Under the pieces are notes generated by a model. The model saw nothing but the letters and a program-made list of their open reading frames with translations. It had not been told where the DNA came from and ran no database searches. Below, piece after piece: positions 1 through 64,000 of a DNA stretch of 64,000 nt; positions within the stretch are counted from its first letter, which is position 1; every line of letters begins with the position of its first letter. Source of the DNA: Rhodopirellula baltica SH 1 (lineage in GTDB: Bacteria; Planctomycetota; Planctomycetia; Pirellulales; Pirellulaceae); assembly GCF_000196115.1 (NCBI RefSeq), contig NC_005027.1, positions 6,444,001 to 6,508,000 on the forward strand, written 5' to 3'. A program made the position numbers and the translations under genes.

Positions 1-2
1 CG

Positions 3-77
3 CCCCCACAATCGAACCAACAGGTCGGACGATTGGCCGCCTGCGGAGTTGTGTTGGTTGTCGTGATCTGCCTTTGA
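3..77 (+). CDS. possible 3' end of an upstream gene (partial)
   Basis: From the window edge this frame encodes about 24 residues ending in a strongly hydrophobic tail (LAACGVVLVVVICL) followed by TGA at 75-77. That looks like the end of a membrane protein lying mostly outside the window. The stop overlaps the TTG at 74 that could start the next gene. The evidence is only the hydrophobic tail and the stop, so it may be chance. Confidence 0.25.
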   Translation, partial: PPQSNQQVGRLAACGVVLVVVICL

Positions 78-778
78 TTCGAGCGGTGCGACTCTTACGC
101 GTTGTCACGCCCTGCCTCGATTCCAGAATGAGCTCGCAGCGACGAGACGCTCGCAGAAGATTTCCACCAAAGGACGCTCGATCAGGAATGTCGATACTCG
201 CCACTGAAGGCCAGAACCAGACTGCTGCTGACGCGGGGCACGCTGATCGGACAACGTGCGTTCTGACTCATTCCGGATTGCAGTTGGGAATGAGCGTCTT
301 GGTTTTGATCGCAGCGGTCGCTTGGATGCAAAGGACCTTGTTGCGATCGGGGGGCGAAACCGGTGGTCGATCGCCGGAAGCGTCTGCCAAATTGAGCATC
401 GGACTGAACTCGTCTGACGCTCGTGAATTGTCATTGTTGCCAGGAATTGGTCCTAATTTGGCCGATCGGGTTGTCCGGCATCGCGAATCTCATGGCCCTT
501 TTGCATCGGTCGAGGATTTGTTGGCAGTTCACGGCGTCGGGCCGAAATTATTGCATTCGCTGCGACCATGGGTTCACGTCACGCGATCCGCGCCGGTGTC
601 GGCGGAGCAATTGGAGCAATCTGATCAGCGGAGATTGAGGGTGACTTCAGCCAAGCACGGGCGAAGCGTTGATCCACCCCCGATCGCCAATCCGCCGACC
701 GATCGGTTTGACGATTTCGGGGCTGGCAGCCATGATGAACATCTCGCGAGAGTCGCCTCCGGCCGACTTTCTGACTGA
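74..778 (+). CDS. ComEA-like helix-hairpin-helix protein, membrane anchored
   Basis: Residues 111-167 form a double helix-hairpin-helix of the ComEA type (LNSSDARELSLLPGIGP, then VHGVGPKLL), a fold that binds DNA without sequence specificity. A hydrophobic segment at about 72-88 suggests a membrane anchor, as in ComEA, where the HhH part faces the periplasm and takes part in DNA uptake. A hydrophilic tail of about 65 residues follows the HhH domain. The start is unclear: TTG at 74 overlaps the upstream frame, and ATG at 128 (residue 19) or 188 (residue 39) would place the membrane segment nearer the N terminus. The family is recognisable; a role in DNA uptake is inference, since no other com genes are visible. 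Confidence 0.7.
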   Translation: MIRAVRLLRVVTPCLDSRMSSQRRDARRRFPPKDARSGMSILATEGQNQTAADAGHADRTTCVLTHSGLQLGMSVLVLIAAVAWMQRTLLRSGGETGGRSPEASAKLSIGLNSSDARELSLLPGIGPNLADRVVRHRESHGPFASVEDLLAVHGVGPKLLHSLRPWVHVTRSAPVSAEQLEQSDQRRLRVTSAKHGRSVDPPPIANPPTDRFDDFGAGSHDEHLARVASGRLSD

Positions 779-839
779 CCACGTCTACACGTCGACGTCG
801 GCAAACGATTCCCAACCACGTGATTCAACGAGCATTCCA

Positions 840-1160
840 ATGGCTCTGGCCGAAGACAAAGTCCGCGAAGCCCTCAAAGAGGTCATCGATCCCGAGTTGT
901 ACGTCAACATTGTTGACCTGGGATTGGTGTATGTCGTTCAAGTCGGTGAGGAAAAAGAGGACGGCCGTCACGACGTCAATGTTGAGATGACGATGACCAG
1001 TCCCATGTGTCCAGCTGGTCCTCAGTTGGTCGCAGGAACCAAAAACGCCGCTGAGTCACTCGAAGAGGTCGACACTTGTGACGTGAAGGTCGTCATGGAG
1101 CCAGCATGGACTCCAGATTGCATGACCGATGAAGCTCGCGATCACCTCGGCATCTTTTAG
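840..1160 (+). CDS. DUF59 / MIP18-family Fe-S cluster assembly factor
   Basis: A 106-residue protein that is essentially one DUF59 domain. It opens with the family signature VIDPELYVNIVDLGLVY and has the conserved cysteine in MTSPMCPAG, with a C-terminal WTPDCM. Relatives (SufT, PaaD, MIP18) help mature Fe-S proteins in the cytoplasm. The frame is open further upstream, but the family starts near the ATG at 840, so the extension is not included. It sits directly before a thioesterase gene, with a 5-base gap. The family call is firm; its client proteins are unknown. Confidence 0.9.
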   Translation: MALAEDKVREALKEVIDPELYVNIVDLGLVYVVQVGEEKEDGRHDVNVEMTMTSPMCPAGPQLVAGTKNAAESLEEVDTCDVKVVMEPAWTPDCMTDEARDHLGIF

Positions 1161-1165
1161 CCGCG

Positions 1166-1558
1166 GTGACTGATTCGCTACCCACGCATAAGTACGGATT
1201 TCGCGTGGCCTATCAGGAAACCGATGGGCAACGTCGAGTCCACCATGCCAACTACCTGAATTACTTCGAGCGTGGTCGTGTCGAGATGCTGCGCGATCTC
1301 GGGCACAACTACAAAGCGATCGAAGACGATGGCCGAATGTTGGTTGTCGCCGAAATGAACGTGAAGTATTTCGCTCCCGCCGAGTTCGATGATTGGTTGG
1401 AGTTGACGACCACCGTGGTCGAAATTCGCAAAGTTCGAATGCGACATCTTTACCAGATTCATCGTGGCGACCAATTGATCGTCGAAGCGGATTCGGTAAT
1501 CGCGTGCGTCGATCGAACCGGCAAACTGGCTCGTTTGCCAAATCTGGAAAGTCGCTGA
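1166..1558 (+). CDS. acyl-CoA thioesterase, 4HBT hotdog fold (YbgC/FadM-like)
   Basis: A 130-residue hotdog-fold thioesterase starting at GTG. The N-terminal YQETDGQRRVHHANYLNYFE matches the YbgC/4HBT active-site region, with Asp20 in the catalytic position and the following HANYLNYFERGR helix. Enzymes of this family hydrolyse acyl-CoA or acyl-ACP thioesters in the cytoplasm. The gene lies 5 bases after the DUF59 gene and 13 bases before the ATP-grasp gene, so these are probably co-transcribed. It is also about 2 kb upstream of a polyketide synthase, though with an opposite-strand gene between, so a functional link is only possible. The substrate cannot be read from the sequence. Confidence 0.88.
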   Translation: MTDSLPTHKYGFRVAYQETDGQRRVHHANYLNYFERGRVEMLRDLGHNYKAIEDDGRMLVVAEMNVKYFAPAEFDDWLELTTTVVEIRKVRMRHLYQIHRGDQLIVEADSVIACVDRTGKLARLPNLESR

Positions 1559-1571
1559 CGGCGATCTCCGC

Positions 1572-2717
1572 ATGCGAGTCTTTGTTGGCGAATTTCTGTG
1601 TGGTGGTGGGATGGCGTCCACGCACGAGGATCAAATCTCTTCTTCGCTGCTCCGCGAAGGTCTCGCGATGTGGCGAGCACTGGTCACCGATTTCGCCGAA
1701 TGGGCCCAAGTGGTCACGCCGATCGATCCCAGGTTGAATTTGCGAGTCGATCGAATGCCTGATTCGGTTGTTTGCATTCCGCTCCGATCCGGCGAAAACG
1801 TCCGAGAGCAATGGTTGACCATCGCCAAATCCTGTGACATCGCCCTCGTTGTTGCACCCGAAACCGATGATGAACTCGGCGGGATGATTCAAACTTTTCG
1901 TGAGGCGGGAGTCGATGTTTTGGCCACTGACCTGGCAACACTTCGCATGGCCAGTGACAAATGGTTCACCGCGAAATGGTTGATGGAACATGCCATCCCA
2001 ACGCCGCAGACCTGGGCGATGGAATCGAATCTCACCGCGAGTGAAGCACGCCGATCAAACGGAATTGGTCCCATTGGTTTGGACGCGAAACGTTGGGTGC
2101 GAAAGCCACGTGACGGGTGCGGTTCCGATTCCATTGTTGTTTTCGACGATTGGAAGTCGGCTTGCTCAACGATGCCAAGCAACAATCTCGTTCAAGCATG
2201 GATCGAGGGGCGGCCCGCATCTGTGTTGGTGTTGGGCGGAGCGATAGAAGTTTCGGATCTAGTCATCTGTCCCGCGGTTTGGCAGCACTGTCGGTTGCGA
2301 GAAGATGATTCCGGCAATGCGATTCAAACCGATGTTTGCACTGTCTGCTACACCGGCGGCAGTGGACCGATTGAAACCGAACTGCAATCGCGAGTCGTCT
2401 CGCTTGCCGAGCAAGTCACGCGTGCTCTGCCGGAACCATTGCGTGGTTTCCTGGGGATCGATGTTGTCTTGGGGGACCGAATGGAAGACGACTGCGTGAT
2501 TGAAATCAATCCGCGACTGACGACGTCTTACATCGGTATCCGGCAAATGATCAACGAAAATTTGACTTCGATTTGGAATCCGTCAGCAGTTCGGAATTCA
2601 GATACGAGCGGCGAGCGACGGATCACTGGCCGTCAACTTCGAGTTAGAACAAATCAAATTCGTTGGACGTCCGAAGGCGATGTTCAAATCGAGCCGCCAC
2701 TGGATGGCGACTCCTGA
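1572..2717 (+). CDS. ATP-grasp family ligase
   Basis: A 381-residue cytoplasmic protein with ATP-grasp architecture. A Rossmann-like N-terminal part (MRVFVGEFLCGGG) is followed by the ATP-binding subdomain (DKWFTAKWLMEHAIPTP, WVRKPRDGCGS) and the metal-binding end (DCVIEINPRLTTSYIG). ATP-grasp enzymes join a carboxylate to an amine or thiol through an acyl phosphate. It resembles the group containing archaeal tyramine-glutamate ligase (MfnD). Relatives are, as I recall, found in planctomycetes carrying tetrahydromethanopterin-linked C1 genes, but no other C1 genes are visible here, so that link is weak. It ends 4 bases before the convergent zinc-ribbon gene. Confidence 0.75.
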   Translation: MRVFVGEFLCGGGMASTHEDQISSSLLREGLAMWRALVTDFAEWAQVVTPIDPRLNLRVDRMPDSVVCIPLRSGENVREQWLTIAKSCDIALVVAPETDDELGGMIQTFREAGVDVLATDLATLRMASDKWFTAKWLMEHAIPTPQTWAMESNLTASEARRSNGIGPIGLDAKRWVRKPRDGCGSDSIVVFDDWKSACSTMPSNNLVQAWIEGRPASVLVLGGAIEVSDLVICPAVWQHCRLREDDSGNAIQTDVCTVCYTGGSGPIETELQSRVVSLAEQVTRALPEPLRGFLGIDVVLGDRMEDDCVIEINPRLTTSYIGIRQMINENLTSIWNPSAVRNSDTSGERRITGRQLRVRTNQIRWTSEGDVQIEPPLDGDS

Positions 2718-2721
2718 TTCA

Positions 2722-3543
2722 TCACATGCGAGAAGCAGCGGCGAAGAAGCCGCCAGCACAACCGCCACAGATGATCGCCGTCATTGCCGCTTTCCAATTG
2801 TCGCGGAAATGCCGGATCACAAAGACGGGGACGTAGAGAATTGTCAGCGACAACAAACCCTCGTTGCGGCTGACTTTGAATGCGCGAGCAATCAGTGTCA
2901 GCACCGCACCGATGGCGACCATCGCAAACGCGGCGCCACCCAGGTTGCAGAACATCTGCAGTGGTTTGAACTGCAATTGTTCGACTCGGCGGGAAGCGTT
3001 CACGGCCAAAACCGCGATCGTGACGGCACTGCCGAGGATGAAGAGAATCAGGGCCAGCATCCACGGGGGCATGCCTGCACCTTTGTGCATTTTTTCTTGC
3101 AAGGCCACATCGCGGACCATGTCCTGTTCCGCTTTCATGAGCGCCAGGGTGCCCATGTCGATATCGACGCCAGCAACCTTGTGGCTCTCCAAACTGGTAC
3201 CGGTTTCTTTGTTGTAGCCACATTTGGTGCACAAAACGGCCCCGGCTGCCATCTCGGATTTGCAGGACGGGCAAACCGCGAAAACTTGGCGGTCAAAACC
3301 TTCTTCGGCGAACAAATCGTCCAGAGAGTCTGATTGTGGTGCCGCGGGTGCTGGTCGAGCCGCAGCGGGACGAGCGGCGGCCGTTTTGGGTTTTGCTGTT
3401 TTCGCTGTGGCTGTTTTACCCCCCCCACCTGCCGCAGGCACGCGAATTCCCTTGCTGCAGCCCGGGCATTTCACCGCTTTTCCGGCAAATTCATCGCGGA
3501 CGCTGAGTTGTTTGCCACAGGAGCATTGCAAGCGAATCGGCAT
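2722..3543 (-). CDS. zinc-ribbon membrane protein of unknown function
   Basis: A 273-residue protein with two zinc-ribbon modules: Cys7/Cys9 with Cys26/Cys29, and Cys91/Cys94 with Cys105/Cys108. They are separated by an Ala/Pro/Lys linker (about 38-72). After an amphipathic stretch come three or four hydrophobic segments (about 161-181, 199-220, 229-246, 252-270). The first ribbon (CSCGKQLSVRDEFAGKAVKC) is a module seen repeatedly in planctomycete proteins, including the smaller one at 12165. The ribbons should lie in the cytoplasm, next to the membrane part. Function is unknown. It is divergent from the polyketide synthase across a 257-base gap. Confidence 0.75.
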   Translation of the reverse strand: MPIRLQCSCGKQLSVRDEFAGKAVKCPGCSKGIRVPAAGGGGKTATAKTAKPKTAAARPAAARPAPAAPQSDSLDDLFAEEGFDRQVFAVCPSCKSEMAAGAVLCTKCGYNKETGTSLESHKVAGVDIDMGTLALMKAEQDMVRDVALQEKMHKGAGMPPWMLALILFILGSAVTIAVLAVNASRRVEQLQFKPLQMFCNLGGAAFAMVAIGAVLTLIARAFKVSRNEGLLSLTILYVPVFVIRHFRDNWKAAMTAIICGGCAGGFFAAASRM

Positions 3544-3800
3544 CTAGAAATCGTTGGCAAAAGGAAAGGAGGAGGTCTCACGAAACCTGGTGGGCCGCTC
3601 CGGCGAGATGCGGGCCAATTGGTGAGGCGGTTTCGGCGTTAGTATAGATGCAAATCGCCGAAACGACGACTCACAATCGAGGCTTTGATAAGTCACCTCC
3701 GTGCTAGTAATTCTTGGTCGCTTAAGCAAACTTGTGATGGATCCTCGGCTCCGCGAATCGGTTCGCCCTCCGCCTGAACGTCTAACCTGAACACTGCATC
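3544..3800. promoter_or_regulatory. divergent intergenic region before the polyketide synthase
   Basis: 257 bases separate the divergent zinc-ribbon gene and the synthase gene and must hold both promoters. An AT-rich patch near 3643-3655 (TTAGTATAGAT) could be a -10 region, but I could not pair it with a convincing -35. No Shine-Dalgarno sequence precedes the GTG start at 3801. No repeats or operator-like palindromes were evident. Confidence 0.3.
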
Positions 3801-6800
3801 GTGAATTCACCCGAACGTGATCTTTCCGAACGTCTCGCGAAGCTCTCTCCAGAACAGAGAGCGGCACTGCGAAAACGCTTGGCCCGTTCGTCATCTTCGA
3901 CGTCTGCTCCCGCCACCCAGCGCGCCGATTCCGGCCAATCCAAAGCCGCCGTCGAGCCAATCGCGATTGTGGGTGTCTCATGCCGCTTTCCCGGTGCGCC
4001 CGATTTGGATGCGTATTGGAAGGTCATCTCCGAAGGCATCGATGCAACCGCGGAGATCCCACCGGAACGCTGGGATGTGGATTCTCTTTACGACCCGACT
4101 GGCCAGAAAGCGGGCCGCATGTCGGTCCGTCGCGCGGGTATGGTCGACAACATTGACCAGTTCGATCCGAAGTTCTTCGGCATCTCGCCTCGCGAAGCGG
4201 CGCGGATGGATCCTCAGCAACGACTGTTGTTGGAAGTCAGTTGGGAAGCGTTTGAGATCGCCGGCATCCCGGTGACCAGTTTGGCGGGAACGCCAGTTGG
4301 TGCTTACGTTGGAATTGGCGGCACCGATTATTCCAAAGTCCCTTCGACCTACGATGGTTACTACCAGTACATCGACGCGCATGTTGGGACCGGCAACGCG
4401 CTTTCGATCGCGGCCAATCGATTGTCTTACATCATGGACCTTCGCGGTCCCAGCATGGCGATTGATACCGCGTGTTCGTCTTCGACGATGGCGATTCACT
4501 TGGCCGTGCAGAGTCTACGCGCTGGCGAGTGCGATGCTGCACTGGCCGGTGGCGTCAATGCAATCTTGACCCCCGAAACAACCATCGCGTTTTCAAAAGC
4601 GCGGATGTTGTCGCCGGATGGTCAGTGCCGGCCATTCGATGCCGATGCCAACGGCTACGTCCGTGGTGAAGGTTGCGGCATGCTGTTGCTGAAACGGTTG
4701 AGTGACGCCGAACGAGACGGTGATCGCATCTGGGGAACCATCCTGGCCAGCGCGACCAATCAAGACGGCCGAACCAGTGGCATCACCGCACCCAACGGTG
4801 TGTCGCAGCAAGCGGTCATTCGAACCGCTCTTGGGGAAGCAGGCTTGCCTGCCTCACGAGTCAACTACATCGAAGCACACGGCACCGGGACGCCGCTAGG
4901 TGATCCGATCGAAGTCGATGCGTTGACGCAAGTGTTCTCCGGTAAGCCTGGCGTCGATCCGCCTTGCTATGTGACCAGCGTGAAAGCCAACGTGGGTCAC
5001 ATGGAAACCGTTTCGGGTGTGGCCGGCATCATCAAGTTGTTGTTGATGATGCGCCACCAAACGATTCCAGGTCAGCTTCATCTGAACAAGCTCAACCCGC
5101 GAATGTCGCTGAAGCGGTCACGCATCGTCATACCTGCTCAGTCGCCACCGTGGCCGGTCGATGATGAGCCGTTGGTGGCGGGAGTCAGCTCGTTTGGATT
5201 TGGTGGGGCCAACACTCACCTCGTGATGCAACAGTACCTGGCGAAGCAAACGGTCGAGCCTTCCGCGTCGAAGCAATCCGACACGAAGGATCGAACGCAG
5301 CACGTGTTGAGTCTGAGCGGCAAAAGCGACGCCGCCATCGCGGAGGTCGCTTCGCGATTGATACAGCATCTCGATCGCACCAACGATCATATGGCGGATG
5401 TGGCACACACGATGAACGTCGGCCGCGTTCATCACACGCACCGAACCGCTGTGGTTTTCGAAGACGCGAAGCAACTTCACCGTCAGCTGACTCAGTTAAG
5501 CGAAGGCAAAAAAGGTCCCGGCATTCGAAGCGGGCAAACGGTGACCAGTCGGGCGACTCGAACCGCGTTCTTGTTTACCGGCCAAGGTTCACAGGCTCCG
5601 GGGATGGGGCGTGGCTTGTTCGAAACGCAACCGGTGTTTCGAAAGTCGATGAAGCGTTGTGACGAACTCTTGGCAAAGGTTCTGCCGAAACGATTGCTTG
5701 ATGTTTTGTACGGTGAAGGTTCCGACATTGAGCTGGTTCACCAAACGCGATACACCCAACCCGCACTTTTCGCGATTGAGTATTCGCTGGCACAGTTGTG
5801 GTTGTCGTGGGGGGTGAAGCCGAACGTCGTTCTCGGCCACAGCGTCGGCGAATTCGCGGCGGCATGTGTTGCCGGCGTCGTATCGCTGGAGGACGCGTTG
5901 AGCTTGATCGCACACCGCGGGCGATTGATGGGCGAGTTGCCGGCCGGTGGCGGAATGACAGCGATGTTTGAATCGGCGGAAGTCATCACCGATCGACTTG
6001 GCGAATTCGAATCGTCCGTCAGCGGATCATTATCAATCGCCGCCGAAAATGGGCCGCAGAACACTGTCGTCTCCGGTCCGCAATCGGATTTGGATGCGTT
6101 TGCAAAACACTGTGATGAAGCTGGCATCGCTTCGAAGGCTTTGCAGGTATCGCATGCGTTCCATTCGCAATTGATGGAACCGATGTTGGATGAGTTCCGG
6201 CAAATCGCCGCACAGTGCGAATTCAAATCACCTCGTATCCCTTTGATCAGCAACCTAACCGGTGAGCAATGGACGAAGGCTTGGGACGCAGACTATCTGT
6301 GCGACCACATCCGCAACGCGGTCCGTTTTGAACCAAGTATGCGAGCATTGGCAGAGATGGATATCGACGTCATGTTGGAAGTGGGACCATCGCCGATTTT
6401 GAGCGGTATGGGCAAGCGTTGTTTGCCGGAATCATCCGCCACCTGGGCAACCTCGCTGCGGTCAGGCAAGGACGACGAAACAACGTTGTTCGAAGCGGTG
6501 GGCGACGTGCACGCTCGCGGCGGAAAAATTGATTGGAAAGCGTTTGATCAGCCGTGGAAGCGGCAGCGTTTGGTCTTGCCCACCTACCCGTTTGATCGAC
6601 AACGATACTGGTTGGATCCATCCGATGAAATCGTCGAGGATCCATCTCGCAATCGCACTGGAACGGGCGAGTTGCTGCACCCAATGTTGGGGCGATTTCA
6701 ACCATCAGCACTGCGAAGTCGTTTGTACGAGAACGCATTGTCAGCCCGGTCGCCGGAGTTCTTGGCCGATCACGCGGTACAAGGTTCAGTCAATTTGCCC

Positions 6801-9800
6801 GGAGCCGCTTTTGTTGAGGTCGCCTTCGCAGCAGCGAGAGACCGTTTTGGTCCAGGAAAACATGCGGTAACGGATGCCAACATCGAACAAGCCATGTTCG
6901 TCAGTGAAGATCGCTGGAAAACGTTCCAGACGATCGTCGATGAGAGTCTTTCGCTGGAGGTTTATTCTCGTGATCGCGTCGATGCGAACGATTCATGGCA
7001 ACGGCATATGTCCGCGTCACTGGTTCCAGCCGAGCAAGTAGGCGATTCGGTCGATGTGGAAGTCGTGCCGCCTCCACCGGGTTTGGCGACCGTCGCTCAG
7101 CGATTCGTGGGTGGCAAGGATCACGATGAGTTTTATGACCTGATGTCGCATCGTCGATTGGAGTACGGGCCCCGTTTCCGAATGTTGCATCGCATCGACT
7201 ACTCGATTGACGAAGCGTTGGGACAAGTCCAATGCGATGACGCCACTTGTGCCGAATTGGATGATTACATTCTGCATCCCGTCCTGGGCGATGCGCTGAT
7301 GCAAACGTTCTCGGCTTTGGTGCCGCGACCTGATCACGACACGTTCAGCGAAGCGACGTACATGCCGACGAAAGTCTCGCGGGCAGTTGTGTACCAGCGA
7401 CCCGAAGGGACGCTTCGCACCTATGGTCGACGTTCATCGTCGGGCGATGTCTTGGACCCCGAGTTCGTCGAAGGCGACGTTTGGTTGGTCAACGAGCGTG
7501 ATGAAGTCGTTGCAGAATGGACCGGTGTTCGCGTCACCCGGGTCGGACGCGTTGGTGGTGGAAAGTCGGAATCGCTTGACGATTCGCTCTACCAAATCGA
7601 TTGGCAAGCCACCGAGTCGTTGCCCGCTGCAAGTGACTTGGAGGGAAAGCAAGTTTGGTTGTTGGGGGATCCGGGATCACGTCGGGATTCTTTGGCCAAG
7701 CAACTGATTGGTTTTGGGGCCGAAGTCGTCGAAGGAGACTTGGACGAAGATCTGAAAACCCTCGCCGAGAAATCCGAATCGACCCTACCACTTGCGGCAC
7801 TCATCACGCTTTGGGACCCGAGCGGAAAGTCGAGCAATCCAGCCGATGATGCGGTGGCGGTTTGTCAGTCGGCCCTCAAACAGATCCGATCGGCAATCAC
7901 ACACGTTCCGGTGAGCAAACATTTTCGCGGTTGGTGGCATGTCACAACGGGGACGCAACCGGTCTCGGAATCCGAGTCGTCTATCGACTTGGTTCACGCA
8001 CCTTTGTGGGGAATGATTCGCGTCGCGATGATGGAGTTGGCCGATCTCAAACCCTCTTTGTTAGAGACGGATCCGTCCGCTTCCGATCAATCCAATGGAC
8101 TGGTTATTGCGGCGGAGGTGATTGCTGCGGACGACGAAGATCACGTTGCCTACCGAGATGGCACGCGTCACTTGGGACGGTTGGTGAAGCGACGTGCCCC
8201 AGCCGAGTCGGGCAACGACACGTCAGTCACGATTCCATCGCAACCACACCGGCTGCGCTTTCGGCAAACCGGCAGTTTCGATTCGTTGTACTTCGAACCG
8301 ATGGAGCGCGAGACGCCTCAGGGAAGCGAGGTGGAACTGCGGGTGAATGCGGCGGGATTGAACTTCAGCGACGTTTTGAAAGTCATGGGGCTGTATCCAG
8401 GGATCACCGACAAAGTGGTGCCACTGGGAATTGAATGTTCCGGTGTCGTGACCGCGGTTGGCAAAGACGCGAAACGATTTCAAGTTGGTGATCAAGTGAT
8501 GGGGGTCGCTCCGTTCAGCTTTGGTTCGCACGCGAAAACGCCCGAATACACCTTGGTCAAACGCCCGGCCGGAATGGATGACGTCGAGGCCGCGACAATT
8601 CCCATCGCTTTCCTGACCGCTTGGTATGGATTGGTGCATTTGGCTGATGTCCAGCCCGGCGAACGTGTACTGATTCATGCGGGTGCGGGTGGCGTCGGAT
8701 TGGCGGCAACTCAAATTGCTCAATATCTCGGTGCCGAAATCATTGCGACTGCTGGCAGCGACGAGAAACGCGAATTTCTGCGTGAATGTGGCGTGAAGCA
8801 TGTCTTCAACTCTCGGACCACCGAGTTCGCCGATGACATTCGTCGCGCATTCTCCGGTGAAGGCGTCGACGTGGTTTTGAATTCGCTTCCTGGCGAGGCC
8901 ATCCCGAAAAGCCTCGGTGTGCTCAATGCGTACGGTCGCTTTCTGGAAATTGGCAAGACTGATATCTACCAAGATCGCAAGGTTGGCTTGTTGCCATTCC
9001 AAGACAACCTGTCCTACCACGCGATCGATTTGGATCGAGTGTTGCGACAGCGTCCCGCGAAGATTGAGAAGCTATGGGCGGAGCTTGCTGAGCGATTTGA
9101 GGCTGGCGACTTGCAACCAATCGCTTGCACGGAATTTGATCAAACTGAAATGGTCGAAACGTTCCGCTACATGGCGCAGCGAAAGAACATTGGCAAAGTC
9201 ATCACAAGAATGTCGACGATTGCGACGACTGATGCGGTGCCGCAAGAAGAGGCATCCGAATCGACCGTGTTGATTACCGGAGGCACCGGTGCGATTGGTT
9301 TGAAACTTGCGAAGCATTTGATCAAGGACGGCGCAACCAGCATCGCCTTGCTTTCTCGTCGACAACCGGTTGGTGACGTCGCCGCGAAAATCGACGCGTT
9401 GAAACAGGACGCTGATTCGGTCCAAGTGACTGTGTTGCAAGGTGACGTGGGCGAACTTGATTCGTTGCGTTCGGCGCTCAAACAGCTTCCAGGCAGTCTG
9501 CCACCAATCCGGCACGTCTATCACGCAGCTGGCGTTCTGCAGGATGGATTGTTGATGGATATGACCGAAGAACAACTACGTGTTCCGATGGGGTCCAAGA
9601 TTCAAGGTGGTTGGAACTTGCACGTTGCAACGAAGGATCTACCAATCGAAACGTTCGTGCTGTTCTCGTCAATCGCCGCTTGTTTGGGATCGCCTGGACA
9701 AGCCAACTACGCGGCGGCCAATGGCTTTTTGGATGCCTTGTCTGAATATCGCCGTGAAAAAGGTTTGCCGGCAACCAGCATCGCTTGGGGCCCCTGGGCG

Positions 9801-11216
9801 GAGTCGGGGATGGCGGCCACCGAAGATCGGTCGTCGCAACTTGAATCACGAGGTATGCGGTTGCTTCCCGCCATTGCTTGTCTTCAGACGATGCAGCAAC
9901 TTATCGATGCCGGCGATCAATACGTCGCCGTGATGGATGTGGATTGGCCAGCGATGACCAAAAGCATGCGACGCAGTCGACCCTTCTTCGCCGAGTTTGC
10001 GGATCGCTCACAAGTCGATGGCAAGGCAAGCGTCGATCAAGTCGATCACGAATTCCGTGCCCAATTGTCGGAAGTTCCCGAAAGTGAACGCACCGAACGT
10101 TTGCGCCGGTACTTCGCTTCCGAACTGGCTCGACTGATGGGTTGGGAAGCGGAGCAGATCGACGTGAAGCAAAAACTCAGTGAATTGGGAATGGACTCGC
10201 TGATCGCGATGGAACTGAAGAATAATCTCGAGCAACGCTTGGCGATCACCATTCCGATGTCAGCACTTGTCGAGTCGCCATCGATCAACAGTTTGGTCGG
10301 CCATGTGGTTTCTCAGTTTGCCGATGAAGACGGCGAGATGAAGAAGGCGTCGGAGAAGTCAGAGGAACCTGGTGGCGACCGAACCGCGTTGATCGTGCCT
10401 TTGAAAGCTGATGGTGCTCGTTCACCTTGGTTGTGTATCCATCCACTGGGAGGATCGACCGCTTGCTATTCAGAGTTTTCACAACAGGTTGACGACGATC
10501 AACCGGTGTACGCTTTGGTCGGTGGCGGTTCCGATGGCGTCAGCGAACCACCGACATCGCTGGATGCCATGATGGAAGAGTATGTTGAACTCGTGCAAGC
10601 ACAGTTTGGCGATGACGAATTGCGTTTGATTGGTTGGTCCGCGGGAGGTGTCTTTGCCCTGGAACTCGCTCGCCGTTTAGAAAACGAAGGCCGCAGCAAT
10701 GTTGCGGTGACGTTGTTGGATACGCCTCTTCCATCGATCTACCGCAACGTGGATCCGAATGACGATGTGCAGTTCGTCGCCGATCTGGTTCAGTTTTCCA
10801 ATGCTTTCTCCGGGACGGACATGTATTTGTCAGCGGAAGAGTTGGAAGACGCTCGTGGGACGGATCAGATTTGGCAACGTGTTCTGGAAGAAGCCCAACG
10901 CGCAGGGGTTCTCAGCCAATCTGCATCGCCCGATATGGTTCGCAAGTTGATCGATACCAGTCGGCAACACGTGCTGTTCATTAAGTCGTATGAAATCGAC
11001 CCGACCAGTCCAAGTGTGCAGTTGATCTTGCCGGTGAAGACGACCGCCCTGGAAGGTTCTTCAGGGGAACGTTGGACCGATCACCTGGATTGGGCATCAC
11101 ATCTGGATAGCGAAGTGATTGTTGAGCAAACCGACGGAGACCACTTCACGATGCTTCTGGGTGAGCAGGCGAAAGAATTGGCCAAGCGAATGGAGCAACA
11201 CGCGGCGGCGAAGTGA
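3801..11216 (+). CDS. type I polyketide synthase, single fully reducing module with thioesterase
   Basis: A 2471-residue megasynthase ordered KS-AT-DH-(structural linker)-ER-KR-ACP-TE. KS (about 52-478) has Cys225 in DTACSSS and histidines in EAHGTGTP and NVGHMETV. AT (about 587-890) has Ser681 in GHSVGE and HAFH, which usually means malonyl-CoA. DH (about 955-1240) has His991 in HAVQGSVNLP and Asp1164 in GDALMQ. A region without motifs (about 1250-1480) resembles the structural half of a ketoreductase. ER (about 1485-1800) has HAGAGGVGLAA. KR (about 1819-2000) has TGGTGAIG and Tyr1970 in NYAAAN. ACP has Ser2133 in GMDSL. TE (about 2195-2465) has Ser2280 in GWSAGG and His2448. The first 50 residues include LSPEQRAALRKRL, like docking helices of PKS/NRPS proteins. 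One module suggests iterative synthesis of a reduced chain released by the TE; the product is unknown. No phosphopantetheinyl transferase lies nearby. Confidence 0.95.
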   Translation: MNSPERDLSERLAKLSPEQRAALRKRLARSSSSTSAPATQRADSGQSKAAVEPIAIVGVSCRFPGAPDLDAYWKVISEGIDATAEIPPERWDVDSLYDPTGQKAGRMSVRRAGMVDNIDQFDPKFFGISPREAARMDPQQRLLLEVSWEAFEIAGIPVTSLAGTPVGAYVGIGGTDYSKVPSTYDGYYQYIDAHVGTGNALSIAANRLSYIMDLRGPSMAIDTACSSSTMAIHLAVQSLRAGECDAALAGGVNAILTPETTIAFSKARMLSPDGQCRPFDADANGYVRGEGCGMLLLKRLSDAERDGDRIWGTILASATNQDGRTSGITAPNGVSQQAVIRTALGEAGLPASRVNYIEAHGTGTPLGDPIEVDALTQVFSGKPGVDPPCYVTSVKANVGHMETVSGVAGIIKLLLMMRHQTIPGQLHLNKLNPRMSLKRSRIVIPAQSPPWPVDDEPLVAGVSSFGFGGANTHLVMQQYLAKQTVEPSASKQSDTKDRTQHVLSLSGKSDAAIAEVASRLIQHLDRTNDHMADVAHTMNVGRVHHTHRTAVVFEDAKQLHRQLTQLSEGKKGPGIRSGQTVTSRATRTAFLFTGQGSQAPGMGRGLFETQPVFRKSMKRCDELLAKVLPKRLLDVLYGEGSDIELVHQTRYTQPALFAIEYSLAQLWLSWGVKPNVVLGHSVGEFAAACVAGVVSLEDALSLIAHRGRLMGELPAGGGMTAMFESAEVITDRLGEFESSVSGSLSIAAENGPQNTVVSGPQSDLDAFAKHCDEAGIASKALQVSHAFHSQLMEPMLDEFRQIAAQCEFKSPRIPLISNLTGEQWTKAWDADYLCDHIRNAVRFEPSMRALAEMDIDVMLEVGPSPILSGMGKRCLPESSATWATSLRSGKDDETTLFEAVGDVHARGGKIDWKAFDQPWKRQRLVLPTYPFDRQRYWLDPSDEIVEDPSRNRTGTGELLHPMLGRFQPSALRSRLYENALSARSPEFLADHAVQGSVNLPGAAFVEVAFAAARDRFGPGKHAVTDANIEQAMFVSEDRWKTFQTIVDESLSLEVYSRDRVDANDSWQRHMSASLVPAEQVGDSVDVEVVPPPPGLATVAQRFVGGKDHDEFYDLMSHRRLEYGPRFRMLHRIDYSIDEALGQVQCDDATCAELDDYILHPVLGDALMQTFSALVPRPDHDTFSEATYMPTKVSRAVVYQRPEGTLRTYGRRSSSGDVLDPEFVEGDVWLVNERDEVVAEWTGVRVTRVGRVGGGKSESLDDSLYQIDWQATESLPAASDLEGKQVWLLGDPGSRRDSLAKQLIGFGAEVVEGDLDEDLKTLAEKSESTLPLAALITLWDPSGKSSNPADDAVAVCQSALKQIRSAITHVPVSKHFRGWWHVTTGTQPVSESESSIDLVHAPLWGMIRVAMMELADLKPSLLETDPSASDQSNGLVIAAEVIAADDEDHVAYRDGTRHLGRLVKRRAPAESGNDTSVTIPSQPHRLRFRQTGSFDSLYFEPMERETPQGSEVELRVNAAGLNFSDVLKVMGLYPGITDKVVPLGIECSGVVTAVGKDAKRFQVGDQVMGVAPFSFGSHAKTPEYTLVKRPAGMDDVEAATIPIAFLTAWYGLVHLADVQPGERVLIHAGAGGVGLAATQIAQYLGAEIIATAGSDEKREFLRECGVKHVFNSRTTEFADDIRRAFSGEGVDVVLNSLPGEAIPKSLGVLNAYGRFLEIGKTDIYQDRKVGLLPFQDNLSYHAIDLDRVLRQRPAKIEKLWAELAERFEAGDLQPIACTEFDQTEMVETFRYMAQRKNIGKVITRMSTIATTDAVPQEEASESTVLITGGTGAIGLKLAKHLIKDGATSIALLSRRQPVGDVAAKIDALKQDADSVQVTVLQGDVGELDSLRSALKQLPGSLPPIRHVYHAAGVLQDGLLMDMTEEQLRVPMGSKIQGGWNLHVATKDLPIETFVLFSSIAACLGSPGQANYAAANGFLDALSEYRREKGLPATSIAWGPWAESGMAATEDRSSQLESRGMRLLPAIACLQTMQQLIDAGDQYVAVMDVDWPAMTKSMRRSRPFFAEFADRSQVDGKASVDQVDHEFRAQLSEVPESERTERLRRYFASELARLMGWEAEQIDVKQKLSELGMDSLIAMELKNNLEQRLAITIPMSALVESPSINSLVGHVVSQFADEDGEMKKASEKSEEPGGDRTALIVPLKADGARSPWLCIHPLGGSTACYSEFSQQVDDDQPVYALVGGGSDGVSEPPTSLDAMMEEYVELVQAQFGDDELRLIGWSAGGVFALELARRLENEGRSNVAVTLLDTPLPSIYRNVDPNDDVQFVADLVQFSNAFSGTDMYLSAEELEDARGTDQIWQRVLEEAQRAGVLSQSASPDMVRKLIDTSRQHVLFIKSYEIDPTSPSVQLILPVKTTALEGSSGERWTDHLDWASHLDSEVIVEQTDGDHFTMLLGEQAKELAKRMEQHAAAK

Positions 11217-11282
11217 CGAGCCGGCGAAAAATAATGTCGCTTGGTCGTTCTAGGCGAAGCCTGAATGGCTTGTCAAAGCACT

Positions 11283-11963
11283 CTACTTTGCCATCAGGTA
11301 CCCAACCCCGCGGACCGATTTGATTCGCGTGGGTTGATTGGGGTCATCACCGAGTTTGCGTCGAACTCGCGAGACGCGCAGGTCGATCGATCGGTCTAGT
11401 CCGTCGTAGGGAAGGCCCAGTAAATCGACATAGATGTCTTTGCGAGCAACCACCGATCCCGCACGAAGTGCCAAGTATTCGATCAAGTCAAACTCCGCGG
11501 TGGTCATGTCGACCGGGTCGCCTGCAATGGTGACCTGACGTCGGGCGGGCGTCACAACCAAATCGCCAACGATGATTCGATCTTCGTCGGTCAGTTGGGC
11601 GTCAGACTTTCTGAGATGGTTTTTTAACCGAGCCAGCAACGCCCGCGGCCGAACCGGTTTGCTCATGAAGTCATCCGCACCAACTTCTAGAGCGACAACC
11701 TCATCAATCTCTTCGCCGCGTGCGGTCAGGACGATGATTGGGCCCGAGAACTGATTGCGCACCGATCGACACACATCGATCCCGTTCATGCTGGGCAGTC
11801 CAATGTCCAAAACAATCGCATCAAATCGGTCGTGAACAATTCTTTGGGCGGCGAGTTTGCCATCGTTTTCGATTTCTACATGAAATCCATTTTCATGAAG
11901 AAAGTCACTCACCATCGCTGCCAAATGGGTGTCGTCTTCGACCAATAGCAGTCGATCTTGCAT
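11283..11963 (-). CDS. OmpR/PhoB-family response regulator (orphan)
   Basis: A 226-residue two-domain regulator. The receiver domain has the acidic pair Glu9-Asp10-Asp11, phospho-acceptor Asp53 in VLDIGLP, Thr in VLTARG, and Lys in SKPVRP. The C-terminal winged helix is of the Trans_reg_C type (TTAEFDLIEYLA, SRVRRKLGDDP, SVRGVGYL). The frame is open to a GTG at 11996, but the ATG at 11963 has an AAGGA Shine-Dalgarno sequence 9 bases upstream and begins exactly at the receiver fold, so I use it. No histidine kinase is adjacent, so its partner is elsewhere. It is divergent from the small zinc-ribbon gene. Confidence 0.92.
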   Translation of the reverse strand: MQDRLLLVEDDTHLAAMVSDFLHENGFHVEIENDGKLAAQRIVHDRFDAIVLDIGLPSMNGIDVCRSVRNQFSGPIIVLTARGEEIDEVVALEVGADDFMSKPVRPRALLARLKNHLRKSDAQLTDEDRIIVGDLVVTPARRQVTIAGDPVDMTTAEFDLIEYLALRAGSVVARKDIYVDLLGLPYDGLDRSIDLRVSRVRRKLGDDPNQPTRIKSVRGVGYLMAK

Positions 11964-12153
11964 TACATCTTTTCCTTCTCGGACATGAACGTTCACCGAC
12001 TGAAACCCCAGTCCTGGCCAAAGGTTCCGGCGGAAAAGGCACGCGGCGATGAAACCGACGTGAAACCACTTTTCGACTCAATTTGGCGGAACCTCACACC
12101 CGTATCGGCATTGAAGCCTTGCCGTGAGTGGAGACTCACACGGTTTCACCAAC

Positions 12154-12160
12154 AGGAGGA
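12154..12160 (+). promoter_or_regulatory. ribosome binding site deciding the start at 12165
   Basis: AGGAGGA lies 4 bases before ATG 12165, one of the strongest Shine-Dalgarno matches in a window where most genes lack one. It supports the short form of the zinc-ribbon protein rather than the upstream extension of the open frame. Confidence 0.7.
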
Positions 12161-12164
12161 AAAA

Positions 12165-12548
12165 ATGAATCGAAAATCAATCACTTGCAGCAATGGGCAC
12201 CACTTGCGAGCCGCCGGGGCGCTGGCCGGCAAAACTCTGCCCTGCCCTCGATGCGGCGTAGCGGTCACCATTCCGTGGGAAGAAGCTTTCACGGTTCCTG
12301 AAGAACCCCCCGTACGCGATACGCTGTCGGATACCGGTGTGATGAGAATTTTGGGGGAACCAGCGGTGGCTCCCGCTGCCGAGACCAAAACGGACGCCCC
12401 GCAAGCAAACCCGGAATCACACCGGCCATGCCCGCGGTGCGAATATTTGGTGAGCGATCAGTCCACGGTCTGTCCGAAGTGTGCTTGCTACATGGGCATG
12501 ATGCCTCAGTTTTTGCGAGCACTGCTTCCCAAGAATTTGTCCGCCTGA
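12165..12548 (+). CDS. small zinc-ribbon protein of unknown function
   Basis: A 127-residue soluble protein with an N-terminal zinc ribbon (Cys8, Cys27, Cys30 in CPRCG) and a C-terminal one (Cys89, Cys92, Cys103, Cys106), joined by a Pro/Ala/Glu-rich linker. The first ribbon is related in layout to that of the membrane protein at 2722-3543, which suggests a lineage-specific family. The start is set by a strong ribosome binding site. The short C terminus (QFLRALLPKNL) is mildly amphipathic. Function is unknown; zinc binding is inferred from the cysteine spacing. The gene ends next to a strong hairpin shared with the convergent esterase gene. Confidence 0.75.
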   Translation: MNRKSITCSNGHHLRAAGALAGKTLPCPRCGVAVTIPWEEAFTVPEEPPVRDTLSDTGVMRILGEPAVAPAAETKTDAPQANPESHRPCPRCEYLVSDQSTVCPKCACYMGMMPQFLRALLPKNLSA

Positions 12549-12572
12549 ACGGACGAACAACTCGCCAACAAT

Positions 12573-12611
12573 ATTCCTTCAAGGAATCCTGCATGGATGC
12601 CTTGAAGGAAT
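12573..12611. terminator. hairpin between convergent genes, probable bidirectional terminator
   Basis: ATTCCTTCAAGG at 12573-12584 pairs perfectly with CCTTGAAGGAAT at 12600-12611. Inside, one mismatch is followed by ATCC/GGAT and a 5-base loop. It lies between the stops of two convergent genes (12548 and 12627). No T-run follows directly on either strand, so intrinsic termination is likely but not certain. Confidence 0.5.
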
Positions 12612-12626
12612 GCGATCAAATAAAGA

Positions 12627-15272
12627 TCACTTCTCGACTGTCAGTTCCCGTCGATAGATGGTCGATCCGTTGGTGACATACAAATGAGAGTGCTCTGGAC
12701 CAGCTAGCACGCAGCTTGTCAAAGGTTGATCCACGTTCGGTTTGGGAAGCACTCCGCACGGGCGACCTGTTGGGTCAAAGATCTGCACGCCCAGTTCGCT
12801 GGTGACATAGAAGCGACCAATCTTGTCGACCGCAGAGCCATCTCCCTTGGATGCTTGAATGTATGGGGGTGGTTCATTGAAATTGAATTCGCCCTTGGGA
12901 TCGATCGGCAATCGCATCGGCATGGTCGGCATCTTTGCGTCGAGTACACCGTTCTTGTTGACACGGAATGTCCATGTCGATGGGCCACCATGGTCTGAAA
13001 CCAGAAGCGTGCCACCGTCGTTGGACAGTACGATGCCGTTGGGGCGGGTGATGCCTACGTCGACCGCAGTCACCTCACCAGTCTCGATATTGATTCGAGT
13101 GACTTGGTGAGCTCTGGTCTCGGTGATGAACAAATAGCCTTCGTCGGAAACGGCAAGATCGTTCGGTGTCACATTCTCTGCAATCGTGTTCACGTCACCT
13201 GATTTTGGATCAATCGAGATCACTCGCTTCTTTGATCCTTGGCAGGCGTAAATCAGATCACCTGGGCCAAACATCATTCCGCTAACGGCTTCCTTTGCGA
13301 TGACCGTTTTACTTTGATTTTTCGCGTCGACTCGGACCACCGCTGGAGCACGCATGTCGCAGTAGTAAAAATTGCCTTCTGCGTCGCTGCAGGGAGCATC
13401 CGAGAATCCAAGGTCATCGGCGACGACTTCCCATGACTTACCAGGGACAAGCAAATTCAAGAGTGTCAGGTCGCCACGAAGATCATCGGAGGTGTCGATG
13501 GATGGTGTGTGTGTCTCGTTGCGCCAGAGCCACCTCATTGCCTCGGGAAACTGCATGCTGCCGAAATCGGCGTTGTGCCCGTAACCTACGGCCCAATCCA
13601 GGCGAACGTCGTATCCCATGTAGGACAGCGATGACTCCATGCGTTGATTGGCGATCGGCCAGTGCCCAAACGGGTTGTCGTTGTCGCCGCTGGTATCCGA
13701 CATATAGACGCGAATGGGTTTGGGTTCGGTTTTGCGGATCAAGGATGAATAGAGATCTCCGCCACGCAAATTCACGAAACTGCCAACATTGGAGTAAACC
13801 TTGCGGAATTGGTCGGGGCGTTCCCACGCAACGGTGAAGGCACAGATCGCGCCGGAACTGGATCCGCCAATCGCACGCATGTCGGGATCGTCAGAAAGGT
13901 TGTATTTTTTCTCGACCTCGGGAAGGATCTCTTCCAATAAGAATCGACTGTACCGATCACCTAGACTGTCGTATTCGAAGCCTCGGTTGGAAGACTTGCG
14001 GCCCTTTCGTGGTTTGGATTTGTCGTGTCCCGGATCAAGAAACACTGCAATTGTCGGCGGCATGTCGCCGCTCGCGATTAAGTTGTCAAACACGGTTGGG
14101 ATGCGCCAGCGACCTTTCTTATCACGCATCCGCTCTCCATCCTGGAACACCATCAAAGCCGCTGGTTTGCTCGCATCGTATTGTGCCGGAACGTAGATCG
14201 ACCAGTCACGAACGGTGTTGCCAAAAATTTCTGAATGCCAAGGCGGCATTGATTCCACCTTGCCTTGTGGAACGTTTTTATTGACGACCGCGAGCGGGTG
14301 TGGTCCCCATCCTGGTTTGGTGGATGCTGGAGGTGTGACGGTCGATTCCGCGTCATCGTTCCACAGCCACTGCAAGGCGCTGGGCAGTTCTTTTCCGCCC
14401 CACTGACCGCTGTGTCCGCCTTCGGTCATCACGAATTTGTACTGGTAGCCCGCGAACTGGAGTGCGGCGGCCATGTCGCGGTTTGCCAATGGCCAGTTGC
14501 CATGCAGGTTGCTCAGGTCATCGCGACCTTCTTGCAAATAGACCTGGATTGGCTTGGGATCCGATTTAGTTTTGCGAATCAAGCTGGGATAGGCCCAGCC
14601 ACCACGAATGTTGGTGAAGCTTCCAATGTGGCTGAGCACCTTGCCGAATTGGTCCGGTCGTTCCCACGCCACGGTGAAGGCGCAGATTCCACCGGAAGAA
14701 ATGCCCGCGACAGCGCGGCGTTTAGGATTGGTCGATACTTTCAGGTCCTTCAATGCTACTGGAAGGAATTCATTGATCAGGAAGTTCGCATAGCGATCAC
14801 CCAATGAGTCGTATTCAAACGAGCGGTTGCTACGGCTCTTGGCATCGGGCTTGGTGGCCGGGATGGTACCTGGATTAACGAAGACCGCGATGGTCGGTGG
14901 CAAGGAACCCTTGGCAATCAAGTTGTCCAGGACGATCGGGACGCGGAAGGAACCGTTTGGTTTTGCGTAGTTCATTCCATCCATGAACACCATCAAGTTG
15001 GCTGGTGATTCAGGATCGTATTGCGATGGAACATAGACGGCGTAGTCTCGCCGAGTCCCTGGATAGATCTCGCTGGTATCGAACACTCCCTTCGTGATTT
15101 CGCCTTGTGGCACGCCATCCTGAACCGTTCGCAGCGATTCGTCATCTGCGTTTAGACCAGTCGATAGAACGAAAACCGCGGCGAGTATCCAAAGGCAGGA
15201 GCACGACCGGATCCACGAAGCAAATTGCTTTTTCGCGGGAACGAAAGTTATTGGATCGAAGGGGTGAAGCAT
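12627..15272 (-). CDS. exported protein with two esterase D-like domains and an SMP-30 domain
   Basis: An 881-residue protein with an N-terminal signal sequence (WILAAVFVLSTGLNA, about 28-42). Two tandem alpha/beta-hydrolase domains of the enterochelin-esterase/esterase D family follow: about 58-335 with GISSGG as the nucleophile elbow, and about 345-625 with GGSSSGA. Both share AFTVAWERPDQF and a late His (EGGHSG; GYGHN). The last 240 residues form an SMP-30/gluconolactonase-like beta-propeller (PNGIVLSNDG, VSDHGGP). The two hydrolase domains are clearly a duplication, also visible at DNA level (about 13801-13860 against 14641-14700). A periplasmic esterase acting on a carbohydrate or siderophore ester is plausible; the substrate is unknown. 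It faces the BtuF-like gene divergently. Confidence 0.85.
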   Translation of the reverse strand: MLHPFDPITFVPAKKQFASWIRSCSCLWILAAVFVLSTGLNADDESLRTVQDGVPQGEITKGVFDTSEIYPGTRRDYAVYVPSQYDPESPANLMVFMDGMNYAKPNGSFRVPIVLDNLIAKGSLPPTIAVFVNPGTIPATKPDAKSRSNRSFEYDSLGDRYANFLINEFLPVALKDLKVSTNPKRRAVAGISSGGICAFTVAWERPDQFGKVLSHIGSFTNIRGGWAYPSLIRKTKSDPKPIQVYLQEGRDDLSNLHGNWPLANRDMAAALQFAGYQYKFVMTEGGHSGQWGGKELPSALQWLWNDDAESTVTPPASTKPGWGPHPLAVVNKNVPQGKVESMPPWHSEIFGNTVRDWSIYVPAQYDASKPAALMVFQDGERMRDKKGRWRIPTVFDNLIASGDMPPTIAVFLDPGHDKSKPRKGRKSSNRGFEYDSLGDRYSRFLLEEILPEVEKKYNLSDDPDMRAIGGSSSGAICAFTVAWERPDQFRKVYSNVGSFVNLRGGDLYSSLIRKTEPKPIRVYMSDTSGDNDNPFGHWPIANQRMESSLSYMGYDVRLDWAVGYGHNADFGSMQFPEAMRWLWRNETHTPSIDTSDDLRGDLTLLNLLVPGKSWEVVADDLGFSDAPCSDAEGNFYYCDMRAPAVVRVDAKNQSKTVIAKEAVSGMMFGPGDLIYACQGSKKRVISIDPKSGDVNTIAENVTPNDLAVSDEGYLFITETRAHQVTRINIETGEVTAVDVGITRPNGIVLSNDGGTLLVSDHGGPSTWTFRVNKNGVLDAKMPTMPMRLPIDPKGEFNFNEPPPYIQASKGDGSAVDKIGRFYVTSELGVQIFDPTGRPCGVLPKPNVDQPLTSCVLAGPEHSHLYVTNGSTIYRRELTVEK

Positions 15273-15459
15273 GGTGATTCGCTCGGTGGGATGATGTTGG
15301 GGTGGGATCCTGCCGCGTGAGTTCGCGTGAGGGGGCTCTGATCATCGTTGCTGGTGAGTTGGCAAGCAAGTCCGGCAACCGGGTGAACATCCCGGGTGGG
15401 AAGATTGCTCCGGCCTGATAAGGTTCTTTCAAAGCCATCTCCGCCTCAGCAAACCTTTC

Positions 15460-16413
15460 ATGAACATCATTTCACTTCTGCCCAGTGCGACCGAAATCAT
15501 TTGTGCGTTGGGACTGCGGGACCAACTCGTGGGTGTTACACACGAGTGCGATTACCCATCCGGTGTCGATCGCCTCGCGAAAGTCACTCAGACGTTGATC
15601 CCACATGATGCGACCAGCGGCGAGATTGACACGATGGTCCGAGAGCGACTGCAAACCGAGCGAGCCTTGTACTCACTGAAGATGCCGGTGGTGGAATCAT
15701 TGGCGCCGGATCTGATCGTGACTCAAGCGTTGTGCGACGTGTGCGCGGTGGCGGAATCGGAAGTCAATGCGGCGGCGTGCTCCTTGCCCGGAAAGCCTCG
15801 CGTGGTGAACCTGGAACCGACCTCTTTGTCGGAGATGTTTGATTGCATCACGTTGGTTGGTAAAGCAGCCAATTGCCCGGACCGAGCGGCAACTCTGATT
15901 GAACAACTGAAATCGCGAGTCGCTCGAGTACGAAAACGTTCAGAGGATTGGTTAGCACGGACGGGGGCGAAAGTGCCGAGCGTGATGTTATTGGAGTGGA
16001 TCGATCCTCCGTTCAGTGCTGGTCACTGGAGTCCGGAGTTGGTGCGATTAGCGGGCGGCAACGAATGTGTGGGCGAGGCCGGTGAGCGTTCCGTGACGAC
16101 GTCTTGGGATCGCATTCGAGAAGCGGATCCAGATGTGCTGTTCATCGCATGTTGTGGTTTCAGCGTGTCGCGAACCCTGGAAGACGTGCCAATTTTGTGT
16201 GGCTATCCCGGATGGTCCGACATGAAATGTGTTCGCGAAGATCGCGTCTACGTGGGCGACGGTTCCGCCTACTTCAGTCGGCCGGGACCACGATTGATCG
16301 ACAGCCTCGAAATCCTCGCCAATACCCTCCACCCTGAAATCCACCCACTCCCAGATGGCCTACCACCCGCCACGCACCTCAAAAAGGTGTCAGGTACCTT
16401 TTTGGGGGAATAG
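15460..16413 (+). CDS. BtuF-like cobalamin/metal-chelate-binding protein without signal peptide
   Basis: A 317-residue protein of the periplasmic-binding-like family that includes BtuF. It begins MNIISLLPSATEIICALG, contains APDLIVTQALCDVCAV and EPTSLSEMFDCITLVG, and ends with the second lobe (LLEWIDPPFSAGHW, LIDSLEILANTLHPE). It starts directly in the first beta strand, so there is no signal peptide or lipobox and it is predicted cytoplasmic. Shortened homologues without transporter genes occur widely and are usually annotated as cobalamin-binding protein. No permease or ATPase is near. The last residues ([11 protein letters not shown]) are encoded by a 23-bp repeat copy. Confidence 0.8.
   Translation: MNIISLLPSATEIICALGLRDQLVGVTHECDYPSGVDRLAKVTQTLIPHDATSGEIDTMVRERLQTERALYSLKMPVVESLAPDLIVTQALCDVCAVAESEVNAAACSLPGKPRVVNLEPTSLSEMFDCITLVGKAANCPDRAATLIEQLKSRVARVRKRSEDWLARTGAKVPSVMLLEWIDPPFSAGHWSPELVRLAGGNECVGEAGERSVTTSWDRIREADPDVLFIACCGFSVSRTLEDVPILCGYPGWSDMKCVREDRVYVGDGSAYFSRPGPRLIDSLEILANTLHPEIHPLPDGLPPATHLKKVSGTFLGE
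16381..16403 (+). repeat. REP-like 23-bp hairpin repeat, copy 1
   Basis: An imperfect palindrome with arms AAAAAGGT and ACCTTTTT around the 7-base loop GTCAGGT. It is the exact reverse complement of copy 2 at 16570-16592. It encodes the C-terminal KVSGTF of the BtuF-like protein. The layout of two inverted copies about 166 bases apart resembles REP sequences mobilised by REP-associated tyrosine transposases; no such transposase is in the window. Confidence 0.75.
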
Positions 16414-16569
16414 GTGGTTTTTCTGTTGTTGGATGTCGTGTGAATGGTCTTCCAGCCGACAGATTGGTGACCGAAGTATCTGGCTTTCACGCGACTGTTG
16501 ACCATCCGTTTCTGATCGGTATCGAAACGCGTTCAGCGGACAAAGAAACTCGAAATTGCCTATCTTTTC

Positions 16570-16592
16570 AAAAAGGTACCTGACACCTTTTT
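16570..16592 (-). repeat. REP-like 23-bp hairpin repeat, copy 2 (inverted)
   Basis: Exact reverse complement of copy 1, with the same 8-bp arms and 7-base loop. It overlaps the first bases of the hisI stop codon (TAA at 16593-16591 on the minus strand). With copy 1 it brackets the intergenic segment between two convergent genes, so it could serve as a shared transcription end for both. Confidence 0.75.
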
Positions 16593-16971
16593 AGGCGATG
16601 CGTTCTTCGGTGATGTGGGTGGTGCCGTCGGGATCGACGCGGCGGAAGAAACAGCTTTCGTAGTTTTCGTGGCAGGCAGCTCCGGTTTGTTCGACGGACA
16701 AAAGGATCGTGTCGGCGTCGCAGTCCACTCGGATTTCCCGTACGACCTGAGCGTGGCCGCTGGTGTCACCCTTCCGCCAAAGTTTGCCTCTCGAACGGCT
16801 GAAGTAGACCGCTCGATTGCCCGAGATGGTTTCGTCCCAAGCTTCGCGGTTCATCCACGCCAGCATCAACACCCGCCCGGTGGTGGCGTCTTGGGCGATG
16901 GCGGGCAGCAACGGTTGACCGGTCTTGGGACACGGAACTCCGGCGTCAAAGTTGGGCACGTGGGATGACAT
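16591..16971 (-). CDS. hisI: phosphoribosyl-AMP cyclohydrolase
   Basis: A 126-residue enzyme for the third step of histidine biosynthesis, hydrolysing phosphoribosyl-AMP to ProFAR precursor in the cytoplasm. Family hallmarks are [32 protein letters not shown], the metal-binding DCDAD, and the zinc-binding QTGAACH with a further Cys in ESCFFR. The length matches stand-alone HisI without the HisE domain. The open frame extends upstream to 17202, but that part overlaps the oxidoreductase gene and has no homology, so the ATG at 16971 is chosen. It lies 8 bases after the quinone oxidoreductase gene, so the two are probably co-transcribed. Confidence 0.95.
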
Positions 16972-16979
16972 GAAGATGA

Positions 16980-17978
16980 TCAGGTGTTGAGTGTGACAAT
17001 GATTTTGCCCGCCAGCTGACTGCTGTCTTCGAGCGTTGCGGATTCTTGCAAGGCGTGTGCTTGGGCGGCTTCGTCCAAACTGAACCGAGCACTGATGTTC
17101 GCGGACAATTTGCCAGACGCCAACCACTGGGAGATGTCTTCGGCGGCGTTTTTCATTTCCATCGGCGTGGCTTTGAACATTACAAAACCATGCAACGAAC
17201 ATTCTTTGACATAGAACGGACCAACTGGGAACGCGGGTTTGGCATCTCGTCCCGCCATCAAGACCATGCGTCCCCGACCGGCCATTAGATCGATCGCCAT
17301 GTCAAAGTCTGGTTCGCGTCGTGTCTCCCAAAGCACATTGACTCCGTCGGGAGCAAATGCTTTGGTGCGATCTGCGATGGATTCATCTTTGTACAAGATT
17401 ACTTCTTCCGCACCGAGATCGCGGCAGACTTGTGCCTTCGCTTCGCTGCCGGCAGTCGTGATCACGCGCGCACCAGTTGCAGCGGCCATTTGCACGACCA
17501 TGGACCCCACGCCGCCACTGCCACCGATGACCAGGATCGTTTCGCCTGGTTCCAATTGGGCTTCGCGAAAGAGGCCTAGGTGAGCGGTGACTCCAACCAA
17601 TGCACATGCGGCAGCGTCTTCGTACGGCACCGGTTCAGGTAGTTTGAATGTCCAGTGCTCATCGACCGCGATCAATTCGGACAACGTACCCTGCCGTCCA
17701 AGCAAGCCTTGGTTGGTGCACCAAACCCGATCACCGATGGACAATCGCTTGACACCCGGCCCGACGCTTTCGACCACGCCAGCGGCATCGCATCCGGGAA
17801 CAAACGGTAGAGGCAATTCCATCGCGATGGTGCCGTTCCGGATGTACGTGTCGATCGGATTGATCGCGGAAGCATACACTCGAATCACAACTTGGCCGGG
17901 ACCCGGTGTGGGGTCAGGTAGCTCACCAACTTGAAGAGCGTCGGCAGGTCCGGTTTCGGTGATGAAGGCGGCTTTCAT
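16980..17978 (-). CDS. zinc-type alcohol dehydrogenase-like / NADPH:quinone oxidoreductase
   Basis: A 332-residue medium-chain dehydrogenase/reductase of the quinone oxidoreductase group. The GroES-like N-terminal domain ([30 protein letters not shown]) is followed by a Rossmann domain with [14 protein letters not shown]. The structural-zinc cysteine cluster of alcohol dehydrogenases is absent, which fits the zinc-independent QOR subgroup that reduces quinones or enones with NADPH in the cytoplasm. ATG at 17978 is preferred over GTG at 17987. It is followed 8 bases later by hisI. The substrate is unknown. Confidence 0.9.
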
Positions 17979-18063
17979 GGGGTGCACTCGCTGAAAAAGT
18001 CATTCGTCAAAAGGGAAGTTCAGATCGTTGAGGGCGATCAACGTCGCGTTGGAAGCGGACATT

Positions 18064-21000
18064 TTAGCGTTGCTTGACCGATTCGCGAATGCGAGAGACC
18101 CAGTCGGTGGCTTTGCTTTGAAGGTCCGCGATGGCTTTGGATTCAGGTGATTCGGCATCGTCGGCGTTGGGATCGTTGGTGACATCTTTCAGACGTTCCA
18201 CCCACTCGGAATCCTGGATGGCGGATTCGACTTCAGCGGCCATGGCGACGTCCTCTTTCGGCGCGAAGTATCGCAAACATGATTTCAGCGTATGGGATGC
18301 CGATCTCAGTTTGTTCGCGTCCCCTTGTTTTGCACCCTGTTTAAGATTGGTCAGCAATGAAGGGACTTCCATCAAGAATGCATCGCAAACAGAGTCCATT
18401 GTCTCGGAGTCACCGCCGCAATGCTTTGACAATTGCGAACGCCAATCCCAGTGCTGGTTGTCCTCTGCCTCGACACTTGTTTCGTCGGGTGCCGCTTCGG
18501 TGGAAGACGATGAATCGTTAGGAAGTGAGTTCGTGGTGTTCAGGTCGGGTGGCGTTGGCGAAGTTTTGTCTTCCGAGAGTGGCGGAGGCAGCATTGCATC
18601 CGTTTCCGCGGACTGAGAAACGCCTAGAACGCGTTCGATTTCCGTCAGCAGTAGATCGAGGTCGACCGGTTTGGTGATGTAGCCGTCCATTCCCGCTTCG
18701 CGGCAAAGCTGACGATGCTGGTCGGTGACATGCGCGGTCAGTGCGATGATCGGAGGCGGAGTCTTGCCCGCTTTCAAGGCATGTTGATGGATGATGCGAG
18801 TCGCTTCGGTTCCATCCATGTTCGGCATTTGCAGGTCCATGAGGACGCAGTCGAAGGTATTGGATGCCAATCGCTCGACGGCGGCTTCTCCTGAGTCCGC
18901 GGTTTGTACACGATGACCCGAAGCCACCAATTGGTCGTGAATCACCAAGCGATTCGTTGCACTGTCATCGACGACCAGCAACTTGTAACCCTGAATGGCG
19001 TCGGTCGGTGATGCGTTGACGTGTTCATTTGCAGATTGTGAATTGGTGAGCAACGCGGTGCCGGGAGCCTGTGATTTCGAAGGGTTGGAATCGCTCTTGG
19101 TCGTTGTTTCCAGTTTGGTTCCTCGGCGTCGTTTGCGTTGTCCACGGCTTGATTGCAACAATGGTTTTCCAGCCAACCAACGCCGAAGTTCATCGGGATG
19201 CAGTGGTTCGATCACCACCGCGTCTTCGCGTTTGGCACGCCTGGGCGTAGGCTCACCCGCTCTGGTGACCCAGAGGACTCGGTCGCTCGATTTGCGAGCC
19301 CGGATGCGGAAGGCGGCATCGGCGGTTTGGTCCGTCAGGATCCAGTGCAGGTGAACGCATTCAGCTTCCAACATCGATGGCGTGCGGATCGGCCAGCGAC
19401 AATGCAACAACGTTTCCGCGATCGCATCTTGCATCGTGGTGTTGCCAACCGAGACCACCGCGGTGGCGCCTTCGGGTGCCGACACGACTGGTTTCTTTTC
19501 AGCACGTTTCTGATTTGTATCCAGAGGCAATGCAAGCGCACACTGGAATTGACTGCCCAAATCCACTTGGCTGGTCACGGTGATGTCGCCGCCCATTCGT
19601 TGAGCCAAACCGCGAGCGATTGCCAAGCCCAGTCCGGTTCCGCCGAACTGTTTGTTGGTGCCACGATCAGCTTGTTCAAACGCATCAAAGATTCGCGATT
19701 GATTTTCGGGAGCGATGCCGATGCCGGTGTCGGAAACGGTCAGTTCAAACCACGCCATCGGGGTGTCGTCTGTTGATCCGTTGGTTGTGATTTCAGGTGA
19801 GTTGGCATCGTTGCCGTGTGATGGCGGGGCGTCACCGATGGGGCCCAATCGCAAACTGACTTCACCTCGATTGGTGAATTTGATCGCGTTGCCCGCCAAG
19901 TTGATCACGATTTGGCGAATTCGTTTTGGATCGGCAATCACTCGTCTAGGGGTATCGGGAGCAATCGACAAACATAAACGAACCGGTTTGTCGGCCACTC
20001 GAACGGCGAGGCAACCAAAGGCATCACCGACGACCTCGTGCAAATCAACTGGGACCGGATCGATGGCGACTCGACCGGCTTCGATGGCGGCGAAGTCAAG
20101 GATGTCTTCGATGACATCACGAAGCAACTCGGTGTTTTGAGCGATGAGGTTGACGTAACGACGCGCTGCCGTGGGCAGGGTTTGCTGACCCAATAGATCA
20201 GTCAGTCCTCGGATGCCTCCCAGTGGTGTTCGCAATTCGTGTGAAATGCCGGCCATGAATTGCGTCTTCGTGCGGTTGGCTTGTTCGGCCGCTGCTTTCG
20301 CTTCCCGCATTGCTTCAAACGCAGCCCGTTGCAATGTGACGTCGCGAATGATGACGGCTTGCCCGGTCGCATCACCGACCGGAATATGGTGGATGGAAAC
20401 TTCGCTCTCAAATGAACTGCCATCACCACGGCGGAGTCGCAATTGATGGCGTTCTGCCAGTGGCAATCCACCCCATTGATTGGACACCGGTGAAATCAAA
20501 TCGTTCAACGGACGCCCAACCAAGCGTCCGCCACCGGCTTGCAAAAGTTCGCTGGCCGATGGGTTGGCTTCCACGATCGCACGTTGGTCATCGATCAATA
20601 GGACCGCGTCACCGGCGGCATCAAATAACGCTCGTTTGCGAGCCTCGCTGTCTCGAAGGGCAATCTCGTTTCGATGTTTTTCGGTGATGTCCCAAAAAAT
20701 GATCTGAACGCCAACGCATTGTCCATTTTGATCGTACTCCGGTGCTTTGAAGACTTGAGCGAATCCAATGCGACCATCGGGACCCGGATGCACCTCCACC
20801 TTGTCGACCGCTTGTCCGGTCGACATCACCGACAAGTCATCTGCGCGATACTTGGCACCGATTGAATCACCAAAGAGTTCCGCATCGGTACTGCCGATCA
20901 CATCGACGGGGGTCATTCCGATGTCTGCGCAGAACTGTTCGTTGGCGTAGGTGAACACACCTTCGGCACTTTTGCGTGCGACCTGCAGGTGCATGCGATC

Positions 21001-21516
21001 GATCAGCGATTGGAAAGTCGTTTCGCTTTGATCCAGTCGATGTTGAGTTTCTTGACGTCGTGTAACTTCGTTCCGCAACGCTCGGTTGACTCGCCGAATT
21101 TGCAACGATCGTCGATGCACTCGGTGCTGAAGCGTTCGCTGATGTTTCAGGCGTGTGCGCAAACGGCCTTGTAAGTAGATGTGGAAATAGCCTGTCGCCA
21201 TCAACGCAAAGAATGTCCACAGTCGAACTGGTTCGATCCAGGCAAACGGTTCCGCACCGGCCGCTCCGGCGAACCGTTGGGCGATCGGGCCAAAGACATG
21301 AAGCAAACCCACCGCGGCAACGGCGACGCTTTGAATCGCTGTCATCCAGGTGATGAAGCGACGGTGTAGCACTCGCCAAGCCAACGGCAAGAAGATTAGA
21401 TGAGCAACCACGACCGCCCAGTCCGGTGGCGTCATCGCATCGGCAATAGCAACGAAGAGAACAAGGATCACCCAAGATCGTGGACGTCGCCAAAGTTGTG
21501 TCCACCATCGTCGCAT
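18064..21516 (-). CDS. hybrid sensor histidine kinase with PAS, receiver and HPt domains
   Basis: A membrane sensor of 1150 residues if started at ATG 21516, 4 bases after the upstream kinase stop; ATG 21546 or 21612 would overlap that gene. The N terminus has about four hydrophobic segments, then a coiled region, two PAS domains, and a HisKA domain with His426 in ISHELRTPLGG. The ATPase domain has GNAIKF, DTGIGI and FGGTGLGLAIARG. After a degenerate linker comes a receiver with Asp894 in LMDLQMPNMDG and Lys in TKPVD, then an acidic linker and an HPt domain with His1075 in SHTLKS. This gives a full phosphorelay lacking only the final regulator. It is the last gene of the sigma factor/Ser-Thr kinase operon. 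Confidence 0.92.
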   Translation of the reverse strand: MRRWWTQLWRRPRSWVILVLFVAIADAMTPPDWAVVVAHLIFLPLAWRVLHRRFITWMTAIQSVAVAAVGLLHVFGPIAQRFAGAAGAEPFAWIEPVRLWTFFALMATGYFHIYLQGRLRTRLKHQRTLQHRVHRRSLQIRRVNRALRNEVTRRQETQHRLDQSETTFQSLIDRMHLQVARKSAEGVFTYANEQFCADIGMTPVDVIGSTDAELFGDSIGAKYRADDLSVMSTGQAVDKVEVHPGPDGRIGFAQVFKAPEYDQNGQCVGVQIIFWDITEKHRNEIALRDSEARKRALFDAAGDAVLLIDDQRAIVEANPSASELLQAGGGRLVGRPLNDLISPVSNQWGGLPLAERHQLRLRRGDGSSFESEVSIHHIPVGDATGQAVIIRDVTLQRAAFEAMREAKAAAEQANRTKTQFMAGISHELRTPLGGIRGLTDLLGQQTLPTAARRYVNLIAQNTELLRDVIEDILDFAAIEAGRVAIDPVPVDLHEVVGDAFGCLAVRVADKPVRLCLSIAPDTPRRVIADPKRIRQIVINLAGNAIKFTNRGEVSLRLGPIGDAPPSHGNDANSPEITTNGSTDDTPMAWFELTVSDTGIGIAPENQSRIFDAFEQADRGTNKQFGGTGLGLAIARGLAQRMGGDITVTSQVDLGSQFQCALALPLDTNQKRAEKKPVVSAPEGATAVVSVGNTTMQDAIAETLLHCRWPIRTPSMLEAECVHLHWILTDQTADAAFRIRARKSSDRVLWVTRAGEPTPRRAKREDAVVIEPLHPDELRRWLAGKPLLQSSRGQRKRRRGTKLETTTKSDSNPSKSQAPGTALLTNSQSANEHVNASPTDAIQGYKLLVVDDSATNRLVIHDQLVASGHRVQTADSGEAAVERLASNTFDCVLMDLQMPNMDGTEATRIIHQHALKAGKTPPPIIALTAHVTDQHRQLCREAGMDGYITKPVDLDLLLTEIERVLGVSQSAETDAMLPPPLSEDKTSPTPPDLNTTNSLPNDSSSSTEAAPDETSVEAEDNQHWDWRSQLSKHCGGDSETMDSVCDAFLMEVPSLLTNLKQGAKQGDANKLRSASHTLKSCLRYFAPKEDVAMAAEVESAIQDSEWVERLKDVTNDPNADDAESPESKAIADLQSKATDWVSRIRESVKQR

Positions 21517-21520
21517 GATT

Positions 21521-24163
21521 TCAAAGCTTTTTGGCGAGTTCTTCATCGGCGTGACGTTGCCACCAATGGCGTGCGTCCTCTTGTGTCCAAGGATACCGCG
21601 GAGCGAGTGCATCCAAACGCTGAATCAGATCCGCGACGGAGCCCACACGGTCGTGTTTGTCCTTGGCCATGCAGGCTTGCACCAGCGCATTCAGTTCGGC
21701 TTCGACCGGCTCGCCGCGATGCGTTTCAATCTCGAGCGGTTGTTGCGTCAAAATCAACGCGAACATGGACTCGGGATCGCATTCGGCAAACGGCGGACGA
21801 CCCGACAACAAAAAGTATAAGACACAACCGAGGGAATAGACATCGCTTCGCGGGTCCATCACCGAGGGGGCACGGAATCGTTCAGGTGCCATGTACATCG
21901 GCGTTCCCGCCCAAACGGTCTCGGCGGTTTGGAAAACGCCTTGGTTGGGCTCGAGTGGTTTGGCCAACCCGAAGTCAAATACCACTGCCCAGTCACCCAC
22001 GATGGTGTCAAAGCTAAGCATGATGTTTTGCGGTTTGAGGTCGCGATGCATCAGGCCTTGGGAATGAGCCTCCAGGACCGCTTGGCAGACCTGACGCATG
22101 ATCCATATTGCTCGAGCCGGTTCTTGGTGACCGCTTCGAGCAACGATTTCAGACAACGTTAGACCGTCGAGCAGTTGCATGACGCAAAAAGCTTCGCCGT
22201 GTTCATTGTGTCCGTAATCGTAAATCGTCACGCTATGAGGACTGCACAAACTGGCTGCCAAACGCGCTTCGCGGTCAAACCGGCGATGATCATCGTCGTC
22301 TTGGCGGTCGACCCGCAGAACTTTCAACGCGATTTCGCGTCCCAGTTCCGTGTGGCTGGCTCGATAAACGACTCCCATTCCACCGGCACCGAGTTCCTCG
22401 TGAATGTGATAGCGTCCAAGTGGTTGTTTCAAAGCCGATGGTGCGGGGCCTTTTAAAAGCCGTTTGGCAACCAGGATCGGAAGGATGGATGCGATCGAAA
22501 GCAGCAACGCCCATGGCCAAGTGGAGGCCAGCGGATAGGTCAGTTGATGGGAATCGCTCTCGATGATCAGTCCCATTCCAAACTCTGGCAGCCACTGCCA
22601 TACACCGACGCAGTCCTTGCCGGTGTAGGTGCGGTAAGTCTGACCATGCACCTGTGGTTCGGGGCTGTGCGAAACCGAGGCTGCGGCGATTGTCAGTGGA
22701 TGAATCGTGCGACCGATCGATGATTCGCTGTTTGGATTCAGCATTGCTGATTCGGTCAGGCGGTCGAGCTGGGCGACCAATTGGTTCAGACGTTCTTCCG
22801 CTTCGGAAGGGTTGGCAATTTCCGTGACGCGAAATCTGGCTCCCAATGACTGAGTGATCTGTTCGGGCAAATTCAAGCTGCGAGTTTGCATGAATCCGTC
22901 GCGGTCAACCAAGTACGCATCGACCGAATTCGCGTGGCTGATCAGTGCGAGGGTTTCGTTCAACCAGCGGCTGGTGTTCGGCGGAATGATGACTGCCGCA
23001 CCGAGGACATCTGATCGAAGCGAATCCGGTTCTTCGGTTTCGGCAGACGATTGTTCGTGAACGGGAACGATCCACGCCAATGGATTGGACACCGCATGAT
23101 CCAACTCGTCGGCGAGTGTTTTTCCTAGCAAGGTTGCTAGTGGTGATGGAGCATGGAGCACGGTCCGCCCACTGAGTGCTCGGGCCAAATCAGCGGCCCC
23201 GTCGGGTGGGAGTTGGACATTGGCTTCATCGGTCATCGAGCGGCCACGATCGTTGCCGAAGACAATCGTCAGTGGTTGAAGGTCTCGACTGAAGAAGATG
23301 ACATCAGGCGGCTGGAACGCCGGAAGGTCATGCGATTCGAATTCGGGTCGATCGGCATTCACGTTGCGAACGGCTTGGGTGAATAGCAGTGTTTGATTTT
23401 CAATCGAGTCGGCGAGTTCAGCGGACGACAAATTTTTAGACCGTGAACGAATCGCATTTCGAACTTCTGGCTGACGAGCCAAATCGATCGCGAATTGTTT
23501 GTCGCGGTTCAGCAGTTGTTCCACTTTGATTGTGGACAGATCCAGTGCCAGCGAGAGTGACCGTTGGATGGACAAGTCGGCTTGCCGTTGCAGTCGGCGG
23601 TCTACCCATGCGGCAACCACCCAGATGCAAGTGATCGTGACGGCGGTGAGTAGCCAAACGACCCAGTTGTATTGCTTTGCCCGATTGATTGGACCAATCG
23701 AGGTCAGCGTTTTTCGTTGTCGGCTGCGAGACGGTTGCGGGCGGTTTGCATCGTGACGCGGCATCGCATGGGTTCGCTGCGCAGCGTGCACAGTGTGTCC
23801 CGCACTTGCGTTGCCAGGAATGGAGCCGGGAACGGTCTCTCCATTGGATTCGGGCTTCGCATCGGAGGCGGTTTCCGACATGGACCGGATGGCTCTGATC
23901 ACTTCCGATTCAGTCGTTTCACGGGGCGTTGGTAGGCCTTGTCCAAAGGGCACCGATCCGTTGCCGGGTCTTGGCCGCGTTGCTGCGCCTTCCACACGAG
24001 CTGCGTTGGGATCATGTTCGGCGAGAAGCGAAAGGACCTCGCGAATCAGTTCTTCATCGCCCGCCGCTTGGTCGCGAATGAACTTTTCTCTCGCGACCTC
24101 TTCGATCTCTTCGGCTTCCCAGAACAGGTCGCGGACACGTTGGTAACGATCCGCATCCATCAT
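21521..24163 (-). CDS. membrane Ser/Thr protein kinase with extracytoplasmic sensor and C-terminal kinase domain
   Basis: An 880-residue protein. Residues 1-90 (RYQRVRDLFWEAEEIEE, LLAEHDPNA) are the helical N-terminal module common in planctomycete kinases partnered with ECF sigma factors. A transmembrane helix at about 170-192, a cache-like extracytoplasmic region (about 195-540) and a second helix at about 545-563 follow. The kinase domain (about 583-865) has GAGGMGVVY, the Lys in ALKVL, HRDLKPQN with Asp708, DFGLAKP, and GTPMYMAPE. The kinase domain is therefore C-terminal and the sensor lies between two helices, unlike PknB-type kinases. Its ATG overlaps the sigma factor stop (ATGA), implying coupled translation. 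The ligand and substrate are unknown; the sigma factor is the natural candidate target. Confidence 0.92.
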   Translation of the reverse strand: MMDADRYQRVRDLFWEAEEIEEVAREKFIRDQAAGDEELIREVLSLLAEHDPNAARVEGAATRPRPGNGSVPFGQGLPTPRETTESEVIRAIRSMSETASDAKPESNGETVPGSIPGNASAGHTVHAAQRTHAMPRHDANRPQPSRSRQRKTLTSIGPINRAKQYNWVVWLLTAVTITCIWVVAAWVDRRLQRQADLSIQRSLSLALDLSTIKVEQLLNRDKQFAIDLARQPEVRNAIRSRSKNLSSAELADSIENQTLLFTQAVRNVNADRPEFESHDLPAFQPPDVIFFSRDLQPLTIVFGNDRGRSMTDEANVQLPPDGAADLARALSGRTVLHAPSPLATLLGKTLADELDHAVSNPLAWIVPVHEQSSAETEEPDSLRSDVLGAAVIIPPNTSRWLNETLALISHANSVDAYLVDRDGFMQTRSLNLPEQITQSLGARFRVTEIANPSEAEERLNQLVAQLDRLTESAMLNPNSESSIGRTIHPLTIAAASVSHSPEPQVHGQTYRTYTGKDCVGVWQWLPEFGMGLIIESDSHQLTYPLASTWPWALLLSIASILPILVAKRLLKGPAPSALKQPLGRYHIHEELGAGGMGVVYRASHTELGREIALKVLRVDRQDDDDHRRFDREARLAASLCSPHSVTIYDYGHNEHGEAFCVMQLLDGLTLSEIVARSGHQEPARAIWIMRQVCQAVLEAHSQGLMHRDLKPQNIMLSFDTIVGDWAVVFDFGLAKPLEPNQGVFQTAETVWAGTPMYMAPERFRAPSVMDPRSDVYSLGCVLYFLLSGRPPFAECDPESMFALILTQQPLEIETHRGEPVEAELNALVQACMAKDKHDRVGSVADLIQRLDALAPRYPWTQEDARHWWQRHADEELAKKL

Positions 24164-24807
24164 GAGGTGGACGATGGATCGTCGGTGGGCAGGTCATCGG
24201 CCTTGGGTTCTGAGCCTTCTGCTTCTGAGCGGACCTCTTCTGAACCCTCTTCATCTGGGTCGCGAAGTTCGCGTCGCATCCAGGCACGAGCCATCGCCCA
24301 TTCTTTTTCGACAGTGCGAAGTCCAAGGTTGAGTTCCGCAGCAATCTCCTTCATCCCCAGGCCACCAAAGAATCGAAGTTCGACCACTCGGGCTTGGCGT
24401 GGACTTAAGCTCGCCAACTGCAGCAGCAGTTCATCCAACGCTACAACGTCATCGTCCTGGTCCAACAAAAAAGTGACTTCGTCGTCCAGCTGACGCCGAA
24501 TCCAGCCTCCACCACGCTTTTGGGCTTGGGTCCGCCGAGCGTGATCGACCAGAATTCGCCGCATCACGGTCGCACCGATTGCAAAAAAGTGCGTCTTGCC
24601 CTGCCAATCAACATGGTCTTGGTCGACCATTCGCACATAGGCTTGGTGGACCAGGGACGAGCTGCTCAGTCGCTCCCGCCGCGGCTCAGATTGAAGGAAC
24701 CGGCCCGCCATCCGACGCAGATCGTCGTATAGAAACGAGAACATCTGGTCGGTTTTGGCAGCGTCGCCGTTTTGACTACTTTGCAAGATTTGCGTGATCG
24801 ACGACAT
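24160..24807 (-). CDS. ECF-type sigma factor (planctomycete Sig70_ECF family)
   Basis: About 215 residues. Region 2 (FSFLYDDLRRMAGRFLQSE, LVHQAYVRMVDQD, HFFAIGATVMRRILVDHAR) and region 4 (LSPRQARVVELRFFGGLGMKEIA) match the ECF subgroup abundant in planctomycetes and usually linked to Ser/Thr kinases. After region 4 an unusual acidic tail of about 32 residues (starting RDPDEEGSEEVRSEAEG) follows. No anti-sigma factor gene is nearby, and the next gene, overlapping by 4 bases, is a membrane kinase. Control by phosphorylation or by the kinase N-terminal module is therefore plausible. Two adjacent ATG codons (24810, 24807) could start it. Confidence 0.93.
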   Translation of the reverse strand: MSSITQILQSSQNGDAAKTDQMFSFLYDDLRRMAGRFLQSEPRRERLSSSSLVHQAYVRMVDQDHVDWQGKTHFFAIGATVMRRILVDHARRTQAQKRGGGWIRRQLDDEVTFLLDQDDDVVALDELLLQLASLSPRQARVVELRFFGGLGMKEIAAELNLGLRTVEKEWAMARAWMRRELRDPDEEGSEEVRSEAEGSEPKADDLPTDDPSSTS

Positions 24808-24816
24808 CAACGAAGC

Positions 24817-25734
24817 TCAACGGGACAGTGACCAAACTTTGGCGATATGTAAGGTTTGGGAGTGAATGTCAACGATCTCTTTGACTTCTACAGAGTAACC
24901 CCCAGCCATGGCGATTGCCACCGGCAAATCGTTGTGATGACACCACTGGAGCACCAACTCGTCTCTTCGTCGCAATCCGTCCATCGTCAGCGACAGTCGC
25001 CCCAGCCGGTCGTTCTTGTACGGATCGGCACCGGCGAGGTAGATGACCAAGTCAAATTGACCTGATTCACTTTGATGTTTCTCCAGTTTTGCGAGGACGG
25101 ATCGCAACGCGTCGCAGTAGTCGTCGTCTCCCGTTCCGTCGGGAAGACTGACATCCAGATCGCTGGGCATTTTCCGCAGGGGAAAGTTTTTGACCCCGTG
25201 CACCGAACAAGTGAAAACGCTGGGCACGTCCTTCAAGATCGACGCTGTGCCGTTGCCCTGATGGACGTCCAGATCGATGATCGCGGCTCGCTGAATCAGC
25301 CCCTCGGACTGAAGCGTCCGGATAGCAACCGCGGCATCGTTGAACACGCAGTAACCTTCGCCTTCGCCGGCGAAAGCATGGTGAGTGCCACCGGCGAGGT
25401 TGGCGGAAATTCCTTCATCGAGGGCAGCCCGAGCGGCTGAGATCGTGGCACCGGTGCTTCGGCGTGAACGTTCCACCATTTTCGCGGACCACGGAAATCC
25501 GATGCGCCGGATTTCTTGCTTGGTCAATGTTCCCGACTGAACCCGCTGGACATAGTCCGGTGTGTGACAATGAAGAAGTTGCTCGTCAGTTGCCGCTTGA
25601 GGGACGATCAACGTGTCGTCTCGGTGGTGTTCAGATTCGACGACCCGCTGTCTCAACAGACGGTACTTGGACATCGGAAACCTGTGCCCCTCGGGCAATG
25701 GCAGGTCAAAATGATCGGTGTAGTACAGACGCAA
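24817..25734 (-). CDS. histone deacetylase-like amidohydrolase
   Basis: A 305-residue zinc amidohydrolase of the HDAC/AcuC superfamily, predicted cytoplasmic. Catalytic features are His118-His119 in GGTHHAF, zinc ligands Asp156 and His158 in DLDVHQGNGT, Asp237 in GADPYKND, and Tyr280 in AGGYS. All are present, so it should be active. Bacterial members remove acetyl groups from proteins, polyamines or small molecules. Only 6-9 bases separate it from the sigma factor gene, so it is the likely first gene of that operon. This raises the possibility that it acts on a component of the pathway. The substrate is unknown. Confidence 0.92.
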   Translation of the reverse strand: MRLYYTDHFDLPLPEGHRFPMSKYRLLRQRVVESEHHRDDTLIVPQAATDEQLLHCHTPDYVQRVQSGTLTKQEIRRIGFPWSAKMVERSRRSTGATISAARAALDEGISANLAGGTHHAFAGEGEGYCVFNDAAVAIRTLQSEGLIQRAAIIDLDVHQGNGTASILKDVPSVFTCSVHGVKNFPLRKMPSDLDVSLPDGTGDDDYCDALRSVLAKLEKHQSESGQFDLVIYLAGADPYKNDRLGRLSLTMDGLRRRDELVLQWCHHNDLPVAIAMAGGYSVEVKEIVDIHSQTLHIAKVWSLSR

Positions 25735-25822
25735 TGCAGGCGAGTTGGCTGAGGGTTAGACTTGGTGTTGTGTCCTCGACATCATGATCCATTGCAACAC
25801 CTTATCGCACCCGACAAGACGA

Positions 25823-26401
25823 ATGAATTCAGATCCTTCTTCCACTCCGAACATGCAGCATTCTGACTTGAGCGATTCAAGGGATTCAAGTGGCACGACC
25901 TTGGCCGGTTGGGCGTTCCAAGGAATGGTGATCACGTTTGGATTGACGATGGGGTGTGTGTTCATGGGCGTGATCCTTTGGATGATCGGGGCAGACGAAC
26001 CACCGGAAGAGAACCAAACGATCTTTGTTTTGATTGGCGTGGTGGCCTTGGTTGCCAATACGGTGGTCGCGTTTCTGGTACCGGCCATGTTGCGATCTGC
26101 GGCGGCGACGGAATTGAAATCGGCCGATGGAGCAGTCGCCTCCGCTCGCACTTGGGCCCAATGGCCTGAACGGGAACCCATGCCACTGCCTCTGAGTCGT
26201 TTTTGCCAGACCGATCAAACGGCTCGGTTGATCGGGCAGGCGGTCATGGAAGGCACCGCGGCGATCAACTTTGTGATGATGTTTTTGACTCGATCGCCAG
26301 TCAATTTGTTGTGCGCCCTGTTCGCTTTGCTGGGCGTGGTGGCCATGTTTCCAACGGTCGGGCGGATGCGAAATCGCATCGCTTCGGCTTTGGAAGCCTA
26401 A
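25823..26401 (+). CDS. membrane protein of unknown function
   Basis: About 192 residues from ATG 25823; an upstream ATG at 25784 would add 13. Predicted hydrophobic segments lie around ITFGLTMGCVFMGVILWMIG, IFVLIGVVALVANTVVAFLV, and a C-terminal pair (INFVMMFLT, LLCALFALLGVVAMF). Between the second and third is a charged loop with a PLPLSRFCQTDQT segment. No recognised domain. It is divergent from the deacetylase operon and 57 bases before the exported hydrolase gene, so it may share that transcript. Confidence 0.65.
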   Translation: MNSDPSSTPNMQHSDLSDSRDSSGTTLAGWAFQGMVITFGLTMGCVFMGVILWMIGADEPPEENQTIFVLIGVVALVANTVVAFLVPAMLRSAAATELKSADGAVASARTWAQWPEREPMPLPLSRFCQTDQTARLIGQAVMEGTAAINFVMMFLTRSPVNLLCALFALLGVVAMFPTVGRMRNRIASALEA

Positions 26402-26458
26402 ACTCAATGCACAGACTTCCCTCCGCTGTTCAGCACCCCTCCTACCGATGAATCCCAC

Positions 26459-28660
26459 ATGAAAATTCTACGGACGAAGAAACTCGTTTTACATCCGGTG
26501 TTTCGAGGCGGGGTCGCCACGCTGCTGGTGACATTCGTGTTGCTACCCGTCGCTGCCGTGCGAGCCGAAGAAACGGCCACAGATGCACCTGTCAATTCCG
26601 AATCGTTGCCCGAACTGAAGACGCTCGATGGGCATTTTCCGTTTGAGGTTCCTGAAACGCTCGAGCAATGGGAATCACGGGCGGAACAACTGCGAACGCG
26701 AGTTGCGATGGCAACGGGGCTGCATCCAATGCTGCCACGACCACCGATCAAGGCGACCATCCATTCCGTGGTGAAACGAGATGGTTTCCAAATCGAAAAG
26801 GTTTACTTCGAAAGTCTGCCCGGGCACTTCGTGACTGGGTTGTTGTTCCGTCCGACAGGTGACAGCGTTGCCCGCGGATTGAACTCGGACGGAAAACGAC
26901 CTGGAGTGCTTTGCCCGCACGGGCACGGTGGTCGGATGATGCGCAACAATGCTGACAAGATGAAGCAGCTGATTGAAAGCGGCGACGAGATGTACATGGA
27001 GTCGGGCAGTCATCCCAAGCTGGCTCGCTGCGCGACGTTGGCCCGAATGGGGTGTGTGTCGTTCATCTTTGACATGGTTGGATATGCCGATTCCGTGCAA
27101 CTCAGCTACGAGTTCGCTCATCGTCGACACGCGACTCGGCCCGAGGAAAATGTTCCGGCCGGTTCTGATCCTGAATTGTTTTTCAGCACACCAGCCGAAG
27201 CTCGATTGCAATCCATTCTTGGCCTGCAGACCTACAACGCGTTGCGTTCCTTCGACTTTCTGGCATCCCTCGACGAGGTCGATCCGGATCGCTTGGCGGT
27301 CACTGGCGGCAGTGGCGGTGGGACTCAAACGATTCTTTTGGATGCATTGGAACCTCGAATCGCGGCAAGCTTTCCCAACGGAATGGTCTCGACATCCATG
27401 CAAGGCGGTTGTGCCTGCGAGAACGCTTGCTTGCTTCGGATCGGCACGGGTAATGTGGAATTGGCTGCGTTGATGGCACCCAAACCGATGGGAATGACGG
27501 CGGCGGACGACTGGACCATCGAGATGATGTCGGATGGGTATCCCGAACTGAAGCAACTGTACGGGATGATGAATCATCCTGATCATGTCTTGTGTGAATC
27601 ATTGGTGCAGTTCAAACACAATTACAACTATGTGACTCGCCGGATCATGTATGGATGGATGAACGAACATCTGAATTTGGGGTTGGAGACTCCCGTCGTC
27701 GAAACTGATTTTCCTGCGATCACTGACGACGAAGGTGCGGTTTGGAATGACGACCATCCTGCGCCAACCCAGCGAGGTCCGAAGCACGAACAAACGGTGT
27801 TGGGTTGGTGGAACAACCAGAGTCAGCAATTGCTCGAAGATTGTCTTGGGCTGTCGGCAACTGAGAACGGTTTTGATCAAACGGTCCGCCCTGCTCTGGC
27901 AACGCTGTTCGATTTACCTATCCCCGAGACTTCGAGTGTGTCAGTGTCATACTCGGATCCCATCGAGCATGATTCCGGAGCGACGTTGGTTTCTGGAGTC
28001 GTGACCGATGAGGCTCGCCGGCGTGAGATCCCAATTCGAAAGTGGGTCTCACAATCAGGCGACAAAGCCTCCTCCGGTGGAACGGTTCTTTGGGTGCACT
28101 CGGCGGCTGACGAGACCACGGACACTCCAGAGTGGTCGGACGCATTTTCGGCTCAGTTGCGGCAATCGAAAGCCGTCATTGTGATCGACATTGCGGCAAT
28201 GCCCACGGACGCTCCCGAAGGAAAGCAGCGAACGAATCCACAACCGCGGCGTGCGTCGGCGGCATTCACCTACGGCTACAATCGACCGTTAGCCGCCACT
28301 CGATGCGGCGATGTTTTGGCTGTCATCGCTGCCTTCCAAGACCCGCCGGGAGGTGTGAGCTTGGTGGCACCCGAAGGTTCCGCTGCTTATGCCTTGCCAG
28401 CGGCGGCAATCGCCGGCCCGTTCCTTGCTGATGCGACGATCGCTGTCAATGGATTCCGTTTCGCGGACCTGCAGCATCAGGATGATCAGCACTTCGTGCC
28501 CGGAATCGTGAAGTACGGTGACGTCGATGCGTTGGCCGCTTGGCGTGCTCCGTATGCGTTGACGATTCAGGATTCAGAGGAAGCCGAATGGCCGACGACA
28601 AAAGCGATCTACGACGCGCGTGACGCGTCGGACCAAGTCCAGTGGCAAGTGAATCGTTGA
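26459..28660 (+). CDS. exported alpha/beta hydrolase (acetyl xylan esterase / prolyl oligopeptidase-like)
   Basis: A 733-residue protein with a signal peptide (FVLLPVAAVRA, about 24-36). The hydrolase fold shows PGVLCPHGHGG (oxyanion-hole side) and the nucleophile elbow VTGGSGGGTQT. A cysteine-rich segment, GGCACENACLL, follows the catalytic domain core. Planctomycetes carry many such exported hydrolases near sulfatases and carbohydrate genes, annotated as acetylxylan esterase or S9-like. The last 200 residues form a second, less conserved region. Acting on an esterified polysaccharide outside the cytoplasm is plausible but not shown. A 7-bp hairpin (28674-28692) follows the stop. Confidence 0.82.
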   Translation: MKILRTKKLVLHPVFRGGVATLLVTFVLLPVAAVRAEETATDAPVNSESLPELKTLDGHFPFEVPETLEQWESRAEQLRTRVAMATGLHPMLPRPPIKATIHSVVKRDGFQIEKVYFESLPGHFVTGLLFRPTGDSVARGLNSDGKRPGVLCPHGHGGRMMRNNADKMKQLIESGDEMYMESGSHPKLARCATLARMGCVSFIFDMVGYADSVQLSYEFAHRRHATRPEENVPAGSDPELFFSTPAEARLQSILGLQTYNALRSFDFLASLDEVDPDRLAVTGGSGGGTQTILLDALEPRIAASFPNGMVSTSMQGGCACENACLLRIGTGNVELAALMAPKPMGMTAADDWTIEMMSDGYPELKQLYGMMNHPDHVLCESLVQFKHNYNYVTRRIMYGWMNEHLNLGLETPVVETDFPAITDDEGAVWNDDHPAPTQRGPKHEQTVLGWWNNQSQQLLEDCLGLSATENGFDQTVRPALATLFDLPIPETSSVSVSYSDPIEHDSGATLVSGVVTDEARRREIPIRKWVSQSGDKASSGGTVLWVHSAADETTDTPEWSDAFSAQLRQSKAVIVIDIAAMPTDAPEGKQRTNPQPRRASAAFTYGYNRPLAATRCGDVLAVIAAFQDPPGGVSLVAPEGSAAYALPAAAIAGPFLADATIAVNGFRFADLQHQDDQHFVPGIVKYGDVDALAAWRAPYALTIQDSEEAEWPTTKAIYDARDASDQVQWQVNR

Positions 28661-28673
28661 GTCTGGGCCAATG

Positions 28674-28692
28674 TGGCGGAGACTTTCCGCCA
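28674..28692 (+). terminator. hairpin after the hydrolase gene, possible terminator
   Basis: TGGCGGA and TCCGCCA form a 7-bp stem around a 5-base loop, 13 bases after the stop at 28660. There is no T-run directly after it, so confidence as an intrinsic terminator is limited. Confidence 0.4.
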
Positions 28693-28735
28693 TGACGCTC
28701 GGAAAGAAAAACCACTGCGCGCATGAAAAAGGCCC

Positions 28736-28762
28736 GAGGGGACTCGGGCCTTGTGCCGCACG
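28736..28762 (-). terminator. intrinsic terminator of the FGE-fold gene
   Basis: AAGGCCCGAG and CTCGGGCCTT form a perfect 10-bp stem with a GGGA loop at 28739-28762. Read on the minus strand it is followed by a T-run (plus-strand A-run 28736-28740). It lies 41 bases past the stop of the minus-strand gene ending at 28803, exactly where its terminator is expected. Confidence 0.85.
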
Positions 28763-28802
28763 ACATGAGATTCACGCCGTGCAAAGTGCCTTTGTTACCG
28801 AA

Positions 28803-30041
28803 TCATTCTTTGGCTGCTTCGGGAAGGTCTTTGTCGACCAAGCCCCATCCGCCACGACCGCCGGAGATACGGCTCTCGACATCGTCAACGGTTTCGAGAG
28901 CGGTTGGTTCCCAGAAGTTCTTGAGGGCTTCGCGATCAAGTGGTTCCAGTGAACGGAACAAACGGAAGCCGACTCCACGAGAAGGATCGTCGGTGAACCA
29001 CCAAGGGCTTTTAGGGAAGTTTGGATCTTCGTTCTTCCACTCGTCATCATCGGATGCCAATCGAGCGGCACTGCGAAGTTCCGGTGGATCACTTTCCCAG
29101 CTGCCACCGCGAGCGACGCATGGCCAAGGATTTTCAGGCCAACGAACCGCGTCGATTGCATTGTCGACCGGTGATTCCTTCAACCACTGGTAGCCTTCTT
29201 CGGAATACTCATTGACGGTCCACTCAGCGGCATTGCCGTGCATATCGTGCAAGCCAAACGGGTTGGGCTTTTTGGTTCCGACGTGAGCCGGGCCCTCATA
29301 CGAATTGTCGAAGTACCAAGCGTATTCTTCGATGTCGTCGGCGCTATCGCCCCAACTGTATGCGGTCTGGGTTCCACCGCGAGCGGCGTATTCCCATTCA
29401 GCTTCGGTTGGCAAACGGTATTGATTGTCCGTGATCAGGCTCAGCCATTTTGTGAATTGCTGGGCAGCGTACTGGGTCATCGTCACGGCAGGTTGTTCCG
29501 GTTCTTCGCCGTATTCGTAGGTAAACGATGGGTCGTACAACTCGGTCGGTGCCGTGATCGAGTCAGCCTGGTTCGATTCGTCGACGGTGCGGATACCGTC
29601 GGCTTCGAACGATTTGAACACGGCGTACATTCGCATGTATTCCTTGTACATCGCCCAAGTCGTTTCAGTCTTTGCGACCCACATCGGCGAGACGTTGATC
29701 TCAACGGTTGGCCCTTCGTCGTCCCCACGTGGATCCTCATCCTCGGGGCTGCCCATCGTGAACTTGCCACCGGGAACCGGGATCATTTCGAACGTGATGT
29801 CGGTGCCCGGGATTTTTTCCGTGTAGGGAACCATGAACCGACCATCGCCCAGATCAACCGATGGACCTTCGGCAGGTTTTTCGCTCGCGATGCCAACCGT
29901 CGACGCCTGGCTGGAATGGACAGCGGTGTCTTGGGCATGCGCCGTAATTGGGGCACCGGAAGGGAGGATCGACCCAGCTGCCATCGAGCAGACGGCAGCG
30001 ATGCCGAGTGGGCGGAGAGAGCGTTTCAAATCAAACGTCAT
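28803..30041 (-). CDS. exported FGE/SUMF1-fold protein lacking the catalytic cysteine pair
   Basis: A 412-residue protein with a signal peptide (ITAHAQD cleavage region, about 33-38). The formylglycine-generating-enzyme fold is clear: PGGKFTMGSPEDE, ETTWAMYKEYM, YRLPTEAEWEYAARGG, NPFGLHDMHGNAAEWT, ARGGSWES and GFRLFRS. True FGE uses two cysteines in the segment after the RGGS motif; here that stretch (PPELRSAARLASDD) has none. The protein is therefore unlikely to convert sulfatase cysteine to formylglycine. It more likely belongs to the diverse non-FGE members of the fold, which act as binding or other oxidative enzymes. It stands alone with its own terminator. Function is unknown. Confidence 0.85.
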   Translation of the reverse strand: MTFDLKRSLRPLGIAAVCSMAAGSILPSGAPITAHAQDTAVHSSQASTVGIASEKPAEGPSVDLGDGRFMVPYTEKIPGTDITFEMIPVPGGKFTMGSPEDEDPRGDDEGPTVEINVSPMWVAKTETTWAMYKEYMRMYAVFKSFEADGIRTVDESNQADSITAPTELYDPSFTYEYGEEPEQPAVTMTQYAAQQFTKWLSLITDNQYRLPTEAEWEYAARGGTQTAYSWGDSADDIEEYAWYFDNSYEGPAHVGTKKPNPFGLHDMHGNAAEWTVNEYSEEGYQWLKESPVDNAIDAVRWPENPWPCVARGGSWESDPPELRSAARLASDDDEWKNEDPNFPKSPWWFTDDPSRGVGFRLFRSLEPLDREALKNFWEPTALETVDDVESRISGGRGGWGLVDKDLPEAAKE

Positions 30042-30152
30042 AGTGTGACAAATTGAACAAGTGAGTGGATCGGAAGTCGTTTTCGCAACGATTGAGTTTA
30101 GTCGAAAAAACCGGCAAACTGAATGCGTTTTCGAAGCGAATGTGGTCTTGGA

Positions 30153-30959
30153 TCAGCCTGCCACGAACCGGGCGGGGGAGCGTTGGTCCCTGGTTGGAAC
30201 CAGTTCAAAGACGTCAATGCTTCCGCAATCGACCAAATCACCGGCGTAGTTGGCGGCAATCAGGTTTTTGCCACCTTGGGTCAGTTTCAACCGTTCGGCC
30301 AGCGTTTCGGAACTGTTCACGCCATCGTGCGTGATGCAGTGCTGCCATGCTGAGAGTGCGATCGCGCCCGAATCGTTCAAAAGCTCGATGGGACCGTCGT
30401 AAAAACGCGGCGAATCTGCCAGTCGTTGGTGGCACATCGCAATGATTGCCCCGGCCAAAAGCACGTCTTCCGTGGTCACACATCCGTTTGTCCCCGCACA
30501 GACAATCCTGGCGAAACTTGCTTCGTTGGGGTTGGCCGCATGCCATTTCACCAATCGATCAATGACGGCGGACAAGTTCGCAAAGCAGGCCAGCCACATC
30601 TGTTCGCATTCTTGGGCAGCCTGAATCGCGGCGGTTCCGTTGGTCGTTGTCAGCACCAAATCGCGGTCACCGATACCGGCGGGAGAATACTCGCCTGGGG
30701 AATTTCCGTAGTCGAATCCCACGATCGGTTGGCAGCCCCGTTCGCCACACAGCAATGGCTTGTTTTCTGGATCCGCAGCGGTTTTCATCGCGAAAGCCTC
30801 TTCAATCTCGCCGCAGGTCGTGATCGATTTGGCTCCAGCGGACAACGCGGTCGTTGCAACGGTGGTCGCCCGCAAAACATCGATGACCACGGCGACCGAA
30901 GCGGGGGCTCGTTCGGATTGACCAGCGGCATTGGGCGTTAGCCAGGTTTCGATTTTCAT
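30153..30959 (-). CDS. comB: 2-phosphosulfolactate phosphatase
   Basis: A 268-residue ComB-family phosphatase. Diagnostic segments are VVIDVLRATTV near the N terminus, LCGERGCQPIVGFDYGNSP, LTTTNGT, and CAGTNGCVTTEDVLLAGAI. ComB hydrolyses 2-phosphosulfolactate to sulfolactate, the second step of coenzyme M synthesis in archaea. In bacteria homologues make sulfolactate or are of unknown role. No comA or comC homologue is nearby, so the pathway context cannot be confirmed from this window. Predicted cytoplasmic. Confidence 0.9.
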   Translation of the reverse strand: MKIETWLTPNAAGQSERAPASVAVVIDVLRATTVATTALSAGAKSITTCGEIEEAFAMKTAADPENKPLLCGERGCQPIVGFDYGNSPGEYSPAGIGDRDLVLTTTNGTAAIQAAQECEQMWLACFANLSAVIDRLVKWHAANPNEASFARIVCAGTNGCVTTEDVLLAGAIIAMCHQRLADSPRFYDGPIELLNDSGAIALSAWQHCITHDGVNSSETLAERLKLTQGGKNLIAANYAGDLVDCGSIDVFELVPTRDQRSPARFVAG

Positions 30960-31012
30960 GGTGTTTGGGATTGGGGGATGATGTCAAATGGCGTGAGAGG
31001 CGGGCACGGTGA

Positions 31013-31378
31013 TCAATAGCGATCTTGTTCGGCTTCCGCCCACACGTCGGCGTGATCGGAATCGTCAAAATGGACATGAATCACGCTGGGGCTACAACAG
31101 ACCGGACAATCTTCGACATACTGTTGGTCGCGTCCAGCGGCGATGTCGAGCGGAATCACGATCTCCTCCCCACAATTGTCGCAGACATAAGTGCCATCCA
31201 GTGCCGCGTCCGTGGCGGTGGGGTCGGGCGAGTCCCAGTTGTCATCCTGCGGCAACGGGTCGTCGTTGAGCAACCGCTGCCACTCCGGTACCAGATCGCT
31301 GGGTGATTCCTCGCCGATCCGTTTGTCGCGTCGCGTTTGGCTCGCATCGTCGAGATCATCCGAGTCGTGGTGGTTCAT
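31013..31378 (-). CDS. CPXCG-type cysteine-rich protein
   Basis: About 121 residues from ATG 31378 (ATG 31396 would add six). The C-terminal 60 residues match the cysteine-rich CPXCG family: YVCDNCGEE, then VEDCPVCCSPSVIHV with acidic residues after it. Two CxxC pairs suggest a zinc ribbon. The N-terminal half is acidic and probably disordered. The gene lies between comB and the LRR lipoprotein gene, divergent from the latter. Function of the family is unknown. Confidence 0.75.
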   Translation of the reverse strand: MNHHDSDDLDDASQTRRDKRIGEESPSDLVPEWQRLLNDDPLPQDDNWDSPDPTATDAALDGTYVCDNCGEEIVIPLDIAAGRDQQYVEDCPVCCSPSVIHVHFDDSDHADVWAEAEQDRY

Positions 31379-31428
31379 GATTTCAACAACTTCCATTTAC
31401 ATTTCACAGTTCACTCACCGGAGTTCCG

Positions 31429-32454
31429 ATGAATTTCACACAAGTTCGGCTCGCACAAAGCTTGCTGGTCGGCAGCCTGTTCATTGGAACGCTCGGTTGC
31501 GGAGTCAGCAGCACCAAAACCATTCCGCTTCCACCTGCCGAGCAATCCGCTGCGGATGATTTGGCGGAAGCAAACTTGGCGACGGCCTGGGATGATATCG
31601 CGGGTGCCAAGACGAAGTTGCGAGGCGACGACGTCGTGGTCGTTGATCTTCGGGAAGTTGCCGAGTCGGATTTGGACGGCGCGGTGAAGCTGCTTTCCAA
31701 TACCAGCACGGTCAGCGAGTTGTTTATGCCCGCTGCGGCATGGTCCGACGGAACGGTTTTGCGATTAGCCGCCTTGCCTAATCTGAAACGTTTGCGAGTT
31801 TATGGCAAGGCGTTCGATGACGCGAAAGCGAAATCGATTTCCGGTTTGCCAGCCTTGGTCGCGGTCACGTTCCAGGACACTTCGGTCACCGACGATGGTG
31901 CAAGTGTGCTTGCTGAGTTGAACGAGTTACAAGATGTCTCGTTGATGAAATCACCGGTGACGGACAAAACGCTCACATCCATTTCGACGTTGCCCAAATT
32001 GACGAAACTCAATCTGCGTGGCACCAAGATCACGGGCGAGGCATTTGAGCCAATATCAAAGTTGCCGCTCGAAAGTCTGGAGTTGGCAGAAACTGATTTT
32101 GGTCCCGAAGGCATGCCCGCAATCGCGAACATCGAGGGGTTGGAGAAAATCAATCTTTGGCTCACCAAGATCGACAATGAGTCGCTTAAAGCATTCGAAG
32201 GGAAGACATCGCTCACTGTTTTGAACGTCGACAACTGCCCCGCCATCACTGAAGAAGCGATCCCGGTGATTGTCTCGCTGCCTCATTTAAAGTTGCTGCA
32301 CTTGGGCAAGACAAGCGTTTCACCCGACGCTCTGCCTCAACTGAAACCACTGCAAGAATTGGAAACGTTGTTCGTTACCAATCTCGGTTTGGAAGAGGAG
32401 CCTGCTAAAGAACTCGAAGCAATGTTTCCAAATCTCAAGCGTTTTGAGTATTGA
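31429..32454 (+). CDS. leucine-rich-repeat lipoprotein
   Basis: A 341-residue protein with a hydrophobic leader ending in a lipobox-like GTLGC (Cys24), so probably a lipoprotein. The rest is built of about eight leucine-rich repeats of the cysteine-free type (LPKLTKLNLRGTKITG; LTVLNVDNCPAITEE; LKLLHLGKTSVSPDA). Such solenoids usually bind proteins. Planctomycetes encode many of these; roles are unknown. It converges on the cry-DASH gene with only 12 bases between stops. Confidence 0.8.
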   Translation: MNFTQVRLAQSLLVGSLFIGTLGCGVSSTKTIPLPPAEQSAADDLAEANLATAWDDIAGAKTKLRGDDVVVVDLREVAESDLDGAVKLLSNTSTVSELFMPAAAWSDGTVLRLAALPNLKRLRVYGKAFDDAKAKSISGLPALVAVTFQDTSVTDDGASVLAELNELQDVSLMKSPVTDKTLTSISTLPKLTKLNLRGTKITGEAFEPISKLPLESLELAETDFGPEGMPAIANIEGLEKINLWLTKIDNESLKAFEGKTSLTVLNVDNCPAITEEAIPVIVSLPHLKLLHLGKTSVSPDALPQLKPLQELETLFVTNLGLEEEPAKELEAMFPNLKRFEY

Positions 32455-32466
32455 GTCGTTAGTCAG

Positions 32467-33933
32467 TCAGTGGCTGGCGGCTTTGGCTCGCATGTAGATG
32501 GTTTCGTTTTCCTTCGCGGAGTCAAACAGGTCGACGATCGGATGCGGGTACTCCTTTCCGAGCGTGGCTCCGACTTCCTGTTGGCGCTCCGGTGACATCT
32601 TCCACGGTTCGTGAATCTCGGTCACGTCGAGGTCGCGAAGTTCGGGCAGCCAATGTTTGGCGTATTCGCCTTGGCTGTCATAGTCTCGGGACTGCTTGGT
32701 GATGTTGAAGAATCGAAATCCGCGTGCGTCATTGCCAACACCCGCGGCATAGTTCCAATTGCCGTAGTTGCTGGCGACGTCGTAGTCGACCAGTTGAGAT
32801 TCAAACCAACGAGCACCCCACCGCCAATCAATCCCAAGGTTCTTCGTCAGAAAACTGGCGACGTTTTGCCGGCCACGATTGGACATGTATCCGGTCGTTC
32901 TCAGCTCTCGCATGTTCGCGTCGACCAGCGGGTAGCCGGTCGTTCCGTCTTGCCAACGGCGAAACAATTCTCGATCAGATTTCCAATCGACATTCACCCC
33001 GCGTAGACCGCCGGCGCGAAAAAGTGTTGCGCCGTGTTTGCGAGAGATCCAACGAAAGTAATCACGCCAAAGAAGCTCGAAGATCATCCAATAGGTGGAT
33101 TTGTTTTTGACGCGTTCTTCTTCGTACCGACGAACGTGATCTGCAATCATTCGCGGTGAAAGGCAACCTTGAGCGAGCCAAGGTGAGAACTTCGAGGAGT
33201 CGTTTGGATGCAGCATCCCATTGCGAGTTTCTTTGTAGACTCGCAAGCGGTCTTCATTCCAGATGTATTCCTCCATCCGTTGCTGCGCCGCGTTTTGACC
33301 ACCGGTGAATTGATTCAGACAACGATCATCCAGTGGCGGTGTCGATAGCCCAAGTGATTCCAGCGTTGGAATGTCCCCGGCGTTCACTTCCTCCGGCAAC
33401 GTACCGTGGATTCGAATTGGTTCTTCGAGCGGTGATCGAGCCTCACACTGTTTTTCAATTTCCTTGCGAAAGTCGGTGAAAAGCTCGGGGGTGTCCGCAA
33501 TCTCAAATGGCAATTCATCGGGATGGATCAGGGTGTCGCCATAGGCAACGTGAGTCGCGATGCCATGCTGGTCGCAAAGTTGCTGGACGGACTCGGCCGT
33601 GTCGGCTTCTTCGGTTCTGGGTTCATGATGAAAATGAACCGCGTCGATTGCCAGTGAAGGCAGAAGATGCTGCAAGACCGTTTCGGGACGGCCGACTCGC
33701 ACGATCAATTCCCCGCCGAGCGAACGCAACCGCGAACGAAGGTCCGTAAGGTTTTCGATCAGAAATCGGGCACGGAATGGTCCGGTGCGTTGGAATCCCA
33801 GTTCGGTTGTTTCAAACTGCCGCGGGTCGATGCAGTGAACAGCAAAGCAACGGTCGGCAGTCGAGGCGCGGAGGAAAGGTTCGTGGTCAATGGTTCGAAG
33901 GTCGTTTCGAAACCAAACCAGTGCGTTCGCCAT
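32467..33933 (-). CDS. cryptochrome/photolyase, DASH family
   Basis: A 488-residue flavoprotein. The N-terminal antenna domain begins [16 protein letters not shown]; the C-terminal FAD domain has the DASH-type [38 protein letters not shown], and [25 protein letters not shown] proteins bind FAD and an MTHF antenna and repair cyclobutane dimers, best in single-stranded DNA. The open frame extends to 34047 but overlaps the upstream gene; ATG 33933 begins at the Rossmann strand and is chosen. It lies 17 bases downstream of the lipoprotein gene, so probably in one transcript. Confidence 0.95.
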
Positions 33934-33950
33934 AACATGCCAATCGGTTG

Positions 33951-35495
33951 TCAAAGAAGTCCGAGGGCCCGCTGCCATGAACGCTTTTGTTTGGTCACGC
34001 CGTACTCTTTGTGCAGTTCGGACCAGGATTTGGAAATCGCGGCGCAAGCGTCCTCAGGAGTTTGGCCGCCTGTCAAGCATTTGCGTACTTCGGTGTCCAA
34101 GGTCGCGAGGTATCGATCGCCGCCGACCAGGTTGAGTGGCGGCATCACGTTTGGGTTTTGCCAAGCCGATCGAAGCCATGGCTGATAGTTCCCACCGGCT
34201 GCGTCATCGATGGATGAGCTGGACGTCGGATGCTGTAATCCAGGAATCGAGCGGTACAACGGTTCGCTGCCTTCGCCTCCCGCCAGCCATTTCAAAAATT
34301 GATTGGCCGCCGCGGTTTGTCGGCAGGATGCGGCGAGAGATCCAACGATGGTTTGCGGTGCAAACACGACGCGTCCGGTTCGTTCCAGCTTCACCCCGTC
34401 GGCATCGACCACGTCGGACTCGACGATCGGGAACGCGGCGACTTGAACATTGCTGGTCGCAGCGGCTTCGTCGTCCGCGTCGGTCCGTTCGGTTTTGTTT
34501 TGTGGAAACCCGATGCCAGCGACCAGTTTGCCGGAGCCGACATTGCGGAAGACTTCACCGGGAGTCATCGGTGACTCAGGGCCATGTTCGGCGGTGGCTA
34601 CCATTTGACGCAGCACATCGACGTATTCCGGTTGCGTCAGCAACGGTTCCAGCGTGTTGCGATCGAACAACCAAGTGGCAGTTAGGACCGACGCCAACCG
34701 CCACAAGTAAGAAACACCGGCCCAGCCTTCCGCAGTGGGCTCTGCGACCTGACCGGGGAATTCCGAGGCGAGTTGCTCGAATGCTTGCCAAGTGATGGTC
34801 GATGAAGACGATACCTTGCTCGTTGCTTTTTCGCCGACCAGCATCGCGGGCAATGATCCACCCAAGCACTTGGCTTGTAATTCTCGCCCGTATGTCGTCG
34901 CCACGCGGACCGCGGGCGGATCCACTTTGTTTGCGCTGAAATCGGTGTCGTCGTTTGAGCCGGTGTCGGCTTTCAGCGGTGGCATGACGAGGTCACGCGA
35001 CACCATTTCGCCGAGCTGGCTGAGTGGATAGGCGATCACATCCGCCTTCGCCGCGGCGGCCCAGATCGACGGTTTGTCGCCCGATGGTTCTGACGATTCG
35101 CCGGTATTCGAATCGCTTGGCGGTGGGATGACGGTGATCTTCAGCGGTTGCTCACTGATCGATTGCCACGTTCGGCGCAGTGTGTCGGCGTCGGCATCGG
35201 TTCCTGTCCAAACCACACGCAGCGGAACGTCGGTGCGAACGGCGGGAGTCGATTCGGATTTGTCGCTCACGGAAGTTTCGCGGCAACCGGCCAACACGGC
35301 GACTCCGGCGGCCGACGTCCAAGCCAACCACTGCCGTCGTCGCCACACAGAAGGCTGGGCGCATTCAGGCTCGTGAGCTTGGTTGGAAGGCAAATTGTCG
35401 CCACCCCGGTTCGGACCGCCCGCGGCGAACGAGGTGGTTGGGGACGCATCCCGATCGGCAGATTCAATCTTCGCGAGGCGAGTTTTCGCAGACAT
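33951..35495 (-). CDS. extracellular solute-binding lipoprotein
   Basis: A 514-residue protein of the family 1 solute-binding type. The core shows [12 protein letters not shown], a first-lobe strand, and the C-terminal [24 protein letters not shown] typical of ABC-transporter sugar-binding proteins. The export signal [21 protein letters not shown] (Cys71) starts only at residue 51, behind a hydrophilic 50-residue extension. A GTG at 35348 would instead give a normal short lipoprotein signal (lipid Cys at residue 22) and may be the real start. No permease or ATPase gene is adjacent. The next gene on this strand is cry-DASH, which has no obvious functional link. Confidence 0.75.
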
Positions 35496-35538
35496 CGTGG
35501 GGGCTCGTGGGACGTCGTTCTGAATGTTGGTTGCGTGG

Positions 35539-35564
35539 TTGAAAACGCAAGTACGCGTTATACT
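35539..35564 (+). promoter_or_regulatory. possible promoter before xylB
   Basis: TATACT at 35559-35564 (within GTTATACT) is a good -10 hexamer and lies 75 bases before the xylB ATG. TTGAAA at 35539-35544 looks like a -35 but the spacing is only 14 bases, shorter than usual, so the pair is doubtful. The -10 element itself is the better part of the evidence. Confidence 0.3.
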
Positions 35565-35638
35565 GCCTGCCAGTTCGCTTTATCGGAGCGGCTCTCATCC
35601 CCCTCGTCTTTGATCTCACTGTACTGAAGCAGCGCAAT

Positions 35639-37168
35639 ATGGCTCATTATCTCGGCATCGACATTGGCACCAGCGGCACGAAGACCCTGCTGATCGACGA
35701 AACCGGCCATGTGGTTGCCGAGGCGAATGCTGAATATCCCATGGAACAACCCAAACCGGGTTGGACCCAACAGGACCCTGAGCACTGGTGGGCAGCGACG
35801 AAAAAGACCGTTAAAGCGATGATGAAAAAGTCGGGGGTCGACAAGGCCGACGTGAAAGCGATTGGCTTGTCGGGACAAATGCACGGGTCGGTTTTCCTGG
35901 ACCGCGATGACAATGTGATTCGTCCGGCATTGTTGTGGAATGATCAACGCACGGCAGATCAGTGTGATCAAATCACGTCCGCCGCTGGGTCGCGTGAAAA
36001 GCTGATCGGCATGGTCGCCAACCCGGCCCTGACCGGATTCCAGGCACCAAAAGTGCTTTGGTTGCGAGACAACGAGAAGCGTAACTTCGACAAACTCGCG
36101 AAAGTGTTGTTGCCTAAGGACGACATCCGCCGGCGACTGACAGGCGATTATGTCACTGAAGTCAGCGATGCCAGCGGCACGTTGTTTTTGGACGTGAAGA
36201 AACGCGATTGGTCGAAGGAGTTGCTCGGCAAGCTCGATTTGTCGACTGACCTCTTGCCTCGTGTGGTCGAGTCCGAAGACGTCACCGGCACGCTGACCAA
36301 GGAAGCCGCGAAGGTTCTCGGGCTGACGACGCAGTGCAAGGTTGTCGGGGGTGCGGGCGATTGTGCCGCTGGCGCGATCGGCAACGGCATCGTAAAATCA
36401 GGTTTGCTGAGCACGTCGATCGGAACCAGCGGTGTGATGTTCGTTCACAGTGACGAACCCAACGTTGATGCCTCCGGGCGACTCCACACGTTCTGTCACG
36501 CCGTCCGCGGAAAGTGGCACATGATGGGTGTGAACTTGACCAGCGGTGGTTCGCTGCAATGGTGGGTAGATCAAGTCGTGCAAGGTTTGGCGGGCGTTCC
36601 CGCAGCGAAGCGGTTCGAAGCCGCCACGGCGGAAGCCGAAAAGGCAATCGCCGGCAGTGGCGGGATGCTGTTTTTGCCCTACTTGAACGGTGAACGAACA
36701 CCACACGCGGATCCAAACGCTCGCGGTGCGTTCGTTGGTATGAATCTCACCCATGATCGAGCGGCAATGACTCGAGCGGTGATGGAAGGCATCACATTTG
36801 CACTGCGTGACAGCCTCGAAATCATCGAGTCGCTCGGTGTTCCTGTTCGCCAAATCCGCGCCAGCGGTGGCGGCAGCAAGAACGTTTTTTGGCGTCAGAT
36901 GCAAGCCGATGTGTTCGGCAAAAAGATCACGACCTTGAAGGTCGAGCAGGGACCAGCCTTCGGTGTCGCCTTGCTCGCCGCAGTCGGCGATGGTGCTTAC
37001 AAGCACATCGCACAGGCGTGCCAAGCGACCATCGAAGTGGCTGCCGAAACCAAAGCGGATCGTTCCGCGAAACTCACTTACAACAAGCTCTTTCCTGTCT
37101 ACCGATCTCTGTACGGCAGTTTGAAAGACGACATGCACCAACTGGCTGAATTGCAATCAACAAATTGA
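35639..37168 (+). CDS. xylB: xylulokinase
   Basis: A 509-residue FGGY-family sugar kinase that phosphorylates D-xylulose to xylulose 5-phosphate in the cytoplasm. Evidence: HYLGIDIGTSGTKTLLID at the start, LSGQMHGSV and LLWNDQRT (both typical of XylB), DASGTLFLDV, the catalytic Asp in GGAGDCAAGAIGNG, LPYLNGERTPHADPNARG and RASGGGSKNVFWRQM. The length is normal for XylB. No xylose isomerase gene is adjacent. Its stop overlaps the TTG start of proB (TTGA), so the two appear translationally coupled although their pathways are unrelated. Confidence 0.95.
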   Translation: MAHYLGIDIGTSGTKTLLIDETGHVVAEANAEYPMEQPKPGWTQQDPEHWWAATKKTVKAMMKKSGVDKADVKAIGLSGQMHGSVFLDRDDNVIRPALLWNDQRTADQCDQITSAAGSREKLIGMVANPALTGFQAPKVLWLRDNEKRNFDKLAKVLLPKDDIRRRLTGDYVTEVSDASGTLFLDVKKRDWSKELLGKLDLSTDLLPRVVESEDVTGTLTKEAAKVLGLTTQCKVVGGAGDCAAGAIGNGIVKSGLLSTSIGTSGVMFVHSDEPNVDASGRLHTFCHAVRGKWHMMGVNLTSGGSLQWWVDQVVQGLAGVPAAKRFEAATAEAEKAIAGSGGMLFLPYLNGERTPHADPNARGAFVGMNLTHDRAAMTRAVMEGITFALRDSLEIIESLGVPVRQIRASGGGSKNVFWRQMQADVFGKKITTLKVEQGPAFGVALLAAVGDGAYKHIAQACQATIEVAAETKADRSAKLTYNKLFPVYRSLYGSLKDDMHQLAELQSTN

Positions 37169-38334
37169 ACGAATCTTCAGAAGCAAACGATCTCGCCATT
37201 CGGCGTCAGATCATCGACGAAACCAAATGCGTGGTGGTCAAGGTCGGCACGCGAGTTCTCACGACATCGGACGGCAAACTCGATCTCGAACGTGTGGATC
37301 GACTGGCGGAACAGCTTTGCCGCATCGCCGACACCGGACGTCAAACCATCATGGTCAGTAGCGGTGCCGTTGGTGCCGGCGTTGCCAAACTGGGTTTGCC
37401 GCAGCGTCCCACCGACCTGAAATCTTTGCAGGCGATTGCCGCGATCGGACAAGCCGATTTGATCGGCGCGTACGAAAAGTCGTTGCAGAAGCGAGGTCGA
37501 CATGCCGCTCAGGTTTTGCTGACCCGAAATGACCTTCGTCGTCGCAGCGGTTACTTACACGTGCGAAACGCGCTCAACGGAATCGATGAGTTGGGAGCGA
37601 TCGCGGTCGTCAACGAAAACGACTCGGTCGCCGTTTCGGAACTGAAGACGACCTTCGGCGACAACGATCGTTTGGCCGCGCAAGTCGCGGGGCTATTCAA
37701 CGACGTGATGCTGATTTTGCTGACGGATGTTTCCGCACTGTACGACGGTCACCCCGACGAAAAAGACAGCCAGCCGATCCACATGGTTCACGATGTGGAC
37801 GATGGTGTGATGGCGTTGGTTGACGATCAAGTTTCGACCGTCAGTAAAGGTGGCATGGGCGGAAAGCTTCGAGCTTCCAAGCTGGCCAACTCGCACGGGC
37901 ATCCCACCATCATTGGATCAGGTACCGAGGAATTTGTTCTCGACCGAATTTTCGCGGGTGACGCCGTCGGAACACTGTTTGTGCCTCCGAAGCGTTCGCT
38001 CAAAGGACGTCGACGTTGGATTGGCAGTTCCGCCAATGTCGCCGGGACGTTGTTCCTCGACCAAGGCGCAGTCGATGCCATCCAAAAGCACGGCCGAAGC
38101 CTGTTGGCGATTGGAATCCAGCGTGTGGAAGGGACGTTTGCCCACGGGAACGTGGTCCGCTTGGTCGGTCCCAACGGCGAAGAGTTCGGGCGTGGACTAT
38201 CGAACTATCGCAGCCACGAAGTGGCCCGAATCGCTGGTAAACCCAGCGAGCAAATCGAATGGATCCTCGGGCATCGCCCTTACGAGAACGTCATCCACCG
38301 CAACAACTTGGTGTTGCGTATTGTTCCCGAGTGA
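37165..38334 (+). CDS. proB: glutamate 5-kinase
   Basis: A 389-residue enzyme for the first step of proline biosynthesis: ATP-dependent phosphorylation of glutamate. The amino-acid kinase domain (about 20-270) has VVKVGTRVLT, MVSSGAVGAGVAKLG, AAIGQADLIGAYE, VNENDSVAVSEL, FGDNDRLAAQVAG and KGGMGGKLRASKLA. A C-terminal PUA domain (about 290-385) is present, as in the full-length form of ProB. The likely start is TTG 37165, overlapping the xylB stop; no in-frame ATG lies near. A palindromic repeat follows 30 bases after the stop. Confidence 0.95.
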   Translation: MNESSEANDLAIRRQIIDETKCVVVKVGTRVLTTSDGKLDLERVDRLAEQLCRIADTGRQTIMVSSGAVGAGVAKLGLPQRPTDLKSLQAIAAIGQADLIGAYEKSLQKRGRHAAQVLLTRNDLRRRSGYLHVRNALNGIDELGAIAVVNENDSVAVSELKTTFGDNDRLAAQVAGLFNDVMLILLTDVSALYDGHPDEKDSQPIHMVHDVDDGVMALVDDQVSTVSKGGMGGKLRASKLANSHGHPTIIGSGTEEFVLDRIFAGDAVGTLFVPPKRSLKGRRRWIGSSANVAGTLFLDQGAVDAIQKHGRSLLAIGIQRVEGTFAHGNVVRLVGPNGEEFGRGLSNYRSHEVARIAGKPSEQIEWILGHRPYENVIHRNNLVLRIVPE

Positions 38335-38363
38335 GTCGTCGGCTGGGCTTCCGAGCACTGAGC

Positions 38364-38383
38364 GATGGTCTTGGAAGACCATC
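38364..38383. repeat. palindromic repeat, copy A
   Basis: GATGGTCTT-GG-AAGACCATC, a perfect 9-bp stem with a 2-base centre, followed by GTACG. It shares layout and most bases with copies B and C in the 40599-41014 spacer, but its sixth stem pair is T-A instead of G-C, so the pairing is kept. It lies between convergent proB and the glycosyltransferase gene and may help end both transcripts. Confidence 0.65.
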
Positions 38384-38422
38384 GTACGGGGTGTCGGCTG
38401 AACTGGTGCGCAAATCGTCTGG

Positions 38423-39388
38423 TTAAGCCGCACGCCGAAGCGGTTCGCGATGCACTGAGGTCATCGGCAGCGTTTCAGGATTGTCGTCCACCGACAGGAC
38501 GCCAGCCGTTTGCACGGAACGTGAAATTGCGTTTCCGGCCAGCGGAGCGGTCATGCGTCGAAGGCCCGAGACCAAACTGGATGGACGCATACCGCCTGCC
38601 AGTGTGGTTGTGAGCAAACGCTGCACTCCGCGACCCCATCCAGCTGATCCACCACTCCGGAGGTGATCCGAGAGGGCTTGCAGTCGGCGGTGGTTTTGGT
38701 GGATGCGAAGGTCGTAGTCGAGCACTTCGGTTTCGAAGTCGACACTCATCACGCTGTCTTCGGCAACGACGCATCGCCAGCCGGCTTGCGTGGTCAAGTG
38801 ACCATAAGTGAGCGATGCTTCGATCGTATCGGTGCCGCGATAGCTGATCGACAAGCTGCGAAGCAAATCACGACGCCAGAACGATGCAGCCAGGAAGGCA
38901 CCTTCGACGCGAGCAGCGGCTTTGCGAGCGACTTGTTTTTCGCCAAATCCGATTGGGCCGCAGGCGGATGAGGCGGTGGTTCGCCATCCAGCGTGCTCGA
39001 TGCGTTGCGTTTCCGAGTCACGGACCACGGGCACGACCACACCGGTTTCGTGGCCTTCGAATTGTGCGAGAGCTGCGTCGGTCCAGTTTTCCGTCGCAAC
39101 GTGGCCATCCGCGACGACGTGAACAAATCGGCCCATCGCCAATTCAGCGGCTTCGGAAATCTGGCGCAGGACGCTGGTCGAACCACTGTCGACAAAACGA
39201 ACTTCGTCGCCCAAATCAAACGGGTCGTCATAGGTCCCGTCATGAGGCACAATCACCTCGCACCCATCTGGGCGATGCTGCAATACGCTTGCGAGCGAGG
39301 ATTCGAAAGCCGCGCCATCACCACCATGAGGGACGACGATCGACAAACGCGGGATGTTAGACAAATTTCGCACCACTGCACCTGCCAA
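38423..39388 (-). CDS. family 2-like glycosyltransferase
   Basis: A 321-residue protein with the N-terminal half of a GT-A fold: RLSIVVPHGGDGAAFESSLASVL, then a nucleotide-binding strand (EVIVPHDGTYDDP) and FVHVVADGHV, which occupies the place of the usual DXD region. The middle (ARVEGAFLAASFWRRDLLR) resembles the acceptor part of GT2 enzymes. No membrane segments, so soluble or peripherally bound. The start codon is TTG at 39388; GTG codons a few residues inside are alternatives. No other sugar or polysaccharide genes adjoin it. It is divergent from the aldo/keto reductase gene. Confidence 0.7.
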   Translation of the reverse strand: MAGAVVRNLSNIPRLSIVVPHGGDGAAFESSLASVLQHRPDGCEVIVPHDGTYDDPFDLGDEVRFVDSGSTSVLRQISEAAELAMGRFVHVVADGHVATENWTDAALAQFEGHETGVVVPVVRDSETQRIEHAGWRTTASSACGPIGFGEKQVARKAAARVEGAFLAASFWRRDLLRSLSISYRGTDTIEASLTYGHLTTQAGWRCVVAEDSVMSVDFETEVLDYDLRIHQNHRRLQALSDHLRSGGSAGWGRGVQRLLTTTLAGGMRPSSLVSGLRRMTAPLAGNAISRSVQTAGVLSVDDNPETLPMTSVHREPLRRAA

Positions 39389-39599
39389 GGATTCTGCTTA
39401 CCGGGCCGACCGAGACCCTCGGTTCGCCGCTGAGAAAGGATTTCGGACGCAACCGTGATTCCAGTTGAGACGATCGGTCCGGTTCATCTCGAAAGCCGGC
39501 AAGTTCCTTTTGAGGCAGACGGACCGACCCGATAATCGTCATCGCTTTCCAGACCCGTTCCATTTCCACCCGCGAATCTCACCACGTGAAACGTTTGCT

Positions 39600-40598
39600 A
39601 TGAAACAAGTCTCCCTTGGTCATGATGGTTTTCCCGTTTCGAGACTCGGATTCGGGGGGTGGGCTCTTGGTGGACAATGGGGCGCTCAAGACGACGAGGC
39701 TTCTCTCGCTGCACTGCAGCATGCCATCGAACATGGGATCACATTCATTGATACGGCGCCGGGTTATGGGGACGGTCGCAGTGAACAAGTCATCGGTCAG
39801 TTTCTGAAACAGCTGCCCGCCTCGATCCGCGAAAAGATTCACGTGGCGACCAAAACGCCACCTTCGGAAGGCCCTTGGCCACCCAGCCCATATTGCCGTT
39901 GGCAGGACCGTTACGGTGCGGCCTACATCCGTGCTAACGTCGAAGAGCGTTTGCGAAACCTCGGTGTCGAATGCCTCGATCTGTTGCAGCTGCACTCATG
40001 GACATCGGCTTGGAACGACGATCCGCAGCCATTGCTCGTGCTGCAAAAGCTTCGTCAGGAAGGCAAAATCAATCGCATTGGTTTGTGCACCCCCGAGCAA
40101 GATCAGAACTGCGTGATTCAGTTGATGCGAGATGGATTGGTCGACGTGGTTCAGGTCGTGTTCAATATCTTTGAACAAGAGCCCGCGGCCCAGTTGTTGC
40201 CGGTTGCGGAAGAAACGGGCACTGGTGTCATTGTTCGCGTTTCATTGGACGAAGGTGCTCTGACCGGCAAGTACTCAGCCGACCACCAGTTTCCGGAAGA
40301 CGACTTTCGATCCGGTTACTTCGCGGGCGATCGCATGCAACGGACAACAAAACGAGTCGATGCCATTGGTGATGATTTGAAAGAGTTCGGATTGGACGAG
40401 CATTATTCACTGGCCGCTACCGCAATTCAGTTTGCCATGTCGCCCACCGCGGTTCAAACCGTGATCGTCGGCATGCGAAATGTCGAACAGGTCGCATTGA
40501 ACGTGGCGACGGAAGCCTTGCCGGCATTGCCTGAGGAATTCCTTCGTCGTTTGCAATTGCATCAATGGCGTCGCGGCGTTTGGTACAGCGGCAAGTGA
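39600..40598 (+). CDS. aldo/keto reductase
   Basis: A 332-residue TIM-barrel oxidoreductase. The start MKQVSLGHDGFPVSRLGFGG is typical of the family. The catalytic tetrad is visible: Asp and Tyr in FIDTAPGYGDGRSE, Lys in VATKTPP, His in LLQLHSW. The cofactor segment near the end (VQTVIVGMRNVEQVALN) fits NADPH binding. Such enzymes reduce carbonyl compounds in the cytoplasm. The open frame runs upstream to 39465 but ATG 39600 matches the family start. It is followed by a repeat-rich spacer. The substrate is unknown. Confidence 0.92.
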   Translation: MKQVSLGHDGFPVSRLGFGGWALGGQWGAQDDEASLAALQHAIEHGITFIDTAPGYGDGRSEQVIGQFLKQLPASIREKIHVATKTPPSEGPWPPSPYCRWQDRYGAAYIRANVEERLRNLGVECLDLLQLHSWTSAWNDDPQPLLVLQKLRQEGKINRIGLCTPEQDQNCVIQLMRDGLVDVVQVVFNIFEQEPAAQLLPVAEETGTGVIVRVSLDEGALTGKYSADHQFPEDDFRSGYFAGDRMQRTTKRVDAIGDDLKEFGLDEHYSLAATAIQFAMSPTAVQTVIVGMRNVEQVALNVATEALPALPEEFLRRLQLHQWRRGVWYSGK

Positions 40599-40640
40599 TC
40601 TGAGTTCAAACCTTTCATCGAGTGAACCCCGATAACGCTG

Positions 40641-40664
40641 TACGATGGGCTTCCAAGCCCGTCG
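40641..40664 (-). repeat. palindromic repeat, copy B
   Basis: 24 bases that are the exact reverse complement of copy C. The stem GATGGGCTT/AAGCCCGTC is complete if one G-U wobble is allowed. It lies 43 bases after the aldo/keto reductase stop. Confidence 0.7.
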
Positions 40665-40739
40665 ATCGTCACCTGTCGTCGCTCCGCGACTGGGTGTGTT
40701 CGGGTGATTGAACAACCGCGGAGCGGTGGCAGTTGTCAG

Positions 40740-40760
40740 CCTCGGGTTTTCAACCCGAGG
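40740..40760. repeat. perfect hairpin in the repeat-rich spacer
   Basis: CCTCGGGTT and AACCCGAGG pair over 9 bp around a TTC loop. No T-run follows, so it is better read as one of the repeat elements than as a clear intrinsic terminator. Confidence 0.55.
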
Positions 40761-40960
40761 TCTCGAGCGTCACCCCCTTCGACTCGGCAAGCCGCGGAGC
40801 GGCCACAGGTGAGAGGACGGATTGATTGAAAAAGTGAAATTGTAAATTGCAAATTGTAAAATCTGGGTGGCTGGGGCGCTAACCGAAGAAGACAGGCGGC
40901 GGCACTCATCGTGCCGCATGTAGCTGGTGTGGGGCGTGCTGACCCTTCGAGGTTTCATTT

Positions 40961-40984
40961 CGACGGGCTTGGAAGCCCATCGTA
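40961..40984 (+). repeat. palindromic repeat, copy C
   Basis: 24 bases, the exact inverted match of copy B and related to copy A at 38364. It lies 31 bases before the stop of the DUF1552 gene, so with copy B it brackets the spacer between two convergent genes. Confidence 0.7.
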
Positions 40985-41014
40985 CGCGGATTGGGGCGGA
41001 GGCTTCGAGACCGA

Positions 41015-42337
41015 TCACAGTCCGGCGAGCCGTTTTTCGGCGTCACCGAATTCGTCGAGTTCGACTCCCATGCGATCCATGATCGACAGGTACATGCTGC
41101 ACAGTTTTCGGTCCTCGTCGGACTCTTCGAGGTAATCCAAAACGCGTCCGGATTCTAGGCTTCCCGACAAACCACCGGTCAGTAGCACGGGCAGCTTGCT
41201 CGAATCATGAGCGTTGCCTGACCACATGCTGGACAGGAACAGCAAACATGAATGATCCAAGACCGTGCCGTCGCCTTCCGCCATCGCGTCAAGCTTGCCG
41301 GCCAAATACGCGTACTGGCTGCAGTAGTATCGCGAGATTCGTTCGTAGGCATCCGAACGATCGCTGTGCGAAGCGGAGTGGTGCGTCGATTGGACGTCCA
41401 GGAACGGATAGAACAATCCTGACAAATCGCGGTTGAGCAACAGTGTCGCCACACGAGCTTTGTCGGTTTGGAATCCCAAGGCAACGATGTCACACATCAA
41501 TCGCATGTGCTCTCGGATGTCTTCCGGCAATCCGTCGTCGGGACGTTTCATTGCATGAATCGGTTTGCCTTGGTCTTTCGCTCGGTCGCTCGCTTTCGCA
41601 TGTGCAGCCCGCATTGACGCCGCTCGTTTCTCGACCTCACGGACGCTACTAAGAAATTCTTCTAACTTGGCTCGGTCGGACACGCTGACTTGTCGTCGCA
41701 GGGACGCCGCGTCCTCACCTACTCGGTCCAGAATACTCTCGTTGCGGCGGCTGCCTTGGTTGTCAAACAGCGCGTCGAAAGCGAGCGATGGGTAGACCTC
41801 CATTGGCACTGGCGAAGTCGCGTTTTGCCACGAGATATGTGAGCTGTACGCCATCGAGAAATTGGTCTCGTGGTATCCCGTGACCGGTTGCTCACATCCG
41901 AGAACCAAACTCGGAACCGCCGTTTGGTTTTGGAAATGATTCGCGAGAACTTGGTCCATGCTGATGCCGCCGCGAAGTTCCGAACCCTTCTTAAGCGACG
42001 CACCTGAAAGAATGTTGCCTGTCTGCCCCGGGTGGATGCCGACTCCGGTGGCGTTCTCGTTGAACAGCCCGGTGATGAAGTTCAGTTTGTGCTTGAGCGG
42101 TTCCATGGGAGCCAAGCTTTTACCCAGTTCCATGTCTTTGCCAGATCCTTTGGCCCACCAGTGATCGGCATTGATCCCGCAACCCATGAACAACGCGGCA
42201 AAGCGTTGTGGGGTTTCGGCGGCATCATGCCCGACCATCGTTTCGCGGCCCCAAACTGGGATCGATTCCAACCAAGGTAAAGCCATGGCTACACCGGCGC
42301 CGCGCAGCAATGTTCGTCGATTGACAGCAGGATTCAT
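41015..42337 (-). CDS. DUF1552 protein with Tat signal
   Basis: A 440-residue protein of the planctomycete DUF1552 family. The N terminus NRRTLLRGAGVAMALPWLES is a twin-arginine signal. Family segments include RFAALFMGCGINADHWW, LNFITGLFNENATGVGIHPGQ, GISMDQVLANHF and the late THHSASH. The fold is related to sulfatase-like/DUF1501 exported proteins, but the activity is unknown. Its ATG overlaps the stop of the DUF1592 gene (ATGA), and the two families are nearly always paired in planctomycetes, so they probably act together outside the cytoplasm. Confidence 0.9.
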   Translation of the reverse strand: MNPAVNRRTLLRGAGVAMALPWLESIPVWGRETMVGHDAAETPQRFAALFMGCGINADHWWAKGSGKDMELGKSLAPMEPLKHKLNFITGLFNENATGVGIHPGQTGNILSGASLKKGSELRGGISMDQVLANHFQNQTAVPSLVLGCEQPVTGYHETNFSMAYSSHISWQNATSPVPMEVYPSLAFDALFDNQGSRRNESILDRVGEDAASLRRQVSVSDRAKLEEFLSSVREVEKRAASMRAAHAKASDRAKDQGKPIHAMKRPDDGLPEDIREHMRLMCDIVALGFQTDKARVATLLLNRDLSGLFYPFLDVQSTHHSASHSDRSDAYERISRYYCSQYAYLAGKLDAMAEGDGTVLDHSCLLFLSSMWSGNAHDSSKLPVLLTGGLSGSLESGRVLDYLEESDEDRKLCSMYLSIMDRMGVELDEFGDAEKRLAGL

Positions 42338-45300
42338 GGAGAAGGTTCCGTTTCTGAATGAGGAGCGTTGTCGACGGAGGCGAGTTGAACGCGTTTGTTG
42401 CGAAACGCGGGGCTGGTCACGATCGTTTCGATCATGGATTGAAAACGGTATTCATTGGCTTCTAAGTTGGACTGCATCTCAGCGATCAAGGATTCATCTG
42501 ATAGCTGCAAGGAACGTCCTAGTGCGAAGGCTAAAAGCTTGCGACACAGATGTTCGACGAAGTCCTTCTCACGGTCGCGGCGAATGTAATCTTTCAGGCC
42601 CTCGATGCCGTCGCCCTGGCCGCCATCGGGGAACACCACGCTGGCGTCGATCAAGCGTCCACCCAGGTCCGCGTCTCGCATTTCACCGACGGGACCGTAG
42701 CCTTCGAAAACCAATCCCATCGAGTCGATTCTCTCGTGGCATCCCGCACAACTGGGGTGCTCCCGGTGGCGAGCGAGAGCTTCGCGAATGGTCAGGTCAC
42801 CTAGTTTGGATTCGTCTTCAGGCAATTCCGGAACTTCGGCGGGAGGTGCCGGAACGTGCTCGCCGAGGACTCGCTGGACAACCCAATTGCCTCGCTGCAC
42901 GGGGCTGGTTCTCAGTCCCGGCGAATTGCGAGTCAAGAAGACACCCATCGGCAACAAACCGCCTCGTCCGTACTGGTTGGCATTGGGTAGTTGGACCCAA
43001 TCGTCATCGGAGTCCGACGCTTCCATCAGCGAGTTAAAACTTTGCTCGTCGATGCCATAGTGCGATGCCAGTTCTCGATTGACGAAAGTGTGATTCGCGT
43101 ACAGCAGATCGAGCACGGAACCGTCACGTTGAATGAAATCGGCAAAGAATCTGAGTGGTTCTTCCAGCATCGACTGCCGAAGGTCATCCGTGAACGTCGG
43201 GAACTTTTCTCGGTCGACTCCTTTGTGTTGATCAAAGCGTCGAAAGTTCAACCAGTTGCCCATGAATTCGCGGACGAAGCCTTGGCTGCGAATGTCACTC
43301 AGCATCCGATGCGTCTGCTCGGCGAGGACTTTAGGTTCTTGCAGTCGATCCTGTGCCGCGAGTTCCATCAGTTGTTCATCCGGCATGCTCGACCAAACGA
43401 AGTAGCTCAAACGGTTGGCCAACGAATGCGAGTCCAGTGGTTCGACACCGGACGGCAACTTCGAGGCATTCGCGTCGGAGTCGGCCAGTTGATTGGTAGG
43501 GTCGACGCGGTAGCAAAAATGAGGTGACATCAAGATCCGCACGACGCAGTCGCGAATGGATTCTTCGTGATCGAGTTCGCCTTCGGTTCGCAAGTATTGA
43601 TAGAACGCGAGCAGGGAATCTTTGTCAGTTTGTTTGAGCGGACGGCGGTAGGCTCGCTCGGCAAACTGCAGCATCGCTTCGAGTTGAACGGGTTCGGATT
43701 GTTTGCGGATTTTTTCGAGTGAGCGAAAGGTTTTTGACATGTCGTCGAAATAGCGCCGGATCGCCGCGAGGGCTTTCGGGCTCGCTCCCACGCGTTCGGC
43801 TTTTGCCGTGTAGGCATCGCACAAACCACGGACCTTCTCTTCCGCAATGCAGTCCTTGTCCTCCGCGCGGTATCGATCGAACACGCGATCACGCATGAAC
43901 TTCGAGTCGGTTCGGTCGAACCAAATGAAGCCAGCGTATTGACGCATGGGAGCGGAAGTCACGAAATCGAGTTCCAGCCAAAGGCGATCCAGCGTCTCGC
44001 GTTTGTCGTCAGTCAACATCAAGTCGCAAAGGGGAGCGTCGTCGCGGAAGTATCCCATTTGGCTATGGAAACCGGCACTCAAGAAGCGGCCCTTGAGATT
44101 CTTCTCCTTCTTTTGGTCCAGGTACACGCGAGCACGTTCTGAGACCAGGAACTGGTCCGGAAAGACGCTGCAAAAACGATCCAGTTCATGCGAGAAAGCC
44201 TCCAGGTCGGTCTCTGATTCGGGCACGGTCATGGCCGTGACGACGGCGTCTTGTGCTGGGATCTCGAATCGACTGGGATCGAAACTCTTCATCAGATCCG
44301 ACAGTGGAGGCAATTGATCTTTCGCGAATCGCCGACGATTCGCGACAAATTGCCGGTTCTTCCAAAGCACCAGCGATTGGGAGCCCGGGTTCATGTCCGG
44401 TGCGGTCAGATTGGGGACATCAGGAATTAATGATTCTCGCAGCGACTCGATGAAATTTGCAATGGTGTCGCAGTGTTCTCGAGCTTCGGTATCCGTGAGG
44501 TCCTTTTGAGTGACGTCGTTCCACATTTGTTTCAACGCGGCAATGGGACCGATGGTCGGTTGATCATCATCGTCGCGTTTGTTCTCGAGCAACTCGTTCA
44601 GAACGCGGCAGTACTTTGCGCTGACTCCATGTTGTCGACATCGTTGGTCGAGCGGAGTAGCGGATGAGGACTGCTGATTCTTCCAGACAACGAACAGATG
44701 GTCCGAGATCTCAGTGTTTTGTTGCCGATAAAAATCGATGATGCGGTTGACGCAAAATTTGTCGCGATCGGTGGGCGTGATCACCGGGTGAGGTGAGAAC
44801 GCCAGCCCGGAGGGTGTGATCGCCATGTGCTCGCCAACACGGCGAGCTGCCTGAAGGTACTTCTTGAGCAATGCGGGAGACATCGTCAACGATTCACCGG
44901 AATTGTCGAAGCCGGCTTCGTTGGCTGGGTCGATGGGAAAGTCCGCTGCGGGGCGAATGTCGACGCCGGTCAGATCACGAATCGTGCGGTCGTATTCGGC
45001 ACTGCTGAGCCGACGGGCGAGAACCAACCCGGGATCACCGCTGGTCCGTTTTGCTTCCGCCGCTTTGAGGGACTCGATCCAAGCGATCACAGCGTCGCGT
45101 TGTTCCGCGGAAGGCTGGACGTCGGAATCTTCCGGTGGCATATCACCGACTTCCAAACGGTCCAAGACAACCGCCCAGTGACGAAACCGTTTTACGACAT
45201 CGTCGATGTTTCGGTCAGCACTGAGATCGAGATCCCCTTCGGCGGTTTCGTCGTCATGGCACTGCAAACAATTCTGTTGCAGGAACGGCTGAACCGTATC

Positions 45301-45390
45301 TTGAAAAGCGGTTTGAAGGGCGTCCGATCCTTGAGCGGTGGCGCAGCAACAGCTAACAAAAAGGATCAGTATGAGTCGCATGGAATGCAT
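42334..45390 (-). CDS. DUF1592 cytochrome-type exported protein
   Basis: About 1018 residues from ATG 45390; the frame opens 29 codons earlier without homology. A signal peptide (LILILFVSCCCATAQ) precedes a heme-c motif CLQCH and the usual order DUF1587 (LSSAEYDRTIRDLTGVDI), DUF1595 (AERAYRRPLKQTDKDS), DUF1592 (SLANRLSYFVWSSMPDEQL), DUF1588 (FLTRNSPGLRTSPVQRG, with a second CAGCHERID), and DUF1585 (LLAFALGRSLQLSDE). A region of about 300 residues between DUF1587 and DUF1595 makes it longer than the common form. Two heme motifs suggest electron transfer in the periplasm. It is coupled to DUF1552. Function is unknown. Confidence 0.9.
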   Translation of the reverse strand: MHSMRLILILFVSCCCATAQGSDALQTAFQDTVQPFLQQNCLQCHDDETAEGDLDLSADRNIDDVVKRFRHWAVVLDRLEVGDMPPEDSDVQPSAEQRDAVIAWIESLKAAEAKRTSGDPGLVLARRLSSAEYDRTIRDLTGVDIRPAADFPIDPANEAGFDNSGESLTMSPALLKKYLQAARRVGEHMAITPSGLAFSPHPVITPTDRDKFCVNRIIDFYRQQNTEISDHLFVVWKNQQSSSATPLDQRCRQHGVSAKYCRVLNELLENKRDDDDQPTIGPIAALKQMWNDVTQKDLTDTEAREHCDTIANFIESLRESLIPDVPNLTAPDMNPGSQSLVLWKNRQFVANRRRFAKDQLPPLSDLMKSFDPSRFEIPAQDAVVTAMTVPESETDLEAFSHELDRFCSVFPDQFLVSERARVYLDQKKEKNLKGRFLSAGFHSQMGYFRDDAPLCDLMLTDDKRETLDRLWLELDFVTSAPMRQYAGFIWFDRTDSKFMRDRVFDRYRAEDKDCIAEEKVRGLCDAYTAKAERVGASPKALAAIRRYFDDMSKTFRSLEKIRKQSEPVQLEAMLQFAERAYRRPLKQTDKDSLLAFYQYLRTEGELDHEESIRDCVVRILMSPHFCYRVDPTNQLADSDANASKLPSGVEPLDSHSLANRLSYFVWSSMPDEQLMELAAQDRLQEPKVLAEQTHRMLSDIRSQGFVREFMGNWLNFRRFDQHKGVDREKFPTFTDDLRQSMLEEPLRFFADFIQRDGSVLDLLYANHTFVNRELASHYGIDEQSFNSLMEASDSDDDWVQLPNANQYGRGGLLPMGVFLTRNSPGLRTSPVQRGNWVVQRVLGEHVPAPPAEVPELPEDESKLGDLTIREALARHREHPSCAGCHERIDSMGLVFEGYGPVGEMRDADLGGRLIDASVVFPDGGQGDGIEGLKDYIRRDREKDFVEHLCRKLLAFALGRSLQLSDESLIAEMQSNLEANEYRFQSMIETIVTSPAFRNKRVQLASVDNAPHSETEPSP

Positions 45391-45669
45391 GGCCGCGTTG
45401 TTGTTAGGAGGGAACGCGAATCGGGGCATAGGGTGCGGGAGGACCGCGGCGGGTACGATCGAGGTCGAGAGAACCATCGAACGGGTTTGTCATGATAGCC
45501 CATTCCCAACGAGAACGGACCGGTAAACCAAACTGGGGGGCAGCAATTTTGCAATCCGGGCTCGCGTCATCCATACTAAGTGGTCTCTTCTGGCAACGTC
45601 AGTCTCGGTTCAGTTCCGGTTCGCTGGCCAATGCCCTGCTACATGATTCTCATCTCGAGAGCGTTTCTT

Positions 45670-46374
45670 ATGACCGCTGTTCCCACCAACGAAGGAAGCG
45701 AGGCGACCGCTGGGCCGACGCGGCGTCAGCAACTGGAACATCATCTGAAGACGTGCCCGACGGATCGTGATGGGTATCTGGAACTGGCCTCGATATATCG
45801 CGAAGAAAATCGGCCGTTGCAGGCAGCCAAAATTCTGAGTCAGGCCCATGAAACGTTTCCGGATGACTCCTCATTGCTTTGGGAACTTGAAGAAGCCCAG
45901 TTGGCTCGATCGGTGCAGCAATTGGTCGAAGTCCGTGACTTGGCGACTCGATTGGGCAATTCATCCGCGGATCACGAACTTGAACGTGCGACCGCGGATT
46001 GGGGGAATTGCCGGCTGAAAGTTTGCCGTGCCCGGTTGGCCCGAGATCCATCGCTGACCTATCTGCGGATGGTTTTGGGAGAAGCTCTCTATGACCTGGA
46101 ACGATACGACGAAGCGATCGATGAGTTGGAACCTCTGCTGGATTCAGAAACCCATTCGCCGGGAGCTTACCTGCTCACCGGTCGCTGCCAATTGTTGCTC
46201 AGCCAAGACATGGCGGCGATGAAGTCGCTGCGTCAAGCGTCGATTCGCCGCGCGGTCATTGGTCCCGCAAAAACTCGCTCGGCTGCCTTGAAGTTGCTGA
46301 TCGACTTGGCCGACCGTCATGGGCTCAGTGCGAGTTTGCAGTTCTATCAACAATCTCTTCAGGCGATTTCATGA
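45670..46374 (+). CDS. TPR-repeat protein coupled to a WXG100-like gene
   Basis: A 234-residue soluble protein of tetratricopeptide-type helical pairs: DRDGYLELASIYREENRPLQ, AKILSQAHETFPDDSSLLWEL, then LRMVLGEALYDLERYDEAID and GAYLLTGRCQLLLSQDMAAM. TPR scaffolds bind other proteins. The frame is open from 45580 but ATG 45670 gives a normal N terminus. Its stop overlaps the ATG of the small WXG100-like gene, so the proteins are likely made together and may interact; a chaperone or scaffold role is inference. Confidence 0.8.
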   Translation: MTAVPTNEGSEATAGPTRRQQLEHHLKTCPTDRDGYLELASIYREENRPLQAAKILSQAHETFPDDSSLLWELEEAQLARSVQQLVEVRDLATRLGNSSADHELERATADWGNCRLKVCRARLARDPSLTYLRMVLGEALYDLERYDEAIDELEPLLDSETHSPGAYLLTGRCQLLLSQDMAAMKSLRQASIRRAVIGPAKTRSAALKLLIDLADRHGLSASLQFYQQSLQAIS

Positions 46375-46640
46375 ATCAAGCTATCGGTGATCCGGATCAA
46401 ATTCGCCAATTTGCATCGCAGTTGGCTCGGTTTGCGGAAGAACTGCGGCAGCGCGGAACAGGGTTGTCGGCGCAGATGAACCAACTGGAACAGAGCTGGC
46501 GGGATGATCAGCAAAGAAAATTCAATCAAGAATTCCAGGATCAACTGCGGCAGTTGCAGCGTCTCGTGCAGGCCACCGACGAGCACGTGCCGTACTTGAT
46601 GCGAAAAGCCGACCAATTGGACGCTTATCTCGGACGTTGA
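46371..46640 (+). CDS. WXG100-like small helical protein
   Basis: An 89-residue all-helical protein with a central turn SWRDDQQRKF. Size, two-helix layout and Trp-x-x with Phe eight residues later follow the WXG100 (ESAT-6-like) pattern, except that Asp replaces the Gly. WXG100 proteins are secreted by type VII systems in Gram-positive bacteria; similar proteins of unknown role occur elsewhere. No EssC/FtsK-like ATPase is nearby. The ATG overlaps the stop of the TPR gene. It could also be an unrelated coiled-coil protein. Confidence 0.65.
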   Translation: MNQAIGDPDQIRQFASQLARFAEELRQRGTGLSAQMNQLEQSWRDDQQRKFNQEFQDQLRQLQRLVQATDEHVPYLMRKADQLDAYLGR

Positions 46641-46965
46641 TCGTTGCTGAGAGGCGTCAGGCCAATGCTTTCCGTCTGAGCGGCGACGCCCAAATACGTT
46701 GAAACCGCTTTCAATGCCATCCGCTTCATGACGAATCTTCTCAGATTGGATGGCGTACCACGTCGTTAACATCACGGGATCGCCGAGGGGTTCTTGCAAC
46801 GAGCGGTCGCAATGTCCACGCTAGTGACGCGGGAACGAAAAAATCCGACGCCCCATTCACTCAAATGCCGCTTCAGGCACTTCGGTGATCTGGCCGATAC
46901 TTCCCGTCTAAACTTGCGATTCAACCTGACCGCGACCCCACTCTGTTCAAAGGCACTTCCCGACG
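46641..46965. other. intergenic region before the isomerase gene
   Basis: 325 bases without a supportable gene. A possible structure is GCCATCC (46716-46722) pairing with GGATGGC (46748-46754), with an inner AATCT/AGATT stem (46734-46738, 46743-46747) and an 11-base bulge. It may end the TPR/WXG transcript. The rest should contain the promoter of the isomerase-dehydrogenase-glycolate oxidase genes, but I found no convincing -35/-10 pair. Confidence 0.35.
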
Positions 46966-48021
46966 ATGAGCCAGCACCCGAACTCGTTTCCAAAATTGCA
47001 CAACGCTGCTTGGCCCGGAGTGGTCGGCAAGGGCGACGACGATGCCAACCCCATCATTCCTTTGGATGAAATGCTTGACCTGACCGCTGCGGCGGAAGTG
47101 GATGGGCGGAAATTTGATGGCGTCGATTTGTTTTTGTTTTCGCCTCACGTTTCCATCGACGCCGATGACGAGGAACTGGAAGCTTTGGCCGAAAAGGTTC
47201 GCAGCCGATCGCTGAATATCGGAACCGTTGTCGCTCCCGTCTGGGAACCCACCGGTGGCGGCAGTGCGGGCGGCAGTCCCGAAGAAGTCGATGCGTTCTT
47301 GAAACAAGTCCGCAAGGGCTGCGAGATCGGCAAGAAGCTGCGTGAACTCGGCGTGCGTCCCTACGGATGCATTCGTTTGGACAGTGCGATGGGAGTGGCC
47401 GATTGGGTCAAAGATCCCGAAGCCAACCAAAGCAAGATCGCCGACACGTTCAAAGCCGCGTCGGACATCGCTGAAGAGTACGACGAACGCCTCGCCGCCG
47501 AAGGCGAGATCTGCTGGGGCGGCATGCAGTCCTGGCGAAAAATGGTTGATCTGCTGGAACGCGTTGGCCATCCCGAGCGATTCGGGTTCCAAGCCGACAT
47601 GGCACACACGTTGTTGTACTTGCTCGGCTACAACGCTCCCGAAGATGCGATTTTGCCTCAGGACTTTGATTGGTCCGACGAAGCGAAAAAAGCGGCGGCG
47701 TTGAAAGAGTTGACCCATGCCCTGCGGCCTTGGACGATCGACTTCCACGTTGCACAGAACGATGCAACCGTGCACGGCACGGGCAGCCACGACAAGACCG
47801 GACGCCACTGCTTGCCCAATGATCCCAACGGAAAGTTGGACATCGCCAAAGACGCTGGTTACTGGCTGCGTGATGAGCATGGCGATGTGTTGCAAACCTG
47901 CAAACACATCTGCTGGGACGGATGCATGTTCCCCAACGATGTGATGCACAAACCTGAAACCTGGAACGATATCTTGGCAGCGATGCTAAGCGTTCAAGAT
48001 GCCCATGGTTGGAACGAGTGA
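46966..48021 (+). CDS. sugar isomerase/epimerase-like TIM-barrel protein
   Basis: A 351-residue protein of the xylose-isomerase-like TIM-barrel superfamily (AP_endonuc_2 fold). Visible elements are [61 protein letters not shown], and [10 protein letters not shown] near the end, which supply the Asp/His/Glu metal ligands of the barrel. Cytoplasmic; members isomerise or epimerise sugars or inositols, usually next to Gfo/Idh/MocA dehydrogenases, as here (116 bases downstream). The exact substrate is unknown. Confidence 0.85.
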
Positions 48022-48137
48022 TTCTTTCGCTTTCGAACGAACCAGCGTTGCAGGTTGCGACGCACTGAAACGTTCCGGCTGACGAGCACCTGCTCTCCAA
48101 TAACATTCCATTCTCCTACTCTCCCCCAAATCGACGA

Positions 48138-49267
<1,130 letters not shown>

Positions 49268-49271
<4 letters not shown>

Positions 49272-50713
49272 ATCCCAGCGACCTGACTGGTTTGGCAGAG
49301 CTGTTTCCTGCCGATCGGTTTCGAACCGATCCGGCAGCCCAGGCTGCTTTTGAATCAGACGGGTTGCTCGCGTACACCGCTCGACCTCGCGGGGTGGTCT
49401 TTCCCGAGACCGCCGACGAGGTCGTGTCTGCGGTACGGTGGTGTTACGAACATCACGTGCCGGTGGTCGCTCGAGGCAGCGGCACGGGGTTGTCCGGTGG
49501 CGCGATGCCACATCGCGATGGGATTGTGATCGCGCTGAATCGGCTGAACCGAATCTTGCACGTTGATCCCGTTGAGCGAACCGCGACGGTCCAGTGCGGG
49601 GTGGTGAACCTCGCCGTTTCTAAGGCTGCTCGCCCACACGGGTTGTACTTCGCACCGGATCCGTCCAGCCAATCGGTGTGCACGATTGGTGGCAACATCG
49701 CGTTCAATTCCGGTGGGGCTCACTGCTTGAAATACGGCATGACCGCCGGGCACACGTTGGCGATGGATGTGGTTCTGGGCGATGGGACCGTGACCAGCAT
49801 CGGTGGATCTTCGTTGGAGCATGCCGGGCCGGATTCCACCGGTTTCATTTGTGGCAACGAAGGCATGTTGGGGATCGCGTTGCAGGCCACATTGCGATTG
49901 CTGCCTTTGCCAGAAGTCTTTCATACCGTCTTGGTGGGTTACGACGACATTCGCGCGGCCGGGAATGCGGTTGGTGCGATCATCGCCGCGAATTTGTTGC
50001 CGGGAGCGATGGAGATCATGGACGCGATGTCGATTCGCGCCGCCGAAGCCGCCGTGGCCTGTGGCTATCCCAAGAATGCCAACAGCGTGTTGATTGTCGA
50101 ACTGGAAGGTTCCGCCGAACGCGTTGCGATGGAAAAGGAAATCTTGGCCGAAGTGATCGCCAGCACCCATCCCTCGGCGGTCGAGATTGCTGCCAACGAT
50201 GCCGAACGATTGGCGATTTGGAAAGGCCGCAAATCCGTGTTCTCAGCGGCGGGACGGCTCAGCCCAGACTTCATCGTGCAGGACGGTGTCGTTCCCCGGC
50301 GTTGCTTGGGCGAAGCTCTCGAACGGATCGAAGCGATGAGTCGCGAGTGTGGCGTGCCGGTCGCGAACGTCTTTCATGCTGGCGACGGCAACTTGCACCC
50401 ATTGATCATGTACGACGGAAAGATCCCAGGGGCCTTTGACAAGGCCAACGACTTCGCTCATTCGATCCTTCGGTTGTGCATCGAGATGGGCGGTTCCATC
50501 ACCGGCGAACACGGGGTGGGGATTGAGAAACGTGGCGTTTTTGCTGAGATGTTTGACGAACCCACGATCAATTTGATGCACCGCGTGCGAGCGGAAATGG
50601 ACCCGCATGAAATTTGCAATCGCGGCAAGATGTTTCCCGATGCGGAGTCCCCTGCCCTGGCCACGTCTGGATTGCATCCGTTGGAAAAAGCGGGAGTGAT
50701 CTTCCGTGAGTGA
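49268..50713 (+). CDS. glcD: glycolate oxidase subunit GlcD
   Basis: A 481-residue FAD protein of the GlcD/lactate dehydrogenase type. The FAD-binding loop is [23 protein letters not shown] and KYGMTAGH follow, and the C-terminal cap ends with [11 protein letters not shown]. It catalyses oxidation of glycolate (or D-lactate) to the 2-oxo acid, passing electrons through GlcE/GlcF to the membrane quinone pool. GTG at 49268 overlaps the stop of the upstream dehydrogenase gene, with a GGAAAG sequence just upstream. The complete glcDEF set follows in order. Confidence 0.95.
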
Positions 50714-51938
50714 CATGGAATCCAATCCTGCGTCTGCAACGACGGACAACATCGAGGCTCCCGAATCAGTACGGCACTGGGCCGATTTGATTCGCGATTG
50801 GAACGCTTCCTCGGGCAGCGATCATCTGATCCCTGTGGGGCGATGCAGCAAGCCAGGTTTGTCTCGTGTGAACCACACTGAGAAAACTGAATCAGCAAGC
50901 ATCGCAGTGCGGCGTTATTCCACGCGGAAGCTTTCGGGCATCCTCCAGTACGACCCGTCCGAGTTCACCATCTCGGTCGCCTCAGGAACGCCATTGGAAG
51001 AGATCATGGCTGCGCTTTCGGCAAATGGTCAGGCTCTGCCCTTTGATCCACCGCGAGCCAAATTGGGTGCAACCATTGGTGGCTGCGTTGCCTCGGGATG
51101 GAGCGGCCCTGGTCGATGGAGATACGGCGGACTACGCGACTTCATTCTCGCCGCATCCTTCCTGGATGGTTTGGGCAACGAAGTGCATACCGGCGCGCCG
51201 GTGGTCAAGAACGCGGCTGGGTTTGATTTTCCGAAACTGATGGTCGGAAGTCTTGGCCGATTGGGAGTGTTGACTCGATTGACCTTCAAGGTCTTTCCTC
51301 AATCCGTCGAGCCGCAAACTTGGGTCGTCAGATGCGGCGACCTTGCGTCCGCAACCATGCACATGCAAACGCTGACCCGCCTGCCGGTGGAATTGGATGC
51401 GATTGAGTTGTGCCAACCAGGAATGACTGATCCGGATGATTGGTCCATCGTTTTGAAAGTGCCAGGACCGCAGGCGGTGGCAGAGTCCATCATGGATCGC
51501 GTTCAATGCAATGTCGGCGAGGCGGATACGCGAAGGCTGTCCGAAGAGCATGCCGAAAAGTCGTGGTCGAAACTGTTGCATGTCGAAGGAGATGTCGCGG
51601 TTCGAATTCCGATGACTCCGCGACAAATTGAAACCGTCGTTCAGACGTTTCCAGGTGAGTTGACTGAGCGTGGTTGGAGGATGCACTTCGGCTTGGCCGG
51701 CAATGTCCTGTTCGTTTCAGGTTCCGGCGACCTACAAGTTTTGGACTCATGGTTGATCGAGCATGGACTGGCCGGTTTGGTGCTCAACGCAAGTGATTCT
51801 TCGACGCACGGAACACAAATGGGGATGTGGCGGCATGACGAAGTGGTCATGCGAGTGGCCAAGGCGATCGATCCGCGTGGACGCTTTGCACCGTTTCAGT
51901 TCGGCGAGCGATCGCACACAAAACGCCGGGAGGCTTGA
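50706..51938 (+). CDS. glcE: glycolate oxidase FAD-binding subunit GlcE
   Basis: A 410-residue second FAD-domain subunit. It shows the PCMH-type FAD fold: FTISVASGTPLEEIMAALS, LPFDPPRAKLGATIGGCVAS, and VKNAAGFDFPKLMVGSLGRLG. The C-terminal part ends AKAIDPRGRFAPF, as in GlcE. The GTG start at 50706 is favoured over ATG 50715 because GGAG lies 9 bases before it; the gene then overlaps glcD by 8 bases. It works in complex with GlcD and GlcF at the inner face of the membrane. Confidence 0.93.
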   Translation: MSDMESNPASATTDNIEAPESVRHWADLIRDWNASSGSDHLIPVGRCSKPGLSRVNHTEKTESASIAVRRYSTRKLSGILQYDPSEFTISVASGTPLEEIMAALSANGQALPFDPPRAKLGATIGGCVASGWSGPGRWRYGGLRDFILAASFLDGLGNEVHTGAPVVKNAAGFDFPKLMVGSLGRLGVLTRLTFKVFPQSVEPQTWVVRCGDLASATMHMQTLTRLPVELDAIELCQPGMTDPDDWSIVLKVPGPQAVAESIMDRVQCNVGEADTRRLSEEHAEKSWSKLLHVEGDVAVRIPMTPRQIETVVQTFPGELTERGWRMHFGLAGNVLFVSGSGDLQVLDSWLIEHGLAGLVLNASDSSTHGTQMGMWRHDEVVMRVAKAIDPRGRFAPFQFGERSHTKRREA

Positions 51939-51943
51939 TCGCC

Positions 51944-53269
51944 ATGCAGCATGACATTCCCTTGGAAAGTTCTGGTCCTAATGCGGATGCGATGGCGGAA
52001 GCTGTCAGCACTTGCATTCGTTGTGGCTTTTGTTTGTCAGCCTGCCCGACCTATGACGTGTTGCAGCGAGAGTCCGATTCGCCGCGCGGTCGCATCATTT
52101 TGATGAAGGAAGTGTTGGAAGGGGCGATGCCGGCCGACAAAGCGGCACCACACTTGGACGCGTGCTTGGGTTGTTTGGCGTGCGAGCCCGCTTGCCCATC
52201 GGGTGTTTCGTACCGACATCTGCTCAGTCCGTATCGATCGCTTGTTCGAGAACGTACCACCGTGGCTTGGCCACAAAGGTTGCAACGTTGGTTGACCGCT
52301 CAAACGCTGCCGTATCCCAAACGATTTCGATTCGCCGCGCGGATGGGAATGATCGGCAAGAAACTCTCCGCCTTGGTGCCACCGGTGTTGCGGCCGATGT
52401 TGGAGTTGTTGCCGGAAACCTTGCCGGCCGCGAAAGAGCTGCAGCCGCGCTACGCACCGATGGGAGACCAGGTCGGCCGGGTCGCGTTGCTGGCCGGGTG
52501 TGCTCAACAAGTCCTGGCACCTCAAATCAATGAAGCCACAATTCATGTGCTGCGGCACATTGGTTTGGAAGTGGTCGTGCCGACCCAACAGAGTTGCTGT
52601 GGGTCGCTTGCCTGGCACGTCGGAGATGGTGACCGGGCGGCCAAGTTCGCTCGCAACAACGTGCGAGTGTTTGCGGGTGATCAATCGTCATTCGATGCCG
52701 TTGTGACCAACGCGGCCGGTTGCGGATCGGGCATGCAAGAGTACGGCATGATCTTGCGTGGCACCGACATCGAGTCACAGGCCAGTGATCTGGCCGGCAA
52801 GGTCAAGGACGTGTCGGTGGTGGTCTGCGAACACGCCGATCGGCTTCGGCTGAAGCGACCTGCCTTGGTCCACGAGGGCGAGGCCATTGTGCGAGTGGCC
52901 TACCACGACGCCTGCCATTTGGCCAACGCCCAAGGCGTGCGAGTGCAACCGCGTGAGTTGCTTCGCCGGGTGCCGGACGTGGAGCTGGTGGATGTGGCGG
53001 AGGCGCACTTGTGTTGCGGCTCAGCCGGAACTTACAACTTGGATCAACCCGAAACCGCGGATGAACTTGGGCGTCGGAAAGCCAAGGCCGTGATGGCAAC
53101 GGGAGCCCCGATTGTGGTCAGCGGCAACATCGGTTGTTTGACGCAGTTGCAGACACATCTGAATTCGATGGCGACCGAAGCCCATCCGGCCCCGCGGGTC
53201 ATGCACACGATGGAGTTTCTCAGTGCTTGTCTGAATGAATCCCCTTCACCCAATCCAATCTTGAACTGA
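51944..53269 (+). CDS. glcF: glycolate oxidase iron-sulfur subunit GlcF
   Basis: A 441-residue Fe-S subunit. Two [4Fe-4S] motifs near the N terminus (CIRCGFCLSACP and CLGCLACEPACP) and two cysteine-rich CCG modules (SCCGSLAWH; LCCGSAGTY, with ACHLANAQGV between) identify it. It carries electrons from GlcD/GlcE to quinone. ATG 51944 is preferred over TTG 51935: the ribosome binding site GGGAGG at 51928-51933 is 10 bases from the ATG and only one from the TTG. It ends the recognisable glcDEF set. Confidence 0.94.
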   Translation: MQHDIPLESSGPNADAMAEAVSTCIRCGFCLSACPTYDVLQRESDSPRGRIILMKEVLEGAMPADKAAPHLDACLGCLACEPACPSGVSYRHLLSPYRSLVRERTTVAWPQRLQRWLTAQTLPYPKRFRFAARMGMIGKKLSALVPPVLRPMLELLPETLPAAKELQPRYAPMGDQVGRVALLAGCAQQVLAPQINEATIHVLRHIGLEVVVPTQQSCCGSLAWHVGDGDRAAKFARNNVRVFAGDQSSFDAVVTNAAGCGSGMQEYGMILRGTDIESQASDLAGKVKDVSVVVCEHADRLRLKRPALVHEGEAIVRVAYHDACHLANAQGVRVQPRELLRRVPDVELVDVAEAHLCCGSAGTYNLDQPETADELGRRKAKAVMATGAPIVVSGNIGCLTQLQTHLNSMATEAHPAPRVMHTMEFLSACLNESPSPNPILN

Positions 53270-53279
53270 AGCGACCTTG

Positions 53280-53681
53280 ATGAGCGAGAATGAATTGTCC
53301 CTGAGCGAGCTGGAGTCATTGGCTCGTCAAGAAAACGTCCATGGAAAGACTGTCGATTGTCTACTCGCTTTGCAATCGGACGACGAAGAGGTTCGGACTT
53401 GGGCAGCGGAGGTTTTGTCGGGATCAGTTGAGCCGACCGCAGATGAGGAAGAAGAGATGGCCGGATTGTTGGAGACGGTGTTGTACGAAGGCGAGGACGG
53501 TGAAAGCTGGAGTCCTCTGGCGTCTGATCAGCTTTACTGGACCGCTACAATGCTCGGGCGATTGCCTCAGATCGATGCGTCCACTGCCAAAGTCCTTCAA
53601 GAACTCGCCGACACCAGTGCCGACGCACTCGCGTCGGCCGCCAAACGGGCTCGATCGGTCCTTGGACGATTGGGGAAGTGA
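53280..53681 (+). CDS. small acidic helical protein of unknown function
   Basis: A 133-residue acidic protein starting at ATG 53280, 10 bases after glcF. Pairs of helices such as VHGKTVDCLLALQSDDEEVR and TWAAEVLSGSVEP, and the final ADALASAAKRARSVLGRLG, suggest a short HEAT-like helical fold, but no family is certain. Close spacing suggests it belongs to the same transcript as glcDEF. Function is unknown. Confidence 0.65.
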   Translation: MSENELSLSELESLARQENVHGKTVDCLLALQSDDEEVRTWAAEVLSGSVEPTADEEEEMAGLLETVLYEGEDGESWSPLASDQLYWTATMLGRLPQIDASTAKVLQELADTSADALASAAKRARSVLGRLGK

Positions 53682-53992
53682 CAGAATCTCCGTCATCGGA
53701 TTGCTGGGGGGCAGAAACTCGCATTCCAGCGTGTGAAAGCCGATTTGCAATGGACTTTTGAGGGCGGATAGCTAGTCTTTTGCAACAAACCGCCCGCGAC
53801 GATTTTTTTCGCGACTTGGCGGTCAACGCATCCGGGTTCATTGGGTCCCTGTATCGCTCACATGGTTGTGAACGAGGGGAACACCATCTTGGTCCTGGGG
53901 CGAGTTCTAGAGCGACCAGGAAGTGGTTCAACGGGCTCGCTGATTGCACGGCTCACGCTCCGCGTGATTCGATTCCCACCTTGGACCCTGTT
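53682..53992 (+). promoter_or_regulatory. structured leader of the helicase gene
   Basis: 311 bases before the helicase start. Within it, ACCGCC (53789-53794) pairs with GGCGGT (53818-53823), with an inner GCGA (53796-53799) / TCGC (53809-53812) stem enclosing a T-rich loop. The frame that crosses this region in phase with the helicase has no helicase homology. Long structured 5' leaders are known for cold-responsive DEAD-box genes; such control here is inference. No clear promoter hexamers were found. Confidence 0.4.
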
Positions 53993-55450
53993 TTGAACAA
54001 ATTTGAAGATCTGGGGCTGACTGGCCCTTTGCTGCAAGGCCTCGAGCAAGCCGGCTACGAAACTCCGACCCCCATCCAAGCTCAATCCATCCCCGAAATC
54101 CTCGACGGCAACGATGTTCTCGGTGCCGCTCAAACCGGCACTGGCAAAACGGCCGCGTTTGCTTTACCGATCCTGCAGATCATGTGGGAGGACGACCAGG
54201 AACGCCGTGAGCCATCCAAGCGTCGTGGTGGACGTCCCGGGCGACGACCCATCCGCACGTTGGTGCTTTCGCCAACTCGTGAGTTGTCCGCCCAAATCGA
54301 AGCAAATTTTCGAATCTACGGCAAAAAGACCCGGCTACGCAGCACGGTCATTTTCGGAGGTGTCAACCAAAACCCGCAAGTTCGTGAATTGCAATCTGGC
54401 GTCGACACGCTGGTTGCCACGCCCGGTCGATTGTTGGATTTGGTCAACCAAGGTTTCATCGATTTGAAGGACGTTGAAATCCTGGTTCTCGACGAAGCTG
54501 ATCACATGCTCGACATGGGGTTTCTGCCCGACGTCAAACGCATCCTGAAGTTTCTGCCTCGCGATCGACAGAATCTGCTGTTCTCGGCGACCATGCCGGG
54601 ACCCATTCGTAAACTGGCCGACGAAATTTTGGTCGATCCAGTCACCATTCAAATCGCACCGCAGAAGCCCACGGTCGAACGAATTGAACAATCGATTTGT
54701 TTTGTCGCTCAAGCCGACAAGCCGCGATTGCTCAATCACTTCATCGAAACGAAGGCCACCGGTTCAACGTTGGTTTTCACTCGCACCAAGCACGGTGCCG
54801 ATGCGGTTGCTAGGCGATTGGTTAAAGCCGGTGTGAAAGCCGCGGCGATTCACGGCAACAAGACTCAAGCCAACCGTGTTCGGACGCTGAACAAGTTCAA
54901 AAACGATGAACTCGATGTTTTGGTGGCAACCGATGTGGCCGCTCGCGGGATCGACATCGATGGCATCCAAACCGTGATCAACTACGACACGCCCAACACT
55001 CCCGAAGCCTATGTTCACCGGATTGGCCGGACGGGGCGGGCGGGACGCGAAGGCGAGACGGTGATGTTCTGTGGTGGTCATGAGACCAAGTTCTTCATCG
55101 CGATTGAGCGAGAGATCAAACTGCAAATTCCCGTCGCGACGGGGTTGCCCGGTTGCCAACCACGGCCGTTGCAAGATCCGGAATCCGGCGACAAAGCAAG
55201 CTCGCGTTCTGGAGGTCGCTCTGGCGGCGGCGGACAAAGCGGCGGTGGTCGCTCGCGTTCTGGCTCGGGAGCTCAAGGTGGTACGGGTGGAGGATCCAAG
55301 CCCGGTGGTCGTCGCCGTCGCGGGCGAGCCGAAGGCAGCGTCAGTGGCCGCGGAAGCACGGTGGGACGCAAGTCAGCCGGCAGCGAAGCTGGCAAGTCCG
55401 GCGGTTCGAAGAACAATCGCGGACGTGGCGGACGACCCGCATCACGCTGA
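53993..55450 (+). CDS. DEAD-box RNA helicase (RhlE-like)
   Basis: A 485-residue ATP-dependent RNA helicase from TTG 53993 (MNKFEDLGLTGPLL); TTG 53981 is four codons earlier. Motifs in order: Q motif (ETPTPIQAQSIP), Walker A AQTGTGKT, PTRELSAQ, TPGRLLDL, DEAD in VLDEADHMLD, SAT in FSATMP, and HRIGRTGRAGREG. The last 85 residues are rich in Gly/Arg/Ser (GGGRSRSGSGAQGG, GRGGRPASR), a likely RNA-binding tail. Such helicases remodel RNA in ribosome assembly, decay or cold adaptation. The in-frame extension back to 53780 lacks homology and is excluded. It converges on the toroid gene with 2 bases between stops. Confidence 0.93.
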   Translation: MNKFEDLGLTGPLLQGLEQAGYETPTPIQAQSIPEILDGNDVLGAAQTGTGKTAAFALPILQIMWEDDQERREPSKRRGGRPGRRPIRTLVLSPTRELSAQIEANFRIYGKKTRLRSTVIFGGVNQNPQVRELQSGVDTLVATPGRLLDLVNQGFIDLKDVEILVLDEADHMLDMGFLPDVKRILKFLPRDRQNLLFSATMPGPIRKLADEILVDPVTIQIAPQKPTVERIEQSICFVAQADKPRLLNHFIETKATGSTLVFTRTKHGADAVARRLVKAGVKAAAIHGNKTQANRVRTLNKFKNDELDVLVATDVAARGIDIDGIQTVINYDTPNTPEAYVHRIGRTGRAGREGETVMFCGGHETKFFIAIEREIKLQIPVATGLPGCQPRPLQDPESGDKASSRSGGRSGGGGQSGGGRSRSGSGAQGGTGGGSKPGGRRRRGRAEGSVSGRGSTVGRKSAGSEAGKSGGSKNNRGRGGRPASR

Positions 55451-55452
55451 AG

Positions 55453-58215
55453 TTAGAACTCTGGTTGAGCGCCGGTTTCTTCGTAGATCGGCAAATGCCG
55501 GTAGTAGACTTCCAGATTCAGTAGGTTCATGGCGGTGACGTACAAGCGTCCGCCATGTGCACTCCATCGATCCGGCACGGGCAATTCAGGATCCCAACTG
55601 CCCGCTTCCGGTCCTCGTTTGATCTGGCTGTCGATCAGGACTGGATTGAGGTATTGATTCCAGTTGTCCCAGTGCTCGCCGCCCATGTGGAACATGACCT
55701 GAGTGGCGTAGTACCAGTAATAGGTGTCTCGTTGTGGCGCCCGATTCGTTCCGATGCTGGGCGGGAACTTAGCGATGTAGTCGGCTGCTGACTGCATGTC
55801 TTCATTCTCCCGGCTCCAACCCGAGTACATTCGCATCAAAATTCCGACCGCAGTCATTGTGGGCGATGGGCGTCGTCCGTGCGCTTGTGCGGGAGTGTTG
55901 GGAGCGAACGGGTTGTATCGGTATCGGTCGCGTTCCGTGGGGCTGGCTTTGGCCAGTTCCAACCAGCGATTGATTCCGGCATAGGTGTCCGGTTCAACAT
56001 CCAGGCCAGACAGCTCGCCGCTTTTGAGTGCCATCATCATCCAACCGGTGACGCTCGTATCACTGCTGACTTGCGGTGTGTATCGCCATCCACCGCGTTG
56101 TTTATGCTGTGTTGCTTCGATGTAGTTGAGGCACATCTGAGCCGGTTCACGCAGTTCGCTGTCTTGTGTCATGCCGTACGCTTCGCACATCGCCAACGAT
56201 GCAATGCCGTGCGAATAGAACGCGACGTTTTGATCGCTCAACGGGTTCTCTCGGCGATACAAATCACCATTAGTGCGTTGGTTATCGATCAGGAATTTCA
56301 GTCCTTTGGCGACAACCGGTGCGTATTGATGTTGGCGGTGTGTGTAGCCAGCACCTTGATACGCCAACAAGCACATGCCAGTTGCGGCGGTGTCAGATTG
56401 CAGCATCACCGCTTCGCCGTGCCCTTGGAGGGACCAGCTGCCGTCTTCGTTTTGCAAGGAAGCGAGATAGGCGAGGCCAAGCTCGATGGCTTCTTCCGTG
56501 GCCGGGCCGACCATCCCGGCGGGAGCTGGTGCGGCGCCACCGTTGGTGCGTTGGACTCGCCGGCTGAATTGCTCCACGGCTGCGATTGACAATCCCGCCG
56601 GTGTGACCGGGCCCCCGACATCACGTCGTTGGCGTGGGCCACGGGTGAGGTCCAAAGCCGCGATTTCCACCGGTTCATCGGATGGGACAATACCGGCCTT
56701 TTCGGCTCGTTCAACGGATAGCCCGGCGGGACCTTCCGGGGCGTTCAGGTCGAAGACCGGATCCGCGGTCATCGCCAATTCGTTCAGTGAAGACTCTGAG
56801 TCGCGGGCTGAGTCGCGTGAGCGAGTGTCGTCGATGAGGTCGCGATCCGCGGCTGCGTCGGATGCTTCTGGATCAGTGTTGTCAGTCGATGCATCGGCCA
56901 GCATCGCTGCGATCGCCCCCGAATCGGGCCCCGGTCCCGTCGAACCGCTTCGTTGTCCAACGCTTCGTCGTTTGGCTGATCGAGGCCGGCTGAGTGCTTG
57001 ATTGGTGGCGTCCGGGATTCCCGCCATCGTGGCCAAGCGCGCAGCTTGTGGTAGATCGCCCTGCCCCGTCGTCGGAGCATTGTTAAGTGCCGCCATGGCG
57101 GATTCACCCGGTGACAGTGTCACGTTTGCGCCCACCGCTTGGCTGGTTCGCTGAACAGGTGCGAGTTCTGGTGTAAGCATCCGCTCGGCGTCGACCTCGA
57201 TCTTCGCGATCGAAACGGTCGGCGGAGTTGGAGCGGCTCCCGCCGCGGATTGCCTGGTCGGTCTTTGGCGTTGGCTTCGTTCGCGGGCAATCCCTGCCGA
57301 TCCAACCGTCGGCAACGATTCCGCCATCGCACGCATTGTCGGCACGGGCGCCGGCGCCGGATCGCGGCTGGGTGTCGGCGCCATATCGGCCGACATGGCG
57401 ATGGACGCTCCGCTACGCTGTCGTTTTGCCGCCGCGGACGTTGATTTCTCTGTCGGCGATTGATCCGCCGATGGTGCCACCGACGTATCAATCTCGGGTG
57501 CTTGCGGTGCCGATTGCGATTGAGGAGCAGGCTCGGTTGGTTGGCGACGTCGAGCCAACCGGGAAGGCGAGTCGGATGGTTGTGGCTTTGCCATTTCTGG
57601 CTGCACGCGTTCCATCAAAAACTTTTCTGGTTCTCGCGGTTGCTCTGCGTTGGGACGCGGAACTTCCAGTCGAGGTGCTGAACGTTTCACCGGCGGCATC
57701 TGTCGTTGTTCGAGAGGGATGACCTGCGACGTTGTTTCTGCGTCGACGGGTTGCGACCAATCCGGAGTCACCGCGTTGGATTCGTCTGGCTTTTGAAACA
57801 GGTATTCAGGAACCGTTTTGCGGATCGGAGATCGGTCCGGCTTCACTCCGGCAAATGCCTCGGGGAAGTAGTGTGGAAAGATCATCCACTGCACCGCCAA
57901 TACGACCAACAACAAGTGCACGAAGATGCTGAAGAGGAAACCGAGCTGAAACGACTTCTGAACGTATTTTGACGCGATCTGGTGCAGCGTGAATGCGGAC
58001 ACAGCACCAATCAAAGGCACCGCAATCACGTAGGTCCACGCGTTGTACATCGGACGTGGGTCATCAAACGACAGATAACCCAAGATGATGTAAAGGATCA
58101 GACCGGTCAACGAAATCAACGCGACGTCGAGCGGCCACATGCGCTCGTCATCGGGATCTGAGATCTCGTCAAATAGGTTAGGGTCTTTACTCAATTGATC
58201 AGCCTGCCGGCCCAT
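55453..58215 (-). CDS. membrane protein with Pro/Ala-rich span and squalene-cyclase-like toroid
   Basis: A 920-residue protein. Three transmembrane helices at about 29-49, 60-80 and 89-113 are followed by a low-complexity Pro/Ala/Gln/Ser-rich region (about 125-570). The C-terminal alpha/alpha-toroid (about 575-915) has prenyltransferase/squalene-oxidase-type repeats: ASLQNEDGSWSLQG, SDTAATGMCLLAY, HKQRGGWRYTPQV, TSVTGWMMMALKS. The DxDD acid of squalene-hopene cyclase is absent, so cyclase activity is unlikely. With the N terminus inside, the span and toroid would be periplasmic. The start overlaps the ExbD-like gene by 17 bases. The layout (membrane anchor, Pro-rich span, distal domain) recalls TonB, with a toroid in place of the TonB C-terminal domain. 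Confidence 0.85.
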   Translation of the reverse strand: MGRQADQLSKDPNLFDEISDPDDERMWPLDVALISLTGLILYIILGYLSFDDPRPMYNAWTYVIAVPLIGAVSAFTLHQIASKYVQKSFQLGFLFSIFVHLLLVVLAVQWMIFPHYFPEAFAGVKPDRSPIRKTVPEYLFQKPDESNAVTPDWSQPVDAETTSQVIPLEQRQMPPVKRSAPRLEVPRPNAEQPREPEKFLMERVQPEMAKPQPSDSPSRLARRRQPTEPAPQSQSAPQAPEIDTSVAPSADQSPTEKSTSAAAKRQRSGASIAMSADMAPTPSRDPAPAPVPTMRAMAESLPTVGSAGIARERSQRQRPTRQSAAGAAPTPPTVSIAKIEVDAERMLTPELAPVQRTSQAVGANVTLSPGESAMAALNNAPTTGQGDLPQAARLATMAGIPDATNQALSRPRSAKRRSVGQRSGSTGPGPDSGAIAAMLADASTDNTDPEASDAAADRDLIDDTRSRDSARDSESSLNELAMTADPVFDLNAPEGPAGLSVERAEKAGIVPSDEPVEIAALDLTRGPRQRRDVGGPVTPAGLSIAAVEQFSRRVQRTNGGAAPAPAGMVGPATEEAIELGLAYLASLQNEDGSWSLQGHGEAVMLQSDTAATGMCLLAYQGAGYTHRQHQYAPVVAKGLKFLIDNQRTNGDLYRRENPLSDQNVAFYSHGIASLAMCEAYGMTQDSELREPAQMCLNYIEATQHKQRGGWRYTPQVSSDTSVTGWMMMALKSGELSGLDVEPDTYAGINRWLELAKASPTERDRYRYNPFAPNTPAQAHGRRPSPTMTAVGILMRMYSGWSRENEDMQSAADYIAKFPPSIGTNRAPQRDTYYWYYATQVMFHMGGEHWDNWNQYLNPVLIDSQIKRGPEAGSWDPELPVPDRWSAHGGRLYVTAMNLLNLEVYYRHLPIYEETGAQPEF

Positions 58216-58621
58216 CTTTGGTGGAAACCGAGTAGTCGCTCACACCGGTGCGATTGCACACATCCATCACATTCACGACCGGCTGAAAGCTGGTGTTCTG
58301 GTCGGCGCGGATCACGACCGTTTGGTTGGTCGGGTTGCTCGCGACCGCTTTTTGCAGCAGTAGTTCGAGCTCTTTCAGCGGGGTAGCTTTCCCGCGGAGG
58401 AAGACCGTTCCATCAGCGTCGATATCAACGACGACCTCGCGAGGTTTACTGGTCATTGGCACGGCGCTGGTTGCCGATGGCAGCACAATGTCGAGCTGAC
58501 GTTCCTCGTCTTCAAATTCGCTGGTGACCAGAAAGAAAATCAGCAACAGGAAAACCACGTCAATCAACGGGGTCAGACTGAGTGTCCCGGCGACGTTGGA
58601 TCGTTTGAGTTGAACAGCCAT
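58199..58621 (-). CDS. ExbD/TolR-family proton-channel subunit
   Basis: A 140-residue ExbD/TolR protein. A single N-terminal membrane helix (TPLIDVVFLLLIFFLVTS) carries the conserved Asp21, the proton-path residue of the family; a periplasmic domain follows (EVVVDIDADGTVFLRGKATP, VVIRADQNTSFQPVVNVMDV). With the upstream ExbB-like protein it should form a motor driven by the proton gradient. It starts 6 bases after the ExbB-like stop and overlaps the toroid protein gene by 17 bases. Confidence 0.93.
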   Translation of the reverse strand: MAVQLKRSNVAGTLSLTPLIDVVFLLLIFFLVTSEFEDEERQLDIVLPSATSAVPMTSKPREVVVDIDADGTVFLRGKATPLKELELLLQKAVASNPTNQTVVIRADQNTSFQPVVNVMDVCNRTGVSDYSVSTKDGPAG

Positions 58622-58627
58622 GATCGA

Positions 58628-59587
58628 TCACGAAGTGGTGACGGGAGGCGGCGAATGAATGGCCATCGGCGGTGGCGCACCATTATCAAGTGGACGCAGT
58701 TGTCCTTCGGCATCCATTCGAGATCGACCGACGAACCGCACCAATCCCGGAGCGATGACGAATGCCATCTCCTCAATACGATGGAACAATTTTGCAATGC
58801 GGTTCTCGAGATACTGAGCCAAAATAGCGGCAGGAATGGCAACGGCCAGTCCAGCCAGGGTGGTCACCAGTGCGGTGTAAATCCCTTCTGACAATTGTTC
58901 GCTGCGGCTGCGATCTGCCGTCAGTGTGCTCGATTCATGGAAGGCAACGATCATGCCCCACACCGTTCCGAGCAGCCCCATCAACGGTGTCGCGGCCGCG
59001 GCGAGTGTCAGCCAACGAACGGGGCCGGCGTAACGATCCGCTTCGCGTTGCAGGGCATCGCTGGCGGTCCGTTCAATATCGCCGAGTGGTTGACCGGTTC
59101 GCATCAGCATCGCCGATATCACACGAGCGGCCGGCGAAGGGTTTTCAACACAAATCTCTTGTGCGGTGCTGGGTGGAAACGTTTCGTGCGTCGCAGCCAA
59201 ATCGCTGATCTGATTGACGAGCGACCGTGGCAGGATCTTTTCAGTGCGAAGCGACAGGGTTCGCTCAACTGACAACGTCACAACCAACATGCTCATCAAT
59301 CCGATCGGAATCATGAAGCGACCGCCGCGAGCGATCAACGACAGCAAATCGATTCCCGATGGTTGGTCAGATCCTGGTTGTTGAATCGGTTCATCGTTCA
59401 TGACCGACTGGATGTCAGAAGCATCGACGATGCCCTCGGTTGCACCCGCCGGTTCCGCAGCGTCCTGAGCCGACACGGATTGCGACAAGAACTGTCCCGG
59501 TACTGCGGTGATCAACAATGCGGCCCACAAGACAGCGATGACTAATGTCGTGCGCTGTCGTCGGCGGTCGTTGGAAAGAAATCTCAC
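58628..59587 (-). CDS. MotA/TolQ/ExbB-family proton-channel protein with signal peptide
   Basis: A 319-residue ExbB/TolQ protein starting at GTG 59587, whose GTGA overlaps the TPR gene stop. It has an N-terminal signal sequence (VIAVLWAALLITAVPG, then SVSAQDAAE) and a periplasmic segment before the three family helices: about GRFMIPIGLMSMLVVTLSVE, LTLAAAATPLMGLLGTVWGM and YTALVTTLAGLAVAIPAAIL. The extra exported N-terminal part is typical of planctomycete and some other ExbB forms. It pairs with the ExbD-like protein downstream. The frame is open to 59743, but that part overlaps the TPR gene. Confidence 0.92.
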   Translation of the reverse strand: MRFLSNDRRRQRTTLVIAVLWAALLITAVPGQFLSQSVSAQDAAEPAGATEGIVDASDIQSVMNDEPIQQPGSDQPSGIDLLSLIARGGRFMIPIGLMSMLVVTLSVERTLSLRTEKILPRSLVNQISDLAATHETFPPSTAQEICVENPSPAARVISAMLMRTGQPLGDIERTASDALQREADRYAGPVRWLTLAAAATPLMGLLGTVWGMIVAFHESSTLTADRSRSEQLSEGIYTALVTTLAGLAVAIPAAILAQYLENRIAKLFHRIEEMAFVIAPGLVRFVGRSRMDAEGQLRPLDNGAPPPMAIHSPPPVTTS

Positions 59588-62500
59588 GGTGCTTTCAGTG
59601 CCTCCGCCCGCTGCTTGGCCTTGGCGGCCAATTCGTGCCCGGGGTGTTGATCGATCACGTACTGGTAAAAATCCTTGGCGAACTTGGCTGCCTTTGCTTT
59701 GGCAGCATCCGTTTGCGCTGACTGCTGGAGCAGTTCCGCACACCGACCCGCTTCAAACCCGCTCTTGGCTTGCCAATTCTTGATGACTGGGTCCGCCTTG
59801 TCCGCCCCAAATCCAAACATGACTCGCTGAAATTCTGGAATCGCTTTGTCGAACGTTTTGTTCGCGAAGTGAATTTCACCCATCATGAACCGAGCCCGAG
59901 CAGCAATTTCGCTTCGGAAATTGTCCGCGACCTCGGAATAGAATTTCAATGCCTTTTCGTCGTCTCCCGCGTTCTGGGCGGCGAATCCGATCTCATAGAA
60001 CACTTGGGGAAGATAGGTTGTGGCCGGGAATCTTTCTCGGAGAGCGTCGTACCATCCAATCGCGTCCTCATATTGACCCAATTGGGCTGCACTTTGCCCA
60101 CCGTGCAGCAGGATCAATTCGCGAACCTGCCGTTCGGCTTTGTCACGGACCGTTTTCGCGGAATCATTGTCGGCTTCAATCTTCTCGCGTGCCTTGGTGT
60201 AGGCCCGCAGAGCCGTTTCGTACTGTTCCTGTTTGAAGCGAGATTCGCCAATCATCATCATCGAATCCAGCAGCAAACCGCCCTGCTGGACTTCGACGTA
60301 TTGACGTTTGAAGGCGGCTTCCGCTTCGGCGTACTTTTGTTGCTTGTAAAAGCACCACCCCAACCGATACAGCGATTTTTCTTTCAGGTCCAAATCATTG
60401 GATTTGTCGGCTGCGATCTGAAATGCTGCTGCCGCGTCGCCCCATTTCGAATTGCGATAGTGATCTTGTCCGACAAAGTAGGCCGCGTCGGCGACCAAGG
60501 CGTTGTCCGGGTATTTCGCGATCAGTTGTTCAAACTTGGTAAGGGCTTGATCATCCTTTCCGCTTTCGCGGAGTGACCAACCGAGTTCGTAAAGCACCTT
60601 GTCCATGTCGGGATAGTCAGGGACTTCGTCGACGATCCGTTGCAAGGATTCGGCCGCTTGAACCGTTTGCGATGCGTTTTGGTCCAACAACGCCAGTTCG
60701 TACAAGGCATGTCCAAGGTTGTTGCCGGTTGGCTTCGAATCCAAGTACGCGTTCAAGTCGTTTCGCGAATCGGCCTCGCGATTCAGATGTCGGTAAGCAA
60801 TCCCTCGCGATAGCAGCGCATCGTCGCTCAACGTGTGATCGGGGTTCTGGTCGATCAGCTCTGAGAAAGACTCGGCGGCACGCTCGTGTTGTTGTGATTG
60901 CAGTTCGGCCATGCCTTTGGCATAGCGAGCAAAAGGCAACAAACCAGCATCCCGCTTGGATGCCAGAATCGGTTCAAAGTATTCGATTGCGGCAGCGTAT
61001 TGCTGTTCGCCGTTGGCCAATTGCCCCAGTTTGTATCGGGCTTGGTCAGCCATGCGGCTTTCGCCATTGCTGCGAATGAGTTCTTTCCAAATGCCCTCCG
61101 CGGCCTCGCGATTTCCTGCGGTCAATTGCGATTGACCGGCCATCAGGAAAGCTTCGTCCGAACGAGCCCACTGTGGCGCAGCCTCTCGGCTGGCCTGAAA
61201 TGTTTTGGCGGCTTGAGCTGCATCGCCACTGGACAGTTCTGCTTGGCCAGCCAGCAGCAATGCCTCGGCCTTCTGCTCCGGCGTATTCATCGCCTCCAAA
61301 TTTTCACGAACCAACTTGGCGGTCTTTGTAGGTTCGCCGGCTGCTTTCCAGGCTGTTGCCCCACGCAAAATCCACGTCGCGAGTTGCGGGTGATCGCGGT
61401 GTTTGGCGTCATCAATCAGTGTTTGGTAACGCTCCGCCGCGGACGATGCATCGCCGGACGCGAGTAAAGCCTCCGCACCGACGAACGAAGCATCCGGTGC
61501 GAGCGGATCACTCGAGAACTTCGATTCGAACGAATCAGCCAGCTTCACGGCTTGTTCGGTGTTCCCAAGTTGAAGAGCAACGAATGCCGCGTTGTAGAGA
61601 GCGCGTGGTGCGAGGGGATGGTCCGAATGTTCGCTTGCGATGGATTGGTATTGTTCAAAAGCATCGTTCAATCGGTCTGGCTGCAATGACAATGCTTCCG
61701 CCGCATCCAGCTTGAGAGCGACAGCAAAGCTGCCCTGAGGACCTTTGGCAATCAATTCTGATGCGACATCGTAGGCCGATTTGGCCGCTTCTGCTGTCCT
61801 GGATGGATCGCGGTTGGCGATGCCCAAATCAATTCGGGCCAGCCAGTGTGCCGATTCGGTTGCGGCGACAGGGTCCGTCCCTTGGAGGACGTCGCGGAAT
61901 CGCGAAGCGGCGCCCGAGAGGTCTCCCGCTTGATAGAGCGTTTGAGCGGAAGCCAAGGTGGCCGCGGCAGCGTAAGGCGATTGAGGGAATTGTGTCAGAA
62001 GCTTTTCGTATGACGCGGACGCTTTCGTTGGATCACCGTCTTGGGCGTAGGCGTAGCCTTGGCGGAAAAAAGAGTAAGCCTTGTCTTCCGCGGTAGCGTC
62101 TGCATTGGTTACGACCGAGTCGAAACGCTCGACGGCTTTTTGCATTTCGCCCTGCAACAAATGCATGTCGCCCATGCGGATCTCGACATCGACTACCAAG
62201 TCCGAGTCGGCGCATGCCTGGAGCAATTGTTGGTAGGACGATTGGGCTTGGTCGTAGTTTTTTTGTTCCTCCAACGCGACGCCTCGAGCGTAGAGAGCAT
62301 CGCACCGCAGCGCGGAACTCGCGATGTCATCGAGCTTCATCATCGCGTTGTAGGACTCGATGGCCTTGTCCAATTCACCGAGTGCGTACTGGGCTTCACC
62401 TCGATAGAAGTACGCTCGGTCGAGCAATCGCGAATCAGGGATTTCTTTGATCAGCGTGTCGTAGGTCGCGATTGATTCGCGGAGCAATTTTGGATCCGCT

Positions 62501-62925
62501 TCTTCGCCTGTTCCGGCAGCGGCGTAAAGGCACCAACCTCGGTTGGACAAGCTTTCTTCGCGAAGGTCGTATTTGGTGTCTTCGAGCGCGGTTTTGAAAG
62601 CTTCGGCAGCAGCTTTCAGATCGGGCGTGTCCTGTTGCATGTAGCAAACGCCCAGGTAGTGCGATGCTTTGGACGCCAGCGGGCTGCTCGGGTATTCCTT
62701 CAGGAATTTCCTCCACGTATCGACCGCCAATCCGATCGCACCGTTGGTTTGGAAGTTCGCCGCGTCCGCATACAGAGCAACAGCCGCGGAATCTTCGACA
62801 GGCTCATCCTGAGCAACCAGGCGATGCGCCGGCCAGTTCGAGGCCGCGATGATCGCTAGCAACAAACCAGCGACGCGGAAGAAACGCGATTGGCCGAACA
62901 ACGGTGTTCGATCGGTGGATGGCAT
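59584..62925 (-). CDS. large exported TPR protein
   Basis: A 1113-residue protein with a signal peptide (FFRVAGLLLAIIAASNWPAHRLVAQ, cleavage after about residue 39). Almost the whole mature part is about 25-30 tetratricopeptide-type repeats, e.g. SKASHYLGVCYMQQDTPDLK, DRAYFYRGEAQYALGELDKA, VLYELGWSLRESGKDDQALT, LYRLGWCFYKQQKYAEAE, in YbgF/BamD style. It should lie in the periplasm as a binding scaffold. Its stop overlaps the GTG of the ExbB-like gene, so stoichiometric production with the motor is likely. In Tol systems a TPR protein (CpoB) also accompanies the motor, which is a suggestive parallel. It lies 51 bases after the DUF1844 gene. Confidence 0.9.
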   Translation of the reverse strand: MPSTDRTPLFGQSRFFRVAGLLLAIIAASNWPAHRLVAQDEPVEDSAAVALYADAANFQTNGAIGLAVDTWRKFLKEYPSSPLASKASHYLGVCYMQQDTPDLKAAAEAFKTALEDTKYDLREESLSNRGWCLYAAAGTGEEADPKLLRESIATYDTLIKEIPDSRLLDRAYFYRGEAQYALGELDKAIESYNAMMKLDDIASSALRCDALYARGVALEEQKNYDQAQSSYQQLLQACADSDLVVDVEIRMGDMHLLQGEMQKAVERFDSVVTNADATAEDKAYSFFRQGYAYAQDGDPTKASASYEKLLTQFPQSPYAAAATLASAQTLYQAGDLSGAASRFRDVLQGTDPVAATESAHWLARIDLGIANRDPSRTAEAAKSAYDVASELIAKGPQGSFAVALKLDAAEALSLQPDRLNDAFEQYQSIASEHSDHPLAPRALYNAAFVALQLGNTEQAVKLADSFESKFSSDPLAPDASFVGAEALLASGDASSAAERYQTLIDDAKHRDHPQLATWILRGATAWKAAGEPTKTAKLVRENLEAMNTPEQKAEALLLAGQAELSSGDAAQAAKTFQASREAAPQWARSDEAFLMAGQSQLTAGNREAAEGIWKELIRSNGESRMADQARYKLGQLANGEQQYAAAIEYFEPILASKRDAGLLPFARYAKGMAELQSQQHERAAESFSELIDQNPDHTLSDDALLSRGIAYRHLNREADSRNDLNAYLDSKPTGNNLGHALYELALLDQNASQTVQAAESLQRIVDEVPDYPDMDKVLYELGWSLRESGKDDQALTKFEQLIAKYPDNALVADAAYFVGQDHYRNSKWGDAAAAFQIAADKSNDLDLKEKSLYRLGWCFYKQQKYAEAEAAFKRQYVEVQQGGLLLDSMMMIGESRFKQEQYETALRAYTKAREKIEADNDSAKTVRDKAERQVRELILLHGGQSAAQLGQYEDAIGWYDALRERFPATTYLPQVFYEIGFAAQNAGDDEKALKFYSEVADNFRSEIAARARFMMGEIHFANKTFDKAIPEFQRVMFGFGADKADPVIKNWQAKSGFEAGRCAELLQQSAQTDAAKAKAAKFAKDFYQYVIDQHPGHELAAKAKQRAEALKAP

Positions 62926-62976
62926 GGCAGCAGATAGCGAGTGCGAGAAGCGAATCCGAGAAACCAGCGTTTCACT

Positions 62977-63405
62977 CTAACCGCGTGTGCTGACGTAGGC
63001 CATCCTCAACGCGTGCGTGGCTTCGGTCAACATCTTCGATTCGTCGTCGGACAAGTTGCCTTTGGTCTTTTCCGACAACACTTCGAGCGTGTCGATGGAG
63101 TGTTTCGCCATCGGTTTGTCGACACGGCCTTCTTCTTGGCCCGGCATGGGGATCTGGCCCAGTGAGCTCATTCCCTGTGTGAACAACATTGACACCAAAA
63201 CTTCGAAACTGGCCGGTGGGAGCTTGGATCCCGCGGATTCAGCGGAGGCTTCTTTGGTTTCAGCCACAGAATCGCTGCTGGACTCAATTTCGGTTTGGTT
63301 GGCCAGAGTTTCTTTCTCTTTGGCGACTTGTTCTTTCCAATCCGAGTCCACCACGATTTGAGGCGACTCGTCTGTTTCGTTTTCTTTTGGATCAGAGTTT
63401 GTCAT
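62977..63405 (-). CDS. DUF1844 protein
   Basis: A 142-residue protein. The C-terminal half is the DUF1844 domain: LPPASFEVLVSMLFTQGMSSLGQIP, then AKHSIDTLEVLSEKTKGNLSDDE and HALRMAYV. The N-terminal half is acidic and probably disordered. The family is common in planctomycetes and acidobacteria, with no known function. It lies 38 bases after pyrG and before the TPR gene on the same strand, so probably in the same transcript. Confidence 0.9.
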   Translation of the reverse strand: MTNSDPKENETDESPQIVVDSDWKEQVAKEKETLANQTEIESSSDSVAETKEASAESAGSKLPPASFEVLVSMLFTQGMSSLGQIPMPGQEEGRVDKPMAKHSIDTLEVLSEKTKGNLSDDESKMLTEATHALRMAYVSTRG

Positions 63406-63443
63406 GGCAAATCAGGTAAAGAGGGGGAGGAGACTGTATCGGT

Positions 63444-64000
63444 TCAGGAAGCGGTTGGCTTCTCTGTCTCCGAGGCAATTTCTTCGGTTACGCGTTGTTT
63501 GCGACGGTTGATCGCTGCTTCGATAAAATCGGTGAACAACGGATGCGATTTCAACGGCTTGCTCTTGAATTCGGGGTGGAATTGAGCCGCCACGAACCAC
63601 GGGTGGGAATCGATTTCGACGATTTCAACCAACCCACCGTCGGGGCTCAATCCAGTGAAACGCATGCCAGCGTCTTCGAAAGCCTTGCGATACTCATTGT
63701 TGAATTCGTAACGGTGTCGGTGTCGTTCGTCGATCTCTTCGCGACCGTACGCCTGGATGGCTTTTGAGTCGGCGACCAATCGAGACGGCTGGCTTCCCAA
63801 ACGCATCGTGCCGCCCAAGTCGATCACGTTTTGTTGTTCGTCCAACAAACAAATGACCGGATGAGGTGTGTCTTTGTCAAATTCGGTCGAGTGAGCTTTT
63901 TCCAGTCCCAGCACATTGCGGCCGTATTCGATGACTGCCGTTTGCATGCCCAAGCAAATGCCAAAGAACGGCACGTTTCTCTCGCGAGCAAACTGGATCG
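63444..64000 (-). CDS. pyrG: CTP synthase, C-terminal part (gene continues past the window)
   Basis: The last 185 residues of CTP synthase, including the class I glutamine amidotransferase domain. [19 protein letters not shown] contains the nucleophile Cys of the glutaminase site; [13 protein letters not shown] and [12 protein letters not shown] carry the catalytic His/Glu pair (HPE). The enzyme converts UTP to CTP with glutamine and ATP in the cytoplasm. The 5' part (synthase domain) is beyond 64000. The tail after the GATase ([19 protein letters not shown]) is a short charged extension. Confidence 0.95.

Follow-up and report, generated by a model that had tools for sequence, protein, structure and literature searches.

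A candidate proton-driven force-transduction operon with a toroid-tipped transducer in Rhodopirellula baltica SH 1

TonB and TolA are the textbook carriers of proton motive force to the outer membrane. In this work, we asked what is encoded by a four-gene cluster of Rhodopirellula baltica SH 1 in which genes for ExbB/ExbD-like motor subunits stand between a TPR gene and a gene for a tethered, ring-tipped protein. The window analysed is a stretch of 64,000 nucleotides (contig NC_005027.1, positions 6,444,001 to 6,508,000), and positions below refer to it. We consider it likely that the operon is a proton-driven force-transduction system in which the toroid forms the distal domain of the transducer, with a putative docking site on the motor and a presumed partner for the toroid.

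Operon layout, motor subunits and TPR protein

All four core genes (Table 1) lie on the minus strand, and the layout given in the preliminary description was confirmed down to its junctions, i.e. a 4-base GTGA overlap between TPR and ExbB genes, a 6-base gap between ExbB and ExbD genes and a 17-base overlap between ExbD and toroid genes. The longest frame of the ExbB gene opens at 59743, and the GTG start gives 58628-59587. A larger operon was ruled out because, among the ORF families of our named loci (the best 80 of 558), the common ones were the four core genes alone (77, 53, 45 and 43 loci); the next commonest family, by eye an epimerase in opposite orientation, occurred at 22.

Table 1. 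Features of the operon, with positions in the window
Feature	Position	Strand	Description
TPR protein	59584..62925	-	1113 aa, YbgF/CpoB-like TPR repeats; first among the four core genes
ExbB/TolQ-like motor subunit	58628..59587	-	319 aa, GTG start; PF01618 1.1e-24
ExbD/TolR-like motor subunit	58199..58621	-	140 aa; PF02472 1.6e-31; proton-carrying Asp D21
Toroid-tipped transducer (putative)	55453..58215	-	920 aa: 3 N-terminal helices, Pro/Ala-rich span, C-terminal alpha/alpha-toroid
Transducer membrane helices 1 and 2 (residues 27-47, 59-81)	57973..58137	-	predicted model
Transducer membrane helix 3 (residues 87-116), S96-x3-H100	57868..57957	-	presumed motor-docking site
Early-linker conserved island (residues 136-157, P-x-Y ... 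D-x3-P-V)	57745..57810	-	alignment, 70 sequences
Pro/Ala/Ser/Arg-rich span (residues 126-560, 435 aa)	56536..57840	-	alignment
Alpha/alpha-toroid domain (residues about 570-912)	55480..56508	-	squalene-hopene-cyclase fold without DxDD

The ExbB-like subunit matched MotA_ExbB (PF01618) at 87 bits against a Pfam cut-off of 22.9, and the best match of its profile was TolQ (8odt, 1.2e-17). Both of its pore segments (GTVWG and the T-x2-GL segment TTxxGL) align with those of TolQ, and T208, T242 and T243 are invariant in 20 sequences; with the domain above cut-off and both segments present, the protein was classified in the ExbB/TolQ/MotA family. Its partner was assigned to the ExbD/TolR family on the basis of the domain (PF02472, 109.5 bits against a cut-off of 25.4; best profile match ExbD 7ajq, 1.5e-19) and of the proton-binding Asp in its single helix, D21 being present in 21/21 sequences. 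The conserved pore and Asp residues are those of the motor subunits in TonB-ExbB-ExbD and TolA-TolQ-TolR. Eight matches to MotA_ExbB and eight to ExbD were found in the whole genome.

The TPR protein scored 257.2 bits against the NCBIfam model tol_pal_ybgF (cut-off 90.1; 11 stretches), many Pfam TPR models match it as well, and its N-terminus resembles, by eye, a cleaved signal peptide. It is like CpoB/YbgF of Tol-Pal in scoring with this model and in adjoining tolQR-like genes, but it is 1113 aa long with many more repeats, heads the operon and displays no lipobox by eye.

The transducer and its toroid

Three N-terminal helices followed by a Pro/Ala-rich span of about 450 residues had been read from the DNA; the structure model predicts the three helices (mean pLDDT 76), and the span came to 435 residues, with 12 % Pro and 16 % Ala in residues 151-560. 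It is 394-1306 residues long in the other aligned proteins of the first form (23 sequences) and 217 in L079, a protein of the second form.

Among 70 sequences, window included, the S-x3-H signature of helix 3 has His in 63 (Asn in 7) and Ser in 54 (C, G or A in the others); the window transducer carries both S96 and H100. This His signature is retained down to about 30 % overall identity, and is absent from the transducers of the PD40 form (L183 and L184) despite their TPR-ExbB-ExbD operons. A transmembrane S-x3-H was found in 87/128 toroid ORFs with a transmembrane segment before the toroid versus 2/700 transmembrane segments of flanking genes, a contrast that is not an independent-sample test because the 700 background helices come from neighbouring genes at the same loci and the toroid ORF counts take in near relatives and some genomes present in two collections; they also include L207 and the 1019-residue ORF of L208, both of which appear to be in the wrong frame ahead of the toroid. 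The window transducer lacks the remainder of the SHLS motif: with the spacing of E. coli TonB, A107 and M111 stand where Leu and the second Ser would be.

In 59/70 sequences, the loop that joins helix 2 to helix 3 has a net positive charge. A cytoplasmic toroid was judged unlikely because of this loop and because three helices put the C-terminus outside; helix count and the positive-inside rule make it likely that the toroid sits in the periplasm. Early in the linker, an island is conserved in the 70 sequences (P136 61 %, Y138 59 %, D152 66 %, P156 84 %, V157 67 %), and residues 136-157 are a candidate ExbD-binding 'motor box'. The N-domain alignment comprised 58 of 68 loci plus the window. 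Taken as a whole, the transducer resembles TonB and TolA in its S-x3-H helix and Pro/Ala-rich span; unlike them, it has three membrane helices where they have one, carries SHLS in its first half only, and bears a toroid tip in place of the TonB/TolA C-terminal fold.

The squalene-cyclase-like nature of this tip was borne out by the structure model and the fold search, both supporting an alpha/alpha-toroid, while Pfam yielded only a sub-threshold squalene-hopene cyclase match. A whole-protein phmmer search of the PDB gave no match; the toroid profile did find matches. Several conserved Q, G and W positions of the toroid alignment (65 of 76 usable loci plus the window, 4 of the 80 loci having been removed because they contained X or lacked a stop) fall in QW-like motifs, and QW motifs play a structural part in the squalene-cyclase-type fold. 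The domain shares fold and QW motifs with class II terpene cyclases and lacks their catalytic DxDD, as had been claimed; DxDD is missing from 63/66 alignment rows, that of the window included, the three others having it at residues 34, 239 and 244 (239 and 244 maybe in one loop). A catalytic squalene-hopene cyclase was rejected because DxDD is absent. Unlike squalene-hopene cyclases and other alpha/alpha-toroids, the window protein has a single toroid (about 345 residues) on an inner-membrane tether, with a motor alongside.

Conservation of the operon and ExbB lineage

Neighbours were counted at 53 of the 80 named loci, 27 being left out as the toroid N-terminus or 5.5 kb upstream were missing. 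The gene order proved conserved in planctomycete genomes, with ExbD at 50/53 loci, ExbB at 41/53 and TPR at 40/53, and many relatives of the same order retain the operon. Three loci are devoid of ExbD and 12 have no ExbB nearby, a split operon being demonstrated for one of these only (L141). Both halves of split operons are present in B. marina and G160, and their ExbBs nest within the operon clade (SH-aLRT 98-99). The genome of the window contains a further, paralogous TPR-ExbB-ExbD-toroid cluster at about 595-601 kb, its transducer having two transmembrane segments and SVALH. Because it recurs in relatives and in this paralogous cluster, the arrangement is not due to chance. Seven of 40 relatives, one of them of the same genus (G008), gave matches up to 261 bits only, and no first-form operon was found at the best locus of five of these seven.

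In a quick-search ExbB tree with long branches, containing six of the eight own MotA_ExbB matches, the operon, split, second and PD40 forms (30 rows) lie on one side of a branch with a support of 99. The four other own motors included fall apart from these 30 toroid-linked rows. Also outside the group are the ExbBs of L196 and of both f17 clusters, each with a toroid gene in the vicinity (the tree labels L196 a toroid-less motor, yet its cluster contains such a gene).

In the phylum, it is common for a toroid gene to stand without a motor gene beside it. A toroid mostly found alone had been named as counting against the proposal, and this holds for the superfamily, in which toroid and ExbB genes within 8 kb of each other were found by eye, among the best matches listed, in 6/149 genomes (G000, twice, G063, G103, G160, G172 and G176); it does not hold for the orthologues, in view of their ExbD neighbours.

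Proposed function and alternatives

Since a ring-tipped, tethered protein is paired with a proton-driven motor, the operon probably transmits force through the envelope from the inner membrane, as TonB and TolA do elsewhere. ExbB and ExbD would form the inner-membrane motor, on which the 920-residue protein may dock through the S-x3-H face of helix 3. The long tether would span the periplasm, and the toroid may grip a partner that sits at the outer membrane, belongs to the wall or is carried on a glycan; rotation of the motor would then pull the tether in the manner suggested for TonB and TolA, and the TPR protein could act as a periplasmic CpoB-like partner. As load, an outer-membrane process needing proton motive force (uptake or Tol-like tethering) is favoured over catalysis.

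An ordinary Ton system was ruled out, because TonB_C, TonB_2 and Plug gave no match in the genome of the window, while the same searches were positive in 3, 1 and 3 of 14 control genomes; the lack of a receptor plug match sets it apart from TonB systems. A Ton substitute, in which the toroid pulls some outer-membrane receptor and drives active macromolecule import, is a rather doubtful reading: the genome lacks TonB_C and Plug matches, several toroids of the same fold bind sugars according to the titles of fold-search matches, and in Gemmata obscuriglobus the uptake of dextran and GFP into an enlarged periplasm was abolished by CCCP (0/816 and 0/1,294 cells), the route being speculation by the authors in the portion of the report used here (PMC5394234). 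Against it, no receptor-like family recurs beside the operon at the 80 named loci, the uptake data were obtained in other genera, and CCCP acts in many ways. We hold a planctomycete Tol-Pal to be a tentative possibility, the toroid protein replacing TolA and either stabilising the outer membrane or drawing one of its lipoproteins towards the bud site. The 257 bits of the TPR gene against tol_pal_ybgF, TolQ as the closest solved relative of ExbB and a lipoprotein-like OmpA-domain protein in the genome point that way, as do two genomes outside the class whose transducer has TolB-like PD40 repeats separating helix from toroid, and two f17-family genomes in which one cluster, beside LptF/G, contains ExbD-toroid together with genes for LspA and for a class B penicillin-binding protein. 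However, recurrence in most of the 80 named loci is limited to the four core genes, tolB and pal not being among the recurrent families of these neighbourhoods, the toroid differs from the TolA C-terminal fold, and we know of no division phenotype.

That the toroid belongs to a membrane-tethered periplasmic enzyme (glycan lyase, epimerase, hydrolase or terpene cyclase), the motor serving another purpose such as feeding substrate, seems improbable to us given the missing DxDD and the conserved QW-like positions; moreover, a plain enzyme would need neither a motor-docking helix nor a tether of such variable length (394-1306 residues). We regard as very improbable that the four genes are neighbours by history only, without contact between toroid protein and motor: the superfamily is indeed large and often motor-free in the phylum, and three orthologues are orphans, but, without contact, neither the deeply retained His signature nor the separate ExbB lineage is easily explained. 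Beyond the force-transduction reading preferred here, it is conceivable, though unlikely, that planctomycetes run a whole class of toroid-tipped proton-driven transducers replacing TonB, some motor-linked and others motor-free (sharing a motor), with tethers lengthened to suit the enlarged periplasm, which would power uncoupler-sensitive import of macromolecules across the outer membrane without TonB receptors.

The preliminary description had suggested an undescribed energised envelope system with the toroid as effector and the TPR protein as periplasmic scaffold. This is partly supported: an energised character and a toroid acting as the distal domain of a transducer are favoured by gene order, His signature, motor residues, ExbB lineage and the likely periplasmic toroid; the general kind is already known, since Williams-Jones et al. 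(2025) proposed vWA-tipped, motor-driven proteins as force transducers (PMC12204202). In the part of that paper drawn on here, these have an inner-membrane helix with a conserved motor-binding His, a Pro-rich or disordered linker and a non-TonB C-terminal domain, and their genes, of no known function, adjoin TPR, tolQ-like and tolR-like genes in the PVC group (PMC12204202). The window operon agrees with them in these neighbours and in the helix His, but its tip is an alpha/alpha-toroid (no vWA family matched the 920-residue protein at E 0.01 in Pfam), the operon forms have three (or two) membrane helices, one ExbD stands in place of a pair, and linkers reach 394-1306 residues versus about 100 (PMC12204202). 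Because the general kind has been described for vWA domains (PMC12204202), only the toroid version of a TolQR-driven transducer beside a TPR gene looks new. The main text of two planctomycete papers (PMC8567305, PMC10632474) makes no mention of ExbB, ExbD, TolQ or squalene.

Bacteria with unusual envelopes seem to have built a TonB/TolA-type device with a cyclase-fold ring as tip. The operon offers a concrete, deletable candidate for the use of proton motive force at the planctomycete outer membrane (macromolecule uptake, tethering or budding), and a testable function for a squalene-cyclase-like family present, among the matches listed, in 130/149 sampled genomes of the phylum.

The genes RB12053/RB12055 are induced by salt (PMC2754498). 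Their identity with the operon was not confirmed, because their numbering (exbB before exbD, PMC2754498) conflicts with its gene order; by proportional interpolation from ribosomal protein L1 (RB12839, 225 aa, 6,922,018), RB12053 would lie near 6.498 Mb, the operon occupying 6.499-6.507 Mb.

Layout and conservation of the operon

The genome carrying the operon consists of one contig of 7,145,576 bases. The closely packed four-gene layout noted in the preliminary description was found in full, i.e. a 4-base GTGA overlap between the TPR and ExbB genes, a 6-base gap between the ExbB and ExbD genes and a 17-base overlap between the ExbD and toroid genes. Judged from profile matches, the family identities of TPR, ExbB and ExbD are without doubt. 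On the same strand, 51 bases separate the TPR gene from a DUF1844 gene upstream of it; one was also seen upstream in L039, L041, L096, L099, L104, L105, L106 and L111, and it was absent from the remaining loci examined.

Genes of the toroid operon and the upstream gene (positions in the window)
Feature	Position	Strand	Description
DUF1844 gene	62977-63405	minus	
TPR	59584-62925	minus	1113 aa; named by Pfam and NCBIfam
ExbB	58628-59587	minus	319 aa, GTG start; named by Pfam and NCBIfam
ExbD	58199-58621	minus	140 aa; named by Pfam and NCBIfam
Toroid protein	55453-58215	minus	920 residues; sub-threshold squalene-cyclase models only (Pfam, NCBIfam)

The toroid protein was matched in 40/40 relatives searched, with matches reaching no more than 261 bits in seven of them (including G008, of the same genus). 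The TPR-ExbB-ExbD-toroid order was repeated among the fetched loci of these relatives; at two of these loci, L090 and L092, neither ExbD nor ExbB was seen beside the toroid. The loci from the named collection were the best 80 of 558, among which 53 were countable (toroid N-terminal domain present, upstream DNA of 5.5 kb or more available). ExbD adjoined the toroid in 50 of these 53 loci, ExbB in 41 and TPR in 40. ExbD was missing beside the toroid at L125, L129 and L132, and ExbD occurred without a nearby ExbB in 9/53 loci, including that of B. marina (L141). In B. marina and in G160, a genome from outside the named collection, the TPR-ExbB pair sits elsewhere in the genome, and the ExbB of this separate pair was the best match within its genome (2.0e-111 and 8.9e-112, respectively). 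Beyond the four core genes, every ORF family was limited to at most 22 of the 80 loci.

Features of the proposed transducer and its motor

The three N-terminal helices noticed earlier in the toroid protein were predicted by AlphaFold at residues 27-47, 59-81 and 87-116 (mean pLDDT 76), the third containing S96-x3-H100. Among 70 sequences, the His position of this TonB/TolA-like signature was occupied by His in 63 and Asn in 7, and the Ser position by Ser in 54 and otherwise by Cys, Gly or Ala. The loop preceding the third helix carries a net positive charge in 59/70 sequences, which would place the toroid in the periplasm, provided that the N-terminus is inside. S-x3-H was present in 87 of the 128 toroid ORFs having a helix before the toroid (66/98 sharing this operon's N-domain, 21/30 among the others), the control being 2/700 predicted helices of flanking genes. 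Within the operon's own genome, three motor-free toroid paralogues (L076, L077 and L078) bear it in a single helix; it was looked for in L080-L083, also of this genome, and was not present. An ABC transporter pair was seen alongside L076 and a Mur-ligase-like gene near L078.

The linker spans 435 residues in this protein and 394-1306 in 23 other aligned proteins from operons of the same type, and in 69 loci, of which a few are truncated where the contig stops, the stop-to-stop frames of toroid ORFs measure 822-2282 aa. Helix 3 is followed by a short stretch of conserved residues, a candidate ExbD-binding motor box.

Regarding the motor subunits, the ExbD Asp was invariant (n=21 sequences), and the GTVWG and TTxxGL segments of ExbB, which both align with TolQ, were kept. 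For 37 ExbBs, a maximum-likelihood tree from a quick search, whose long branches leave details unsure, gathered 30 rows (operon, split, paralogous-cluster and PD40 forms) into one group with a support of 99. Split-form ExbBs were nested inside the operon clade, and the four other motors of this genome included in the tree all fell apart from the toroid-linked group, as did, despite a nearby toroid gene, the ExbBs of L196 and of two clusters from another family of the class (f17). Genome-wide, MotA_ExbB and ExbD gave eight matches each; the MotA_ExbB matches include at least one that is MotA-like, judging from the OmpA-domain gene that adjoins it. Profile searches of the whole genome with TonB_C, TonB_2 and Plug gave no match.

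Other forms of toroid loci

A paralogous cluster at ~595-601 kb of the same genome encodes TPR, ExbB, ExbD and a 642-residue toroid ORF, and resembling clusters were found in G160, B. marina, G026 and L157. In f17, an ExbD gene followed by the toroid was found in 6/6 sampled genomes (one toroid locus fetched per genome). In two of them (L185 and L186), this pair is clustered with genes for a vWA protein, LspA, TPR, ExbB, two ExbDs, a class B penicillin-binding protein and a small membrane protein that matches no Pfam family; a divergent LptF/G gene adjoins the cluster. The vWA protein of L185 has a SALFH helix.

Outside the class, the TPR-ExbB-ExbD-toroid order was found again in G172 and G103, whose transducers (L183:8636-12640 and L184:6011-9820) carry PD40 repeats, a feature common to TolB, between membrane helix and toroid; S-x3-H was looked for in both and none was seen. 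The fetched toroids of seven further genomes of the phylum (G049, on a short contig, G078, G080, G115, G119, G135 and G169) had no adjoining ExbD. Toroid-like sequence ends an open frame of 2850 residues in G078 (L192:1695-10244). At 1496-1515 kb of the window's genome (L083), a TPR-like gene and two ExbD genes, with no ExbB, adjoin a divergent toroid gene, whose product looked secreted by eye.

Relation to known force transducers and possible role

The operon is laid out as in TonB and TolA systems, and the tip differs, being a toroid here; by fold, the toroid protein is outside TonB/TolA. Williams-Jones et al. (2025) proposed vWA-tipped transducers in the PVC group (PMC12204202), which share with the toroid operon the conserved His and genes located beside TPR and tolQR; neither squalene nor toroid is mentioned in the main text of that paper. 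Among the open-licence papers searched, we found none on planctomycete ExbD/TolQ with squalene-type proteins, on planctomycete squalene oxidase repeats or on a toroid force transducer with ExbB. By analogy, the toroid system would work like a force transducer, and the layout, the 2025 precedent and the lack of a toroid paper in that search together suggest that it is a toroid variant of this recently described kind. For the undescribed energised envelope system proposed earlier, a precedent exists for the general kind, and only the toroid version looks new.

Planctomycetes have an enlarged periplasm, which long tethers would suit. In Gemmata obscuriglobus, uptake of dextran and GFP is CCCP-sensitive according to PMC5394234. 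A role in envelope maintenance or growth is pointed to equally with one in uptake, because related loci link to TolB-like repeats, LspA, LptF/G and a penicillin-binding protein. A transcriptome study (PMC2754498) reports salt induction of exbB RB12053 and exbD RB12055. Their interpolated position falls at this operon, the number order of the two genes does not fit, and they may be its exbB and exbD. Finally, an OmpA-domain protein of 308 aa, with an N-terminus lipobox-like by eye, is encoded at 1.438 Mb of the same genome (L210:916-1842) and is a possible candidate for a Pal-like outer-membrane partner.
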